This document shows positions 1-64,000 of a stretch of 64,000 bases of DNA, piece after piece (positions within the stretch are counted from its first letter, which is position 1; each line of letters opens with the position of its first letter). Location: NCBI GenBank assembly GCA_947184155.2, contig CAMXCT020001024.1:573584-637583 (forward strand). The letters run 5' to 3'. A model generated the notes under the pieces. It made no database searches. It was not told the DNA's origin and was given only the letters and a program-made list of their open reading frames with translations. The DNA comes from Cladocopium goreaui. Taxonomy: Eukaryota > Sar > Dinophyceae > Suessiales > Symbiodiniaceae. A program made the translations under genes and the position numbers.

Positions 1-835
1 AGTGTAAGCTTGCACTCCGTCATTTTGTTGGGTTATGAATCCCGGTTGAGCTCCGTAGGCATCCACCGCTTTGCCAGCTTCCATAGTGGCAGGTGAAGAA
101 CCTAATTCAGAGAACAGTGCAACATCGGCGCTTTCGTCCTTTACGTTGTTGCCTTGAAATACTGTTCTTCCTTTGAATTTCCGGAGTTTATCTCCCTCGG
201 GTAATTCACTTCCCTTTTCAACGCAAATCTCAAAGACTTTTCCTACGTGGACCTTCTTCCCAATCTTTTTGGCCTTGTCGGCAATGACCTTCCATTCGGC
301 CACTGTCTCATATTGCCATGCCTTCTTCTTTACCAGTTTCTCCCACTCTACATCTAAGGCTTGCTGGGCTTTGGGATTGGCTCTAATTTCCTTTTTCCCC
401 ACTGGCCTAGCCACCAAAGTGTTAACGGCTTTCTCCCCAGATTGGATTCCAAGCCTAATACACTTAACTCGATGCTTTTGAGGGTTCATCTGGCAAACAG
501 GCATTGCTGGGATGAATTCGTAGGATAAACATTTTTCTAACTCATTTGGTGATTCTTTGAGAGTTCCGATCATGGGTACAGCTTTCACTCGTTTGGCGCG
601 TTTCTTTTCCTTTTCTTCCAGGGCTAACTTTCGTTGCTCATCTGCTATTGATGCCCTTCTTTCTTTCTGAGACATTGCTTGCCATACAAATGGAGGGATG
701 TCCTTTGGCTTACTTGAATTCTTGTATTTTCTTGCTTTAAAACCACCTGCGTCATAGAATGAGGGGTCATTGGTCCTGATTCTTTCAAGCTCCCCTGTAA
801 TCGGATTGATTACCTCGACCTCTTCATCAGGTACA
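1..835 (-). pseudogene. Copia-type reverse transcriptase, N-terminal part (old element, runs off left edge)
   Basis: The minus strand is open for about 280 codons to the window edge. It reads through a lysine-rich stretch into a segment containing GRTVFQGNNVKDE, which resembles the start of a Copia reverse transcriptase where the conserved R-V/T-V-x-G-N block sits. The upstream part of the same pol ends in another frame at base 810, so a 1-base shift lies near 835-870. The catalytic YVDD region would be beyond the left edge. Integrase before RT is the Copia order. What is seen is the open frame and motif; calling it a relic rests on the other breaks in this element. Confidence 0.6.
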
Positions 836-1760
836 GGTCGATTTGTTCTTTTGAGAATATTGTGACGATTACCTCATGAACCTCAATGTCCTTTTCAAGG
901 TCTTCGACCGGAGGATCAATCTTCAAATTCTCTTCGTGGACATGCCATGATTCATCATCTTTAATGCAAGTTGTTCGAAACGGAAAGTCGGCTGCATCAA
1001 AGTCGGGAGATGGACCTATACACTGATTGTCGATGATCCGAACATTCACTTTGCAATTGGCATATTCGTACCATGCCTCCTTGTGGTCAACATGCTTGAA
1101 AAATTCTATATAACCATCCCTGGTGATAAACCGCGGATTGAACTGTTGGGCAGGTTGTCCAGCTTCAATGTCAGTGACTGTTCTTTTGGCTGGGCCTGGC
1201 TCCCGCACAGGCTGAGCGTCTTGCTCTTCCGGTGGCGGTAGTGCATCCTGGTCATCACACAGTTGGTTTGGTTTCAAGCTACCTTCTCGGATGGCATCGG
1301 CACGTTTGCGACAGGGAAACTCGATTCTCTCAGGAGTAGAAACCTTTAACACCCTCAACACCGTGACGGATTGGTCAAAATCTGCATCATTGATTTGCTT
1401 TAGAGAAGCTACTGCAAATTCCTTTCTCCAATGGAAGCCTGGATGGATAACATATCCTAGGAAGATACCGGGTTCAGAGGTCGGTTCGAACTTCATCTGC
1501 TTCTTGGGTTTCTTCCGAGGTCCAGTCCAATCGTCCACCTTACATCCAAACGGGATAAGTGGTCCTTCGAAGTCTGTCCCAAATCTCAATTTCCATGGTG
1601 TGGCCTTTCCAGTCCCATCATGTCCCATCTGGTGCTGTGTCATGCATGATGCACCAATGTCTGGCAGCATAGGGCCAGTATCCATGGTGAAGTCCTGCTT
1701 GAAGCAGATTTGCACGTGTTCCTTCCAACGTTGACCGCACGGCTTGTTCGGCGATGGCAT
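810..1760 (-). pseudogene. Copia-type pol: end of integrase and integrase-RT linker
   Basis: This open frame continues the integrase of the next entry after a frame change. It holds the C-terminal integrase region (TPWKLRFG, then a segment with PGIFLGYVIHPGFHW like the GYxxxxKxY-type region after Copia integrases) and then a long acidic/proline linker. It overlaps the preceding frame at 1618-1760. The frame change is explained by an 8-base word, GTCCCATC, present twice 10 bases apart (1612-1619 and 1622-1629): a 10-bp duplication shifts the frame by one. The frame stops at 810, where another shift leads into the RT part. Confidence 0.6.
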
Positions 1761-2658
1761 TGGATGTTGAAATGTAATCTTTACTGATTTGATGCCTGAT
1801 CTTCATTGATCTCATAGCTGCTACAATCTCAGGGGCATTGTCACTGTAAAAGATTCCAATTTTCTCCAAGTCATCGACGAAATGTTTCATCGCCAGTGTG
1901 GTGTTGGATGTATCACGACGTGCAACAGGGTAAACATATCGAAAATCAGTGGCAACATCCTTAAATACCATTGCGACCCTGTCCCCGTCTACACCAGTTT
2001 CGGGGTCTGATTTGGCAATGAGGTAGTCACCTGTGACATGGTCCCCAAACTTCTTTGCGTCAACCATGGATGATCCTCCCTTAGAGTATCCAGGTGGCTT
2101 GTACATCTTGGCCTTCGTACAGACATCACAGTAGGGATTCTTAGGAATATGGGTAAGCATGTGTCGTTTGCTCTTAGCTTCAGCCTTTAGTGCGGCCTTA
2201 CCCCTTTCCCTACGTCTTTCCATTTCCGGGTCACGACGGACGTCATCCCTTGATTTATCAACCTCATCAGGCTGGACCTCCCGGTCAGCTGGTGCAATGC
2301 CTTCTTCATCGGAGGGCGCATCGGCACCGGGATCGCCTGAGATGTCGGGTACAAGGTCGTCATCAAGCTTTGATGAATTACCACCTACAATAGTGGGTTC
2401 GTCATCTTCATATTCTTCGTCGTAAAGATCCGGTGACGGGGGTGAATCTTCCTCTTCCATGAAGCCTGACTCGGGCCCAGAAGAACTAGCCATCACTTTC
2501 ACTCTTTTCATGGGAGAACCATTGTTGCTGGATTTCGCCACTGTGGACACACTTGGTTGATTTGATTTGGAACATAGATATGGGACATAGTCTCTGACTT
2601 CAAGTTCTATGACTTTCCCATCAGGTGATACTAATTTCATCCTCTCAAGTTGCTTCAA
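1618..2658 (-). pseudogene. Copia-type integrase core (old element)
   Basis: The first 150 residues are acidic and disordered. A zinc-binding tail (HIPKNPYCDVCTKAK, CxxC) is followed by the catalytic core. The three expected acidic residues can be seen: D in GDHVTGDYL, D in FYSDNAPE, and E in NAIAEQAVRS. This is the DDE integrase that inserts cDNA of an LTR retrotransposon. The frame ends prematurely because of the 10-bp duplication at 1612-1629. Upstream, toward the protease, about 600 bases of foreign-looking sequence interrupt the polyprotein. Confidence 0.7.
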
Positions 2659-3264
2659 CCCCCCTTGGGGACCATTTTAGAACCCAAATATGGGTTCTAA
2701 AATGGAATCTACAAGGGGGGTCTTAGAACCTAAAATTGTTGGCCACTATTCCGTTTTTGGGTTCTAAAATGGGTTCTGAAATGGTATCTTCCACCCTTAA
2801 AAAATCATTAAAAATCATCCAAAACTTTATATACTCGATGATGCACTCATGCGTCAAACTCTTCAACATCTTCACTTCTTGTAATGGACCAGTGTTTCCA
2901 AATCAACCGTTGGTATTATAGACCAATGCTGAAATATCATGAAATAGCATTAAATAGCTGTATTTCTCTGTAACGTTGTTAAGGCCTTATTTGATCTTAT
3001 TTGACCTTCTGCACTTTATGTACAAATCCCCTTAATTTCAAAATTCTGCCTCGTTAATTCGGGGTGACGTCGTGACGTCGAATTAAATCGTACAGATACA
3101 TCATCATATGTTATTATAATATATTATAAATATTAAAATATATTATGCTGTATTATACAAGCTTCCAGGGTTCTACAATGCTTACGGGACCGGGGGTTCT
3201 ACAATGAAAAAAAATCATTCTAGAACCCTCCGTGTTTATACCCAGGGGGGGGCATTCTAGAACC
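2659..3264. mobile_element. Hairpin-rich insertion between protease and integrase of the old element
   Basis: This non-coding, AT-rich segment separates two parts of one polyprotein. It carries repeated GGTTCTAAAATGG / GGTTCTACAATG / CATTCTAGAACC words and C/G runs near both ends. A perfect 15-bp stem with a 4-base loop is at 2672-2705. The terminal words are only weakly inverted, so assignment to a MITE class is not possible; it may be a small non-autonomous transposon or a composite repeat. Confidence 0.45.
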
Positions 3265-3948
3265 TTCCAACTTGAGGGTATCTAATTTCGGCTTCTCATT
3301 CTTGGAGCCCCTCCACACGAAGTCAAACCCATCCTCAACGCACCTGAGACCAACTGATAAAACAGGAGGTGAACTTTGCACTAGGTACAGTGACACTGTA
3401 GCATTCAGTTCTGGGACTCTAACCTTGCCCTGCTTCATAGATGAACTTTCCCCATTTGCAGTGATGAGACGGATTGGATTATCGGAAAAGTAACCATAGT
3501 GGTCGGGCACATGATGATCAGTGAGTAAATCTTGTGCACTACCGGTATCAACAATCCAATCAATAGAGGCTTCAAAACATCCATCAACGTACTCTTCAGA
3601 TTTGGCAGGCATTGCAACAATTCCCTTTGGGATACAGTGATCACATCCAAACATGGTGTCACATTCGTAGTTGCATTTGCAGACATTGTTCATTAACGAA
3701 TTCTTGACTGCTCCTGCCAACATGTTCGCTGACAAACATGCGTCCTCTACGTCTCTTCGATCGAACTCAAACGGATAGTCGATTGGGAATGTTCTTTTAT
3801 ATCTTCTTGAAGCTGGATTGATAGGCACAAGGTCCCCCTTGGCAACGACTTGATACACATCATGATTGGTGTTGAAAGTCACTGCTGGGCAACCGATCAC
3901 GTCAATGGGCGGCAACAGGCATGCGTTGGACACGGATGCTAACATCAT
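3220..3948 (-). pseudogene. Copia-type aspartic protease region (old element)
   Basis: The frame carries the retropepsin active-site motif in WIVDTGSAQDLL, followed by a hydrophobic strand region (VRVPELNATVSLYLV), as in gag-pol proteases that cut the polyprotein. It is in the same frame as the gag part that ends at 3964, separated by a TGA and a TAG seven codons apart, so the original gag-pol was probably continuous. The C-terminal end is cut by the insertion at 2659-3264. Confidence 0.65.
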
Positions 3949-3963
3949 CTAACATCGAAGCAA

Positions 3964-5094
3964 TCAGGCAGACAGCTGCTGGGGAAGCTTTGAGAGTTTC
4001 AGGCTTGCCTTTGTTCCCCTTTGGGGAGCGGCTATTCCTGGGACTCCTTGATCCCTTCTGCTTTGGCGAGCGGTCCCTGCCTTTTCCTGGACTTCTGCTG
4101 TTCCTTCGTCTGGATCCTTTCGAGTCATTGGATGAAGGCCTAGCAGGAGTGGCAGCACGAGGAGACTTGGACTGTTTGCCCTCGTGACTAAACCTACAGT
4201 CATTGCCTCTGTTACATCTTCCCTGTTTCCAAAATTTGCATGGCTGCTTCTTCTTGTTTTTATCGTTCTTACCCCTTGACGGTGATCTGCCACGATCGGA
4301 TGAGGGTCTTGATTGACTCCTATCTTTCTTTGGTGGAGGTTTTCATGCTTGAATGGACAGGCATCATTCGTGCAAGTACCTTTGTTCCATTTGACACAGT
4401 ACCCCTTTGGAATGTACCCAGTTTTCTCACCCACAGCCGGAGCTGCGCTGGACGACGAGGCACCGAGGGTCCTGGCAACTCGTTCACGATTGGACTCGAG
4501 TCGCTCCCTGTCCAAGTAGCGGCGAACTGATGTCACTAGGAAGTCGTAGGACTTCTTGTCGGTCCCTTCCTCAGCACGATGATATTCCTGCAAGTCGTGT
4601 GCTATTGCTTTTCTGTTTTTGACTTGGTTAAAGAACAGAGTCTCCAGAATGCTAATCTCAGGAACTTTGGGGATACCAGCCATTACTTGATCCCAATTGC
4701 TGATGAATCCCCGCAGGTTGTCACCTTTGAGCTTGACACTGAACAAGTCCTGTAGTGAGTAGGTCGCTCCATGTTTGATGTTGGTACTGAAATGTTCATG
4801 CATCATAAACAGCACCTGTCGACCTCTCACATCACGATGGTTTGTTGCTTCAGTCTCCTTATAAGTGTCAACCTTTCTCGCAAAATCACCTGTGAGAATA
4901 TTGGTGAGTGCGGACAGCAATTTGGCATCCAATGTAGTGAACTTGCCTACGTCACGAAGAGTTCCAATTGTTTGGCCTTCTTTCCAGGTTTCACTTATCC
5001 AATCAAATGCTTTGTCAGGGTCAGTGGATGCCGACATTACAGCTTCCCTTGTACGGATGCCGACATTACAGCTTCCCTTGTACGGATTCTCCAA
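3964..5094 (-). pseudogene. Gag core with CCCH zinc finger (old element)
   Basis: The sequence is helical and charged, with gag-like segments (DNLRGFISNWDQV, then a region like a retrotransposon gag/UBN2 core). It ends in a zinc finger, YCVKWNKGTCTNDACPFKH, spaced C-x7-C-x4-C-x3-H. A CCCH finger in place of the usual CCHC knuckle is notable. After it comes a basic, low-complexity tail. The frame starts inside a 29-bp tandem duplication at about 5025-5090 that splits gag into two frames; RTREAVMSAS occurs at the end of one frame and the start of the next. Confidence 0.6.
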
Positions 5095-5651
5095 TTTCTG
5101 TACGATTCCGCATGGGGAAAAGCTGGAACTTTCACGGTGTCGGCCTCTTTAACCTTGTTCTTTTCATGTGATTGGTCCCTGGAACCACCAAACATGGCCC
5201 TCATGCGACGGATGAAACGGTGATCACTATCGTCAGAGTTGTACCCATCCCCATCTCCATCATCATCATCATCCCCGTCCCCAGGCCCACCTCCCGGTGG
5301 GCGTCGGCTCCCTGAAGGGGGCTTCTTCCCACGCTTGTCCTTACCACGCCTGCTGTCATTGCCTGCGGACGAATCCTTGTCGTCATCTGGAGGATCAGGT
5401 CCTGGCGGTTTCCCTCCTGTATCCGAATGTGCAACACTTGTTGGTGGATACGTTGGGGACCTAAGACCTGTAATCTCTGTGACGGGATCATTATTGTCAG
5501 CCGGCAAATTGCCTTCAGTGTCAAGCATTTCCCATATATCTTGATTGGGTACCGTTGTCTTGGGAGCACTTGCTGATGCAAATGATGGCAACGGTGCAGA
5601 ATACTTGACTTCAGCGGATGACAGGGACTGGTAATGGGCCAATCGTGTCAA
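5037..5651 (-). pseudogene. Gag middle part, acidic linker (old element)
   Basis: The frame encodes a proline/glycine/aspartate-rich linker with an Asp run (GDDDDDGDGDG), then KVPAFPHAESYRNW, which leads into the gag core. It ends prematurely in the 29-bp duplication near 5037. It overlaps the upstream coiled-coil frame by about 40 bases in a different frame, so a second frame change lies near 5611-5651. Confidence 0.5.
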
Positions 5652-6270
5652 GGAGTTTGCTCATCCTCATGTTCATGGATTCGGTTTGCAACTGTTGGGC
5701 CCTTATTTGCTCACTCTGTTGCTTAATGATGGATTCAAGTTGGGACATCTGCATCTTTCGGTGTTCATCCTGACGTTCATAGTGTTCTTTGATGGATTGA
5801 ATGTGCTGGTCCTTCGTTGCATTTGACTGTCTGGCATTTCCGTCTAAAACCCTTTTATACATTTCCCCTTGTTGGGCCAGTTCTTCATGAAATTGATTCT
5901 CCCGACTCTCTGCGAGCAACATCATTTGTTGCATCCGGGCACTCGCAGCTTGTTCTTCTGCATGGAACCTGCCACTCATTTCGGACACCATCGATTGCAT
6001 CATGCTTTCGGTGTTGGCCATGGCCTCTCGATGGCGTGCCTCAGCAACCTGCTCAACCATCTGTGTAAATGCAGGGTCATGTGAATTCACGTACACTTCA
6101 TTATTTTGAGCTTGCTGAAGGTTCATCGTGTTATTTACTTCAGTCATCTCATGGTGGTGAACCTCAAGCTTGTTCGACTGTACATGATGTGAGCCGGCAG
6201 GCATGCCCTCCCGGGATGCGTGATAGTCATAACCACGGTGCGAAAACCTTGGCGCTCCACTCTGGGGCAT
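5611..6270 (-). pseudogene. Gag N-terminal coiled coil (old element)
   Basis: From an ATG at 6270 the frame reads a Gln/Glu/Met-rich helical region of about 150 residues that looks like a coiled coil. An upstream frame starting at 6473 (MSAPSGKPSPEG) may be the true N-terminus after another shift. This is typical of the first part of a dinoflagellate Copia gag; the similarity is compositional, not motif-based. Confidence 0.45.
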
Positions 6271-6567
6271 AACAGCGCCTGGTGGGAGCGGGGCTCTGAC
6301 TTCACGTTTGTCACTCCGAGAGCGTTCCGAAGGAGTCTAGGAAGTAGTGTGACTTGGTACATCGATTTCAGTCTGGCCATCGTCTGCGTCCCGAATTGCC
6401 ACGGCTTGTGGATTCCCGGAATTACGCGGGCCCTCTGGCCCTCTGGAGATGGTTTTCCGGAGGGGGCAGACATAACTACGAAAGGGACGTATCTGGCGAT
6501 ACGGCTGATAACCTATATTTATAGGTATCTCAACCTGAAACAGCCAGTAAGCGCACACGCTATTTTG

Positions 6568-6581
6568 CTTGAGCCAAAATG
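6568..6581 (-). other. Candidate spliced-leader relic
   Basis: The minus strand reads CATTTTGGCTCAAG. This is identical to the last 14 bases of the 22-base dinoflagellate spliced leader. It lies about 100 bases upstream of the first gag frame of the decayed Copia element and about 300 bases beyond the last open codons of the VSHYWG-family gene. An exact 14-mer is expected by chance well under once in 128 kb of both-strand sequence. Bases 5' of it do not match the leader, as expected for truncated relics in reinserted cDNA. Confidence 0.55.
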
Positions 6582-7024
6582 TAAGTGAATATACAAGGTA
6601 CACTATTAGGCGATACTTTACAGGGAGGTAATGGAGACTATACATAAGCACCATGTAAAAATACATATTAGTGTTACTGATTTACCAGATGTTACCAGCA
6701 TGTTACCAGCGCAAACGTGACTTTGTCATAGTTTTTGTCCCGGAGTCTTCTACCAAAATTGGACCAGCTTCGCCATCGGTCCCAAGTCCCTCGGTGTCCT
6801 GCTCGACCTTTACAGCTCCAAGGGCAGCCCAAACCTGCAAAGTTACCAGTTTCCATGCAGCACTAGTTGGATCCAACGTATAATTATAGATTCTCTTTTT
6901 CGCATATGTGCACATATGAATCTATAGGCCCATGGGCCCATAGCATTCCATAGCTGATATTTCTGATTGCGTTTGGAGCTACAGGCCTTCGGCTGGCACT
7001 TGCAACATCCTTCACGAGGTGGCA

Positions 7025-7149
7025 TGAATCCATTCGCCGCACCTCGCTGACTCCGCCGGTCAACAATGAGCTGCGGAAGTCTTCTGCTTCCTTCGGAGGC
7101 ATTGCGATGATGACTTCCTGCCGGCCCATCATGGGGAAGGTGTCAGTAG
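7025..7149 (-). CDS. Gene B exon 6 (VSHYWG/WCDFE family), approximate
   Basis: The frame contains RQEVIIAMPPKEAEDF followed by LLTGGVSEV. In the family as I remember it, a hydrophobic I-A-M-P strand and an 'xFxxxLxxGG' helix follow the WCxFE motif. The frame remains open to 6884, but where the exon ends is unclear. The link to exon 5 is not resolved: the frames do not join with any good donor, so a missed micro-intron or an indel is possible. Confidence 0.5.
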
Positions 7150-7176
7150 CTGATTCTCCAAGCATTCCCGACTTAC

Positions 7177-7244
7177 ATCCAAATTCTGAGCAAAGTGTCC
7201 TGTTTCAGGTCCGTAGCAGTGTACATCTCGAAATCGCACCACAC
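7177..7244 (-). CDS. Gene B exon 5: WCDFE motif
   Basis: After the acceptor GGGCAG the exon reads VWCDFEMYTATD. It joins in phase to exon 4, giving KR-VWCDFEMY. The 3' border is uncertain; GTAAGT directly after 7177 is the best donor, but its phase does not fit exon 6. Confidence 0.6.
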
Positions 7245-7433
7245 CTGCCCAGAAAACAGGAAACAACAGGAAAGCTTCACAAATCACGTGCTTCAATCTG
7301 CGAAGATCATGGTTTATGGTTATTTACACACGCACAGCAGAGGACAATTTTTGTGCATATGTAGGGTATACATGTATATCCGCACCGTTTAAACACACAC
7401 CGTTTTCAGCTGGTGCTGGTTCGAGGCTTGCGC

Positions 7434-7482
7434 TCGTTTGATGTAGAATGGATCTTTCCAGGGTGCCATCATCGCAACAATC
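7434..7482 (-). CDS. Gene B exon 4: APWKDPFYIKR motif
   Basis: The exon starts after TTGCCAAG and encodes IVAMMAPWKDPFYIKR. The donor is GC (7433-7432). Joining with exons 3 and 5 keeps one frame. This segment matches the 'hydrophobic strand - APWxDPxY - R-x-WC' run of the family. Confidence 0.65.
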
Positions 7483-7678
7483 CTTGGCAAATAATGATGC
7501 AATTAAGTGCAACCTCCAAAAAAACAAGAAAAAAATAGGTGAAAACATGTGATTCAGATTCACATCATGTTTATTAATGCTTGATATTGATTGATTTATT
7601 GAATAAAAATGTTTCATAATTATTGATTATTTCTCTTGGTGGGCGCCCTCCAAGCAGTATCCCGCATAAGGTCTCCAC

Positions 7679-7714
7679 TTTCCAATGCCGGCCACTCGGT
7701 CACCGAAGGCTTTC
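7679..7714 (-). CDS. Gene B exon 3 (36-base micro-exon)
   Basis: Acceptor GCCCAG|G and donor AA|GTGG bound a 36-base exon coding for KAFGDRVAGIGK across its junctions. It bridges FEDFE of exon 2 and IVAMM of exon 4 without changing frame, which is strong internal support despite its size. Confidence 0.65.
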
Positions 7715-7909
7715 CTGGGCTCAAACGCGTGCGTTGAAATGCCAGACCTTTCTTGTGAGGAATGATGGATCATACAAGAGCACTGCTTTGCACTGTCAAA
7801 ACCCAACAAACCCTGGTGCCTCGCTGATTGCAACTACACTGAGTAAACATTGGGAAGTCAAATGCTCAGTACAGTATGGCTGTCATTAGCTGTTGCCATG
7901 CCAGGTCGC

Positions 7910-7960
7910 TCGAAGTCTTCGAATGGAACGGTTTCTCCAGCGGCCTCTGTCTCCTTCACC
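7910..7960 (-). CDS. Gene B exon 2: GETVPFEDFE
   Basis: Acceptor CCTTGCAG|G begins an exon encoding VKETEAAGETVPFEDF. The donor is GC at 7909-7908. With exon 1 it gives CINQNR-VKETEA, where the Arg codon is split over the intron. Confidence 0.68.
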
Positions 7961-7999
7961 CTGCAAGGGGATGAAGTTTCAAGCAAAGGAGGGCAACTT

Positions 8000-9500
8000 T
8001 CCGACCAGTCTGCGTGTGTGTATGTGTGTATATATATATACCATTATATACCTGCAGGCCGGGGGGTTCGCCGTCGGCAAACAAGTAGTAACATGGTCAA
8101 TTTACCTCTGTTTTGTGGGACGAAATGGACGTAGGCGCATTTTTGCCCAGAATTGGGTGGGGTTGATTTTTGCGCGCTTTCGTTCTTTGACGATGCTACG
8201 TGACTGACGTCTTGTCGTTTAGGGGTGGGGTGGGGTGGGGTGGGGCAATAACATTCAATCGGTTGCAAACTTTCTTTCGAGAATTCTCAGACGCTTCTGA
8301 TGCTACGTTGTAACCAAGACCTCACCCGTGGATTGCTGAACCTGGCACCTCGGGAATGTTTTAAACCAGACATGCAATACTGGTTGCACAACGCGTGAGT
8401 GAAAAAAACCTTGAACGCTTGAGTTTGCACTGGACATTGATTTCATGCACTTTCATGGACCTGATAACCTTTCAACCGACGGCGAACGTACCGTCCTGTG
8501 CATATGTATATATATATATGTGTGTGTGTGTGTGAGCGCGTGTGTGTACATATATTAGCAATATTATGGCCACGCGACGATGTCAATGTGCCCCCGTACA
8601 TGTATAAATAATTATGTGCAAATGTGTAAATATATGTGTAATATGTATAAGTATGCATAAAATTGCATAAATATGCATAAATATGCATGTATAACTGTGT
8701 GCGTGTGCTCGTGTATACATACACTCACATTATAGACGTGACATATATACATTAGATATGTACAGGATATGTTATCACATGTTATCTATGTGCAACTGTA
8801 TAGGTGACTCTACCATGTTACAACTGAAATTCTGATTGAGATTGTGCATGCTGCACAATCATAATCTACTACATATATATTTTTTCCCAAGTGCAGACTC
8901 ACAAAAAAGTCTGTGCGCCGAACCTAAGCCTGTATCAGTGTTCAAAAACAACCAGTTCAAAGAGAAGGCTCAGGAGAACGAATTGGAAGAACAGCAGAGC
9001 TAACTACGGGCTAGCCTTCCTCGTGACAATGAGCCGCAGGTAGTATAGAAGACGGGTGTGGATAAAAATAGTAGGTAATTTACAGTGCAAATAAAGAATA
9101 ATAAAGAATCAGTCAAAGGACAAGAACTGTATATTCGATGGTTGAAACGAGTCACCATCAGAGTTTTTGACCTATCTTTCATGGTATGTGAGTGCAATTG
9201 GTGACGACATTCGGTGATGACATTCGGTGAAGACATTCGTTGACGGCATTCGGTGATCGAACCGGAACCTGCAAGGAAGCAAGCATTTATGCAAATACGC
9301 CTTGTCTGGCATTAGCACTATGTACTATGAATTGGATATGCTCCAAGACGTTAGAGTCAAACTCATCCGCTCGACCTAACAAAGCGAACGCATCTTTGAA
9401 TGACTGCAACAGCCAATCAGTACGGGGCCTGCCTGGCCTTCGATACTCTATACGTGGTGTGATATTATATTATATATACAGTTACATATGTTACATGAAC
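8000..9500. other. Gene-poor stretch with TG/TA microsatellites
   Basis: Short (TATA)n, (TG)n and (TGCATAAA)n tracts occur at 8020-8050, 8500-8545 and 8640-8720. No exon could be supported. It corresponds to the putative GA-donor intron between gene B exons 1 and 2. Confidence 0.5.
8221..8245 (+). repeat. GGGGT tandem run (G-quadruplex-prone)
   Basis: Five consecutive G3-4 runs separated by single T bases form a classical G-quadruplex pattern. It lies in an intron-sized, gene-poor stretch of gene B. Confidence 0.7.
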
Positions 9501-9645
9501 TAACCATTGTCTTGCACATTCTTATACTGTGTCATGGCCCCATGCTGGAATAGAACAGCATTTCTGGTTGATGAACTTGTCTACTGATGGATGACCATCC
9601 AATGTATTCTCAAGCTGAAAATGCATGGAATCGTCAGCTCCCATC

Positions 9646-9740
9646 CTGTTCTGATTGATGCAAAAGCAGCACATCCAGGCATACCTTGGCATTGCAGCCA
9701 ACGCCGCAAAAGAAAGCATCGGGTGCATCAGAAGGTGATG
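9646..9740 (-). CDS. Gene B exon 1 (recognised part): CFCINQNR motif
   Basis: The exon reads MPRYAWMCCFCINQNR and ends AACAG before GA (9645-9644), a non-canonical donor. The motif W-x-C-x-x-C-x-N-Q-x-R belongs to the dinoflagellate VSHxWG/CxxxNNQ protein family, whose function I do not know. The 5' border is approximate. Another open frame at 9634-9903, with YCKDYSTDPKRTQPDCSW, probably contains a preceding exon. The VSHxWG part of this gene was not found. Confidence 0.6.
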
Positions 9741-10199
9741 TGGCGATAACTTGCAACCAGCTGCAATCAGGCTGCGTTCGTTTGGGATCTGTGCTGTAGT
9801 CCTTGCAGTATTGCAGCAGAGTGTCCGTGATGTCTCCCATCCTCTGCACAGATTGATTGCTACTCTGTTGACTGCTTGCAGGAGTTTGTCCCTGATGCAC
9901 CAAGATGATTCCGAAACATGATCTGCTGCAGTATCTGTTGGATCACCTTGACATGTCGCAGCAACCTGGTTGCCTCATGTTGCCTCGGTGTCCCTCCACC
10001 TTCCACCGAGTTTCTTGTAGCCCCAGGTGTAACTCAGCATGAATGAAGCATTGGCTGCCTCCGTGCCGGACCAAGGATACCAAGGGGAAACCAGAGCAGG
10101 GACAAAGCCAGAGGGATCCAGAAGGCATATGAATCGTTGGCACGTTGCAGAAGTTCCCTGGGAAGGGAGTCGCTCTAAAACACTTGTAGACAGAACACC

Positions 10200-11150
10200 C
10201 GTTATCTCATCCTACTTTGTGCAACTACCCATTACAAGGTTCTGATGGCATGGCATGGTGGGTGACAACCAGGAATCGTCCACAGGTTGAGCAGTTAGTA
10301 GGCAAGACGAGGCAAGAGAGGCCTCATCGACTGATTGCAAACAGTCGACGTAAGCTGCACCCCTCCTCCCAAAGCAAATGGAGCGTTGACACTGTTGAAG
10401 GGCCACACTGATTGAACAGCTGGTCAGTGCAGAATACGTGCAGAGAACTGCGCACTGTTTTGTGACCCGCAAACAGCGGAGGTGCGGTACCAAAGGCTTG
10501 CCTTGGATTCAATAGAAATGTCTGAACTCAAAGAAATTCAGGTTGAAATCGGCGGTCGTGTCTCATGTTTGACAAAGTCCAAACACCAAATGTGGCCCCC
10601 AAACTGCATTCCTTACCAGACCTTTCTTCCTATAACATGCTGGAATGTGCTTAGTTGAACAGTGGACATGAAAACAATACCATGCAGGACAAGGACGGAT
10701 CTAGCATCTAGACTCTACATAGTCTCTAAACCATCTACCAAATACAATGTTAGCGGATGTAAGAGGAGTAGCCTTGGTCAGAGTGTGACTGCAACAGGTT
10801 TGGGATGTTCGAACAGGAATTTGGTCTAGTATGGCCTTGTAATGCACATCCGACCTGGCTTATGGTGCCCCAACAAGCTATCTACTACAAAATTCCCGTG
10901 AAATCTATATAAACCCAAAAAACAGAAAAGCAAGTAGTAAATAGTGAGCGCCAACAGCAACATATGCAAAAGCAGGGTATCTTGTGAAGATAAAGTCAAG
11001 TTTAGACTTGACGACTTAGGATGCAGCATTCCAGTGTTTCTTATCTTTCTGTCCCTGACCACCACTGAAGTAGATGCAACCCTTGACAGCCTTTACATTG
11101 GGTTCAGTTTTTTTTTGGGCTCAGGTGTTGATTTTTTGTCTTTCCTGGTA
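10200..11150. other. No supported gene
   Basis: Several short open frames exist on the minus strand (for example 10212-10493) but none shows a family motif or a convincing border. The stretch may hold 5' exons of gene B. Confidence 0.3.
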
Positions 11151-11159
11151 CCATTTGCC

Positions 11160-11350
11160 TTGTATTTGCAACAGTTTGGAACTAGAATCTGTCATTTTGC
11201 ATGGTATTTGCTACATTTTGGCATGGTTACTTTGCACTGTGCATGGCATTTGCTACATTTGGCCATGTTCGCCTTCCATTTTGCATGGTGTTTGCCATGT
11301 TTTGGCACTTCAACCTCTCATTTGCGTGGTATTTGCTACATTTTGGTACT
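11160..11350 (+). repeat. Minisatellite, about 60-bp units
   Basis: Four diverged copies of a unit containing TTTGCATGGTATTTGCTACA lie directly before the TTTAGGG-bearing array. The 77-143 residue open frames here are by-products of the repeat. Confidence 0.6.
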
Positions 11351-11351
11351 T

Positions 11352-12356
11352 CAAACGTTCATGTGGGTTTCTTGAGAGTTTCTTTAGGCTTTCATTTAGG
11401 GTTTCATTTAGGGTTCCATGTAGGGTTTCTTTAGGATTTCTTTGGCGGTTCATTTAGGCTTTCATTTAAGGTTTCTTTAGGTTTAGGGTGTCTTTCGAGT
11501 TTCATTTAGGGTTTCATTTAGGGTTTCATTAGGGTTTCATTTAGGGTTTCATTTAGGATTTCATTAAGGGTTTCTTTAGTGTTTCATGTAGGGTTTCTTA
11601 TCAGGATTTCTTATCAGGATTTCCAAACGTTCATGTGGGTTTCTTTCGGGTTTCTTTAGGGTTTCATTTCGGGATTCTTTAGGGTTTCTTTAGGGTTTCT
11701 GTAGGGTTTCATGTAGCGTTTGATTTAGGGTTTTTTGGGAGTTTCATTTAGGGTTTCATGTAGGGTTTCTGATCAGGATTTCTTCTCAGGATTTTCAAAC
11801 GTTCATGTGGGTTTCTTTAGGGCTTCTTTAGGGCTTCTTTAGGGCTTCTTTAGGGTTTCAGTTAGGGTTTCATATAGGTTTCATTTAGGGCTTCTTTAGG
11901 GTTTCATTTAGGGTTTCATTTTGGGTTTGTTTAAGGTTTCTCTCGGGTTTCATTTAGTGTTTCATTTAGGGTTTCTTTAGGGTTTCATTAAGGGTTTCAT
12001 TTAGGGTTTCTTTAGGGTTTGATTTAGGGTTTCTTTAGGGTTTGTTTAGGGTTTTTTTAGGGTTTCATTTAGGGTTTCATTTAGGGTTTCTTTAGGGTTT
12101 CATTTAGGGTTTCTTTAGGGTTGCATTTAGGGTTTCGTTTGCTGGTTCTTCAGGGTTAGGGTTTTTTAGAGTGTGGTTTAGGGTTTCTTTAGGGTGCCAT
12201 TTAGGGTGTCATTCAAAGATTCTTTAGGGATTCATTTATGGTTTCTTTAGGTGTCATTTAGGGTTTCATGTATATAGGAGTTTCTTGTCAGTTCTTATCA
12301 GGATTTCTTTAGGGTTTCTTTGGGTTTCACCTAGGGTCTTTAGGGTTTCATTTAGG
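11352..12356 (+). repeat. Interstitial telomere-like array (TTTAGGGTTTCA)n
   Basis: About 1 kb is built of a 12-base unit, TTTAGGGTTTC(A/T), with variants (TTTAGGGTTTCTT, TTAAGGGTTTC). TTTAGGG is the telomeric heptamer reported for dinoflagellates and most plants. A longer word, CAAACGTTCATGTGGGTTTC, recurs at 11352, 11624 and (one base variant before it) 11796, so there is also higher-order structure. It lies within the minus-strand gene array, far from any obvious end. Confidence 0.8.
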
Positions 12357-12359
12357 ATA

Positions 12360-12660
12360 CAAACAGGCGACAATAAAGCAAAAGAAAAGAAAAAAAACAA
12401 AGAGGCAGTAAAGACAGGAAGCAGAGAAGCAGAGGAGCAGGAAGTAGAGCAGCAAAACACATGACTGAAGAAAAGAAAAAGTAGAATAGTAGACGTAGAA
12501 AGGCACAGAAGCACAAAAGCAGAAAAGAAGAAAAGCAGAGAAGCAGAAAAGCAGAGAAGTAGACAAGCAGAGAAGTAGGAAAAGCAGAAAAACAGAAAAG
12601 CAAAGAAGCAGGAAAGCATAGAACCAGGAACCCCCCAAAAAAAATCCAAAACCTGCCGCG
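12360..12660 (+). repeat. Purine-rich GCAGAAAA tract
   Basis: About 300 bases of AGAAAAGCAGAGAAGCA-like units are nearly free of T. The minus-strand open frames are Leu/Phe/Cys-rich and repeat-derived. Confidence 0.7.
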
Positions 12661-13019
12661 AAAAAAAATAAACATAGCCCTCCCTTAACATTTCAATCCA
12701 AGAGCAAGTGGGAGGCCTTGGAGGCCGAATGCCCACTTGCACCCCAATATGACGGCACCGAAGAAGACTGATTTCGCGACGAGTCGCCGCGGATGAAGTG
12801 CTAGGGGTGCATAGCCTGGTTGAGCAAACTGAGGAAGGCCTGAGCTCCAGTCCAAGTTGCAAGGGCTTGAAATGTGTCCACCCGTGCTCTTGTCGTCATC
12901 TTGTGTGCCGATTTACGTCTGATCATTGATCATGCTGATCACGGCCGTCATGTCGCATCATTGTCTTCACTGTCATCATGTCGTCAGCCACTGTACGTCA
13001 TCGTCAAGCACCACCAGTA

Positions 13020-13115
13020 ACGGCAGCAGCAGCAGCAGCAGCAGCAGCACCACCAGCACCAGCACAAGCACCAGCACCAGCACCAGCACAAGCACCAGCA
13101 CCAGCACCAGCACCA
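13020..13115 (+). repeat. CAG then CAGCAC/CAAGCACCAG repeat
   Basis: A (CAG)7 run passes into hexamer CAGCAC and CAAGCACCAG units. It is open in several frames; no coding call is made. Confidence 0.7.
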
Positions 13116-13519
13116 TCCCGCACTCTTCACCCCTCATCCTCGGCAGCAACAGCAGCCTCATCTTTCGTGATTTCTGCTAATTTTCCGTTTCAGGCGCAAA
13201 GGCTGAGATACGGGCAGACGCACTTAGGAGCACCTGCATTGCGTGCACCTTGCTGCCCCTGGCCAAGAGGGAGTGTGACTCAAGGGGTTCACCGTGGTTC
13301 ACCAGTATACCAACATAACATACTCTCATAATGTATCAATGTATGGCTGCAAAGAAAGGGGGGCAAAAGTGTAATTAATTGTGCATCTGTAATCATCTGT
13401 ACCTAAATTGAGCGTGTGGGCGGGGTTACACACTCTGACTGCATTGCTTGGCAAAAACCCTGTCCTGTATTTCAGGCATCATCTGCAAGTAGGCTCCTCG
13501 CTTGGCCTGGACTGGTTTT

Positions 13520-13660
13520 TTCCGCTACGTTCCCCAAAACCGACAATCAGCGCAATAAGTCTCGAGCTGGTGGGCATGGCAGCTGTGGTAAGTGGAAGGG
13601 AGCTGCCAGTACCCGGCTCGATGATGCTCCGGACGCCGGACTTGAAAAATCCTGCAGGGC
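13520..13660 (-). CDS. Candidate gene A 3' exon, weak
   Basis: An acceptor TGCCCTGCAG|G is followed by a short Ser/Ala-rich open frame (DFSSPASGASSS). It may be a late exon of gene A. No family motif is seen. Confidence 0.25.
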
Positions 13661-14167
13661 ACTGCCGGCACGCTTTCGCTTGTGCCATTTTGTGCCACTC
13701 TTTTGCTGCTCCATGCTGCCTGCTTCAAGTCTACTTCACATATGACTGAATTTAAGCAGGACGCTCACGACTATTGTTCACTCGTCACTCTTGATTGATG
13801 CACTCAAAACAAGCCTGGTCCTGGTCCAAAGGTTCGGTGTAAGCTCTGGAGTTTGCCAGTCCTCCAACAGCCTTCGGCGCAGCATCACAAAATGGAATCT
13901 TGTCGGACCCTTCCTCTCAAAAACCACAACTTTCCATTTTTGAAGATGTCGGGCATGGGGTGGGGTGGGTCTGTCATAACGGATCTAATGGTCCTACAGT
14001 CGACCATGCTGTGGCCTGACTTCCCTTCAAACGTCGAATACGCTCGCTTCTTGTTCTCATCTTCTTCCTTGCCTGAAGTCTCAGCATGGCCAGTGCTTGG
14101 CATATAAGTTTTGCACTGTTTTGCAAGGAGATCTGGCTCTGCCGAAGCCCACTGGTCTGCAGCCAAG

Positions 14168-14243
14168 CCGCCACCTCGCTCTCCAAGCTTGAAATGTTTC
14201 GAGTGAATTGCTCACGGAGTTTGTTCAACACCTCCAGGATGGC
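14168..14243 (-). CDS. Gene A exon: helical segment, approximate
   Basis: The exon candidate encodes EVLNKLREQFTRNISSLE followed by SEVAAWLQ, a predicted helix. It is the next open segment downstream of the GGFEQIN exon. Borders are approximate. Confidence 0.4.
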
Positions 14244-14299
14244 CAAATGAAGCAACATGAAGGAAGATGAAGCAATCAGGAGATCAAAAGATGTGGAGT

Positions 14300-14404
14300 C
14301 TCAAAGTTGTTGGTAGTCACTGGTAGTGGCACATGGCTAGAAGGTGAGGCAGGCACTTCATTGATGGAATCAGCCAAGAACTCATTGATCTGCTCAAAGC
14401 CCCC
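14300..14404 (-). CDS. Gene A exon 9: GGFEQINEFL
   Basis: A strong acceptor (eight T, then CTGCAG|GGGGGC) starts an exon encoding GGFEQINEFLADSINEV. The family shows a 'GGFxxxNxFL' segment after a 'DKxMI' helix. Exon 8 joins in phase 0. The 3' border is not determined. Confidence 0.6.
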
Positions 14405-14580
14405 CTGCAGAAAAAAAACGTCTGGGAGATTGTTCGTTTTCAGCCAAAGATATTCACATGATTTTGCAGCCTGTCGCCGGGAACTTTCAGCAAGGGGTTG
14501 ATGCAGAATCAACCCTGTGTCCATGTGTGTCCTGCCATGGCCTCTGCAAATTTCAGTTTATATAACAGCACCATACGCAC

Positions 14581-14640
14581 CTCCTGTCTGACAAGGCTGT
14601 CAATCATGTCCTTGTCGCTTTGCATGCTGGCTTGCGCTGC
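14581..14640 (-). CDS. Gene A exon 8: AAQASMQSDKDMIDSLV
   Basis: Acceptor AACTCAG|G and donor GAG|GTGCGT bound a 60-base exon encoding AAQASMQSDKDMIDSLVR. It joins exon 9 in frame as ...LVRQE-GGFEQIN. The AxAS...DKxMI pattern matches the family. Confidence 0.62.
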
Positions 14641-14894
14641 CTGAGTTGAACGGGAAAACGACACGGGCAAAACCCAAGAGGCACGCCACTGAAACCATAA
14701 ATCCAATGAGCGGGGCTACCAAATACAAAGATATGATTCATGTACAAAAACACGTATTATGTTATGTTATGTTATGTAGTGTGTTGTAATGTAATAGTAA
14801 GTATGCATGCATGCACGCATGCATGTAAATATATATATATACTCACACCCACACACACACACAGATATATATATATATCAGTATGTATATCCCA

Positions 14895-15037
14895 TTAAAG
14901 GGTTTGGAAGGCTCGCTTTTAGATCTTTCAGGATCCAGCAGGCCTCCAAATCCAGCACGGCCAGCTTCTTGCTGACATTCATGGCGAGGTCCAAGCTTCC
15001 TTTCCTCAAAACAGCACAAGGGTTCAATTGCCAAGGT
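14895..15037 (-). CDS. Gene A exon 7 (approximate)
   Basis: This region reads GSLDLAMNVSKKLAVLDLEA, a helical run resembling the family's DxALAxxKKLAxLxLxDA segment that precedes the DKxMI helix. Borders are approximate. Confidence 0.5.
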
Positions 15038-15419
15038 TGCCATGGTATGTCATGATATGTCATGATCCTGGCCACAGACATCCACAGCACTTGCAGCTGA
15101 GCAACCCTGTGTTCATGATGCCGAGCCTGGTGCGAAACAGGAGATGGTAGAAGTTTCTAGATACCCTTGGCCCTAGCATTCTAAGAAACAGCTAACAGCC
15201 GCCAGCTCAAGGTAACCAGTACCACAAGCCCAATGGGGTTCAGATACTGAATTCCAAATGCCCCTCCCCATTCGCGACATACGTTTTCGCCAAGAGACGG
15301 GGAGCATAGCCTTGAGCTGAAACAAATTAACAAATCCCTCAGGGAAAAGCACCTTCTCTGCAATCTAGCTGGCACGCTACCAGCTAGCCGGACTTTAAAT
15401 TGATCTACAACATTCTACA

Positions 15420-15525
15420 ACCACAAAATCCACAAATGTACTCAAGCAGTGCAAGCAGCATGAGCCCCTTGAAGTCGTGGCTAATGTCCTCTGGCGCTCA
15501 AGTCCAATCTTTCTGCTCGAATCAA
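15420..15525 (-). CDS. Gene A exon, weak (HDFKGLMLLALL)
   Basis: The frame reads APEDISHDFKGLMLLALL. Its position between the WCLFE exon and exon 7 fits a segment expected there, but the borders are guesses. Confidence 0.35.
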
Positions 15526-15776
15526 GCGAGGAAATATGAAGCAAGTAAAGCACGTCACAACTGCTGGGCGCAAGTATTCTTAGCATTTCTTCAAGTCCTA
15601 TGTCCTAAGCCAATGCGGCATATACTTGGTTTCCAGTATGAGCAATGTGATAAGAGCCCAAATAGAATTTCCATGAAATTCCGATATTAGGGGTGCTTTA
15701 GACCGATGCATATGATTTCATATGTTGCATTTTTGTAGGGGGTTACTGCTGAGTTTCCCACATGTTACAGCATGGC

Positions 15777-15849
15777 CTGAAGCAGAACCGTTTGGAGGAG
15801 CTCGAAGAGGCACCAAGATCGCGTTAGAGGCATCGCCTCTTCATCAAAC
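15777..15849 (-). CDS. Gene A exon 6: WCLFE motif
   Basis: After GCCTAG|G the exon encodes FDEEAMPLTRSWCLFELL. The A-x-P-L-x-R-x-WCLFE string is the most conserved motif of this family as I remember it. It joins exon 5 as MV-FDEEA. A GC donor follows CTTCAG at 15777. Confidence 0.7.
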
Positions 15850-15869
15850 CTAGGCGTCCCCTCCTAGAT

Positions 15870-16530
15870 AGCGCAGGTATTCAAAATAGTAGTGACTTGG
15901 ACTACTGACTCATAATTATACATATACATATTTATATGCTTGTGCATATATATATATATACATACACATTAGAAACATCCCTGAAAGCATAGGTTCTGGG
16001 AGTGGTGCTGCACATATGCACAGAAATAAGCTATACACACACTATATATATATAATGTGTATGTATATATTTACAAAACATGTGTACAAATACATATGCA
16101 GGCATATCTCATAATTGTCTATAATTGTCACATATAATTCATATACGAATACAATATAATACAATGATATGTGAACATAATTGTCATCAGCATATGAAAT
16201 GACTCTCTCTCCATCGCCATCTCTAAGAGTCCAGCGATATGGAATGACTGTTATTATAGCCTCCGTATATTTACTCTCCGGCTCTATCTTTCCGGGGACC
16301 CCAATGCTGTGATCTTAGAGAATACGTTGCGTTCCCGGATTTGTGGTGCCTGAATACTGAAGGAGACTCCATGCAGTCAGTCTTCAAGCGACTGACCCAA
16401 TCTTGAGGGCTGCAGGCGCCCCCAAGAGAATGAGGTGATGATGGTGATGGGAGTGGGGTTCATCGCGGTTCATCCCATATCCTTTTTGTCCTGCCCAGAA
16501 AGGCTAAAATCATCTCTGGATCCCCTAAGC
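15870..16530. other. AT-rich intron-like stretch
   Basis: It contains (TA)n and (TATACA)n tracts around 15920-16180 and no supported exon. It corresponds to the intron between gene A exons 5 and 6. Confidence 0.5.
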
Positions 16531-16548
16531 ATCCCTAAGCCAAGGGAC

Positions 16549-16625
16549 ACCATAACGGTGCCCAAGGTTCCACAGCTCCGGAGTGCTTGGTAAAAGGACG
16601 ACTCATGGTACGTTTCACCCAGCTC
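16549..16625 (-). CDS. Gene A exon 5: SSFYQALRSCGT
   Basis: Acceptor AACAG|G and a GT donor after 16549 bound an exon encoding ELGETYHESSFYQALRSCG followed by TLGTVMV. It continues the family order NNQW - SSFYxALxS - GTxMVLD. Confidence 0.7.
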
Positions 16626-16794
16626 CTGTTTGGTGCACACCAGCAAGGCCCATCAAGGCCCGATCCAAGAACGATTTCTATGATTCCCAATATTCCCATG
16701 ATTTCAAGTTGACTGTTGATATATGTTGATATGCTACCCATGTACTACCGATAGTCTGCCCCGCCAGAAATCAACATGCTGCCAGAAGCCAGTC

Positions 16795-16834
16795 CTCCGA
16801 GACAGCCCATTGATTGTTGCTGAACGTGCAAATC
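16795..16834 (-). CDS. Gene A exon 4: ICTFSNNQWAVSE
   Basis: A 40-base exon begins after CCCAAG|G and encodes ICTFSNNQWAVSE. Either reasonable end leaves a GA donor (GACTGG or GAGGAC). Together with exon 3 it restores YWICTFSNNQW, a family signature. Confidence 0.72.
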
Positions 16835-16939
16835 CTTGGGAGCTTGGAAGCAGCACTCCTCACGCAACATCCTCAAAATATGGAAACAAAATGACGAAGT
16901 GAAAGGAATGCAATGATTGACATTGATTGACCAGGATTC

Positions 16940-17027
16940 CAGTAAGGATGCTTCTCTGGAAAGTCTTGGGCATGTCTTTCAACCTCAGCCGCATGTGCCA
17001 TGTCCATCCCGAAGGCTGCCTCCAAGG
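16940..17027 (-). CDS. Gene A exon 3
   Basis: The exon encodes LEAAFGMDMAHAAEVERHAQ, then DFPEKHPYW, the Trp codon being split. It ends TACTG before GAATCC, a GA donor at 16939-16938. Splicing to exon 4 gives TGG ATT TGC, that is W-I-C. Confidence 0.65.
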
Positions 17028-17129
17028 CTAAGTGACCACAACACAAAACATGGTATATCAAAGGGGATTCTGGGGAGCATGTCTTGGCATGTTGCTTGTT
17101 ATGATTTGCTGATTTGCTTATGTGACGTG

Positions 17130-18130
17130 TGATTGCTGTTGTTTATGTTCAATGGTTCTTCCTTAGTTTATGTGTTTCAAGTTTGTGTTCTTGTGTTTTT
17201 TGATGTTAACGTTCACTCCGCTTGCTTCTGTTGAATGACGTGAGCAAGCGTTGTTGCTGTTGCGTTTTGGGTGCAGATGTGAAAGTCAGAATATATCAAA
17301 GATATGCTGTTAAGGATACATGATTAGATATGATGAAGTGACAAATCATGCTCCCTCCAGCCTTCTATTCCATCATATTCCATCCCACCGAGTGTTCAAA
17401 AACTATATTTTTGCGAAGCAAGGTTTACGCGTATCGTTGAGTTCATCCATTGCCATGGGCAGACGAGTTCATTTTCTTCACGGTATAATATAAAGTATAC
17501 AGTATATTGTCATATATTGTATATACATGTATATACAGATACAGCATTGTCTTTACCACCTTGACCACCACCAACCGTGATCCCGTTAGCCGCAAGGTTT
17601 TCATACATGACATCCTTTTCGCCATTGTCAAACCTCACGAACGAAAACTGGACCTCTTCCTGATGTTTTGAGCTATCATTGGCTTTCTTCATCTCTCTTC
17701 CGAAACTTGTCTCCTTTCTCATCATCTGGTGAAGGCATGCAATGACCCTTCACAAAATCTCTAATCTCGTTATCATCTTTAATATCATTCATTCTTTATC
17801 CATTTTTTCTGTTGCTTCCCCTCCCAGTCTTCATTCTCAGTTTCACTATCACTTCCAAAGTCTGCAATGATGCCCACATTTACAACAAATCAAACCCCAA
17901 ACCAACAACAAAAGCCCAAGTGAAAGTGAAAACCCAAAATCATACATCCCATAAAATCTCCAGAACCTCTGCAGGAAAAACAAAATCGAAGAGAAGGATG
18001 TTGAAACCTGGATCCTCAACATCAACACATAACAAGTGGGGTCTTGTAAAAACCCCGAGCCTTTTCAAATGGTTTTTTCACACGTTATCGTTGTTTTCTT
18101 CTTATCGTTTTTCCAAGCGCTGGCTTCACA
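17130..18130. other. Gene-poor intron-like stretch
   Basis: No exon is supported; a TATACA-rich patch is at 17480-17545. It lies between gene A exons 2 and 3. Confidence 0.45.
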
Positions 18131-18154
18131 CCTTGACCAAAGGATTCACATGAG

Positions 18155-18520
18155 CGGAAAGGGAAAAGGAAAAGGAAGAGTAAAGGAAGGGAAAAGAAAG
18201 AATAGGAAAGGGAGAGGAAAAAGAAAGAGGAAAAGAAAACGAAAGGAAAAGAAAAGGAATAGGAAAAGAAAAAGGAAAGAAAAAGGAAAGGACAAAGGAA
18301 AGGAGAAGGAAAAGAAAAAGGAAAGAAAAAGGAAAGGAAAAAGGAAAGGAGAAGGAAAAGGAAGGGAAAGGAAAAAGGAAAGGAGAAGGAAAAGAAAAAG
18401 GAAAGAAAAAGGAAAGGAAAAAGGAAAGGAGAAGGAAAAGGAAGGGAAAGGAAAAAGGAAAGGAGAAGGAAAAGGAAGGGAAAGGAAAAGGGAGAGGAAA
18501 GGGAGAGGACAAGGAAAAAA
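18155..18520 (+). repeat. Long polypurine tract (GGAAAAGGAAAG)n
   Basis: About 365 bases are almost entirely A and G, made of GGAAAAGAAAAAGGAAAG-like units with mirror symmetry. Such tracts can form triplex DNA. The Lys/Arg/Gly and Ser/Phe-rich open frames across it are not genes. Confidence 0.85.
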
Positions 18521-19084
18521 AAGGGCCGTGTCTCACACGGACCATTTTTGATGCCAAAAGTTATCGTTTTCGTTATTGTTTTGTTATCGTTCGTGAATCC
18601 TGTGTACGTTCCTTCTTTCTGGAAATGGCTGCTATCATCAAAAAAGGAGTGTAGCGACCACCTACCAGGCACCTTCCTTGTGCAGAATCTGACACGCATT
18701 CGTTGGCGCGCCATTACGACAACAAACAATGAAATGAAGAAACCAAAACCACTATATAAATAGCTGCAGAACGACGGACAAATAAAAAACATTGGATTTC
18801 AAGAGTCTGGGCACAGATCATTAACAGAACCAACGTTCAACGTTATCGTTTCTTTTTCCTCTTGTCGTTTTTTCGAGTGAAAGCTAAAAATGGCTCATGG
18901 GGGATCATGGAAGACTAAACGAATAGGCGCGGGGTTTTTACAAACTCCCAAATTAACAAACAACGTAGAAACAATTGCTCACTTCTTCGAACTCCCTCTG
19001 CACAGATCTGCACAGTACCAATTCTTCCCGCTAGGCCTGACATACCCACCATCCCCTATCCAGATTGTCTTTGGGCTGGCGCCA

Positions 19085-19161
19085 AGTCATTCTGACATGT
19101 CCAAGCAACACTGGCGACCAAGTGGGCAAGGGGGGTGCCCCAGTAATGGCTCACGAACCAT
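19085..19161 (-). CDS. Gene A exon 2: FVSHYWGTP motif
   Basis: After CCAATCCAG the exon encodes WFVSHYWGTPLAHLVASVAW. VSHxWG followed some tens of residues later by WxCxxxNNQ defines the family. The 3' border is approximate. The protein's function is unknown to me; it is not an enzyme family I can name. Confidence 0.62.
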
Positions 19162-19345
19162 CTGGATTGGGACTGAGATGGCCCCGCCACCTGAAACCCA
19201 CTGACAATCCACCGGGCAGTTCCTTCCAATGTCACCAAAATATAGTAAAACCATGTAAAACCATGCAAAACCATGTGAAACCCTGGATGCATCGGCTGGG
19301 TCAGGTTCCCACACATGTCAGATGCCACATCTGCGCATCAAAAAA

Positions 19346-19454
19346 CAAGCTCTGCCTCCGCATAGGAGAGTTTGTAGGGCTCCGTAAGGGGCAGGATGAT
19401 ATTGTGCACAACCTCAGCATCAGCAAAGAGCTGGATGGAAAGCCATGGCGTGAC
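19346..19454 (-). CDS. Gene A exon 1 (recognised part), approximate
   Basis: The frame reads VTPWLSIQLFADAEVVHNII, then LPLTEPYKLSYAEAELVF. It reads more like protein than the other two frames and lies upstream of the VSHYWG exon. Further 5' exons are not identified with confidence. Confidence 0.4.
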
Positions 19455-19574
19455 TTGGCAATCAGATAACTTACCAGGAACATCAGAGCAAGTGCTACAA
19501 TGCTGCAAAATGCATCAAAGTGCTTGCTGTGGTGTCTGTGTGTAAGGCGCGGGTCTAAGGCACGTCTTTGGCCA

Positions 19575-19775
19575 AGGCGCGCCGTAAAACGGTAAAACCG
19601 TAAAACGGTAAATTCCATTGTTCCCGGGAAACGCCCGTAAAACGGTAAATTTGGTAAATTTCCAAAATTTACCGTAAACAAAATTTACCGTAAAACGGTA
19701 AAACCGTAAATTTCCAAAATTTACCGTAAACAAAATTTACCGTAAACCGGTAAAACCGTAAATTGGTAAATTTGG
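19575..19775 (+). repeat. GGTAAA/ACCGTAAAACGGT satellite, left block
   Basis: Units of CCGTAAAACGGTAAA, partly self-complementary (ACCGT...ACGGT), are stacked. The same units resume at 21600 beyond the TATC tract. Confidence 0.75.
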
Positions 19776-19861
19776 TGTGCTAAGGGGATAAGTGCATTTT
19801 TGGTTGCACAACATGGCTGCAGCCGCATGTTTTGTGCAGCACATCTGTTCTCAGTAGTCTG

Positions 19862-20864
19862 CAACGCCAATCCATCTATCTATCTACCAATCCATCTATC
19901 TCTCTCTCATCTGTCTATCTAACTATCTATCTATCCATCTGTCTATCTATCTATCTATCCATCTATCCATCTATCCATCTATCCATCTATCCATCTATCC
20001 ATCTATCCATCTATCTATTCTATCTATTCTATCTATTCTATCTATTCTATCTATTCTATCTATTCTATCTATTCTATCTACTCTTTCTATTCTATCTATC
20101 TATCTATCTATCTATCCATCTATCTGTCTATCGAACTGTGTGTATCTAGCTATCTACCTATCTACAAATCTAAATATCTACATCTCTACATATTTACCTA
20201 TCTATGTATCTATCTATCTGTCGATCTATCTATCTATCTATCTGTCTATCTATCTATCTATCTAGCTGCCTATCCATCCATCTGTCTGTCTATCTATCCA
20301 TCTGTCTATCTATGTATCCATCGATCCATCTATTCTATCCATCTATCCATCTATCCATCTAGTCTATCTATCCATTCTTTCTATGCTATTCTATTCCTAT
20401 TCTATTCTATTCTATTCTATTGTATTCTATTCTATTCTATTCTATTCTATCTATCTATCTATCTAACCATCTATCTATCTATCTATCTATCCATCTATCC
20501 ATCTATCCATCTATCCATCTATCCATCTATCCATCTATCCATCTGTCCATCTGTCCATCTGTCCATCTGTCCATCTGTCCATCTGTCCATCTGTCCATCT
20601 GTCCATCTGTCCATCTGTCCATCTGTCCATCTGTCCATCTAGTCTATCTATCTATTCCATCTATCCATTCTATCTATCCATTCTATCTATCCATTCTATC
20701 TATTCTATCTATCTATCTATCTATCTATCTATTTATCTATCTTTCTATCTATCTATCTAGCTGTCTATCTGTCTATCCAACTATCTGTCTGTCTTTCTGC
20801 CTGTCTGTCTATCTATCTATCTATCCATCTATCTATCGATCGATCGATCGATCTCTCTCTCTCC

Positions 20865-20934
<70 letters not shown>

Positions 20935-20979
20935 GTCTGTCCCTCTGTCTGTCAATCTTTCTATTTAACTATCTGTTTG

Positions 20980-21021
<42 letters not shown>

Positions 21022-21247
21022 CATTTATCTATCTAACTATCTATCTATCTCATCTGTCTATCTAACTGTGCATCTATCCATCTACCTATCTATCTCTCTT
21101 TCTTCCTATCTATCTATCTTTCTGTCTATCTATCGACCTATCTGTCTGTCTATCTATCCATCTGTCTATCTATGTATCCATCTATCCATCTATCCATCTA
21201 TTCTATCTATCTATCGACCTATCTATCTATCTATCTATCTATCAATC

Positions 21248-21292
<45 letters not shown>

Positions 21293-21525
21293 GTTGTCTA
21301 TCCATCTATCTATCTGTCTATCTGTCTATCCATCTGTCTATCTATGTATCCATCTATCCATCTGTCTATCTATCTATCTATCGATCTATCTACCTATCTA
21401 ACGACCTATCTATCTATCTATCTTTCTTTCTATCTATCTATCTATCCATCGATCTATCTATCTATCTATCTATCTATCTAGCTGTCTGTCTATCTTTCTA
21501 TCTATCTATCTATCTATCTGTGTTT
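19862..21525 (+). repeat. 1.66-kb TATC-type microsatellite
   Basis: Mainly (TATC)n with ordered variant blocks: CATCTATC (about 19940-20010), TATTC pentamers (20010-20095 and 20395-20450), CATCTGTC (20530-20640) and CT dinucleotides (20850-20935). The Ile/Tyr/Leu/Ser open frames reflect the repeat only. Confidence 0.9.
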
Positions 21526-21599
21526 TGTACATTTTGACTTCGAAATGTGCTTCGCGCCACAACGGCGTGCAATTTTTCATCTCTCATCTGGCCAGATGG

Positions 21600-21900
21600 C
21601 GGTAAATTAAAGTCGTGGACCCAGAGGCGGTAAAACCGTAAAACGGTAAATTCGTAAAGTTGTGGAGCCAGAGGCGGTAAAACCGTAAAACGGTAAATTC
21701 GTAAAGTCGCAGCATTTTACCGATTTACCGATTTACCGGTAAAACCGTAAAACGGTAAATTCGTAAAGTTGTGGAGCCAGAGGCGGTAAAACCGTAAAAC
21801 GGTAAATTCGTAAAGTTGTAGCATTTTACCGATTTACCGAATTTACCGAATTTACCTCGTCCGGACGTATCGAAATTTACCATTTTACCGATTTACCCAA
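21600..21900 (+). repeat. GGTAAA satellite, right block
   Basis: Three copies of a unit with GAGGCGGTAAAACCGTAAAA, then GGTAAATTCGTAAAGT, followed by TTTACCG runs on the same strand, giving large inverted segments. Confidence 0.75.
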
Positions 21901-21904
21901 TTTA

Positions 21905-22545
21905 CCATGGCCCGAAGAGCGGCGAAATTTACCAATTTACCGATTTGCCAAATTTACCATGGCCCGAAGAGCGGCGAAATTTACCAATTTACCGATTTAC
22001 CAAATTTACCATGGCCCGAAGAGCGGCGAAATTTACCAATTTACCGATTTACCAAATTTACCATGGCCCGAAGAGCGGCGAAATTTACCAATTTACCGAT
22101 TTGCCAAATTTACCATTGCCCGGAGAGCGGCGAAATTTACCAATTTACCGATTTACCAAATTTACCATTGTCCGGAGAGCGGCGAAATTTACCAATTTAC
22201 CGATTTACCAAATTTACCATTGCCCGGAGAGCGGCGAAAATTTACCAATTTACCGATTTGCCAAATTTACCATTGCCCGGAGAGCGGCGAAATTTACCAA
22301 TTTACCGATTTACCAAATTTACCATTGTCCGGAGAGCGGCGAAATTTACCAATTTACCGATTTGCCAAATTTACCATTGCCCGGAGAGCGGCGAAATTTA
22401 CCAATTTACCGATTTACCAAATTTACCATTGTCCGGAGAGCGGCGAAATTTACCAATTTACCGATTTACCAAATTTACCATTGCCCGGAGAGCGACGAAA
22501 ATTTACCAATTTACCGATTTACCAAATTTACCACTGCCCGGAGAG
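21905..22545 (+). repeat. 52-bp satellite, about 12 units
   Basis: The unit is GCCCGAAGAGCGGCGAAA followed by four TTTACC words. The first four units carry CCCGAAGAG; later ones alternate TTGCCCGGAGAG and TTGTCCGGAGAG. Two units (7 and 12) have one extra A. Because 52 is not a multiple of 3, all three plus frames stay open for over 200 codons; these are not proteins. Confidence 0.9.
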
Positions 22546-22784
22546 CGTTCTCTCCTTAGCATCATGCCTTACACAGTGACGGCTTAGAAAGCGCTACACA
22601 TGATACTGCAGCCCTGTGGCATAATATGTGGTTCGACTACCTGTAAACCAGACACAAACGATGACACAGGCCAGTGGATGTAGACAATCCCTGCTTGCAA
22701 CTCCCATCCAGCAATTCGCTATCGATCAAGAAGGCTTATTTTGACAGGAAAGCTGGCCTGGAAACTTTGATTCTCAGAATGGGA

Positions 22785-22895
22785 TCTGCTTTGGATCATT
22801 CACTGTCATTTTCGCAGCCAACATTTCAGTGTGCCAAGTTTTTTGACAGTGCCACACGGTGCCTATGTAGTTTTGAAAGAAGTCCAGGAAGGTGT
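22785..22895 (-). CDS. Candidate exon, unknown protein
   Basis: The frame reads LHTFLDFFQNYIGTVWHCQK, then TWHTEMLAAKMTVND, protein-like in composition. It could be an early exon of gene A, upstream of the satellite block. No motif identifies it. Confidence 0.35.
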
Positions 22896-23049
22896 GAAGC
22901 TGATGGGCTTCTATTGCTCGTGATGGCCCCTTTTCGCACGTGATTGGCTTCGGATGCTCTCCTCAGATATTCAAAACATGCGAGAGTCACAAGCGATGTC
23001 TGGTCTGCAATGTGCACAAATCTGCAGGAGATGCATGGGAGGCCGCAAA

Positions 23050-23150
23050 AGTATCCAAAAGTCTCAATGCATCAAGACTCGTCGAAGCAGGCGGTCGAAC
23101 ACTTGCACATCTTTCAGAATGCGGGTATGCGTGATGGCTCGCCATCTGGA
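23050..23150 (-). CDS. Candidate exon, unknown protein
   Basis: The frame reads THTRILKDVQVFDRLLRRVL, an amphipathic helix. Position and strand fit an early gene A exon. Evidence is weak. Confidence 0.3.
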
Positions 23151-23428
23151 ACATGGTGACGACACTACTCATGGAGGCCGTGTGTTTTTGAATGGTTTTC
23201 ATGTACCTTCATGTCGTTTTTTATGGTCGGTTTTAGTGATTTCTTCGGAACTTGACATCATCAAAACTTCAAAATTCCCTTTAAGGGTCTCCGAAGGAAT
23301 TGGTTTTCGATGGTTTTCGACAACCCTGGCCGCATTTCGGACCTTTTTTTAAACCTCGCCTCGGCGTTTCAAACATTGCATCTGCTAACTTCTCAAACAA
23401 CGTAGCATCGAGTAAATAATATGACATG

Positions 23429-23474
23429 GCTACAAGCACAAGAGAAATTCTTATGACGTAGCATCAAGCAAATT
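23429..23474 (+). repeat. Flanking repeat copy, left of the intact Copia element
   Basis: The segment with TTCTTATGACGTAGCATCAA resembles 31884-31935 on the other side of the element. This suggests insertion into a short tandem repeat locus. Confidence 0.6.
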
Positions 23475-23494
23475 ATGATAAATAAAAAAATATG

Positions 23495-23687
23495 TGTGAA
23501 AACCAATCTGCATTCCAGTCATGTCCTGACAATGCTTTACATGTTGGCATGGAACCTCATGTTGCATAGCAGTTTTTCTCAGCATGTGCACAAATCGAGA
23601 AGTGTAACAAATGCCAAGACTCGCCATTATCCAATGGCTCAAGCGAGCGCAAAACAAGTGTGCTGCCAGCTGTGGGTCATTTCCACA
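23495..23687 (+). repeat. 5' LTR of the intact Copia element
   Basis: A 193-bp direct repeat begins TGTGAAAACC and ends TTTCCACA, with TG...CA ends and a short imperfect inverted terminal repeat. It is identical by eye to 31676-31868. The preceding TATG also follows the 3' LTR, consistent with a 4-5 bp target site duplication. Confidence 0.92.
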
Positions 23688-23688
23688 C

Positions 23689-23706
23689 TGGTAGCTGGAG
23701 CATTCG
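23689..23706 (+). promoter_or_regulatory. Putative primer binding site
   Basis: TGGTAGCTGGAGC begins one base after the 5' LTR. Its TGG start fits pairing with the CCA end of a tRNA. Which tRNA is unknown; it differs from the usual initiator-Met site. Confidence 0.45.
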
Positions 23707-23773
23707 TTGTTCCAGGGCAGCCTTTGCCCAACCGACTTCGGTCCTTTTTCGTTGCTTCGGCGGTAGTTCAGCC

Positions 23774-26700
23774 ATGAGCTCACTGCTGGAGACCTTTAGG
23801 TATGCGAACTTCATCAAGGAAGATGAAAACATGAACTCCACTGAAGGTAAGAATGGTGTCCCACGCTTCAGCGGAGAGGCCTCGAGATTCTCTGAATATG
23901 CCTGGCGTGTCCGTGCCAAGATCGCCAAAGAGGAGATGATCGATGAGATGGAGAAGAAGAAGTTAGGACCTCTGGGGTTGAGGCTCGTTGAAGGGTTGTC
24001 AGCTGCTGCGTTGAGAGTTGCCCAGCAGATGGAAACCAAAGAACTTTCATCCCCCACGGGTCCAGAAAACTTACTAGCGAAGTTGCAGTCTGCCTTGAAA
24101 CCCAAGAGAACCCAGGAAGCTAGGGAGTTGTACCAAGCTGGAGCCAAGGAAGGTGGCATTCTGTCACGCCAGTCAGGTGAAGCCATGTCCACGTACATAG
24201 TCAGGAGACGTTCATGGTACTTGGCAATGACAGGTTTGGACGACCAACTCAAGCTTCCCGAGCTCATCTTGGCCGAGCAAATTTTGCTGAACTCAGGTAT
24301 CAGCGAAAACCATCAACTTCTGGTGAGATCAACCTTGGCTGGTGTGATGACGGTTGATGCTGTCTGTGATGAACTTGTTGCACAACATGGACATGTTCAC
24401 GAACGTGAGCGGCGTCATGGTCATGGTGGCAAAGGCAAGCACCGTGGCTTCTTTGATCGAAACCGCTCAGGTTACTCTGGTTTCATGGCCGAGGAATCCC
24501 AGAATGTTGCATGGGAGGCTGATGATGTCTTTGAGACACCGAATGCGTACCAGGCTGAGTATGACAGCAGCGAGTATGAGGTTTCTGCATATGACATGAC
24601 AGAGACGCCTGACGATGCAGAGTTTGATGATGGTGAGCTGTTTGCTCATCTGGCCTCTCAAGGGCTTGACGTGGACGATGAAGAAGCTCTTGAGTATGCG
24701 GCCGAGATCATCCAAACTGAGCGAGAAGCTTTCTTTGCTCGCCATCGGGCCTTCAAGAAGGGCTTCAAAGGTTCCAAGGGCAAGGGCAGTGGCAAGTCTT
24801 CGACACCTCCATCGTCGAGACATTTTGATGTCCAAGGCCAGCTCTCTCTTTCAGAGCGACAGCAACGTGTGCAGTCTTTGAAGTCGCGCACAACATGCCG
24901 AAAGTGTGGACAAGTTGGACATTGGAGTGGTGATTTCATTTGTCCCAAGAACAACAAGGGTGGCAAGTCTGGTCCTGGCTCATCGGCTTCCTCTTCAGCA
25001 CCAACCAAGTCTTCTGCCAGTGCTGGACGTGGAGCCAAGGATGGGAAGCCAAAGACTGTTTACTTTGGTATCAAGTCTGATGATGGCTACAGCCGCAAGA
25101 GCTACATGGCCATGCGGTACAATGCAGTGCCGCCCCCATCATGCCTTTCTGATGGACAAGTTCCTCCAGAACAAGCCACCGGATCTTCTCCAGGTGAATG
25201 GTCCGTTGTTTCTGATGGACATCACATGACCCAGGATGAGTTGGACAACATCATGCTGGTTGAAGCTCTTGGTGTTCCTGAGATTAGAGACGATGAGCTG
25301 CAGTCTATGGTGGACTTTGTTGCGAGAAATGAGAGCGTAGCGACACCAGACGCTCGACTTCTGATGCTTGAAGCTTTGCAGCATCAACAGCAACATGGAC
25401 ATGTAGCACTTCAACTTTTGCCCAGAGCAGCTCTCCCGCCTTTGCCAGGACGAACGTCCTTGTCTCAGCCTCAGGATCAACCTGAACAAGTGGTTTCATC
25501 AGCACCATCTATGTCATCAGCAGCGAACCCACCAGATGGAGTTCCTGAAGCTCATGCTGGATGTGAACACAAGCGCACCACGTTTCGAGGATCCAATGCA
25601 TACTACACCTTCAAGAAGTGTTTGGACTGTGAAGCAGTTCTTCTTCGTGAACGCAAAGAGCTGCCTCCGAGGGCAACACCCAAGGCAGCGGCTGCAGCAA
25701 CAACCACAGCTGCACAGATGACTGCTGAACAAGAAGCTTGCCCACATCAGAGTGTGACATGGGCTGGAAGCAATGGCCATCGCTGGAAGCGAACTTGCAA
25801 GGACTGTGGACTCATCACCTCAGGTCCTGTGCTGCCAAACACACCTGGCTCTGTGCGATCCTCAGCTTCAGTTGGATCTGTCCCTGCATCAGCATATGAT
25901 GGACCTGATGTTCAAGTTCCGGTTCGAGTGCTCGACCACATCAAGAAGTTCTTCAGCTTTTCTGTGACGATGCGTGAACGACTTGGAGCACTTGGTGGAC
26001 ATGGAGAGACTATGTTAGCCAGTGAGCTGATCGACATGTTGAAGGTCAGCATCAACTTTGCAGTTGGCAAGGAACTTGAAGATCCCACTACGCCCAGAAC
26101 GACTTCCAGACCATCTTCACAGCCTGCATCTGCAGTACCTTCACCAATGCGACCACAGTCGTCTACGGGCCCATTGGCTATGGACTTAGATGCCATGGGA
26201 CAGCGACTGATTGACTTTGGCAAGTACAAGCACAACAGCTATCGTGATGCATGGGAAGACCAAGGGTATGTCACTTGGTGCATCAACAATGTCAAGGACA
26301 ATTCCTGTAGAGGCTTGAAGAACCTCGTCAGCTACTTCAAGGAGATGCGATCTCGACATCCTCCAGCCAAGGCATCTGCCTACATGGCACAACATGGACT
26401 TCAAGATGGTGAAGAAACTGACCTGATTGCAATTCTTGACACGGGTTGCAATGCTACCTGCCATGGTAGCCGATGGCTGGAGAGGTATTGCCAAACCACT
26501 GGCGCTGATGTTCCACCTCTACTACCAAACAATGGCCCCGGCATCAAGGGCATTGGTGGCGACCGCCTGGTTTTGGGCAAACGTGAACTTGAGATCAGCT
26601 TTGAACTCAGCAACGGAGACTTTGCTCGTGGCACCTTGACTTCGCTCGAGCTCAGTGACTCTGATGCGCCACTTCTTTTGGACATTGGAACTCAGCAGCA

Positions 26701-29700
26701 ATTGGGCTTCATCATTGACTGTGGCAACCACAATGTGCACAGCAAGACTCTTGGAAGTGATCTTCATTTGGTCTGCAGAGATGGACTTTTGGCAATTCGA
26801 CTTTTGCCTGGTTACCTTGGACTTACTGGTGACCACTCTGCAGCCGATCACTGTGGTGACAACTCTCCAAGCACCAACGGAGAAACTGAATGCCCAGCTT
26901 CTGATGGCGATGGACTTTCAACTCTCAGTCAGCAACTTGGCACACCTGCTGACGATGCCATCACTGATGATGAGTTCAACCTGGTCCCTGAGGCTCACAT
27001 CGCCTTATCTGATGAAAGTGGCCAGAAGCGAGTTTTCACCAAGGGCCAGCGCAAGCAGATTACCAAGGATCTGGCTGATGTCAAGATGAGTGACTCTCAT
27101 TTGTGGCAATCGCTGAGTGCTGAAAAGAAACCCAGAACTCTGCCCAAGGGATGTCGCACATTCATCCTTGAGATCTTTGCGGGTACGGCACTCCTCACCT
27201 TGATGGCTGTCGAAGCTGGATTTCCTGTCTCTCAACCCATCGACATTGCTTTTGATGGGACTGACCTTTGCAACATCAAACATCGGGAGATGATCGACAG
27301 CCAGATTGCCAGAGATGATCCCTATGCCATTTCTTTGTCGCCTGTTTGCACACCATGGTGCCCCTGGCAAGATCTGAATGCCAGCAAGTCTGAAGAGACT
27401 CACATGAAGATTGAAGCTGAACGGAAACGATGGTTTCCTGCTTTGAAATGGATGGCCAACTTGATTCGCCAACGGCTTGCAAAAGGTCGTCAAGTTTTCT
27501 TTGAGCAGCCTTGGCCTTCACACATGTGGTACACCTTGGTGCTTCAACGTCTTTTACAAGATGCTCCTGAAGATGCCTTGACTGGTGAACCACTTGAAGC
27601 CGTGAAGTGCGATCAATGTGAATTTGGCCTTTGTGATTGGGATACTGGAATACCCCACAAGAAATCCACCGGCGTCATGACAGCAAGCCGTGGAATCAAA
27701 GCCAACATGAATGTCCAGTGTTCCAGGACCCATGATCATGTTCAGCTTGCTGGAGGCCAACGCACTAGACGTGCTCAGCAGTGGCCTCGACCATTTTGTC
27801 AAGCAATCCTTGATGGACTTTGTGGTGACTTGGACTTGATCACCACCAAGGTTGCTTTCCCAGCTGAAGTTTTGGCAGAAGAGAATCCGCTGGGAGCTTT
27901 GGATCACATTTATGATGCGAAAGATGAAGTTCCTGAACATCTACCAGTTGGACGTTGTGATGAACTGGAGATCAAACAAGAAGAAGGTCGAGAACAAGAA
28001 GGACCTGGTCAAACGCAGCAAGACCAACTCCGCAAACGGGAGTGGCTCAAGCTTCCTCTTTCTCAAAGAGTTGCTGTTCGGCGACTACACCAGATGACAG
28101 GTCATGCAAGTGTGTCAGCCATGGCCAGAATGCTCAGGCTTGGCCGTGCAGATCCTGAAGTTCTGCATCGACTCAAACACTTTCGATGCGAAGCCTGTCA
28201 AGTTCGCCAACGACCAGAGCCACGTCCTGTTGTCAAACCACCCAGCCAGTATTCTTTCAACCATGAACTGGCAGCTGATACTTTCGAAGTTCGTGATGGA
28301 CTTGGCAACAAGTTTACAGTTTTGTCAGTGATTTGCATGGGAACTTTGTATCATGCAGCATGGATTGTGTCAGAAACTGGCGGTGTTCCCAGCAGCCTTC
28401 GATGTGCAGAAGCATTGCGTGATGGATGGTTTGGTATCTTTGGTCCTCCCAAATTCCTGACAGTTGACCGTGGTGTGGCCAACCGAGGACAAGTTGCCTA
28501 TTTGATGTCCTCTCAAGGAGTTTATATACGCTATGCTGGAACAGCTGCTGCACATCATATTGGACGTGCTGAACGTCATGGTGGTTTGCTCAAGGAAGTG
28601 ATTTCACATGCAGTTGCAGCACGCAACATTGTTGGCGCTCATGTCATGAAGATGTTGGTTGGAGAATCATGTTTTGTGAAGAACAACCGGGTCAACCACG
28701 CTGGATTTTCACCTTCTCAATGGGTTCTTGGAAGGATGCCTGTTGAAGTGACTTCAATGACTTCTGAAGAAGGTCAAGAAGCTTTGGGAGTTCAACAAGA
28801 AGTTCTGGATGGTACCAGTGCCTTTGCTCAACAGATGAGCATCAGACAGGCTGCGAAACAAGCCTTTGAGTATGCAGACAGCAGCCGTCGAGTGCGCACT
28901 GCACTCCTTCGACGGAGCACTCCACTTCGTGGTCCTTACCATCCAGGAGATCTCCTTTGCTTCAATCGGCGTGGGAAATGGTTCGGCCCAGCACGTATGG
29001 TTGGATGGGAAGGTCGTTCCAATTTATGGTTGGTTCATGGTGGGATTCCAATTGTCATTTCGCAAGAATGTGTTCGTCCTGCAACCAGCGGTGAAGTCAT
29101 CGCCAAACAGATGTTGGAGTTGCGACCCTCGCGCAAGAGAAAACGTCACCTTTTGGACGAAGATGCGGAGGATGTCCCATTTTCTGATGACTTGCTCACC
29201 AACCTGGAGCAAGATGATGATGACGACCACCAAGGATCCTACCTGGATATGGGTCGTGGCGGTGATCTTAGTTCAGTGGCCTCACCATCAGTTATTGACA
29301 CGCCCAATTTGGAGCCTGAAGCACCACCATCCAATTTTGATGTTCCACCAGGCCTGGACGGAGTTAACACTTTGCCTCCGGTTCCAGAGCATGATATGAT
29401 GATGTCCGACGTGGATGGAGTTAACACTTTGCCTCCACCCGTCGAGCCTGGTCAGGAAGGAGTTAACACTTTGCCTCCTCCTGCCATGGCTGATCAGGAT
29501 GGAGTTAACACTTTGCCTCCTCCTGCCATGGATGATAGCGATCAGGTGTTTGATGATTTTGATGAGCTTTTGGATGGTTTGCGTATGTCAAGAATGGATA
29601 CGGTCGAAGAGCCGGACCTTGAGCATCAACCTTCAGATGGACAACCAGCACAGCCATCAAATTTTCATCAACAACAACCTGCCGCTGATCCAGTGGATAC

Positions 29701-31750
29701 TCAGCTGAGCCAGGCGTTGCGCAGATCACCTGATCTGCTGGATGGACATTATCGTCCGTCTCGTGGACGTTCCAGATCTCCACACAGAGATGCTCCAATA
29801 CCACCAACATCTGCGACAGAAGATGATGTTTCACTCTCACGTATCACCCTTTTTGCCAAGCAGAATGACAAGCAGAAGCAGCAGTCTGAAACCTTGCTTG
29901 GATTCATGGCCCGGAGAACTCCCAAGCGCTATGTCAAGAAGAAGGCTGGTTCTCGTGAATTCAACTACAAGAAGGAGCCGGAAGACCTTCAAAAGCGCAT
30001 TGATGTGGCCAGAGAGAAGGAATGGGGAAATTGGATGAACTTCGATGCTTGCGAAGTTATTGAGCCTGAGTTGGCAGCAGCTTTCAAGTCAAAACACCCT
30101 GGAGTTCAAGTGGTGCCGACACGTTGGGTCGACATCAACAAAGCCCAAGAGGGAGAACCCGAGCAGCTGAAAAGCAGGCTGGTGGTGCGAGGTGACCTTG
30201 AACGATCTGCTCAACATGGAGAGGTCCGCACAGACTCTCCCACAGCATCTCATTTGATGCTCAGCCTGATCCTCACCTTTGCCAGCTGCTTTGAGCTTGT
30301 GTTGCATGCTGGAGATGTAACAGCAGCGTTTCTTCAAGGTCTTGGTTTAGCACGAGTTCTTGTCATGGCTCTTCCTGCAGATGGAATCCCTGGAGTCAAG
30401 CCAGGATCACTTTTGGTTGCGAGAAAGCCTGTGTATGGCACGAAGGATGCACCTAGAGGTTTTTGGCGTTCTCTCCATAAGACCATGCTGAAGTTTGCCT
30501 TTCGAAGTATTCCACATGAGAATGCTGCCTATGTCATGCTTAAGGACGATGGCAGTATCGATGGGCTGGTAATCAGCCACGTGGATGATTTGATTTGGTG
30601 TGGTGGCGAGAAGGCTCAGAAAGCCATGCAACAAGTTCAGCAGGAACTGAAGTTTGGGAAACTGGAAGACACATGTTTCAAGTTTTGTGGGCGCAGCATC
30701 ACCCAAGATGAAAAGGGCATCCATGTCACTTGCCCTCATGGACTTGAACGTACCAGACCCATTGCAGTTTCCACTGGCCGTAAGAAGAATCGTAGCAGTC
30801 CTGCTACTCCAGATGAACAGAGTCAATTGCGCAGTGTTCTTGGTTCTTTGAATTGGGTTGTTCGTGTTTGCAGACCTGACCTGGCCTATGACACCAACCG
30901 GCTTCAGACCAAAGTTCAGAAACCAACTGTGCAAGACCTTTTGGATTGCAACACTTTGTTGCGACGAGCTGTCCTCACCAAGGATCAGAAGCTCACCTAT
31001 GGATGGAAGATGTTTGATTTCAACAAGGCTCAGATTCTCAGCATCACCGATGCCAGCCATGCGAATGACCATGATGTTTCTCAGTCTGGAGAAGTGCTTG
31101 GATGCCGATCTCAATCCGGCCGTATCCTAGCGCTATGTGGCCCTGATTTCATGCAGAACAATGGTGGCCGAATTGCCCTCATTGAATGGCGTAGCTCAGT
31201 GATTCGCCGAGTTTGCAGGTCCACACTTCAAGCTGAATCGTTGTCTATGCTGGCGGGATATGAAGAATCAGAACATTTGCGATGTGTTTTGGATGGACTT
31301 TTGCATGACCATCCACCTTCATCTCCCGATTGGCAAGTGCGTGCCAAGGACAACATCAATGTGTTGAAACTGACCGATTGTCGCTCTCTCTCCGATCATT
31401 TGCTGCAGCGCGGACTTGGAGAAGTCAACGATAAGCGTTTGGCGATTGATTTGAGCGGAATGCGTCAGATGATTTGGCGCAAACATGGCCAATGTGTTGG
31501 TGATCCCCTATACGATGATGCGCCTCCTGAGAGTGGAACAACACAAGCAATTTGGATCAGCACGAAAACGATGCTATCCGACAGTCTCACCAAGCATATG
31601 GATACCCATGATCTAAGGGAGGTTATGGAAGGTGCAACATACAAAATTGAGGTTCATGCCAAAAAGAAAGACGGATGTGAAAACCAATCTGCATTCCAGT
31701 CATGTCCTGACAATGCTTTACATGTTGGCATGGAACCTCATGTTGCATAG
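23774..31750 (+). CDS. Copia gag-pol polyprotein with methyltransferase-like domain
   Basis: The first ATG in frame gives 2658 residues; the frame is open farther upstream into the 5' LTR without an ATG. Order by approximate residue: gag; zinc knuckle CRKCGQVGHWSGDFIC near 375 (CX2CX4HX6C, two residues longer than usual); two similar Cys/His modules near 595 and 655; an FGKYKxxxY...GYVTWC segment near 812-850; retropepsin DTG near 888; a Rossmann-like methyltransferase domain about 1130-1350; HHCC integrase head near 1437-1480; DDE core with D (AADTF), D (TVDRG), E (RAERHGG); four GVNTLPP repeats near 1863-1918; RT with SHVDD near 2270; RNase H with TDASHAND and CRSTLQAESL. The stop lies inside the 3' LTR, so the last 24 residues are LTR-encoded. 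The product would make and integrate its own cDNA. Confidence 0.93.
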   Translation: MSSLLETFRYANFIKEDENMNSTEGKNGVPRFSGEASRFSEYAWRVRAKIAKEEMIDEMEKKKLGPLGLRLVEGLSAAALRVAQQMETKELSSPTGPENLLAKLQSALKPKRTQEARELYQAGAKEGGILSRQSGEAMSTYIVRRRSWYLAMTGLDDQLKLPELILAEQILLNSGISENHQLLVRSTLAGVMTVDAVCDELVAQHGHVHERERRHGHGGKGKHRGFFDRNRSGYSGFMAEESQNVAWEADDVFETPNAYQAEYDSSEYEVSAYDMTETPDDAEFDDGELFAHLASQGLDVDDEEALEYAAEIIQTEREAFFARHRAFKKGFKGSKGKGSGKSSTPPSSRHFDVQGQLSLSERQQRVQSLKSRTTCRKCGQVGHWSGDFICPKNNKGGKSGPGSSASSSAPTKSSASAGRGAKDGKPKTVYFGIKSDDGYSRKSYMAMRYNAVPPPSCLSDGQVPPEQATGSSPGEWSVVSDGHHMTQDELDNIMLVEALGVPEIRDDELQSMVDFVARNESVATPDARLLMLEALQHQQQHGHVALQLLPRAALPPLPGRTSLSQPQDQPEQVVSSAPSMSSAANPPDGVPEAHAGCEHKRTTFRGSNAYYTFKKCLDCEAVLLRERKELPPRATPKAAAAATTTAAQMTAEQEACPHQSVTWAGSNGHRWKRTCKDCGLITSGPVLPNTPGSVRSSASVGSVPASAYDGPDVQVPVRVLDHIKKFFSFSVTMRERLGALGGHGETMLASELIDMLKVSINFAVGKELEDPTTPRTTSRPSSQPASAVPSPMRPQSSTGPLAMDLDAMGQRLIDFGKYKHNSYRDAWEDQGYVTWCINNVKDNSCRGLKNLVSYFKEMRSRHPPAKASAYMAQHGLQDGEETDLIAILDTGCNATCHGSRWLERYCQTTGADVPPLLPNNGPGIKGIGGDRLVLGKRELEISFELSNGDFARGTLTSLELSDSDAPLLLDIGTQQQLGFIIDCGNHNVHSKTLGSDLHLVCRDGLLAIRLLPGYLGLTGDHSAADHCGDNSPSTNGETECPASDGDGLSTLSQQLGTPADDAITDDEFNLVPEAHIALSDESGQKRVFTKGQRKQITKDLADVKMSDSHLWQSLSAEKKPRTLPKGCRTFILEIFAGTALLTLMAVEAGFPVSQPIDIAFDGTDLCNIKHREMIDSQIARDDPYAISLSPVCTPWCPWQDLNASKSEETHMKIEAERKRWFPALKWMANLIRQRLAKGRQVFFEQPWPSHMWYTLVLQRLLQDAPEDALTGEPLEAVKCDQCEFGLCDWDTGIPHKKSTGVMTASRGIKANMNVQCSRTHDHVQLAGGQRTRRAQQWPRPFCQAILDGLCGDLDLITTKVAFPAEVLAEENPLGALDHIYDAKDEVPEHLPVGRCDELEIKQEEGREQEGPGQTQQDQLRKREWLKLPLSQRVAVRRLHQMTGHASVSAMARMLRLGRADPEVLHRLKHFRCEACQVRQRPEPRPVVKPPSQYSFNHELAADTFEVRDGLGNKFTVLSVICMGTLYHAAWIVSETGGVPSSLRCAEALRDGWFGIFGPPKFLTVDRGVANRGQVAYLMSSQGVYIRYAGTAAAHHIGRAERHGGLLKEVISHAVAARNIVGAHVMKMLVGESCFVKNNRVNHAGFSPSQWVLGRMPVEVTSMTSEEGQEALGVQQEVLDGTSAFAQQMSIRQAAKQAFEYADSSRRVRTALLRRSTPLRGPYHPGDLLCFNRRGKWFGPARMVGWEGRSNLWLVHGGIPIVISQECVRPATSGEVIAKQMLELRPSRKRKRHLLDEDAEDVPFSDDLLTNLEQDDDDDHQGSYLDMGRGGDLSSVASPSVIDTPNLEPEAPPSNFDVPPGLDGVNTLPPVPEHDMMMSDVDGVNTLPPPVEPGQEGVNTLPPPAMADQDGVNTLPPPAMDDSDQVFDDFDELLDGLRMSRMDTVEEPDLEHQPSDGQPAQPSNFHQQQPAADPVDTQLSQALRRSPDLLDGHYRPSRGRSRSPHRDAPIPPTSATEDDVSLSRITLFAKQNDKQKQQSETLLGFMARRTPKRYVKKKAGSREFNYKKEPEDLQKRIDVAREKEWGNWMNFDACEVIEPELAAAFKSKHPGVQVVPTRWVDINKAQEGEPEQLKSRLVVRGDLERSAQHGEVRTDSPTASHLMLSLILTFASCFELVLHAGDVTAAFLQGLGLARVLVMALPADGIPGVKPGSLLVARKPVYGTKDAPRGFWRSLHKTMLKFAFRSIPHENAAYVMLKDDGSIDGLVISHVDDLIWCGGEKAQKAMQQVQQELKFGKLEDTCFKFCGRSITQDEKGIHVTCPHGLERTRPIAVSTGRKKNRSSPATPDEQSQLRSVLGSLNWVVRVCRPDLAYDTNRLQTKVQKPTVQDLLDCNTLLRRAVLTKDQKLTYGWKMFDFNKAQILSITDASHANDHDVSQSGEVLGCRSQSGRILALCGPDFMQNNGGRIALIEWRSSVIRRVCRSTLQAESLSMLAGYEESEHLRCVLDGLLHDHPPSSPDWQVRAKDNINVLKLTDCRSLSDHLLQRGLGEVNDKRLAIDLSGMRQMIWRKHGQCVGDPLYDDAPPESGTTQAIWISTKTMLSDSLTKHMDTHDLREVMEGATYKIEVHAKKKDGCENQSAFQSCPDNALHVGMEPHVA
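29359..29526 (+). repeat. Four in-frame GVNTLPP repeats in gag-pol
   Basis: The words GGAGTTAACACTTTGCCTCC recur four times with acidic spacers of 9-19 residues, in the linker between integrase and RT. They look like a recent coding minisatellite or linear binding motifs. Confidence 0.8.
31658..31675 (+). promoter_or_regulatory. Putative polypurine tract
   Basis: AAAAAGAAAGACGGA directly precedes the 3' LTR and is purine-rich apart from one C, as expected for the plus-strand primer. It is also coding. Confidence 0.55.
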
Positions 31751-31868
31751 CAGTTTTTCTCAGCATGTGCACAAATCGAGAAGTGTAACAAATGCCAAGA
31801 CTCGCCATTATCCAATGGCTCAAGCGAGCGCAAAACAAGTGTGCTGCCAGCTGTGGGTCATTTCCACA
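31676..31868 (+). repeat. 3' LTR of the intact Copia element
   Basis: This is the identical partner of 23495-23687 and is followed by TATG. It contains the gag-pol stop codon at 31748-31750. Confidence 0.92.
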
Positions 31869-31883
31869 TATGTATATAACTTT

Positions 31884-32003
31884 GCTGCAAGTGCAAAGAG
31901 AAGTTCTTATGACGTAGCGTAGCACCAAGCAAATTGTAAGAGTTATATATCGTAGCTACAAGTAGATGTGCAAGTGCAAGAAGAGTTCATAAAACGTCAG
32001 TTA
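31884..32003 (+). repeat. Flanking repeat copies, right of the Copia element
   Basis: Two or more degenerate copies of GCAAGTGCAAAGAGAAGTTC followed by TTATGACGTAGC match the left flank at 23429-23474. Confidence 0.5.
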
Positions 32004-32009
32004 ATTTGT

Positions 32010-32580
32010 ATGCATATATATATACGTAATTATACATAATGGTACGAAGCATCAAGTATCATCAAGTATCATCAAGAACGTGATTGCTGCAAACCACCAC
32101 CCAAAAAAGGCCACCCCGAGTCAGAACAAAAGAAAAATTGTAGTATGAGCTAGCATCAAGTGGGTTGCCCCAACCCACCCCACCACCAACCCTACCCCAA
32201 CCTAGACCAAAAGAACATACAGTAGAAGGATGAGGTAGAAAAAAGTGCATGGAGTAAAAAAGTGCACGAAGGGCGCCGTGACCAAAAACATCATAGCTTG
32301 TGAGTAGACAGACCACCTTTGTTAAATGATGTTAAATGCTTCTAATGCCGGAGGGCAAACGCAATTGCCTTTTGACCTTAACTCTCAATGAGACTATCTC
32401 CATTTCCATCTCTCTCTTTTTCTTTCTCTTTATCTTTCTCTTTGTCTTTCTCTTTCTCTGTCTCTTTCTCTCTCCCTCTCTCTCCTCATCTGTTATAGGT
32501 AATTTATGGTAAGTTTGGGTCCATTTAGATTGTTTGGCATAATACCCAACGCACAAAAGCACGCTGCGAACATTTAGGAA
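32010..32580. other. No supported gene; pyrimidine tract
   Basis: A (TCTTTC)n tract lies at 32400-32490. The rest shows no exon. It probably contains the 3' untranslated end of the FG-GAP gene. Confidence 0.35.
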
Positions 32581-32589
32581 CACTTACGA

Positions 32590-32762
32590 TAGGACTGCCA
32601 TAGGGTAGTAAGAACCATTTTTTCATGAACGAGTCAGACTGCATCCACGCCCAACCCGACAGCCTGATCCAGTGGATAGCGAAAGCTAAAAAACATCCGC
32701 AGGCGATGTGAAAGCAACAGGCTAGGTCTGGGCGCACATAGCGTGCCCAAAAAACGGCCTTA
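32590..32762 (-). CDS. FG-GAP gene, 3' exon with hydrophobic segment (approximate)
   Basis: The frame contains CCFHIACGCFLAFAIHWIRL, a likely membrane segment, followed by SGWAWMQSDSFMKKWFLLPY. It is the last convincing minus-strand exon before the Copia element. Confidence 0.45.
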
Positions 32763-32869
32763 GTCAAGTCAGGCGATTTGACCTTGTGCGGCGTCTGGAT
32801 AGCTCATCTATGCTCATCTCAATATTCTGTCAGATTTGAAGTTGGCTGGGTGACTGTCTGTGACTGAAA

Positions 32870-32997
32870 TATGGCCAAGATATGCCAAGATGCCATAAAG
32901 GCAATGTAGAAAACGAAGAGGCCCAAAAGCCAAACAAGGAATGGCACACCACAGAACCCCAAGAAGGCCATAGCGTGCCGCCGGGAGATCTGCAGGT
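32870..32997 (-). CDS. FG-GAP gene exon, membrane segment
   Basis: After CTGCAG the exon reads ISRRHAMAFLGF, then GVPFLVWLLGLFVFYIAFMA, a strong transmembrane helix. It runs up to TTTCAG-like sequence near 32870. Borders are approximate. Confidence 0.55.
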
Positions 32998-33244
32998 GAA
33001 TGCAGGACACTCATCTCATGAAGTTTCAAAGCTGGATCCAGGTCGTCAAGTGCGATATTACAATACATTTCAGATACATGTCCATACCTGTCATTCGTAA
33101 CAGCGGGAGGTATCCCAGGGTTTTGAAATGTTTTAAATGTGTTCCAAGGTCTGTGGTTGTAACATTGTACCCCACCCGGAAATCAATCTATAGGAATGCT
33201 TCGGAGTGTAATGTCATGCTAGGCTGCTAGGCCCTGAAAATGCC

Positions 33245-33361
33245 TAGAATCTACCAGCTTCAAACCAGCCTGATACTGACCCGAAGATGAAGCCATGTCT
33301 TCCACCACGAAGTTGCCTTTCAAGCCAAGCTCCTGACGCTTGCAGGGACGCTTGCCGTGTG
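33245..33361 (-). CDS. FG-GAP gene exon (approximate)
   Basis: After TTTCTCCAG the frame encodes a soluble, charged segment with ELGLKGNFVVEDMASSSGQY. No motif. Confidence 0.4.
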
Positions 33362-33719
33362 CTCTGGAGAAACTTGATCCAATCTTAGGAGTAGAATTTG
33401 TAGACACATAATTACACACATATGCGCAGCATAATTATGCGTAATATACATTAATATACAACATGGATCAACATGAACTAAGAGATCCAAAGAGTATTGA
33501 AGGTGAGGATTCCAAGCAATGCAACTGTTCGGAGCTGCCAATGCAAGCGGCAGCTTGTAGTCCGGAGACACAGAGAGGAAGCGGAAAAAGGGGAAACGAC
33601 AAGAGATTTTTTTTACATGTTCTGAATTGTTTGTGTGGAAAGGCCATGAAAAGCCCAAGTACATTACTGTAGTCAAACATCGTTGAGCTCGGAACGCTAG
33701 AACTCCGGTAATTACTCAA

Positions 33720-33855
33720 ATGTACTGGATATCCGTTGTGCAAACATCAGCAGAAGCTGCAGACTTCCACGGTCCCGGTGCAGAAGCTCCACTTCACGTC
33801 CGGTATGGAAAGTGGCCTCATCTTGTGCCAACGAGTACAACAAAGCCATGGCTCA
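33720..33855 (-). CDS. FG-GAP gene exon (approximate)
   Basis: The frame reads MALLYSLAQDEATFHTGREV, then ELLHRDRGSLQLLLMFAQRI, with helical, protein-like composition. Membership of the same gene is inferred from strand and spacing. Confidence 0.4.
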
Positions 33856-34551
33856 GATTTCGCCTTTGTAAATTGGGAAGTTACGAAAAAAAACAAGTCT
33901 GATATTGCCTGATAAACCATGGGATAAACCATGGGATTTGGATGGATTTGGAGTGGATTTCGGGGTTCCCATGAGGCAACCCCATGCATCCCATGTCCCA
34001 CCAACGAACTGGTCTCACCCAGCTGAGGCAAAAGGCCCTGTAGATGAAACCCTTGTGGTCAAGTTGTGGGACTCCTGCAAGACATCGCAAGCCCTCCATG
34101 CAGTAGAGCAAAAGGAAGCAATCATAAGCAATCAAGAAGAAAAGATGAAAAGAAAAGATGAACATGATGAAAATATGCTGCTCTAGGTATGTCCTGTGCC
34201 AACGAATTGCACGGGGATACCTCTCCCCCTTGGCAGGATAAAGTGTCTGCCTTGGCTCAGTTGGATCTGTGCGGTGCAAAAGATCCGCCTTGTGCTGCCG
34301 GTTTGGTTCTCTCGGCTTGAAGTGTCAAGTCCAACAACTGGCAGCCGCTAGCCAACAAATACATGATTCACATCTAATGTGACAAAACCAATAATTAAAT
34401 ATAATTAATAAAGATTCATTGAGCCAATAAACGCAATTGGGGATGGCCGATTCTTGGGTTTAGCTATGTTTAGATATATGTTTAATTAGTTCATTGTCTT
34501 ATTCATGATTCACATCAGATCATCAAGTCAATGATTGTCAATGATACCTGA

Positions 34552-34677
34552 CAGGCAGAATCCGAGCAGCCGCTCGACTGAACACGGACTCGGCCATCCT
34601 GGCCCAATGTTCGGCGGATGTCCAGAATGGTGGTGGGCATCCCCAGTAGCAGCGGCACCAGGAACATGATGAGACCT
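34552..34677 (-). CDS. FG-GAP gene exon, membrane segment
   Basis: Acceptor TTTTCAG|G and donor GTCAG|GTATCA bound a 126-base exon encoding LIMFLVPLLLGMPTTILDIR, then RTLGQDGRVRVQSS, with a Cys pair near the end. The hydrophobic start is a probable transmembrane helix. Confidence 0.55.
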
Positions 34678-34919
34678 GAAAACACCGCATGGCACAGCCA
34701 TGTCTTCCATGTTCTTAATTTCAAGCAGAGCTGTCAGCTGCCAAAGCATTCTGCTATTTATTGAATTCATTTTAGTGTGTAGAGTTTGTTGATGCTCGTT
34801 GTTGTATGGATCTCTTCTTCCGGAAAGTCACGAAACATATCAAGTAGTCGTGATCGCCGAAGAGAAGATGGCAAGTTTGTCTCCAGTCCGGATGGTAATT
34901 CTGATGGGCTACGGAATGC

Positions 34920-35130
34920 CACCAATGCTTGCAAATATGACGCTTGCATGCTCATAAAGCCGTTGAGACACTCCATAGCAAAACTGCCACCACTGTAGGC
35001 AAGTTTGTATGGAACGAAGTGGTGCATGCCTTGCCCTCCTGTCACGCAAGTGGAAATCAAAAAACGCAGCAGCAGCCAGTGCTCATCAACTTGCCCCGAA
35101 GAGATGACTACTTGCCAAAGGTGCTGAAGC
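34920..35130 (-). CDS. FG-GAP gene exon (approximate)
   Basis: The frame reads VDEHWLLLRFLISTCVTGGQ and then FVPYKLAYSGGSFAMECLNG, partly hydrophobic. It is one of the longer open exons of the 3' half of the gene. The frame stays open to 34767. Confidence 0.45.
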
Positions 35131-35509
35131 ACATTAACATCATTAACTATCATTACGTAACTCAGGTAGCTCAGGCTACCTTTCGTGATAAAAGAGCGAA
35201 GAATGAGTCACCAGATAGCCTCACTCACATCGTAGAGAAGAAAACGGGCGTGACATGGCAAACAAGCCGCCTAAGTGATGCCACTTAATGGCCAACTCAA
35301 CACGCATTGAAAGAATTTGGTCAATGTTTGGACACCCTCCCCACGGAGACCCGGCTCGTTTTCGATTGCAGGATGCGGATGGATATGGCTCATGTCACAG
35401 CACATTTGACACACACTGAAATTAGCTCATGTCAGAATATCACCAAATGGGCCGGGTCTGGAATGAGTTTTCAAGTAACCACAGTAACCTGAAGCTCACA
35501 TGGTTCTTG

Positions 35510-35620
35510 TCGTTTGCAGCAAGGAGCTGTGGCAGAGCCACCTGCAAAGCGTCCATCAGGACAAGCGGCGCATCCTCAGTGCCACCCATCCACTTGCCCT
35601 GATCTGCCAGGACTACCAGG
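35510..35620 (-). CDS. FG-GAP gene exon (approximate)
   Basis: The frame reads GGTEDAPLVLMDALQVALPQ, then LLAANDKN. Protein-like, no motif. Confidence 0.35.
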
Positions 35621-36389
35621 TTACAAGTTGTTACAAGAATTTACAAGATACAAAATGTTCCAAGGGGGCACTACAGCACAACTCACAACTTGGCCAACTG
35701 CTACCTCCCTTGCACCGGTTCTTCTTAGCATTAATGCATATTGATGTCCATTAGCCATGTGCAACCATGCAGCTTGCCACGTTGTCTGCCGAAGACTTGT
35801 AAAAGCCAGGTCGGCAAGGAACGCAAGCCGCCACTATTCTTGTCGAATCCTTGTTGCTCATCAATTTGCCACAAGTTCAACTCTCAAACAGCGACAGGGT
35901 ATGCCAACGTATGACTAACACGCATTCCGCAACGCACAAACTAATTCAAGCCAGGAATCATACTCATATCCGGCTGGGCACTCGCCGAGGGAGCAGTCCT
36001 TCAAATATCATCAGTTCTTTGGGTTTGCTTGTTGGATCTTTTTTTCAACAGTGAGCTGCCCAAAGCGGTCCTCACCAGTGAAAAAGCGGCCGCAGCTGCA
36101 GCTCCCATTGCCAGAAATGACACTTGTTTGCAGCCTGCCGAAGGAAAAATATCCCGTGAATTTCAGTGATATCCAGTGTAAACACGAAAGCTGGCAAGCT
36201 GGCAAATTGTTTGCGTGTGGGTCTGTGTATGTGTGTGTGTCTCTGTGTCTCTGTGTCTTTAAACCCTACCCACTAACCAGCTAATCAAATTCTCGGAAAT
36301 GAGGTCCTTGAATTTCAGGGAGGGCTTAAGAGTCGAGAAAAATAACTGCTGCAATGCTCCAAGCCAGGCCTGTTGAGTCCAGTTGCATT

Positions 36390-36560
36390 GGCCTTCTGCG
36401 CTGCAAAAAAATCATCGTGACCTTGGTGCCACCCAAAAAAATAAAGCAGGCAATAATTTCAATAAAGCTCCCAAAGATTCCCAAAGAACGAAGAGGGCAT
36501 CGCCTGGGAAATGAATCTTCCCCATGGAGTTGGCAGGAAAATTCAGGAATTGGCATGGAT
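36390..36560 (-). CDS. FG-GAP gene exon, membrane segment (approximate)
   Basis: The frame contains GSFIEIIACFIFLGGTKVTM followed by an Arg run, the look of a membrane helix with a cytoplasmic basic end. Confidence 0.45.
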
Positions 36561-36611
36561 CAAGGAGCATCTTGACATATCTTGACACTTGACAGCCTTA
36601 CCACCTTACCT

Positions 36612-36712
36612 GAGACGGCGGCAAACCCCTCTTGTGTTGCATACTCCACGATGTGCATTCTTGCCTGGTCATCCAGCCAATCCAGCCCAACGCTGAAAGG
36701 AATGCTTCCCGC
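36612..36712 (-). CDS. FG-GAP gene exon (approximate)
   Basis: The frame reads GSIPFSVGLDWLDDQARMHI, then VEYATQEGFAAVS, before TCAG|GTAAGG, a good donor. Confidence 0.45.
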
Positions 36713-37124
36713 TTCTCACAATTTCTCACAACTTCTCTCAACTTCTCACCACCGACAAAAACAAAATCACAAGAAGACCAAACATTCCGCAGCTTATGGA
36801 CGGACTGCATTGTTGTCTAGCTTCTTGGCACTGGAGATGGGGCACCCAAAAACTCCAAAGGAGAAAAACATCCCGAAACATGAGAAAAACATAGAAAAAC
36901 CATGAAAAACCCTGGAAACTGGATTGAGTTGCAAATGATTGAAGTTTATGAAGTGGACGATCATCCATCTCTGCCAATCACCCAACCCCTGAGCCTGGAC
37001 ATGCTTGGCACTGGTGAGCCAAGTCGTTCCTCGAATATACAGCTAAATTTAGATAATTTATGATAATTTAGCCTTTACGCACGTTGTCTAATACTCAGAG
37101 TGTTTTGTGCCGGCATGATCTGTC

Positions 37125-37236
37125 TACTCCACAGTGTACATCCCGCACCATCCAGCGAAGCTAGCATGAGGATGCATGAGGTATATACGGTATATTGGTT
37201 CATTTTGAGCGACCACTTTGGCCCACTTCTTGCGGC
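37125..37236 (-). CDS. FG-GAP gene exon (approximate)
   Basis: After ATTTTCAG the frame reads RKKWAKVVAQNEPIYRIYLM, then HPHASFAGWCGMYTVE. No motif known to me. Confidence 0.35.
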
Positions 37237-37449
37237 TGAAAATCGTGTGTACAGTGAAATGACCTGACAAAACTTTGGGTTTGAGACGTGCAGACCGGAG
37301 ACTTTGTTTGAAACATTTTGGAACCTATCACCATCTTGTCCGCATCCTTTGGACAGCAAATGACCTAGTGACCTAGTGGTGCGTGATGGATATTGATGGC
37401 ACTCATGTACTACATTTTTTTTTCAATGACTTTCTTGTCTCTACCCACC

Positions 37450-37600
37450 TGCTGCGCAGCCAGAGCAATCCTCCAGCTTGTAGCCGGTCCTACAGACTTC
37501 ATGACTGGGTTCGACGGGACGCTTCACATGACAATAACACCGACCACAGAGGCGCTGACATGCAGGAACCTCAGAGCCACACAAACTGACCGAAGCAACT
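37450..37600 (-). CDS. FG-GAP gene exon, Cys-rich
   Basis: The frame carries eight or more Cys: SLCGSEVPACQRLCGRCYCH, then VCRTGYKLEDCSGCAAG, ending before GTGGGT. Such spacing suggests disulfide-bonded EGF/GCC2-like extracellular modules. Confidence 0.55.
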
Positions 37601-37719
37601 TGCAACGTCAGGAGCACCAGCGTTTACAAATGTTTACAGGATGCTGCCACAAATGCCACAACAATCACAACAGTTTGCCATTGTTTTTCCGTGGAAATTA
37701 GGTCAGAAATGAGTGCAAG

Positions 37720-37870
37720 AAAGCGACACGTCCCAAACATTTTGTCGCAGATTCTCTTGGAATTGCAAGGTGTGCGCACTTCACCTTGGCCCAGCATCCA
37801 AAGGCAAACTCTTGGTTCCCACTTTCCCACACAACTTTGCCTTCACAATCTTCGCACTTTGAGTAGGCAT
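37720..37870 (-). CDS. FG-GAP gene exon, Cys-containing
   Basis: The frame reads SKCEDCEGKVVWESGNQEFA, then FGCWAKVKCAHLAIPRE. With the next exon it forms a Cys-rich stretch between the propeller repeats and the membrane segments. Confidence 0.5.
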
Positions 37871-37929
37871 ATCACAGGCATATCGTAGCATTAGGATTCA
37901 TTAGGCATAGTTTAGGCATAGTCCAAGAT

Positions 37930-38100
37930 ACACCAGCCAGCTAAGAAGAGCTTCAAGTGAGAGAGGCCCCAAGCACCAATGAGGAGGTCCATAGCTCCAT
38001 CTTGATTCCAATCAATGGGCAGAAAACCTGCCACCTTGGCATCCTTAGGGAAGCCATGGAAAGAGCAGGTTGCCCCAGCAGCATCACATGATTCACATGG
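37930..38100 (-). CDS. FG-GAP gene exon: DWNQDGAMDLLIGAW
   Basis: The exon contains VAGFLPIDWNQDGAMDLLIG, an FG-GAP/VCBS calcium-loop repeat (DxNxDGxxD). Each such repeat is one blade of an integrin-alpha-like propeller. Confidence 0.65.
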
Positions 38101-38304
38101 GCAAAGGCGGATCTCATGGTTGAAACATGTTTGAAACGTGTTGAAACGGATTTCCGGACGGATTTTGAAATGGGCACAATCGAATTGAACTATGACTATC
38201 ATGAATTGAGTCTTGGTCTACTGCTGGGAGGTGGCAGTAAGCCCCTTATCCGATGGCCTATGGCCTATAGGATCCTATAGGGCATTCTCAGTGCCAAGTT
38301 TCAG

Positions 38305-38450
38305 CAAGACCGTTGTCCAAATTCACTCCGTAGAATGGGCTATCCGGGCCGTTTTTCAAAATCAGCTCGCCGTTCTGCCGCTCGAAATATTCAATGCGTC
38401 CATCGTGGTGGATGTTCAGCCTGGTGAGGGTTATGAGAAATTTATCAGAC
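38305..38450 (-). CDS. FG-GAP gene exon: RIEYFERQNGELI
   Basis: The frame reads LTRLNIHHDGRIEYFERQNG, then ELILKNGPDSPFYGV. The GRxxYFER string is shared with other exons of this gene (SLLYFER at 40.2 kb, GRIRYYKQ at 42.6 kb) and follows the calcium loop in each blade. Confidence 0.6.
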
Positions 38451-38584
38451 GTTCTGAGTCGGTCTTTTAAATCTTAACGTTTAAGTTTAAGTGATCCAAA
38501 TTCCAGCAGTGGATAATCACGGTCTCAGAGCAAGGATGCAATGTTTGCAAAGAATCCTGACCTGTTCAACACAGCTCAACTACA

Positions 38585-38775
38585 CTCAAAAAAGTGATCC
38601 GTCCTGTCCATTGCACCATCCATGTTGAAGTCGACATCAACAGGTTTGCCTTCCCCAAGCACAGGGACCACAATAAAATGGCTAGCGGCTAGGCTATGCA
38701 AGGGATACGCTTGGGGCCTGCTGGAAGCCAGTGAGCTGTCGCTGCAGCCTGGAACAACGATTGCGAGATTTCGAC
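38585..38775 (-). CDS. FG-GAP gene exon: VDVDFNMDGAMD
   Basis: The exon encodes GEGKPVDVDFNMDGAMDR, another DxNxDGxxD loop. The 5' border is uncertain because two frames are open. Confidence 0.55.
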
Positions 38776-38889
38776 GCACATGGCAATTCGCTGTTGCATG
38801 TCATTGCGATGCGTTTGTACCAACCATGGATTGACTGGACTATCTGGACTATAAAGCAAGGTTCAAGAGCAAAGCAGCCTGCCATAGCC

Positions 38890-39050
38890 TGCCTGAGGTA
38901 TTCCAGCGTGCGTGAGGTTTGCAAGGGTGAGATTGTCTTTGATCTGCTGGAATAGTTGGACTCGACCAACATTTGCCTCTGAAAACAGCAGGGTGTGCTG
39001 CACATCTGCCAGTGCTGCTGTGACAATCCATGGAAAAGGTAAAATTGACT
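38890..39050 (-). CDS. FG-GAP gene exon (approximate)
   Basis: The frame reads PWIVTAALADVQHTLLFSEA, then NVGRVQLFQQIKDNLTLANL. It is consistent with propeller strands flanking a loop-less blade. Two other frames are open, so the choice rests on composition. Confidence 0.4.
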
Positions 39051-39433
39051 ACATAGCGAATCCACAAGTTTCCTGCCAAAGCACTTGCTGAAACATTACG
39101 TACACATTCTTCTCCTCCTAAGCCGCGGAGTTGCGTATGAGTTTGTTCCATGCCTTTCCCGCAAAAAGCCACAAGCAGGGGACGATCAGCTACACCATGC
39201 GTTGCCCCACACGCCATGATTGCCGTGGTTACATCATGTTACATCCTGATGTAAGAAATGTTTAGGGCTTAGAGATGCTTAGAGATGCTTAGAGATGTTT
39301 AGGGTGGCTTGATTCTGTACTGAGATGAGAGAGGATAGAGAGGTATAATGACGTATATTCCTCCAGCATACTCCAGGTTTGTAGCTCCAGGCTCCAGAAG
39401 CCTCCAGACTCCAAATGGTTCGAGTCCACCCGT

Positions 39434-39600
39434 CTATTGTTTCGAGGACGCTACAGCCACATCTACAGCCCTGCTTCGTCCATCAAGGGCCGAGCCGGCA
39501 CCGGCGATGTGAACCATCCGGCCCCATAGAGTGGATTGGAGCTGCTGTGTCGTTGCTTCAGCTGCAAGTCCTCTACAGGAAACCATAGGACACCACAGGA
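39434..39600 (-). CDS. FG-GAP gene exon (approximate)
   Basis: The open frame contains RGLAAEATTQQLQSTLWGRM and GSALDGRSRAVDVAVASS. The last part resembles a degenerate FG-GAP loop. Borders unknown. Confidence 0.35.
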
Positions 39601-40084
39601 AACCCATGTTGACAATGGCCAAGAAGTTGGGTGATGACGTGGAGATTGCTGCGAGAATGACAGAAAAAACCATCCAAATATCCAAATCCCTGAGTGTGGA
39701 TCCTATGAATTCTACAGACTTCTTAGATCTTCTCAATGCAGTTGACACAGCCCTTTATCCTGCTTGCGAGTGTACAAATTCACGTGCCCGCGCATATCTC
39801 CGATCATCAACCTCACTCTCTTGGCCATAATATATACATGCGAGAAATAGACTTGTCCACTGCATTGGGCTGCTGTTATCTGCTGCCATGTCGCTGTGGT
39901 TTCTTGCCATGCAGGACACCGACTTGAACTGCGGGATAGGGATGATTCTCTATGTTTCGAAACCTCAGGCGAGGTGACCACTCAAATCCACTCAAGATTA
40001 TTCAAGATTCATCATCACAAAGGCTGCAATGCATGGGTTGTAGTAGATGGCTATAAATTCTGGATAGTCTTCCGCGCACAACCC

Positions 40085-40303
40085 CTATTCCTGGCTGTTC
40101 CTGCTAACTTTTTGGATTTCTGGGCTCTGGGGCTCCGGCGGATTGTCCTCGACCGCAAGCTGCACCAAATGTCCACTGTCAGTTCGCTCAAAGTATAGCA
40201 AGCTGCCATCTGCTTGCCCAACCAAAAGGTCTAAATCTCCATCTCCGTCCCAATCTGCCATGACTGGTCTCAGCGCGAAGCTGAGGTCCGAAGTCATGGC
40301 CAT
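40085..40303 (-). CDS. FG-GAP gene exon: DWDGDGDLDLLVG
   Basis: The exon reads MADWDGDGDLDLLVGQADGS, then LLYFERTDSGHLVQL, a textbook VCBS/FG-GAP repeat. The calcium-binding loop DxDGDGDxD is complete. A proline-rich end follows. Confidence 0.72.
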   Translation of the reverse strand: MAMTSDLSFALRPVMADWDGDGDLDLLVGQADGSLLYFERTDSGHLVQLAVEDNPPEPQSPEIQKVSRNSQE

Positions 40304-40394
40304 TACAATATTTATATATATATAGATATCATTATTTAGAACATTAGATATCTATAGATCTTAGATACCTGTAGAAAGTTAGTAGCGCTCTTCA

Positions 40395-40525
40395 AGCTGA
40401 AGGAAACAGCACCGCATTGTAAGATTTCCTGCTGCCAAACGGCGAACTGTACAGGCCATCCCAGCCACGGTGATTGTCCACGTACTTTGTCACTATGTAG
40501 CGGAATGGATTTGCATCACCACTCC
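40395..40525 (-). CDS. FG-GAP gene exon: NPFRYIVTKYVDNH
   Basis: After GGTGCAG|G the frame reads SGDANPFRYIVTKYVDNHRG, then WDGLYSSPFGS. The NPFR string also occurs as DPFR in the exon at 48.4 kb, so it is part of the repeat between blades. Confidence 0.5.
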
Positions 40526-40560
40526 TGCACCAATGGACCAATTACATCCAATTCAATTAC

Positions 40561-40621
40561 CCTGACAAAATCATTAAAGGCATCAAAAAGTTTGATGGAT
40601 GTCCAGGCTGGGGACGTGTCC
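40561..40621 (-). CDS. FG-GAP gene exon, 60 bases (approximate)
   Basis: After TTATTTTCAG|G the frame reads DTSPAWTSIKLFDAFNDFVR. The phase to the next exon is not resolved with a good donor. Confidence 0.4.
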
Positions 40622-40699
40622 TGAAAATAAGCGATCCGTTCACATTTTCAACATACATGAGACCTGACCGGGCAAAATTCACAGGTTCAAGAATCTGGT

Positions 40700-40852
40700 C
40701 CATAACCAAACGTTTCGAAAGGTGTGGTCGCAGTTGCCGAATGTGTCGTATACAAAGTTTAGTGATTCGGCCATTCGGACTCGGGCAGAACTCCTGCCTA
40801 GGCCTTGCGGCACCACCAGGTCCACATCTCCATCTGCGTCCCAATCTGCAGC
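40700..40852 (-). CDS. FG-GAP gene exon: DWDADGDVDLVV
   Basis: Acceptor GGGTCAG|G starts an exon with ADWDADGDVDLVVPQGLG. The loop is complete; the 3' end is not fixed. Confidence 0.65.
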
Positions 40853-40999
40853 CTGACCCGTAGTTGCTGGCCGATGCCGGCCGAGCAAAGTGCAGCCAAT
40901 CACTACCTTCAGACACATAATGTGTCCCTATACATACAATCCCTCCAGGTCAATGACCTCGTGGCCTTTCAACTTTGATGATCAGGACCTACTATTACT

Positions 41000-42540
41000 T
41001 GATGGGGACATATTATTACTTGGACCTGATGGGTGGTGTAGTGTTTTCAACCAGCTTCGATCAGTTGTTTTTCGTTTGGTTTCTGTCCGGATTTTGATGG
41101 CTCTGAGTTGTATCATGAAGTCATTTCTGGTGATTAATGATATATCATATATGACAGCTTTACACGCAGGCAAATTTCCCCAATAATCCTGCAGGAAATG
41201 ATATAAATTTCAGGATAATCACTTCCCTTCACCTGCCATAAATATCCAATTTGTGGTTTATTATTGGGTACCCCACACTATTTTATCATTCGGAATCCAA
41301 GGCTGGAACCACCACGAATGCATGGTACGAGTATATGAACTGTCAGGGGCCCAAAATTGCTAGCGTGAACCGAGCGTTAACCGAGCGTCTACCGAGCGTG
41401 AACGGACCCTCTAAAGACCTACTATTACTGGCATGCGGCATAAGGCCAAGTATTATCGTGAACCGAGCGTGAATCATACCATTTAGTTTCAGTTTGGAAC
41501 AATTCTCTTCAGTTTGGAATTTTATGCAGAATCATACCATTTATTGCGCCGCGAATTTGCTTTGCATATGCTCCGGAAGGTCAGTCTTAGTGGTTTTTCA
41601 TTGCAAATTGGAAAGGCCCATTCGGGGCTGCGATCTGGAGGTGATTGAAAAAATCGTGCTTTCCAATCATGCATCAACAGTTTCAAATGGGGTTCAAGTC
41701 AAATTCAGCATTGAACCGATATAGTTTTCGGTGGTCATTTGTGACTCTGATGCCAAAAACCTGTGGGCGCGATGCCTCCGAAAGAGGACCAATGTGGAAA
41801 AAGTTTGGCGACGATGAACACGAGGGGAAAAAGGGCTGAGCTCTATCAAACCGAGGTAAACGAAAGGTCCTCCCAAAATTTGGTCTTTAGCCAAAGACAT
41901 CGTTAAACTTGACCTTCGGACTTGCAGGGAATTGTCAATATTTCAATCAAGGGGCATGGAAGCGGCATGCTAGCCAGCTGCACCTAAGTTGCATCTAGCC
42001 AGGTGCAGCTACTAGGTTGCTCCATGATCAGTGTCCGTATGGAAATGACGCATTCATTTGCTTGGTGTGTTTGGTATTGATTGGCATTTTTTTCACAGCA
42101 TGTCTGGGTGGCCATCACGCAGTGTGAAATACAGTAGCCGATGGTAGTCCTGCCTACATGTTGATGCTAGTGCAAACTCACAACTAGTCTTAAACGGGCT
42201 GGCATGGATAGGGTGAACCATATAGACGGGTAAACCAGCCAAGATGCTTGATATCGCGAAACGGGTTCACTGCCTGATCCACCTCAACTAAATGTCCATC
42301 ATGCCTCAGACAACACACGAGAAAAGACAGAAGTGCATGCACTGATCCAAAATCATTATATTATATAGCTATTATAGTCTAGTAACAAAGCGCCATGTTT
42401 GTAATAGTCTCCATTACTCTCCCTAGTCGTGGGTTTTGAATCCTCACGGCGTTTGCGATGTCCTTCCAAGACACTCTAGCAGAGTCCTGGCTTACCCTGA
42501 CCCATGTCAACTGTCTAACTTGGTTTCAATCAGATGACCC
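41000..42540. other. No supported gene
   Basis: Only short open frames occur. A few short words recur (GTGAACCGAGCGT about 41364-41470, three to four times). It is probably intron. Confidence 0.35.
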
Positions 42541-42559
42541 TCCTACAATCTCCTACGCC

Positions 42560-42622
42560 TTCCTACAGCGGAAGGAGCTGCAAATCGAAGTTGCTGTTTG
42601 TAGTATCGAATCCGGCCTTCCA
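42560..42622 (-). CDS. FG-GAP gene exon 4: VEGRIRYYKQQ
   Basis: After the strong acceptor TGCTTCTTTCAG the exon encodes EGRIRYYKQQLRFAAPSA. It joins exon 3 (47917) in phase as MGLME-VEGRIRYY. The intron between them is 5294 bases and holds the whole satellite complex. Confidence 0.6.
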
Positions 42623-43244
42623 CTGAAAGAAGCAATTCCTCGGCATCGGGCAAGCTACCTCTGTGTCACACCTGTTTTCCGGTTTTTCGTTTTAAATATA
42701 AACACATTAAGCGTCGATGTTGTTACTGTTTCCCTTCATGATGGTCTCAAAAATTATATCTAACCGAATCTAACCGAAGGAAGTTTAGAAGTCAAACTTC
42801 CGACAATATGGACAGATGAAAAGCAGAGGCGGGAAGAGTCAGGGAAGAGAAGAGAAGAAGAAAGAAGATCAAAAAAAAAAACTCAGAAGAAAGAAGATCC
42901 GGGCGCGCGAAAAGGTAGGGCGCTGATTTCCTGAGAGGGGTTGCATTTTGGAGCATGAGATCTTCAGGTATGGGAAGATGATTTTGCGTGAAAGGTGCAG
43001 AACTTCGTATGGTTTCACTTTTTCGTGGCAGGCGCAGCACTGTAGAGACATGGACTGAAAAAATTGCAAAACGCATTGGCACGAGGCCGTGGGCTCTGCA
43101 CTCAACTTTCCATTTTTGAAGGAAGTCTCGCAGAATTGCTTCGTTTTTGATGTTGTCAAGTTCAAAAACTGAGGAAATCTCGCAGAATTGCTTCGTTTCT
43201 GATGTTGCCAAGTTGAAGTCTCGTAGAATTGCTGCGTTTTCAAG

Positions 43245-43490
43245 CTTACAAACAGACAGACAGACAGACAGACAGCCAGCCAGCCAGCCAGCCAGGCAGG
43301 CAGACAGACAGACAGACCGACGGACAAGACAAGACAAGACAAGACAAGGCAAGACAAGACAAGACAAGACAAGACAAGACAAGACAAGTCAAGCCAAGCC
43401 AAGCCAAGCCAAGCCAAGCCAAGCCAAGCCAAGCCAAGCCAAGCCAAGCCAAGGCAAGACAAGACAAGACAAGACAAGACAAGACAAGAA
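43245..43490 (+). repeat. CAGA / CAGC then AAGAC and AAGCC pentamers
   Basis: Blocks change in order: (ACAG)n, (CCAG)n, (AGAC)n, then (AAGAC)n, (AAGCC)n and again (AAGAC)n. The pentamer shift by one base in the block interior suggests one variant spreading through the array. Confidence 0.85.
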
Positions 43491-43504
43491 TCACACCGGC
43501 ATAG

Positions 43505-44235
43505 ACCCCAGATAGAAAAGGTTGGAACTGATGGTTCCCAACGTGGGAACCAAAGGTTACCATGGCAAGGAACTGCCGGTTCCCAGACCTTGAAACTTAC
43601 GGTTCCCAACCTGGGAACCAGAGGTTGCTATTGCAAGGAATTGCCGGTTCCCAGAAGTTAGAATTTATGTTTTCGAAGCTAAGCAACTATCATTGCAAGG
43701 AGCTGCGGATTCCCAAAGTTTGAAACTCATGGTTCCAAACCTGAAAAAGCATACGTTACCAGTGGAAGGATCTGCCGATTCCAAAAAGATAAAAATCATG
43801 GCTCTTAATGTTGTTTTGTTTTGTTTACTGAGCCGGTAACAGAACCTTTTGTTTTGCTTAATGGACCGGTAGCGGAATGTTTGCGTTCGGCTGCTGGGCC
43901 GGCATAAAGATGTGTTTGCACGAAAAAGGTGCATGTTAAAATGATATGAAAACAGTTTCTCTGCAACTTTATGGTTTTGCTTAATGGACCGGTAAAAAAC
44001 GCTTTGTTTTGCTTAATGGGCCGGTACCGGAATGTTTGCGTTTGGTTCATGGCAAGGAACTGCCGGTTCCCAAAGGTTGGAACTCACTGTTGCCAACGTG
44101 GGAACCACAGGTTGCCATTGCAAGGAACTGCCGGTTCCCAGAGGTTGGAACTCCTGGTTCCCAATCTGGGAACCAGAGGTGACCATTGCAAGCAACTGCC
44201 GGTTCCAAGAGGTTGGAACTCATGCTTCCCAACCA
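43505..44235 (+). repeat. About 68-bp minisatellite with GGTTCCCA...TGGGAACC
   Basis: Units contain GCAAGGAACTGCCGGTTCCC and an inverted GGTTCCCA/TGGGAACC pair. A patch at 43800-44040 holds a second short repeat with TTTTGCTTAATGGACCGGTA. Confidence 0.8.
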
Positions 44236-46250
44236 CACAGCACCCTGCACAGCACCTTCGCCAGACTTGGCCACCGCAGTCTGGACAGCACCCTGCACAG
44301 CACCTTTGCCAGACTTCGCCACCGCAGACTGGACAGCACCCTGCACAGCACCCTGCACAGCACCCTGCACAGCACCCTGCACAGCACCTTTGCCAGACTT
44401 CGCCACCGCACTCTGGACAACACCCTGGAAAGCACCCAGCACAGCACCCTGCACAGCACCTTTGCCAGACTTCGCCACCGCAGTCTGAACAACTCCCTGC
44501 ACAGCACCCTGTGCAGCACCTTTGCCAGACTTGGCCACCGCAGTCTGGACAGCACCCTCCACAGCACCCTGCGCAGCACCCTGCCCAGCACCCTGCACAG
44601 CACCCTGCACAGCACCCTGCACAGCACCCTGCACAGCACCTTTGCCAGACTTCGCCACTGCACCCTGCACAGCACCCTGCACAGCAATTTTGCCACACTT
44701 CGCCGCCGCAGTCTGGACAGCACCCTGCACAGCACCCTGCACAGCACCCTGCACAGCATCCTGCACAGCACTCCGCACAGCACACTGCACAGCACCTTTG
44801 CCAGACTTCGCCACTGCAGTCTGAACAGCACTCTGCACAGCACCCTGCACAGCACCTTGGCCAGACTTCGCCACCGCGCTCGTACAGCACCCTGCACAGC
44901 ACCCCGCACAGCACCCTGCACAGCACCCTGCACAGCACCCTGCACAGCACCTTTGCCAGACTTCGCCACTGCAGTCTGAACAGCACTCTGCACAGCACCC
45001 AGACTTCGCCACTGCAGTCTGAACAGCACTCTGCACAGCACCCTGCACAGCACCTTTGCCAGACTTCGCCACCGCAGTCTGGACAACACCCTGCACGGCA
45101 CCCTGCACGGCACCTTTCCCAGACTTCGCCACCGCAGTCTGGACAGCACCCTGCAAGGCACCATTGTGCACAGCACCCTGCACAGCACCTTTGCCAGACT
45201 TCGCCACCGCAGTCTAGACAGCACCCTGCAGAGCACCCTGCACAGCACCCTGCACAGCACCTTTGCCAGGCTTCGCCACCGCAGTCTGGACAGCACCCTG
45301 CACAGCACCCTGCACAGCACCCTGCACAGCACCCTGCACAACACCTTTGCCAGACTTCGCCACCGCAGTCTGGACCCTGCACAGCACCCTGCACAGCACC
45401 TTTGCCAGACTTCGCCACCGCAGTCTGGCACAGCACCCTGCAAAGCACCCTGCACAGCACCCTGCACAGCACCCTGCCCAGCACCCTGCACAGCACCCTG
45501 CACAGCACCTTTGCCAGACTTCGCCACCGCAGTCTGGACAGCACCCTGCACAGCACCTTGGCTAGACTTCGCCACCGCAGTGTGGACAGCCTTGCACAGC
45601 ACCCTGCACAGCACCCTGCACAGCACCTTTGCCAGACTTCGCCCCCGCACTCTGGACAACACCCAGCACAGCACCCTGCACAGCACCCTGCACAGCACCT
45701 TTGCCAGACTTCGCCACCGCAGTCTGACAGCACCCTGCACAGCACCCTGCACAGCACCTTTGCCAGACTTCGCCACCGAAGTCTGGACAGCACCCTGCAC
45801 AGCACCCTGCACAGCACCCTGCACAGCACCTTGCACAGCACCTTTGCCAGACTTCTCCACCGCACTCTGGACAACACGTGCAGAGCACCCTGCACAGCAC
45901 CCTGCACAGCACCTTTGCCAGACTTCGCCACCGCAGTCTGGACAACACCCTGCACAGCACCCTGCACAGCACCTTTGCCAGACTTCGCCACCGCAGTCTG
46001 GACAGCACCCTGCACAGCACCTGCGCAGCACCCTGCCCAGCACCCTGCACAGCACCCTGCACAGCACCCTGCACAGCACCTTTGCCAGACTTCGCCACTG
46101 CAGTCTGGACAGCACCGTGCACAGCCAGACCACCGCAGTCTGGACAGCACCCTGCACAGCACCCTGCACAGCACCCTGCACAGCACCTTTGCCAGACTTC
46201 GCCACCGCAGTCCGGACAGCACCCTGCACAGCACCCAGACCCCACCTTTG
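44235..46250 (+). repeat. 2-kb satellite on a 12-base grid
   Basis: The basic unit is CAGCACCCTGCA (12 bases). It alternates with a 36-base segment beginning TTTGCCAGACTTCGCCACCG. Most units have lengths in multiples of 12, so frames stay open for hundreds of codons on both strands (up to 930). The Gln-His-Pro-Ala and Cys/Val-rich translations are repeat artefacts in my view. Confidence 0.9.
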
Positions 46251-46284
46251 AGAAGTAAGAACCCCTATAGCTTGCCAGCTATCT

Positions 46285-46545
46285 GGGGAAAAACAAGACA
46301 AGACAAGACAAGACAAGACCAGACAAGACAAGACAAGAAAGACAAGACAAGACAAGACAAGACCAGACAAGACAAGACCAGACCAGACCAGACAAGACAA
46401 GACAAGACAAGACAGACAAGACAGACAAGACAGACAAGACAGACAAGACAGACAAGACAGACAAGACAGACAAGACAGACCAGACAGACCAGACAGGCCA
46501 GACAGGCCAGACAGACCAGACAGACCAGACAGACAGACAGACAAC
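46285..46545 (+). repeat. AAGAC and CAGACAAGA repeats
   Basis: The AAGAC pentamer of 43.3 kb reappears on the far side of the 12-base satellite, followed by CAGACAAGA nonamer-like units. Confidence 0.85.
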
Positions 46546-46549
46546 TACT

Positions 46550-46560
46550 ACTTTCTTCTG

Positions 46561-46594
<34 letters not shown>

Positions 46595-46685
46595 GACCAC
46601 CACCACCACCACCACTCCCACTCCCACTACCACCGCCACCGCCACCGCCACGGCCCCCGCCGCCACCACCACCACCACCACAACT
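46550..46685 (+). repeat. Trinucleotide repeats (TAC)n, (CAC)n
   Basis: (CTA)n passes to (CCA)n with CCCACT and CCGCCA variants. Confidence 0.85.
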
Positions 46686-46794
46686 ACAATTACAATCACA
46701 CTACATTCCACAACACTACAACTGCAACCATTGCAAACATTCCAATTACTTTACTTCGAGTGATCCCCACCATGACATTTATACGTTTTGTTAC

Positions 46795-47255
46795 TGACAA
46801 TCTTCTGGCATTCTATCTGACATATCTTCTGGCATTCTATCTGGCATATCTTCTGGCATTCTATCTGGCACACTTTCTGCCAATCTATGTGGCATTCGAT
46901 CTGGCATTCTATCTGGCATATCTTCTGACATTTTATCTGGCACATCTTCTGGCATTCTATCTGGCATATCTTCTGGCATTCTATCTGACATTTTATCTGG
47001 CATTCTCTCTGGCATACCTTCTGGCACTCTATCTGGCATATCTTCTGGCATTCTATCTGACATTTTGTCTGGCATTCTCTCTGGCATACCTTCTGGCATT
47101 CTACCTGGCATATCTTCTAGCATTCTATCTGGCATAGCTTCTGGCATTCTATCTGGCATATCTCATGGCATTTTAACTGGCATATCTTCTGGCATTCTAT
47201 CTGACATTTCTTCTAACACTCTATCTGGCATATCTTCTGGTATTCTATCTGGCCG
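46795..47255 (+). repeat. 24-bp minisatellite, about 19 units
   Basis: The unit is TCTTCTGGCATTCTATCTGGCATA or its half. Eight-residue periodic translations on both strands follow from the 24-base length. Confidence 0.88.
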
Positions 47256-47257
47256 TT

Positions 47258-47452
47258 GAGGTCCAGCAGTGCGCACTGAGCTGGGAAGGTCCCAGGTTAA
47301 GGTCCAGCGGTGCACACTGAGCTGGGAAGGTCCCAGGTTGAGGTCCAGCGGTGCACACTGAGCTGGGAAGGTCCCAGGTTGAGGTCCAGCGGTGCACACT
47401 GAGCTGGTTTGGTCCCTGGTTGAGGTCCAGCGGTGCACACTGAGCTGGGAAG
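47258..47452 (+). repeat. 41-bp minisatellite, five units
   Basis: The unit begins GGTCCAGCGGTGCACACTGA and continues GCTGGGAAGGTCCCAGGTTGA. It sits directly after the 24-bp array. Confidence 0.85.
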
Positions 47453-47916
47453 TTGGCAAAGAGCTTGGCGAAGAGTTGGCAAGGCGGAAGTTGAGGTGGA
47501 AGTTGATGCAGACATGGTCGAGGAGAAACTGGAGGAGGAGGCAGAGGAGGAGGAGAAGGCGGAGGACGAGGAGGAGGAGGAAGAGGACGAGGAGGACAGC
47601 TAGCCGAGGAAACAACTCTGATAAAATCTAACAACCCTCACCTGGCAGGTGGGGAAAAAACACAACTCCAACCACCTGTCGGTCCATCAGTGGATTTGCT
47701 CTGCCATCCGCGACTCACAACAACCAACCTCCCCTATAGGTTTCCTATTTTTGAAACTTCCGCCACCGCCTTGTGCGGTACTACTGGTATTCATATGATT
47801 TCACAAGTATATATAAGCTATAATTATTGATCTATATATAATATGTAGCATGTCAAAATGATAAATTGTGCTCCTATGTTTTTATTCCTATATTGGCCAT
47901 ATGTTCGGTTTCCTAC

Positions 47917-48025
47917 CTTCCATCAACCCCATCCCAGCGTCCAGCTGGCCATCTCCGTCAAAGTCCACAGCCACCGGCGTCGCCGCCAAGAAGTTGCTGC
48001 TGCGTCCAGCTTCAAAAGGGATCAC
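47917..48025 (-). CDS. FG-GAP gene exon 3: VAVDFDGDGQLDAGMG
   Basis: Acceptor GTCTCAG|G and donor GGAAG|GTAGGA bound the exon. It encodes VIPFEAGRSSNFLAATPVAV, then DFDGDGQLDAGMGLME, a complete FG-GAP loop. Confidence 0.7.
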
Positions 48026-48139
48026 CTGAGACAGCCATGGCCATGGCAGCACATCCAAGCGGAGAACTCACCAGTATCAGTCCCACGCCATCCCACGTGT
48101 GATGATCTTGTTGGGAATTTGGCTCATATACACAGGCCC

Positions 48140-48270
48140 GTACATTATATATATATATATATTATACATATATATATATTATATACATATATATATTATA
48201 CATATGTATATATATATTATACATATATATATTATACATATATATATATATTATACATATATATATATGC
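48140..48270 (+). repeat. (TATA)n / TATTATACATA tract
   Basis: About 130 bases of alternating TA with periodic TTATACATA lie in the short intron between exons 2 and 3. Confidence 0.85.
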
Positions 48271-48341
48271 TTCGGCTTTGTGGGGTTTGTGAGATTCATG
48301 TCTACCATATCCCAACGTGTGTCAAGTCAATGCGGAGTTGC

Positions 48342-48405
48342 TCGGAAGGGATCCTCGCTGGCTTTCCGGACGTAGTAGCGTCCATTAGGGTGCTTGGAAT
48401 AGTAC
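48342..48405 (-). CDS. FG-GAP gene exon 2
   Basis: Starting after GCGAG|G and ending before a GC donor (48341-48340), the exon encodes YYSKHPNGRYYVRKASEDPF. It joins exon 1 as GRV-R-YYS and exon 3 as DPFR-VIPFEAG, all in frame. Confidence 0.65.
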
Positions 48406-48467
48406 CTCGCTGGCAGTGGAATTTGGTGGAACTTCGCATACGAATCAACCAAGTGCAATCAGGGCAC

Positions 48468-48548
48468 CTGACCCGGCCATCATAATCACCAATCAGAAGC
48501 TCTGTCACACCATCTCCATCCCAGTCTACCACGTAAGGCGCAGCTAGC
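48468..48548 (-). CDS. FG-GAP gene exon 1 (first recognised): DWDGDGVTELLIG
   Basis: Acceptor GTGCAG|G and donor GGTCAG|GTGCCC bound the exon. It encodes LAAPYVVDWDGDGVTELLIG, then DYDGRV: a calcium loop, then the strand before YY. Earlier exons were not found with confidence. Confidence 0.7.
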
Positions 48549-48619
48549 CTGCACTTGCACATCTGGATCATACATCAAGGCAGATCATGACAAATCATGG
48601 TGGATCTGTGCGGGGACGG

Positions 48620-49450
48620 ATATTTTGGCAGCCATAGATCGTATTACAAGTACAAAATGTTACAAATGTTCAACATTCAGCCTTGCTGCCATCTGGACGC
48701 TGGCGCGTTTCACCTCAACGGCTCCGCAATGTTCGCATCCATGCTAGACATGCCACAATGAGGCCGGGGCCAGCATCTCCCGATGGCCATGACATCGCCC
48801 CGGCGATGGGACACACCACCAATCATCTGCAAAGACTGGGACTGACAGGGCACCTCGGCACATCTCTGCACGCTGCATGATGCATGGAGTATGTCATTTT
48901 TCAACAGGGTCTCCTCAAATTCAGCAAAGGCACAAAACGTAGTGAAACATGTAGCTAAAATCGCCATGGGACATTCGACGCTGAAGTTGCCTGCAAATAT
49001 TGCAATGAGTTGGTGTGGCTCTTACTCTTCGCAAAGGCCATTCTAACATAGCCTGGCGAGATAGAACGAGTGAGTGTCAAAGCCACCCTCATCCTCTAGC
49101 GCTGCATTTGTTGGTAAACATGCATACATATACGAGTACAACACGAATACATATACATGTGTATACACATGAATACGTATAATATGAAAGGGCACACATG
49201 CTGGAATCTATGCCCACATGGATGTAAATGTGGGTAATGATTCTACACTTGAATACACTAAAATTGTGTGTAATTACTGCTTATATGCATGTGAGATCAT
49301 ATGAGTGTACAGTATATGGCAAGTGAGAACGGTTCAGAACTGTGCAAAAAGCACGGGTCGAAGATACGTTTTGATGCGTTTAGTAGTAATGAAAAATGTT
49401 AATATTGTTATATAACAATAATGCATGTTGATATATTTTAGTGTATCTTT
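48620..49450. other. No supported gene
   Basis: Short open frames and an AT-rich patch with TACACATG words at 49120-49190. No exon claimed. Confidence 0.35.
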
Positions 49451-49472
49451 TAGCTGCATTTTGGCTCTCAAG

Positions 49473-49650
49473 TTAGCTCATGTGGCATGCCCATATGGCG
49501 GCTCCAGCCAAAAAGGCTGCCGAAACGCACAAAATAAGAGCATATGAGAGCCAGTTTTTGCTGTGAAGGGCTGGTGCCATCCGTCCAAAACTTCCACGAC
49601 ATTTGTGCACGACCTCCATCTGTTCATCCCCCAATCCTCTGATCTCGGGG
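49473..49650 (-). CDS. Candidate C-terminal exon with membrane helix
   Basis: The minus frame contains HSKNWLSYALILCVSAAFLA, then GAAIWACHMS and a stop. It reads like a short tail-anchored C-terminus. Unknown protein. Confidence 0.4.
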
Positions 49651-50176
49651 GCAAATGGTGTTCTCGCCCTTCTTCCGGATGACGTCGGGTTCAATCCTCG
49701 AAACCCATCGCACCACCTCCATCCACCCCCAGCTTGCTCTTAGTTGGATGTCCAACATACTGCTAAACACACAGAGGTCCATACTCATAGACCTTCGCAT
49801 CTCGTGTCAGCCCAACGGCAAGCATCTCCTGCCAACATCTCCGAAACCGGCTACTAGCCTAAATCCCTGCATCAAGTGCAGCGCAGATCTCCTCCTGCAA
49901 TGTTGTGGCAATATGGTGCGCGCTCACCGCGCGAAAGCTCCTTAGCTGGCTCCATACAAGCGTTCTGACTGCTGAGTAGCCAGTAGCTCCTGCAAAAAAA
50001 GGCCTTGACCACGGTTCAGCGCCCTGTTACAAGCCAGCAACAAAATCCGCTGAGATATCAGAAATGGATGCAGGCATACTCCGATTTTGAATCATGACTA
50101 AAATTAATCGTAATATAATCATTCAATATCATTTAATTATATATAATTATAAATAACTTAAATAACCCTGTAAATT

Positions 50177-50287
50177 CACAGGATGAATCCCAGGCGGAGT
50201 GGCGCGGCAACTGTTTTACTTAGGGCACAAAAGAGCCTGCAGTTGGCTCAGGAGGTTTTGCGTGTAATCAGCCAGATTGTTGTTAGG
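50177..50287. repeat. Direct repeat copy 1 (about 111 bp)
   Basis: Nearly identical to 51900-52010 (only a few base differences). The minus strand reads YTQNLLSQLQALLCPK in both. Confidence 0.85.
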
Positions 50288-50299
50288 CTGCTAGGCTAT

Positions 50300-50910
50300 C
50301 TTCCACACGTGGCCCACCTCCTCGTCGGACATCATCTTGCCGATCTCCCCAACCTTGTTGGAGTCCCTGACCTTGCCTTTGCCCATCTTGTCCGCCTGCA
50401 AAGCCTCGATAAGGCCTTGGTAGAGGTGGAGGTGGGGGGTCCAAAGACTTCATCAAAGTTCCACCCCTTCTCCAAGTTCCGTGGGGCTCCCAAAAACGGA
50501 AGATCCGGCACTCTTGGCATCATGGCACCGCTGTCCCACCTGGGGTTGTCCTCCTTGTTGCTGGTGGCGTAGCCTCTGGTGTCATAGCTACCCTCATTGG
50601 TGGCTCCCTCTTAGTTTGCCGTACTCCTTCTTCAGGTGCACGCGTTCCCTGCTGCTTCAGCGCATCATTCTCCTTTTGCAGCTTTAACCACTCGTTCCAT
50701 TAGCTCTTCAACCATTTCCTTTCTATTGCTCGCTCCAACTCATCACGCCCCTCATCTCCGGAATGCTGAACTTTTGCTGGAGGTAGCTCTTGTCCAGGTC
50801 CTTGAACTTGTTCAGAACCCCTTACAGTACTCGACTATCGCGGCCTCGAAATCCATCAAGGCGATCCGCCTTAGAATCTTGAACAAAGCGCGGAGCAAAG
50901 GATGTGTGCA
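50300..50910 (-). pseudogene. Degenerate coding relic, possibly retroelement gag
   Basis: Protein-like segments appear in shifting frames: LNKFKDLDKSYLQQKFSIPE, MMPRVPDLPFLGAPRNLEKG and a PPPPPLPRPYRGFAGGQDGQ region. The Gly/Gln-rich tail and the link to the repeat resemble a decayed gag. No domain is certain. Confidence 0.35.
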
Positions 50911-51577
50911 CATGTGTTGTGTGTAAGGCCCAAATCTTCAAACTGGAAGGTGGCCGATGGGGTTAGCGCATGGCGTCATGTGGGTTTAGGCGTGTGCGCA
51001 ACTTTCACGAGAAGAGACCACTGACCAGCAGCGAAAAGCAAGCCACTCCTGCTGGGAGTCCAGCGCTGAAGTATTACAGCATGTGCAGCATGATGCCTAG
51101 CTGCCTAGCTTTACACAGGTTGGATGTTGTCTGACTTTGGGTTTTAAAGTTGCAGTTGTCTTGTTGTTCCTCGTTTGTGCCATACCACCTTGTCCCTATT
51201 CATGAACACGCAGCATGTCAAAATAATGAATGGACCTGAGCTGGCTGCAAGGGCAGCACGGCGAATGATGGTCAATGTTGTATCGCACTGGATAGACTTG
51301 AAGTATACCAGCATTGTGCTTTTCAACGAATGATGGGGCCCTACGGGAGTCCAGGCTGCAGTCACTACTGCAGGCCGACCTGGCAGAAGGTGGAACTGGT
51401 GCCCGGGCCCAGCAAGGCTCTAAGGCGGAACAACTCGATGGACTTCGAGCCCGCAATGAACGAGAACGGAGTCTTGGACAAGTTCCTCCTTGAAGTCCCT
51501 CTTGTCGCAACACCCGTAGGCCATCCAACGCTCACATGCACTGATTGCGACCCAACTGCATCACCCTGAGATCCGCC

Positions 51578-51850
51578 TTAGTTTTCCAGTGGTTCCCAGC
51601 TTGGCGGTGTACTCTCACCTGCCGTCCTCAACTCGTCCTCATCCAAGTCAAGGTCCAACAGATTCTCACTCGGTGTCTCATCCGGTAGGCCTCTAGGTCT
51701 TGCCTGGGTCAAGAGGTGTTCTTCCCTCACCTCTTCACTCCAGAATGGGTTTGGTTCTTGCCCTCTGCCATGATCGTCACCATATCCTTGGCCTTGATCG
51801 TCCCCTTGTTGGCGTCCTCCTTGTAGTTCACCATCCACAGGCCTTGGCAT
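51578..51850 (-). pseudogene. Acidic Gln/Gly-rich relic next to repeat copy 2
   Basis: The frame reads GDDQGQGYGDDHGRGQEPNP, then FWSEEVREEHLLTQARPRG, followed by an acidic Leu/Asp stretch. It is open for 90 residues and lies downstream of the repeated segment. It could be a gag or an exon; I cannot decide. Confidence 0.35.
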
Positions 51851-51899
51851 AGTCCATGTACTCTACGAAATGGCTTTCAGTTGAGCGACTTTGGGCTCA

Positions 51900-52010
51900 T
51901 TCACAGGATGAATCCCAGGCGGAGTGGCGCGGCAACTGTTTTACTTTGGGCACAAAAGAGCCTGCAGTTGGCTCAGGAGGTTTTGCGTGTACTCAGCCAG
52001 GTTGTTGTTA
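51900..52010. repeat. Direct repeat copy 2 (about 111 bp)
   Basis: Partner of 50177-50287, 1.72 kb away in the same orientation. Confidence 0.85.
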
Positions 52011-52299
52011 TATCTTAGATTATCTTAGTATATCTTAGTTATATCTTCCACAAATCCAATTCCAAGGAATCCAAGGGTCTGTTCAAATGGATCAGGGCCA
52101 TCAGTATCCACCTGCGTCGTCTCCTTGGATCCTGTGGGTGCCTGCTCTGTCGATTCGGCCTGTGCTTCTCGCTTCTGGCCTCGGTGGCGTTTTTTTTTGG
52201 AACGATGGTAAAATTGATAAACTGAGGCACCGTTGAGGCACCTTGGTGGGCCTTTGCTGAATCTACCACTATCAATCCACTATCATCCTTTATCAAATT

Positions 52300-54340
52300 T
52301 TATCATCTCCTTTCAGCCAACTTTCAGCCATCTCTCAAAGGAAGGTCGTTGTGCTGTGGGGCCGTTGGTTGCCTATGGCTATGGAATAGATTCATCATGG
52401 CCAGATATGACCAGCCTTAGTGAGCCCCTCTTGCTGTTTGATCAGAGTCTGACTCTTGAGCCACTTTGCCACCAAGGCACGCCTTTTGACCCTTTGCTTC
52501 GCCTCAGGCTCATCTTCTGACCTAGGGACTTGACTTGTTGCTGTGCTTTTTCAGGCCATGATTGACAAGGCTGTCTGAGGATCGGTGCAAGGTCGATCAG
52601 CACTGGAGGTTGCATTGTGATGTTTGTGATGGACGAATCGTTGCATGTCCACAGTTGCACTGCTGGATGTCTGTCATTTGAGGCGATCCACGGAGCCCTG
52701 CTTGGTGTAGTCTGATCTCCTTGGCGCCAACTCGAAGCCACAAGGGTCAGAGTGATCCAATGCGCTAGTGCCGGACTAGGCTGGCTCCTTTCAACATAGG
52801 ATGGCTCCAACCCAACAAATGGGACTGGGGTCACCATTTGAAACATAGATCACCACAATTGTGTGCGCGCGCGCAATCGTATATAATCTTGCATGCAATT
52901 TGTTCACATGCATGCTCATATCACACCGCATCGTGAGTATCGTGTTCTGGTATTTCTCCATATTGGATCCTGAATGTTTGTTGGGTTCTCTCTGATAAGA
53001 ATACCGTGGTTGATGCAGCGCCCCGCCTTAGCACTGGCTGCAGCTGAGCATCTATCTTGAATGGAATCGGATCCACGTGTTGGTGCGGCCTGTGCCTGTT
53101 GACCGGCTGCAATGATCTTAAAGTCAGTAACTGGCGGTTGGGGTGCCTTTTGGTCAGCCTAACAGTCTAACATGTTTGAGCCACACCGCGTAGCTACGAT
53201 ATCAACTCACGGACGCGTTTCGTTTCCTGGTCGCCTGCCTCGTGTGAACGTCCCACTTGTCTGGAAGCTTCCCCAGAGGTCGATGGCTCGGCGATGCCGC
53301 TTTCAGCTTCGCTTGTGAGCTGCGCACGCCTGGGATGGAACGAAACTCTCAAGTTGGTAAAGCAGGGTAAAAACTACGGCTACGTTACATAGGTTGCATA
53401 TGGTTGCGCTATGCATCCAGATAAATATAAATAAGTCATGATAAATTTAAATTAAATAAATCACATCAGGATGATCACGATCAGGTCCTGAAGCCAAGGA
53501 CCCGACAAAGCTGCCAGCTCTGTGAATAGGCCAGCGGTGGCCGATTTCCTAGCACTGACATGGCGGCAGTACATGCCGGTACTATTGCAAGGTATCACAG
53601 TTTCTTCTAGGAATCTGAGAGCGATGCACAGCAGAAGTAACGATGGCGGAAATCTTCTCATGGGAAAACCTCAGCTTGAAGAGGGATCACGGGCAAAGTG
53701 AAGAAAATACAAGACAAGTATCAAACCATGTCAAGCCCCGCGAATGTCCAGACAATGCTGGACAGTTCATGCTACGAGATGCTAGGAAACAATTTTGAAC
53801 TATAGCTGCTAGTTTGCCGACCTGTTTTTTGTCTGATCTTGACCTTCTTGCAGACATCTTGGGATCCCGCAGATTCGGATCTGGAACATTGGTCCTGCAG
53901 TTTGACAAAATACGGCATGGTGCTTGGCCCCCAGTTCACCCAACATTGGTTCACCCAACATTGGGCTTCCACGGTCCTCCTTTATCTACCATGGGTCCCT
54001 TAACAAATTAGTAACAAAGCCAAGCCTGTCTGAAACGGGAGATTCGACTGGAGAAGCCGACCCCAAGTTTCTGGAGATCTCCTGCGTGCGTCAAGATATG
54101 TCAAGGTTATTCACGTGGATTTCATACGTGGCTTGATGACACGGTCGAAGGAACCGATGGCGACATGCTGTTCTGATCGCAAGTAGGCTAACCAACAGTG
54201 CTAAGTCCTCCATGCGACCTTGCAGGATCTCAAGCTGCTCGAAAAGCGCTGCTTGCACCTTGCAAATCTTCGGCTCATATACTGCCCTCATCTCATTGCT
54301 TGGGCAAGACCTATATCAAGCATCGTGTGGGAAATCATAG
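52300..54340. other. No supported gene
   Basis: Short open frames only. (GC)n at 52862-52872. Two 10-11 bp words (TTCACCCAACATTGG) are repeated in tandem at 53936-53964. Confidence 0.35.
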
Positions 54341-54349
54341 AGTCTCATC

Positions 54350-54873
54350 CCTTCCCCCTATTACTAAACCCCCCAAATAATAAAAATTAGGGTCCGTCTC
54401 CAATTTTGGGAAATTTGAGGATGGCCAATTTGATTTTGAATTGATCCCCTTTAGAAAACAATTTAAAAATGAAGCTACCATTTCAAGGTTTCACCCCGTA
54501 ATCATAGAAACTAGTCAACCCCGGGGTGCTTTTTATTCGGGTCCTTTTTTTAAGGTCGAAAGAAAAAAGTATTTTATATTGATTTTGATTAGATTTTAAA
54601 AGGAAATCTAATCGATTTTAAAATAGAAACAACATAGTTTTTAACATTAGGTTTTTATTTTAGTATTGGAGGGCAGATGCGAAATCCAATTTTTGGCAAT
54701 ATTTTAATAAGATTTTAAAAGGAAATCTAATCGATTTTGAAATAGAAAAAGAATATTAGGGCTTAAAATTTAGTATTAGGGGGAAGCTTCGCACCCTAAT
54801 AATAAATACCCCTAATAATAAAAACTACCTGAACTGTTTATTATTTGGGAGGTGTTAGTATTAGGGGGAAAGG
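54350..54873. mobile_element. MITE-like element with about 36-bp terminal inverted repeats
   Basis: The left end CCTTCCCCCTATTACTAAAC...AAATAATAAA and the reverse complement of the right end, CCTTTCCCCCTAATACTAAC...AAATAATAAA, match over about 36 bases. Inside are two copies of a palindromic segment (GATTAGATTT...AAATCTAATC) and more TTAGTATTAGGGGG words. It has no coding capacity. Flanking target duplications are not obvious. Confidence 0.75.
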
Positions 54874-55124
54874 ATTATTCTAGTGCCTCTAGGGGTCTGT
54901 CACCACATACATAATTAATTACACAAAATTAATCAATATGATATATCCCAAAAGCATCCCAAACCTTTAAAACAAAAAAGCAGGCTGCAAGCCTCAAAGT
55001 CGAAGACGTGTCTGGCACTCGCGACTTCAGCCTCCCAGTGGGACACGAATCTAGCGTCTTTGTGACGCCCAGTGTAGAGATATAATATATGTATCGAGAA
55101 CAGATTTATGAGAGAGAGAGAGAG

Positions 55125-55175
55125 ATATATATATATATGTAATATATATATATATGTATATAATAGAGAGAGAGA
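55125..55175 (+). repeat. GA / TA microsatellite
   Basis: (GAGA)n, (TATA)n and again (GAGA)n lie inside the minus-strand region next to the ankyrin-like exon. Confidence 0.8.
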
Positions 55176-55191
55176 GATAATGAACGGCATT

Positions 55192-55388
55192 ACCGGGAAG
55201 CCTGAAGGAATTATGGATTGGCATTTTTGATGAATCAATCCACTGCAAACAAAATGTTGGGCTGTCCTCAGCTACACCGTTCTGCGCCGCAGCTGGTAAT
55301 AGGCGCTTCAGCGTCTCCATGTCACGCTCCTCCGCAGCGATTCGCAGAGCCTTGGTGGAACTACCGTACCAGGCAGGGCCTCTGGGGA
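55192..55388 (-). CDS. Exon with ankyrin-like helix
   Basis: The frame reads YGSSTKALRIAAEERDMETL, then KRLLPAAAQNG, which fits the helix-turn-helix of an ankyrin repeat (A-L-x-x-A-A-x-x-x-D-x-x-x-L-x-x-L-L). It may belong to the CAP-Gly gene upstream. Borders approximate. Confidence 0.45.
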
Positions 55389-55439
55389 ATCTAATGGAAT
55401 CCGATAATCCAAACATATTAAAACACATCAAGACATCCA

Positions 55440-56000
55440 ACACGATTCAAAACATGTCAAAACAATCTACATCTATTTAATTATATACATGCACACACAT
55501 ACAAATGCATGTATATATTTAATACGTACATATACATATGCATATACATTTACATATACATATACATAATGATTAATCATATATATATAAATACAAAAAT
55601 CATTAAAACATATGTATGTATATATATATATATAAGTATGTGTAAATATTTATATATATTCATATTATATATATAATGTAAATATATTCATATTATATAT
55701 GTGTGTGTGTAACACTGTATGTATATTCATTTTTTTTAAAAAAAAAAACAGTATATACTCCGGGTGAGGTTAACATAGAACCCGCCGGCACCAAAGTGAT
55801 TATTCAACATGGAAGCCGTGTCATTGCGAACCCCTGGAGAAAGTATGGATTATTGCCTGAAACGCAATTTGCGGCTTGAAATGCACAATCTCAAAACATG
55901 ACCCAAAAAACATGTACTGCATATGATATGATATGATATGAGATGAGATCATACGAGATGAGATCATATGAGATGAGATGAGATGAAATGTGTGTGTGTG
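55440..56000. other. AT-rich microsatellite stretch
   Basis: (TATA)n and (ACATAT)n at 55480-55720, poly-A at 55735-55750, and GATATGAGAT-type repeats at 55920-55990. No gene supported. Confidence 0.6.
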
Positions 56001-56439
56001 TGTCAAATAGTCCATATGTTGGCAACCTTTTTGCCAAGGTTCTCTCTGCAATTTATCTGCCGGAGTCTGGGCTGTCCGGAACTGTTGCTGCTCTGGAACT
56101 TGGATTGCCAAATGCTCCTTCTGCCGATTTCGGAGGAATAGGATGGGAAGTCGCAGCTACCATACATGGCACATCATGGCACGTCTATTTCGCACAATCA
56201 CAATGTGCATCACCTCGACTGACTTGATCCATCTTGGTATTCATCCAATCCCGCTACTTGAACTTGAACTGTTATAATCTTAATTCAATCCAAACGGCAA
56301 ACATAAACACCGAGCTGGCTGCGGGTGATGCCAAACTGCCAATGAGAACCAACTACCATCAACTACCGACATCAGCACTCTCCTGTGAAGCAGCCGACCT
56401 TGGTGTGTTGGTTCCCGCATGTTCCACAGCTGAACACCC

Positions 56440-56690
56440 CAAGCACCGGTGGTTCAGGCAAGGGCTGGATAGCGCGTCGCATATGTGGAGGTGCCGCCTT
56501 GACCACATCATCACCTGGTACAAATATCTCAGACATTTCAAACTGGGGAAAGAAACCAACAACGACCACTGGCCAACCTCTGCTGATATCAACATGAGAA
56601 AATTGGGAAGCCTTTGTCTGCGCGTCCACGTCGACGTGCAGGCCGTGATTCTGAGGCAGTTTGCCTCGGATAGCATACCAAGCGCCAAGT
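56440..56690 (-). CDS. Candidate exon downstream of the CAP-Gly domain
   Basis: The minus frame contains GAWYAIRGKLPQNHGLHVDV, then DISRGWPVVVVGFFPQFEMS, long and protein-like. It lies just downstream of the CAP-Gly exon on the same strand. No domain recognised. Confidence 0.4.
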
Positions 56691-56994
56691 GCATGACTCA
56701 ACTTCCAACACACTTCACCATAGATGAATCGTAGCAAGGTTGCTCCGCAGATTCCTCCGAGATCTTGAAGACATTTTCGGGCAACAGAACCTACTCTGGC
56801 AATCCGAGGAAGGGCGAGGCACAACATGATATGATACGTTGATACAGTTTGATGCATTTGTTTTTTGGTTGTTTGTCCAAGCCTTGGCTCGCATGAACAA
56901 GCCATGCTCTTGAGGACAATCGAAGTACTGTCTCCCTTTCACCTCGGAGAAACCGACAACTGCCAAAACTCAAGATGATCAAGATGGGCACGGT

Positions 56995-57255
56995 GTCCTT
57001 CAGTAACACTGGAGGAGCAAATAGCCCTGCAAGGGCACCAACGCGGACAGTGTGCAACAATATCCTTTGGGATTTGAGCATCTTCGCTGCCCAGCAGCTG
57101 TGCCATCATGCTTGCCCCTTGGCTTGTCCAGGGCCAGTCCCACCCATTCTCCTTCGGAGAAGTCCGTGGCACCCACAAATTTCACAATGCCAGCCAACGT
57201 GGGGTCACTGCAATACACCACGCGTTGGCCAACCTGGCTCGCAAGGCTGGAATTG
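56995..57255 (-). CDS. CAP-Gly domain exon
   Basis: The frame carries VGQRVVYCSDPTLAGIVKFV, then GATDFSEGEWVGLALD and KPRGKHDGT. This is the CAP-Gly fold that binds tubulin or EB1 C-termini (G-x-V-K-F-x-G...G-x-WVG-x-x-LD-x-P-x-GKHDGT). The last part expected, G-x-R-Y-F-x-C...GLF, is in another frame: GLFAPP follows CCTTGCAG|G at about 57024, so an unrecognised short intron or a frameshift lies between. The protein would be microtubule-associated. Confidence 0.72.
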
Positions 57256-57849
57256 CACTCGGTGCTGTAAATGCGGCCTTTTATCGATTTGCACACAGCC
57301 CGCAATAGATTGGTCGAGTCCAGTCAAATTGGCAAGAAAAACATGTTGTGTTGCGAAAAACGATGTCTCCTCTGTATTGAAATGCTGCATTATGTGAGAA
57401 CCATACTTTCTTTGCGCAAAACAAGCATACGCAAACAATTGCAAACACATTTGCATAGCACTGCTCCAAGGTAATTCAATTGTCTTTTCGCCTGTGGTGC
57501 CCCGGCATCTAGCCATGGGCTTGCAAGCCTAAGGCAACACGTATATAGGGACGTAGGGTCGGTGGCCAATCAATTTGGAACTGTCGTATCAACTGCGGGC
57601 TTTGCAGCACTGTCGCTACATGTATCACTACATTAATTGCATGTTCTTTTTGCTGTCAAGCATTCGCATCAGCAACAGGGACATTCAGAACGACTGCACC
57701 ACAGCCGTCTCGAACATATGCCGCATTTGAGGCGCTGGCGCTTGCTGCGGAACAAATGTCGCAACCGTGTTTGCATCCATGCATTTGCAAATCAAAAATT
57801 GTTCCACGGTGTTTGGTACTGCACATGCTGCGGGACACAGTTCACATAG

Positions 57850-59990
57850 TTTCGCTTCTCAGCGCTCCAAAATATTTCAAAATTGCCAGGTCTAGAGACA
57901 TGTTTACCAGTACTAGCACATGAAAATAATTGAAAATAATGAAACATTATATAATTTAAAATGTATCTTAGTATGTATATAAATAAATAAATAAATAAAT
58001 AACAAACAAATAAATTTAAAATAAATAAATAAATATATGTATATATATATATGATGCATGGTATGGCTGCATAAGCAACCTTGGAAGATAACGCACATCA
58101 TCTGAATTCATCCAACACATACCGGTGCAGTGAGCACTTGCGGCCATTGTGGGTCAATTTGGATCACTTTTTAGAGGCACATGTGCCTCTCAGGCACGTG
58201 TCCCTCGGGTAGATAGATGATGTGGTTGGAATGAGGTGGGGACGCGTGTTGTGGGCATTGTGGGCTAAGGGATGCGAAAGTATGTTTACGATTTTTTGGG
58301 TGGTAACGGAAGGGTTGTGAGGGTTAAGGTCCCAGGTGTCAGGGTCGCCACGCATCTGGAATACTGGCAGGTAAAAGATTGTTTGGGCTGAATGTATGGA
58401 ATGCAAGTGTTTCAACCATTGGAAGTAAGTTGGAGATGAGGTGATGTGGGTGGGACGGTGTGGGACTTGAATATTTCAATCCAATGAGTACAAGTACAGT
58501 GGGTTGCTTCCGTTTTGTTGATTTGGCTTTGAGGTTACGGTTCTTGGGCCCAAAAGCCCTCCCCGACGCTCGTCGTTTTCCCCGGCTCGAAGCTCAGGGA
58601 GGTCAGGATGAAGTGGAGACGCGCTGCCGCAAGCACTGAAACTGGCCATGAAAGTTGCAGTGAGGGCTCACTCCCTGCAAGTCCAACCAAGCCAGCAGGC
58701 TTCCGTCGATATCAAGATACTGGATGATAGTTATGATATGTTATGATTATACTTTGACCCTGTAACCCTTCAGACTCACTGAAGTTCAGCATGGTTCACC
58801 AAGATCCTTCACCTGTATTGACAATCTACTCTTAACATCTCTTGACAGAGTGCCGATGGCTGGATCATCTATGCTGCACCAGTTCAGCATCACGTCCGCT
58901 TGTGCAACCATTGGACTGCATGTGCAGGATGTCATCCTCCACAAATCGGGTACCTATGAGTACCAACAAATGTTCAGCCATCGCAAAAAGGATCTCCGCA
59001 CGAATCTGAAACAAAACGGAAAAGCAAAACTAAAAGTGGGTATGCAGTGTTGCGGCCCAATATATTGGTACTTACTTAAGTTTTTTCTCTAAAGAAACAA
59101 ACGAAATGAATGCCAACAATAGTAGTGCTGTTAAAGTGTTTATCCTAAATTTCAGGGCTCTTGCATGCTCTTGCCCAAGCACTTGCAAACAAGAGATAGA
59201 ACAACATCTTGCTGTATGTCTCATTGCCTAAATGACGGTGATCGCGAAAACACTCAAAAGCATTCGAGAACGATTAAACCATGCGAATCCCAAGTAAAGA
59301 ATACTCATATCATCGACTTGAGTCCTGTGCTTGTCATAAACCTACCTAACATCATCACTCCTCTTGTGACGATGAAGCCATGGTAAAATTCTAGGGCGCG
59401 AGGCAGTCACTATGGAAGCTGCTTTCGATCGTGAGAAGTTGGGCAGTGCACAGGCACATCACCTGCTTTGGGGCGCTTATGGCCCCTTCAGCTCTACCAA
59501 TGATCTTCCACCAATGAACTTCTCAGCAATCCGGACACGACTTGCAAACGCTGTGAAAGTCTGTGTGCCAAAAAGGGTGGTGCGCCCCGGAAAACAGCAC
59601 TGCGTTAAGATGATCATGTCTTGTGTCAATTGCACAGTACTTGAAAACAGGTACGTTGATTTTTGCCGGCAATGAGTAAAATAGAATATACAACATTTAC
59701 CCAAAAATATGACATGATACAACTACACAACAAAATGGCCAATAAGTTCAATGTGATGACACTGGATGCCAGTAGCAGGATCAACATTACCAACAGTAGC
59801 ACCAGGAACAACAGCGGCATCATGACCACCAAAGACTGTAAAGGAATAAGAACAAGAGCGAGGAGCAAACAAGACAAACAAGGTGCTTCTAATTCCAGCA
59901 AGGCTCTGTCATCCTACAGCCGCTCTACTTCGGAAAGCATAGCACAACATGTGACCCACACCATGTCGGGTTCTCACACCACCTCAGGCA
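57850..59990. other. No supported gene
   Basis: (AAAT)n and (TATA)n at 57950-58055. Scattered open frames (for example 58850-59092 + and 59626-59901 -, Leu/Val-rich) lack borders or motifs. Confidence 0.35.
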
Positions 59991-59995
59991 CCACT

Positions 59996-60253
59996 TCATT
60001 CCTGCCGACACTGTGAGAGTGCGAATGTTTGCGGTCGCGGGGATCCAGGCGCTGTTGACAGTACCATCGTGGTCGGCAGCCTTTCAAGCGGAAGCATTGC
60101 ATGCTGACAGAATTTGACAGAATTTTGAGGCGGTTTTTTGTGCTGAGTTCGATGAAGACTCGATAACCGCTGTTGAAAGCTGCTCAACGGATCCCCTTCT
60201 GTGCAGTCTGAATCGATCATGTCTTCAGGCATGGGAAAATGGCATTCATCCAT
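59996..60253 (-). CDS. Candidate exon, unknown
   Basis: The frame reads MPEDMIDSDCTEGDPLSSFQ, then QRLSSLHRTQHKKPPQNSVK, hydrophilic and open for 85 residues. No motif or clear border. Confidence 0.25.
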   Translation of the reverse strand: MDECHFPMPEDMIDSDCTEGDPLSSFQQRLSSLHRTQHKKPPQNSVKFCQHAMLPLERLPTTMVLSTAPGSPRPQTFALSQCRQE

Positions 60254-60617
60254 GCAAGGTGCACTGACGAATCAGCCCCCTTCCTGTGGCCCTCTCATCT
60301 GTCAAATCTAGCCGGAAACATCAAAGACTGAGCATGTAAGGTCTGATTGTCAGGCACATCCCTTTCCGTACGCCCTTGCACTCATACGATCACTGTGATG
60401 TCCTAGGCCCAACGAACTTGCAGACTTGAATTTGAAATGATTTTTCCTCAACTGTTTCTGACAAGGTTTCACGAAATTCCGACCGGCAAAGATTCATTTT
60501 TTTTGGTTTGGGACCTGAATGAAATGCCACCTCGTTCTTGTCTTTGTTTCAGACAAAATCGTGCGTTCCGGAATACCATTCCCTGCAAAATCACCTTTTT
60601 CCGACTCGAAGTTGTAC

Positions 60618-60970
60618 ACTATATATATATATATGTAATATATATGTAATATATATATATATTTTTTTTAAATATATATATATATTTATTTATTTATTTA
60701 AATATATATATATATAGAAATAAATATTATATATATATATAGAAATAAATATTATATATATATAAATTTAAATATATATTTAAATATATATATATATATA
60801 TATACATTTGTGCATATATATATATACATTTGTGTATATATATATTTTAAATATATATATATATATAAATTTGTGTATATATATATACATATGCATGCAT
60901 ATGTATACATATGTATATATACATGTGTGTGTGCATATGTGTATATATATATATTTGTGTGTTTGTGCGT
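60618..60970 (+). repeat. Long (TA)n / TTTAAATATA tract
   Basis: About 350 bases of TATATA with TTTAAA, AAATAAATAT and CATTTGTG(C/T)ATA insertions, then (TG)n. No gene. Confidence 0.9.
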
Positions 60971-61281
60971 GTGTCCTGTTATAACAAACTGATATGCAGG
61001 GGACAGAGGTCTCTGATGCTACTCTGTCCAATGAAGCCATGCATCAGAGAGGGAAGCATCCACTGGCCATGGATGTGTGCCTGCGAATATGTCAATGAAT
61101 CCTTTGGTCCTTCTATTGTAATGCTGTTGGCTTCGCTTATGTCAAGAAATTTCCTGTGATCTATGGCAACTGGGCTAAGCCACAAACCCAGCATGCGGAA
61201 TCTTGCTCATTTAGGACACAATAACTCAGGAATCTTCAAGGCGAGGACAAGGTCTATCAACGGTACCAATCTCCCAGTGTG
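60968..61281. repeat. Dispersed duplication, copy 1
   Basis: It shares about 250 bases with 62367-62612, starting GTGTCCTGTT(A/T)TAACAAAC and ending at CAATCTCC. It has about 100 extra bases where copy 2 is collapsed at an ATGCT word. Confidence 0.8.
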
Positions 61282-61599
61282 TCATGGGCATTGGGCCTCA
61301 CTTGGTCATGCCGACGGTTGGTTTCGACCGACCGAATCGCCATGAGCGGGCATTTTCCCGTATTATGAATGAATTGTGAACTTTCACAACTTGAAGCCAT
61401 CTATGCTTGGAGCATAGCAGAAGATAGCAGAAGCAGGCTTCCATGACAAAGACATTCCACCTCGTGTGGAACAATAAACCGATAGCCACGCGGCGAAGTA
61501 GCCATAAGGCGAAGCAGCTCTGCAGAGCGAAGAAGCATAAGCAAAGTCCAATAGAAGTTCAAGCACTGACTATATACACTTGACAGTGGTCAAGGGCAA

Positions 61600-62110
61600 C
61601 TTGGCGTAATTAAACCCCTCTCCCCCCTCTCTTGGCGTGACCCTGGATACTTGTGTATAGCTTGTTACACCTTCCCTCTTCTCCCCGGTGGGCCCATGGA
61701 TGCGGAACGCATAGCTTGGGACATCCCCCTCCCTTCTCCTTCCCGTCCTTCTCCTGTCCTTCGCTTTCTTCCCCCTCTTCCCTCCCCACACCATCTCTCC
61801 CCTCGTCACATCCTCAGGAGTGTGTTTGTTCCTTCCCTGTGCTGTCCTGCTTCAATTGTCTCGCTGCTGTTTTTGCTTTGTTGCCTGTTCTGCTTTGCGC
61901 TGTTTGCTCTTCTGGGTGCCAGGGTCGGGCTCCTGTGTGCTTCTTCCCCCTCTCTCCCCCCTTTTTCCTTCCTTTGTTCTGCCTGCTTGTTGTGTGCTCC
62001 CCTTGCCTATTGTCTGCCTTTGTTTGTTCTTTCCTCTTGTTTCCTCGGTCGCTGGCTGTCCTTGTTCCCTCCCTCGTTCCCTCACACTTCTTGTGTGTGT
62101 GCGTGTGTGT
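61600..62110 (+). repeat. Pyrimidine-rich stretch
   Basis: CT-rich sequence with TTCCCTC, CTTTGTT and TTGTTCTTTCC words; open frames in several phases are compositional. No gene is claimed. Confidence 0.5.
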
Positions 62111-62366
62111 CCAGAGCTCAGGCACTTCAAAAGCCATTCGATCTGGAATTTTAGCACGAATCCGCCTTATTTTGACAAATGTGTAATGTGTTCCAACAAG
62201 CTTCAAGATTTTCTGGGACTATTGGCCAGTATTGATGCAAATCTACTCACACAGAGACTGACTCAAATTCGACATTGAGAAGTTGCTGAGCGCGTTTCAC
62301 CGTCCATCTCTTTTGAGCGATCTATTGCGATTTGTTGCCAAATATTGCCCCCCAAGGGGCCTGTGT

Positions 62367-62612
62367 GCGTGTCCTGTTTTAACAAACAGGCAGTAACAGG
62401 TCAACTGTTAACTCGTGATATGCAGGACAGAGCTCTCTGATGCTGTTGGTTTGGCTTATATGTCAAGAAAAATCCTGCGATCCATGGCAACTGGGCTAAG
62501 CCACAAACCCAGCATGCGGAATCTTGCCCATTCAGGATGCAGTAACTCAGGAATCATCAAGGGGAGGACAAGGTCTATCAACAGTACCTCCACAACATAC
62601 CCAATCTCCATT
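62367..62612. repeat. Dispersed duplication, copy 2
   Basis: Partner of 60968-61281, same orientation, about 1.4 kb apart. It is followed at once by TG/TA microsatellites, as copy 1 is preceded by them. Confidence 0.8.
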
Positions 62613-62940
62613 GCGTGTGTGTTTGTGTATGTATAGGTATATATGTATGTAAAAGTATATGTATATGCATATGTATGTGTATATATTTGTGTGTGGTCGT
62701 ATGCATGTGTGTGTATGTGTATATATATATAGACTATATAGATATATACATACGTAAATATATATATATATCTATAGATATATATATATATAGATATATA
62801 GATATATATAGATATGTGTGTGTGTGTCTGTGTGCGTGTGTGAAATATATATATATATGCATATATATATTATATTATATATGTGTGTGTGTAAATTTAT
62901 TTACATACATAATTATATATATATGTGTGTGTGTGCAACA
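62612..62940 (+). repeat. TG / TA microsatellite
   Basis: (TGTA)n, (TATA)n, TAGATATA and (GTGTGT)n blocks. No gene. Confidence 0.9.
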
Positions 62941-62999
62941 TCTAAATAGATGTAAAACGACTCCTTTTTTGTTTTTCTTTCTTCTCTCCTTTTAATAAA

Positions 63000-64000
63000 G
63001 CAGGGGGCATGCGGCCATCATGCAAACGCATGCCAACGAAGCTATGCATGATGGTGGAAGCCGGGGCTGATCACCCTGGTGTACCTGCATTGTTGTGATT
63101 ACCTGTTGTTCAGGGTCTGCTTCCAATCCCAATTTTGACATGGCAAGCGGCCAAGCCCAGAACTGCACAATTGAAACCTTTATTTCACGGCTGGCGCAAT
63201 CTGATTTTTGATGCCATGACGAGTTTTTCGACGTTTGTATTCTGGTTTGGTCTACGTTTGATATTTTGGGAAGTTCTTCATCGTTCTCGCGAAGTACAAC
63301 CACGTGATCTACTTTCGGTCTAATTATCTAGGCTGGTTGCACGTTAAAGGACTCAGTTCCTGATGGATCTCTTCAAAGATCTAATTTTGTCTAGTGTAAT
63401 ATATCCATGGTGACTCCGACATGGTGCCATGGAGCCACTTGAGGCAACCCCTTTGCGGGTGACTGTGGACGAACTTGACATCGGAATTGACACTTTTAAA
63501 TTAGTAATTCGTTTAAGTAGTGCGAAACAGTTGGCCTTTCCGTTCTGCACCATTTTTGTGATGTCCCGCTGGTCCTATGGTCCCAGGGAACCTTGTGGAA
63601 TGCACCCCTACTTGCGAAAAGCCGTTCGGGACAGTCAGAAACCTTGTTTTTTCGCTGCCGCTCAAGCTTTTGAAACGACACATGACCATGAAGGATGTTG
63701 CAGGCAGGCACATGCCTTTCAGGTGTGGTCTTTCTTGCTTTTAATGGTTTTCTGGTGAGGTTGAACATATCGTGCACCTAATTCGTTGGAACTTGAACAG
63801 CTGTTTATGCCTTTTGGCGCGGCTTGACTACGGTCCCGAAGGCGAGTAACGCACGACACGTGTTGTAGTTGGAACTGGGTCCTATTTAGATTAATTGTTT
63901 TGTTTGTTTCACGCCCGTCACCAACTAGCCCCCATTCGGTCCCTAATTCTTCCCCTGTGCTTCTCCGTAATGTGTCGTGGGGTTTAGGTGTGTGCTCTGT
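63000..64000. other. No supported gene
   Basis: A minus frame at 62992-63303 (KLGLEADPEQQ) and both-strand frames at 63430-63780 are open but show no motif or clear splice sites. Confidence 0.3.

Follow-up and report, generated by a model that had tools for sequence, protein, structure and literature searches.

A predicted C5-cytosine methyltransferase-fold domain with a conserved Cys and Glu in the Pol protein of dinoflagellate Copia retrotransposons

We analysed a 64,000-nt stretch of the Cladocopium goreaui genome (the window) and found that an intact-looking Copia element within it (23495–31868) carries, between protease and integrase, a domain that, to judge from predicted models, very probably has the fold and the descent of the C5-cytosine methyltransferases (C5 MTases). 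The best explanation, which we consider rather likely, is that the domain is a captured and strongly diverged C5 MTase that has been retained in Pol as a working enzyme. The evidence consists of the fold seen in the predicted models, a place in Pol between protease and integrase, an invariant Cys and Glu where motifs IV and VI would have them, purifying selection, and many relatives with long open frames in the same genome. As far as the models go, this C5-MTase-fold domain probably works like a DNMT. We do not class it as a canonical DNMT because searches found neither a Pfam match nor the usual motif VIII.

The coordinates of the element and of the domain are summarized in Table 1. The TG...CA LTRs with a target duplication of 4–5 bp, the Gag CCHC knuckle, the DTG protease, an integrase that precedes the reverse transcriptase (RT), and the RVT_2 type of RT are features of Ty1/Copia elements, and the architecture is that of Copia and not that of a DIRS or LINE element. 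The integrase has no Pfam match above the cut-off and was recognised from its zinc motif and from the way in which it aligns with relatives. The first-pass annotation had called the gag-pol intact, which agrees with the identical LTRs, the TATG flanks, the frame from Met to TAG, and the RVT_2 match. All of the peptides that it had quoted lie in frame in a single open frame of 2726 codons, where LEIFAG begins at 27167, and its placement of the domain between protease and integrase was confirmed by LDTG upstream and HQMTGH downstream. The Met start of gag-pol is similar to the starts of P0002 and P0004. The Pol stop codon sits within the 3′ LTR, and upstream the open frame also extends into the 5′ LTR. 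Two C-x-H...C-x2-C zinc-ribbon-like units were observed in the gag region (25562–25807) and, by eye, also in P0002 and P0004. Directly before the protease, at 26210–26293, a short stretch resembles ExoX-like_C (PF20600, E 0.0028, under the cut-off), and motifs of this type were seen by eye in P0002, P0003, and P0004 as well.

Table 1. Features of the Copia element and its C5-methyltransferase-fold domain, in positions of the window.
Feature	Position	Strand	Basis
Target-site duplication TATG, left copy; 5-bp reading TATGT possible	23491..23494	.	sequence
5′ LTR, 193 bp, TGTGAAAA...TTTCCACA	23495..23687	+	100% identical to 3′ LTR
gag-pol open frame, 2658 codons + stop	23774..31750	+	Met 23774, TAG 31748–31750
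CCHC zinc knuckle (gag)	24893..24928	+	PF00098 E 0.0043, below curated cut-off
Aspartic protease motif LDTG	26435..26446	+	sequence; upstream of the domain
C5-methyltransferase-fold domain, model residues 1–243	27131..27859	+	AF2 pLDDT 89, Foldseek, VIA-align, conservation
Motif I, F16-A17-G18	27176..27184	+	alignment
D38, at place of motif II acidic residue	27242..27244	+	74/75 own-genome rows
C73, motif IV nucleophile position (Cys of SPVC)	27347..27349	+	77/77 own-genome rows
E125, motif VI Glu (Glu of FEQP)	27503..27505	+	77/77 own-genome rows
Possible metal site C163, C197, H201, H203 (inferred)	27617..27739	+	conserved Cys/His
K178-x-T180, at motif VIII QxRxR place	27662..27670	+	K 75/76, T or S 75/76 own-genome rows
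Start of integrase N-terminal zinc motif, HQMTGH	28088..28105	+	downstream of the domain
Reverse transcriptase RVT_2	30101..30730	+	PF07727 E 1.3e-17
3′ LTR, 193 bp	31676..31868	+	100% identical to 5′ LTR
Target-site duplication TATG, right copy	31869..31872	.	sequence

The LTR sequence matches just its own two places in the 1.17-Gb assembly, and the next-best match to the window domain, among the matches listed, is 56% identical; the element is thus a single insertion, of recent date to judge from its LTRs, and no close sister turned up in the assembly. Its nearest known relative is P0005 (83% identical). A recent arrival from outside and a gap in the assembly are both possible reasons for the single-copy state. 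Directly upstream of the element (19870–22547) lie a 1.65-kb array of the ATCT tetranucleotide and then a 52-bp unit repeated approximately 14 times. The sequence that we take to be the dinoflagellate spliced leader has 172 exact copies in the assembly (81 forward and 91 reverse), versus 0 for the reversed control, and was not found inside the window with up to 3 mismatches allowed; the copies in the assembly make a dinoflagellate host very probable.

The C5-MTase fold was found with predicted models, those of the window domain and of P0025, which were built from alignments with only three rows in common. The top 50 entries listed for the window model were all C5 MTases, as were 49 of the 50 (by title) for the P0025 model, and in both models motifs I, IV, and VI occupy the expected places. 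The methyltransferase-like domain suspected in the first-pass annotation therefore has a structural match to C5 MTases from two predicted models. The TM-scores of Foldseek against the PDB were low, with 0.34–0.48 for the six best matches of the window model and 0.31 for EhMeth with P0025. The P0025 model gave only one match at E≤0.001; the entries ranked below it were other methyltransferases and unrelated folds.

Searches of the domain by sequence against Pfam, NCBIfam, PHROGs, and the PDB returned nothing significant. No Pfam or NCBIfam model matched 27131–27859 at E≤10, and PF00145 did not match the window domain, five close members, or six distant members at E≤10, or any of 50 rows of the SPPR branch (described below) at E≤1. 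The profile search gave one chance row among the five close members; rows of single-stranded-DNA-binding proteins (E of 0.3 or higher) and a match to PHROG 7060 (E 0.062) were likewise judged to be chance. Comparison by hhalign with the profiles of genuine DNMTs, which are shallow, was weak (score 26.9, Prob 5.7–7.2, P 0.005–0.007), and the score was matched by 1 of 200 column shuffles, versus Prob 99–100 in the DNMT–DNMT controls; the aligned pieces were the PCQ and ENV regions. The profile of the wide family scored DNMT frames at E 0.011 or worse, below the HMMER inclusion threshold. No relative of the domain was found by tblastn in viral and prokaryotic contigs. The best PF00145 match of the assembly is on a 7.38-Mb contig, which may be a bacterial contaminant.

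Motif I (LEIFAGTA) lies in and after strand 1 of the AF2 model, strand 4 leads to SPVCTPW, and strand 5 leads to FEQP, in agreement with the alignment. D38 is 22 residues after F16, which we take to correspond to E40 after F18 in M.HhaI; by M.HhaI numbering, D38 and D45 presumably occupy the places of the acidic residues that contact SAM. Motif IV of the relatives reads SPVCGPWS, SPTCGPWS, WPCGPWS, HPCGPWG, PPCGPFS, or LPCTKWS, and therefore the Cys of the "PVC" is, by this alignment, the Cys of the classical PCQ. The first-pass annotation had regarded the catalytic motifs as altered and had named an active enzyme, a demethylation or escape device, and a binding domain as candidate functions. 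The alteration is correct for the surroundings, as Pro precedes the Cys in some lineages only and the Gln after it is mostly replaced by Gly, Thr, or Ser, but the position of the nucleophile is intact and the motif is not really lost. In motif VI, the Glu is followed by Asn, Gln, or His (once Ser in the set shown) and then by Pro, instead of Asn-Val. Motif VIII has K-x-T/S where QxRxR would be expected. Motif I, canonically FxGxG and in Dnmt3 FxGxA, is FAGxA in the branch of the window element and SPPR in another branch. The conserved C...H.H cluster, which is C...C...H..C in the SPPR proteins shown, suggests a metal site. A search for motifs I, IV, and VI in this order gave a single match in the polyprotein and none in 20000 shuffled versions of its residues, with a pattern that was composed after the sequence had been seen and is not an independent test; the fold searches and the conservation are better tests.

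Conservation was determined in 77 rows from the own genome (the 78 loci L009–L086 minus L078, in which no domain was found); these rows were all found by similarity, many are near copies of one another, and they do not represent independent events. In addition to the residues in Table 1, C163 (77/77), C197 (76/76), and H203 (74/74) were invariant, and H201 was present in 45 of 57 rows. A more diverse set of 44 rows consisted of 12 of the 30 loci L009–L038, all 18 of L039–L056, and 14 of the 69 proteins. All 44 rows of this set have the Cys, the Glu, the Pro two positions after the Glu, C163, and K178, as well as Thr or Ser at position 180. In regards to the two Cys residues of PVCTPWC, which the first-pass annotation had proposed to compare among related Copia copies, the first is retained throughout the own-genome rows, many of which lie in long open frames, but the second is Cys in only 1 of the 77 rows and in 5 of the 44 rows of the wider set. 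Among the protein matches, the Cys was present in 16 of the 18 rows of the window element's branch that reach it (P0013 has Trp and P0016 Val) and in 47 of 48 rows of the SPPR branch; the Glu was present in all 19 rows of the former branch and in 38 of 41 rows of the latter. The expectation that motif I is kept across relatives holds in the branch of the window element but not in the other; the glycine position is Gly in 42 and Pro in 29 of 75 own-genome rows. In the SPPR branch, 49 of 50 proteins have [FY]SPPR and one has SPAR, and 26 of the 28 aligned own-genome rows have SPPR and 2 have SQPR. D38 and D45 are kept in both branches, the latter as Asp or Asn. In L089, motif I of the domain reads VGAG, which is nearer to the classical form, and by eye the protease region has no obvious DTG; this copy is perhaps closer to the ancestral state.

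At least 114 matches to the window domain and at least 118 to the P0025 domain were found in the own genome, in lists that overlap in at least one locus and to which some elements contribute two matches. Many of the matches lie within open frames of 1500–3100 codons. Four polyproteins carry the domain at 44–57% identity; in 60-residue blocks along Pol, identity to these four was 35–61% in the domain, 11–30% in the linker directly before it, 40–66% in the protease, and mostly higher in the RT. The domain had a median pairwise dN/dS of 0.077 (dS was usable in 28 of 351 pairs) and a highest value of 0.36; the medians of the protease and the integrase were 0.106 (19 pairs) and 0.072 (21 pairs), and in all of these the pairs share rows. 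These substitution ratios demonstrate purifying selection on the domain.

The position of the domain in Pol differs between the branches. In the window element's branch it lies between protease and integrase: of 30 loci, 17 have LDTG or IDTG upstream and 20 have the integrase zinc motif downstream, the remaining loci being truncated, broken, or outside the pattern used. The SPPR branch has it between integrase and RT: of 30 loci, 24 show an RT motif downstream and 21 show the YER motif of the C-terminal part of the integrase upstream; four of six scanned SPPR proteins have SH3_retrovirus before the domain (P0061 and P0067) or RVT_2 after it (P0026 and P0035). In a tree of 45 rows, in which some position labels were assigned by relationship and four long branches are unsure, the 16 integrase–RT rows form one group (support 99/96, one change) that adjoins SPPR-like rows placed before the integrase (L047, L050, and L055). 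This grouping fits a single relocation of the domain within pol. Of three Copia copies taken from RVT_2 matches, L089 has the domain, and L087 and L088, which extend from gag via protease and integrase to the start of RT, have no significant match. Since it is missing from two of the three copies checked, the domain appears in these sequences as a lineage trait and not a Copia universal. In a partial comparison by eye, the best 150 RVT_2 matches did not coincide with the domain matches listed.

Similar captures have been reported in other retroelements. De Mendoza et al. (2018, PMC5890265) described DNMT domains in DIRS and LINE elements of Symbiodinium (SymbioDIRS-Dnmt3 and SymbioLINE-Dnmt), searched with Pfam models such as PF00145, made use of yeast for their domains, and found de novo CG methylation by some of the retroelement domains. 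Those domains, like the one described here, are C5-MTase domains encoded in many copies by dinoflagellate retrotransposons, with Ka/Ks < 0.2 in the passages of that paper. In contrast, they are recognisable by PF00145 and reside in LINE and DIRS elements, whereas the present domain resides in an LTR Copia element, is not recognised by PF00145, has a replaced motif VIII, and has added Cys/His residues. KnitGypsy-Dnmt3 of Klebsormidium nitens (PMC5890265) also has a DNMT domain in an LTR-type Pol under purifying selection, but it is a Dnmt3-related domain of a Gypsy element in a charophyte. The Dam-like N6A methyltransferases of DIRS elements (PMC5890265) are likewise methyltransferases inside retroelements, but they belong to another class that is structurally unrelated to cytosine DNMTs. 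Compared with M.HhaI, DNMT1, DNMT3A, and Dnmt2 in the PDB, the predicted fold is shared across nearly the whole domain, with the Cys after strand 4 and the Glu after strand 5, but identity in the aligned part is 8–15%, the QxRxR is absent, and the window domain has no target-recognition domain of the usual size. Our literature search found no description of such a domain in Copia in the passages retrieved. The nearest statements were a sentence of PMC5890265, in which the abundant LTR Copia elements of Symbiodinium are said to be without any DNMT domain, and a passing remark of PMC12344493 (Mol Biol Evol 2025), in which LTR Copia and DIRS are named as carrying embedded DNMT3 members. The latter concerns members of the DNMT3 clade and refers to the 2018 paper, where the elements reported are Gypsy, DIRS, and LINE; the domain described here does not appear in those passages.

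Sequence profiles that alone fall short of clear significance, together with the low TM-scores, would suit a motif similarity that is due to chance, or a Rossmann-like domain that is unrelated. We rejected this explanation, which we hold to be very improbable, because the fold searches of both models, with their largely different alignments, return C5 MTases in nearly every top entry listed. It is unlikely that the domain is a non-catalytic module in which the MTase fold and a metal-binding cluster help Pol, the integrase, or the pre-integration complex to grip RNA or DNA. The altered motif VIII, the extra conserved Cys/His residues, and the two alternative locations in pol, each adjoining the integrase, are consistent with such a scaffold. 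Pseudo-enzymes, however, usually lose the nucleophile, and here few residues are as well conserved as the Cys and Glu, even in copies 25–30% identical to the query. As its active-site residues are kept in many similar elements, the domain probably has a chemical role and not merely a structural one.

An enzyme of this fold may also have kept the nucleophile and lost SAM-dependent methylation, so that the Cys–Glu pair carries out a different reaction at C5/C6 of a pyrimidine or captures a base that has been flipped out; uracil, or the 5-hydroxymethyluracil carried by dinoflagellate DNA, would be example substrates. We regard this as unlikely. C73, E125, K178, C163, C197, and H203 show little or no variation while motif VIII and, in one branch, motif I (SPPR) are rebuilt, and the usual SAM pocket cannot be general because SPPR replaces the motif-I glycine in a whole branch. 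Against this loss stand the presumed SAM-contact positions D38 and D45, conserved in both branches, the FxG retained by the window element's branch, and the VGAG of L089. According to passages of PMC11071213, 5hmU enrichment is seen in most repeats of Breviolum, and Copia ranks with the least accessible of them, which would speak for this reading. A wider form of the idea is that dinoflagellate Copia elements hold an unrecognised large superfamily of C5-MTase-fold enzymes with the Cys–Glu pair kept and the pockets rebuilt for a new pyrimidine modification rather than cytosine methylation, for example of uracil or 5-hydroxymethyluracil in their own cDNA; we consider it quite unlikely.

We favour an enzyme that acts on the element's own RNA or cDNA as the best reading because the Cys and Glu are invariant, dN/dS is approximately 0.08, and the domain has a fixed place beside the integrase. 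Catalytic activity itself appears reasonably likely from the conserved residues, and methylation of the element's own nucleic acid is a tentative proposal, at a little less than even chances. An ancestor of many dinoflagellate Copia elements would have captured a C5 MTase, for which compact phage and algal-virus methylases are candidate donors. After processing of Gag-Pol, the domain would be active in the particle or the pre-integration complex, where it may flip a pyrimidine in the RNA or cDNA of the element itself. C73 would then attack C6 of the flipped base, and SAM, bound by motif I, D38, and D45, would donate the methyl group. A new copy would thereby reach the nucleus already bearing marks like those of the host genome. 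The CpG observed/expected ratio was 0.56 in the element versus 0.62 in both flanks, with no clear compositional sign of self-methylation. Cytosine methylation is our default reading of the putative active site, and a changed chemistry is possible because the cofactor and target motifs are both rebuilt.

Copia is the most abundant retrotransposon superfamily of Symbiodinium, according to passages of the 2018 survey (PMC5890265). If many Copia copies encode a selected enzyme of the C5-MTase fold, the capture of such domains by retroelements would be much broader than thought. Moreover, the odd active site, in which the Cys and Glu are kept and the SAM and target motifs are rebuilt, would offer a testable new chemistry.
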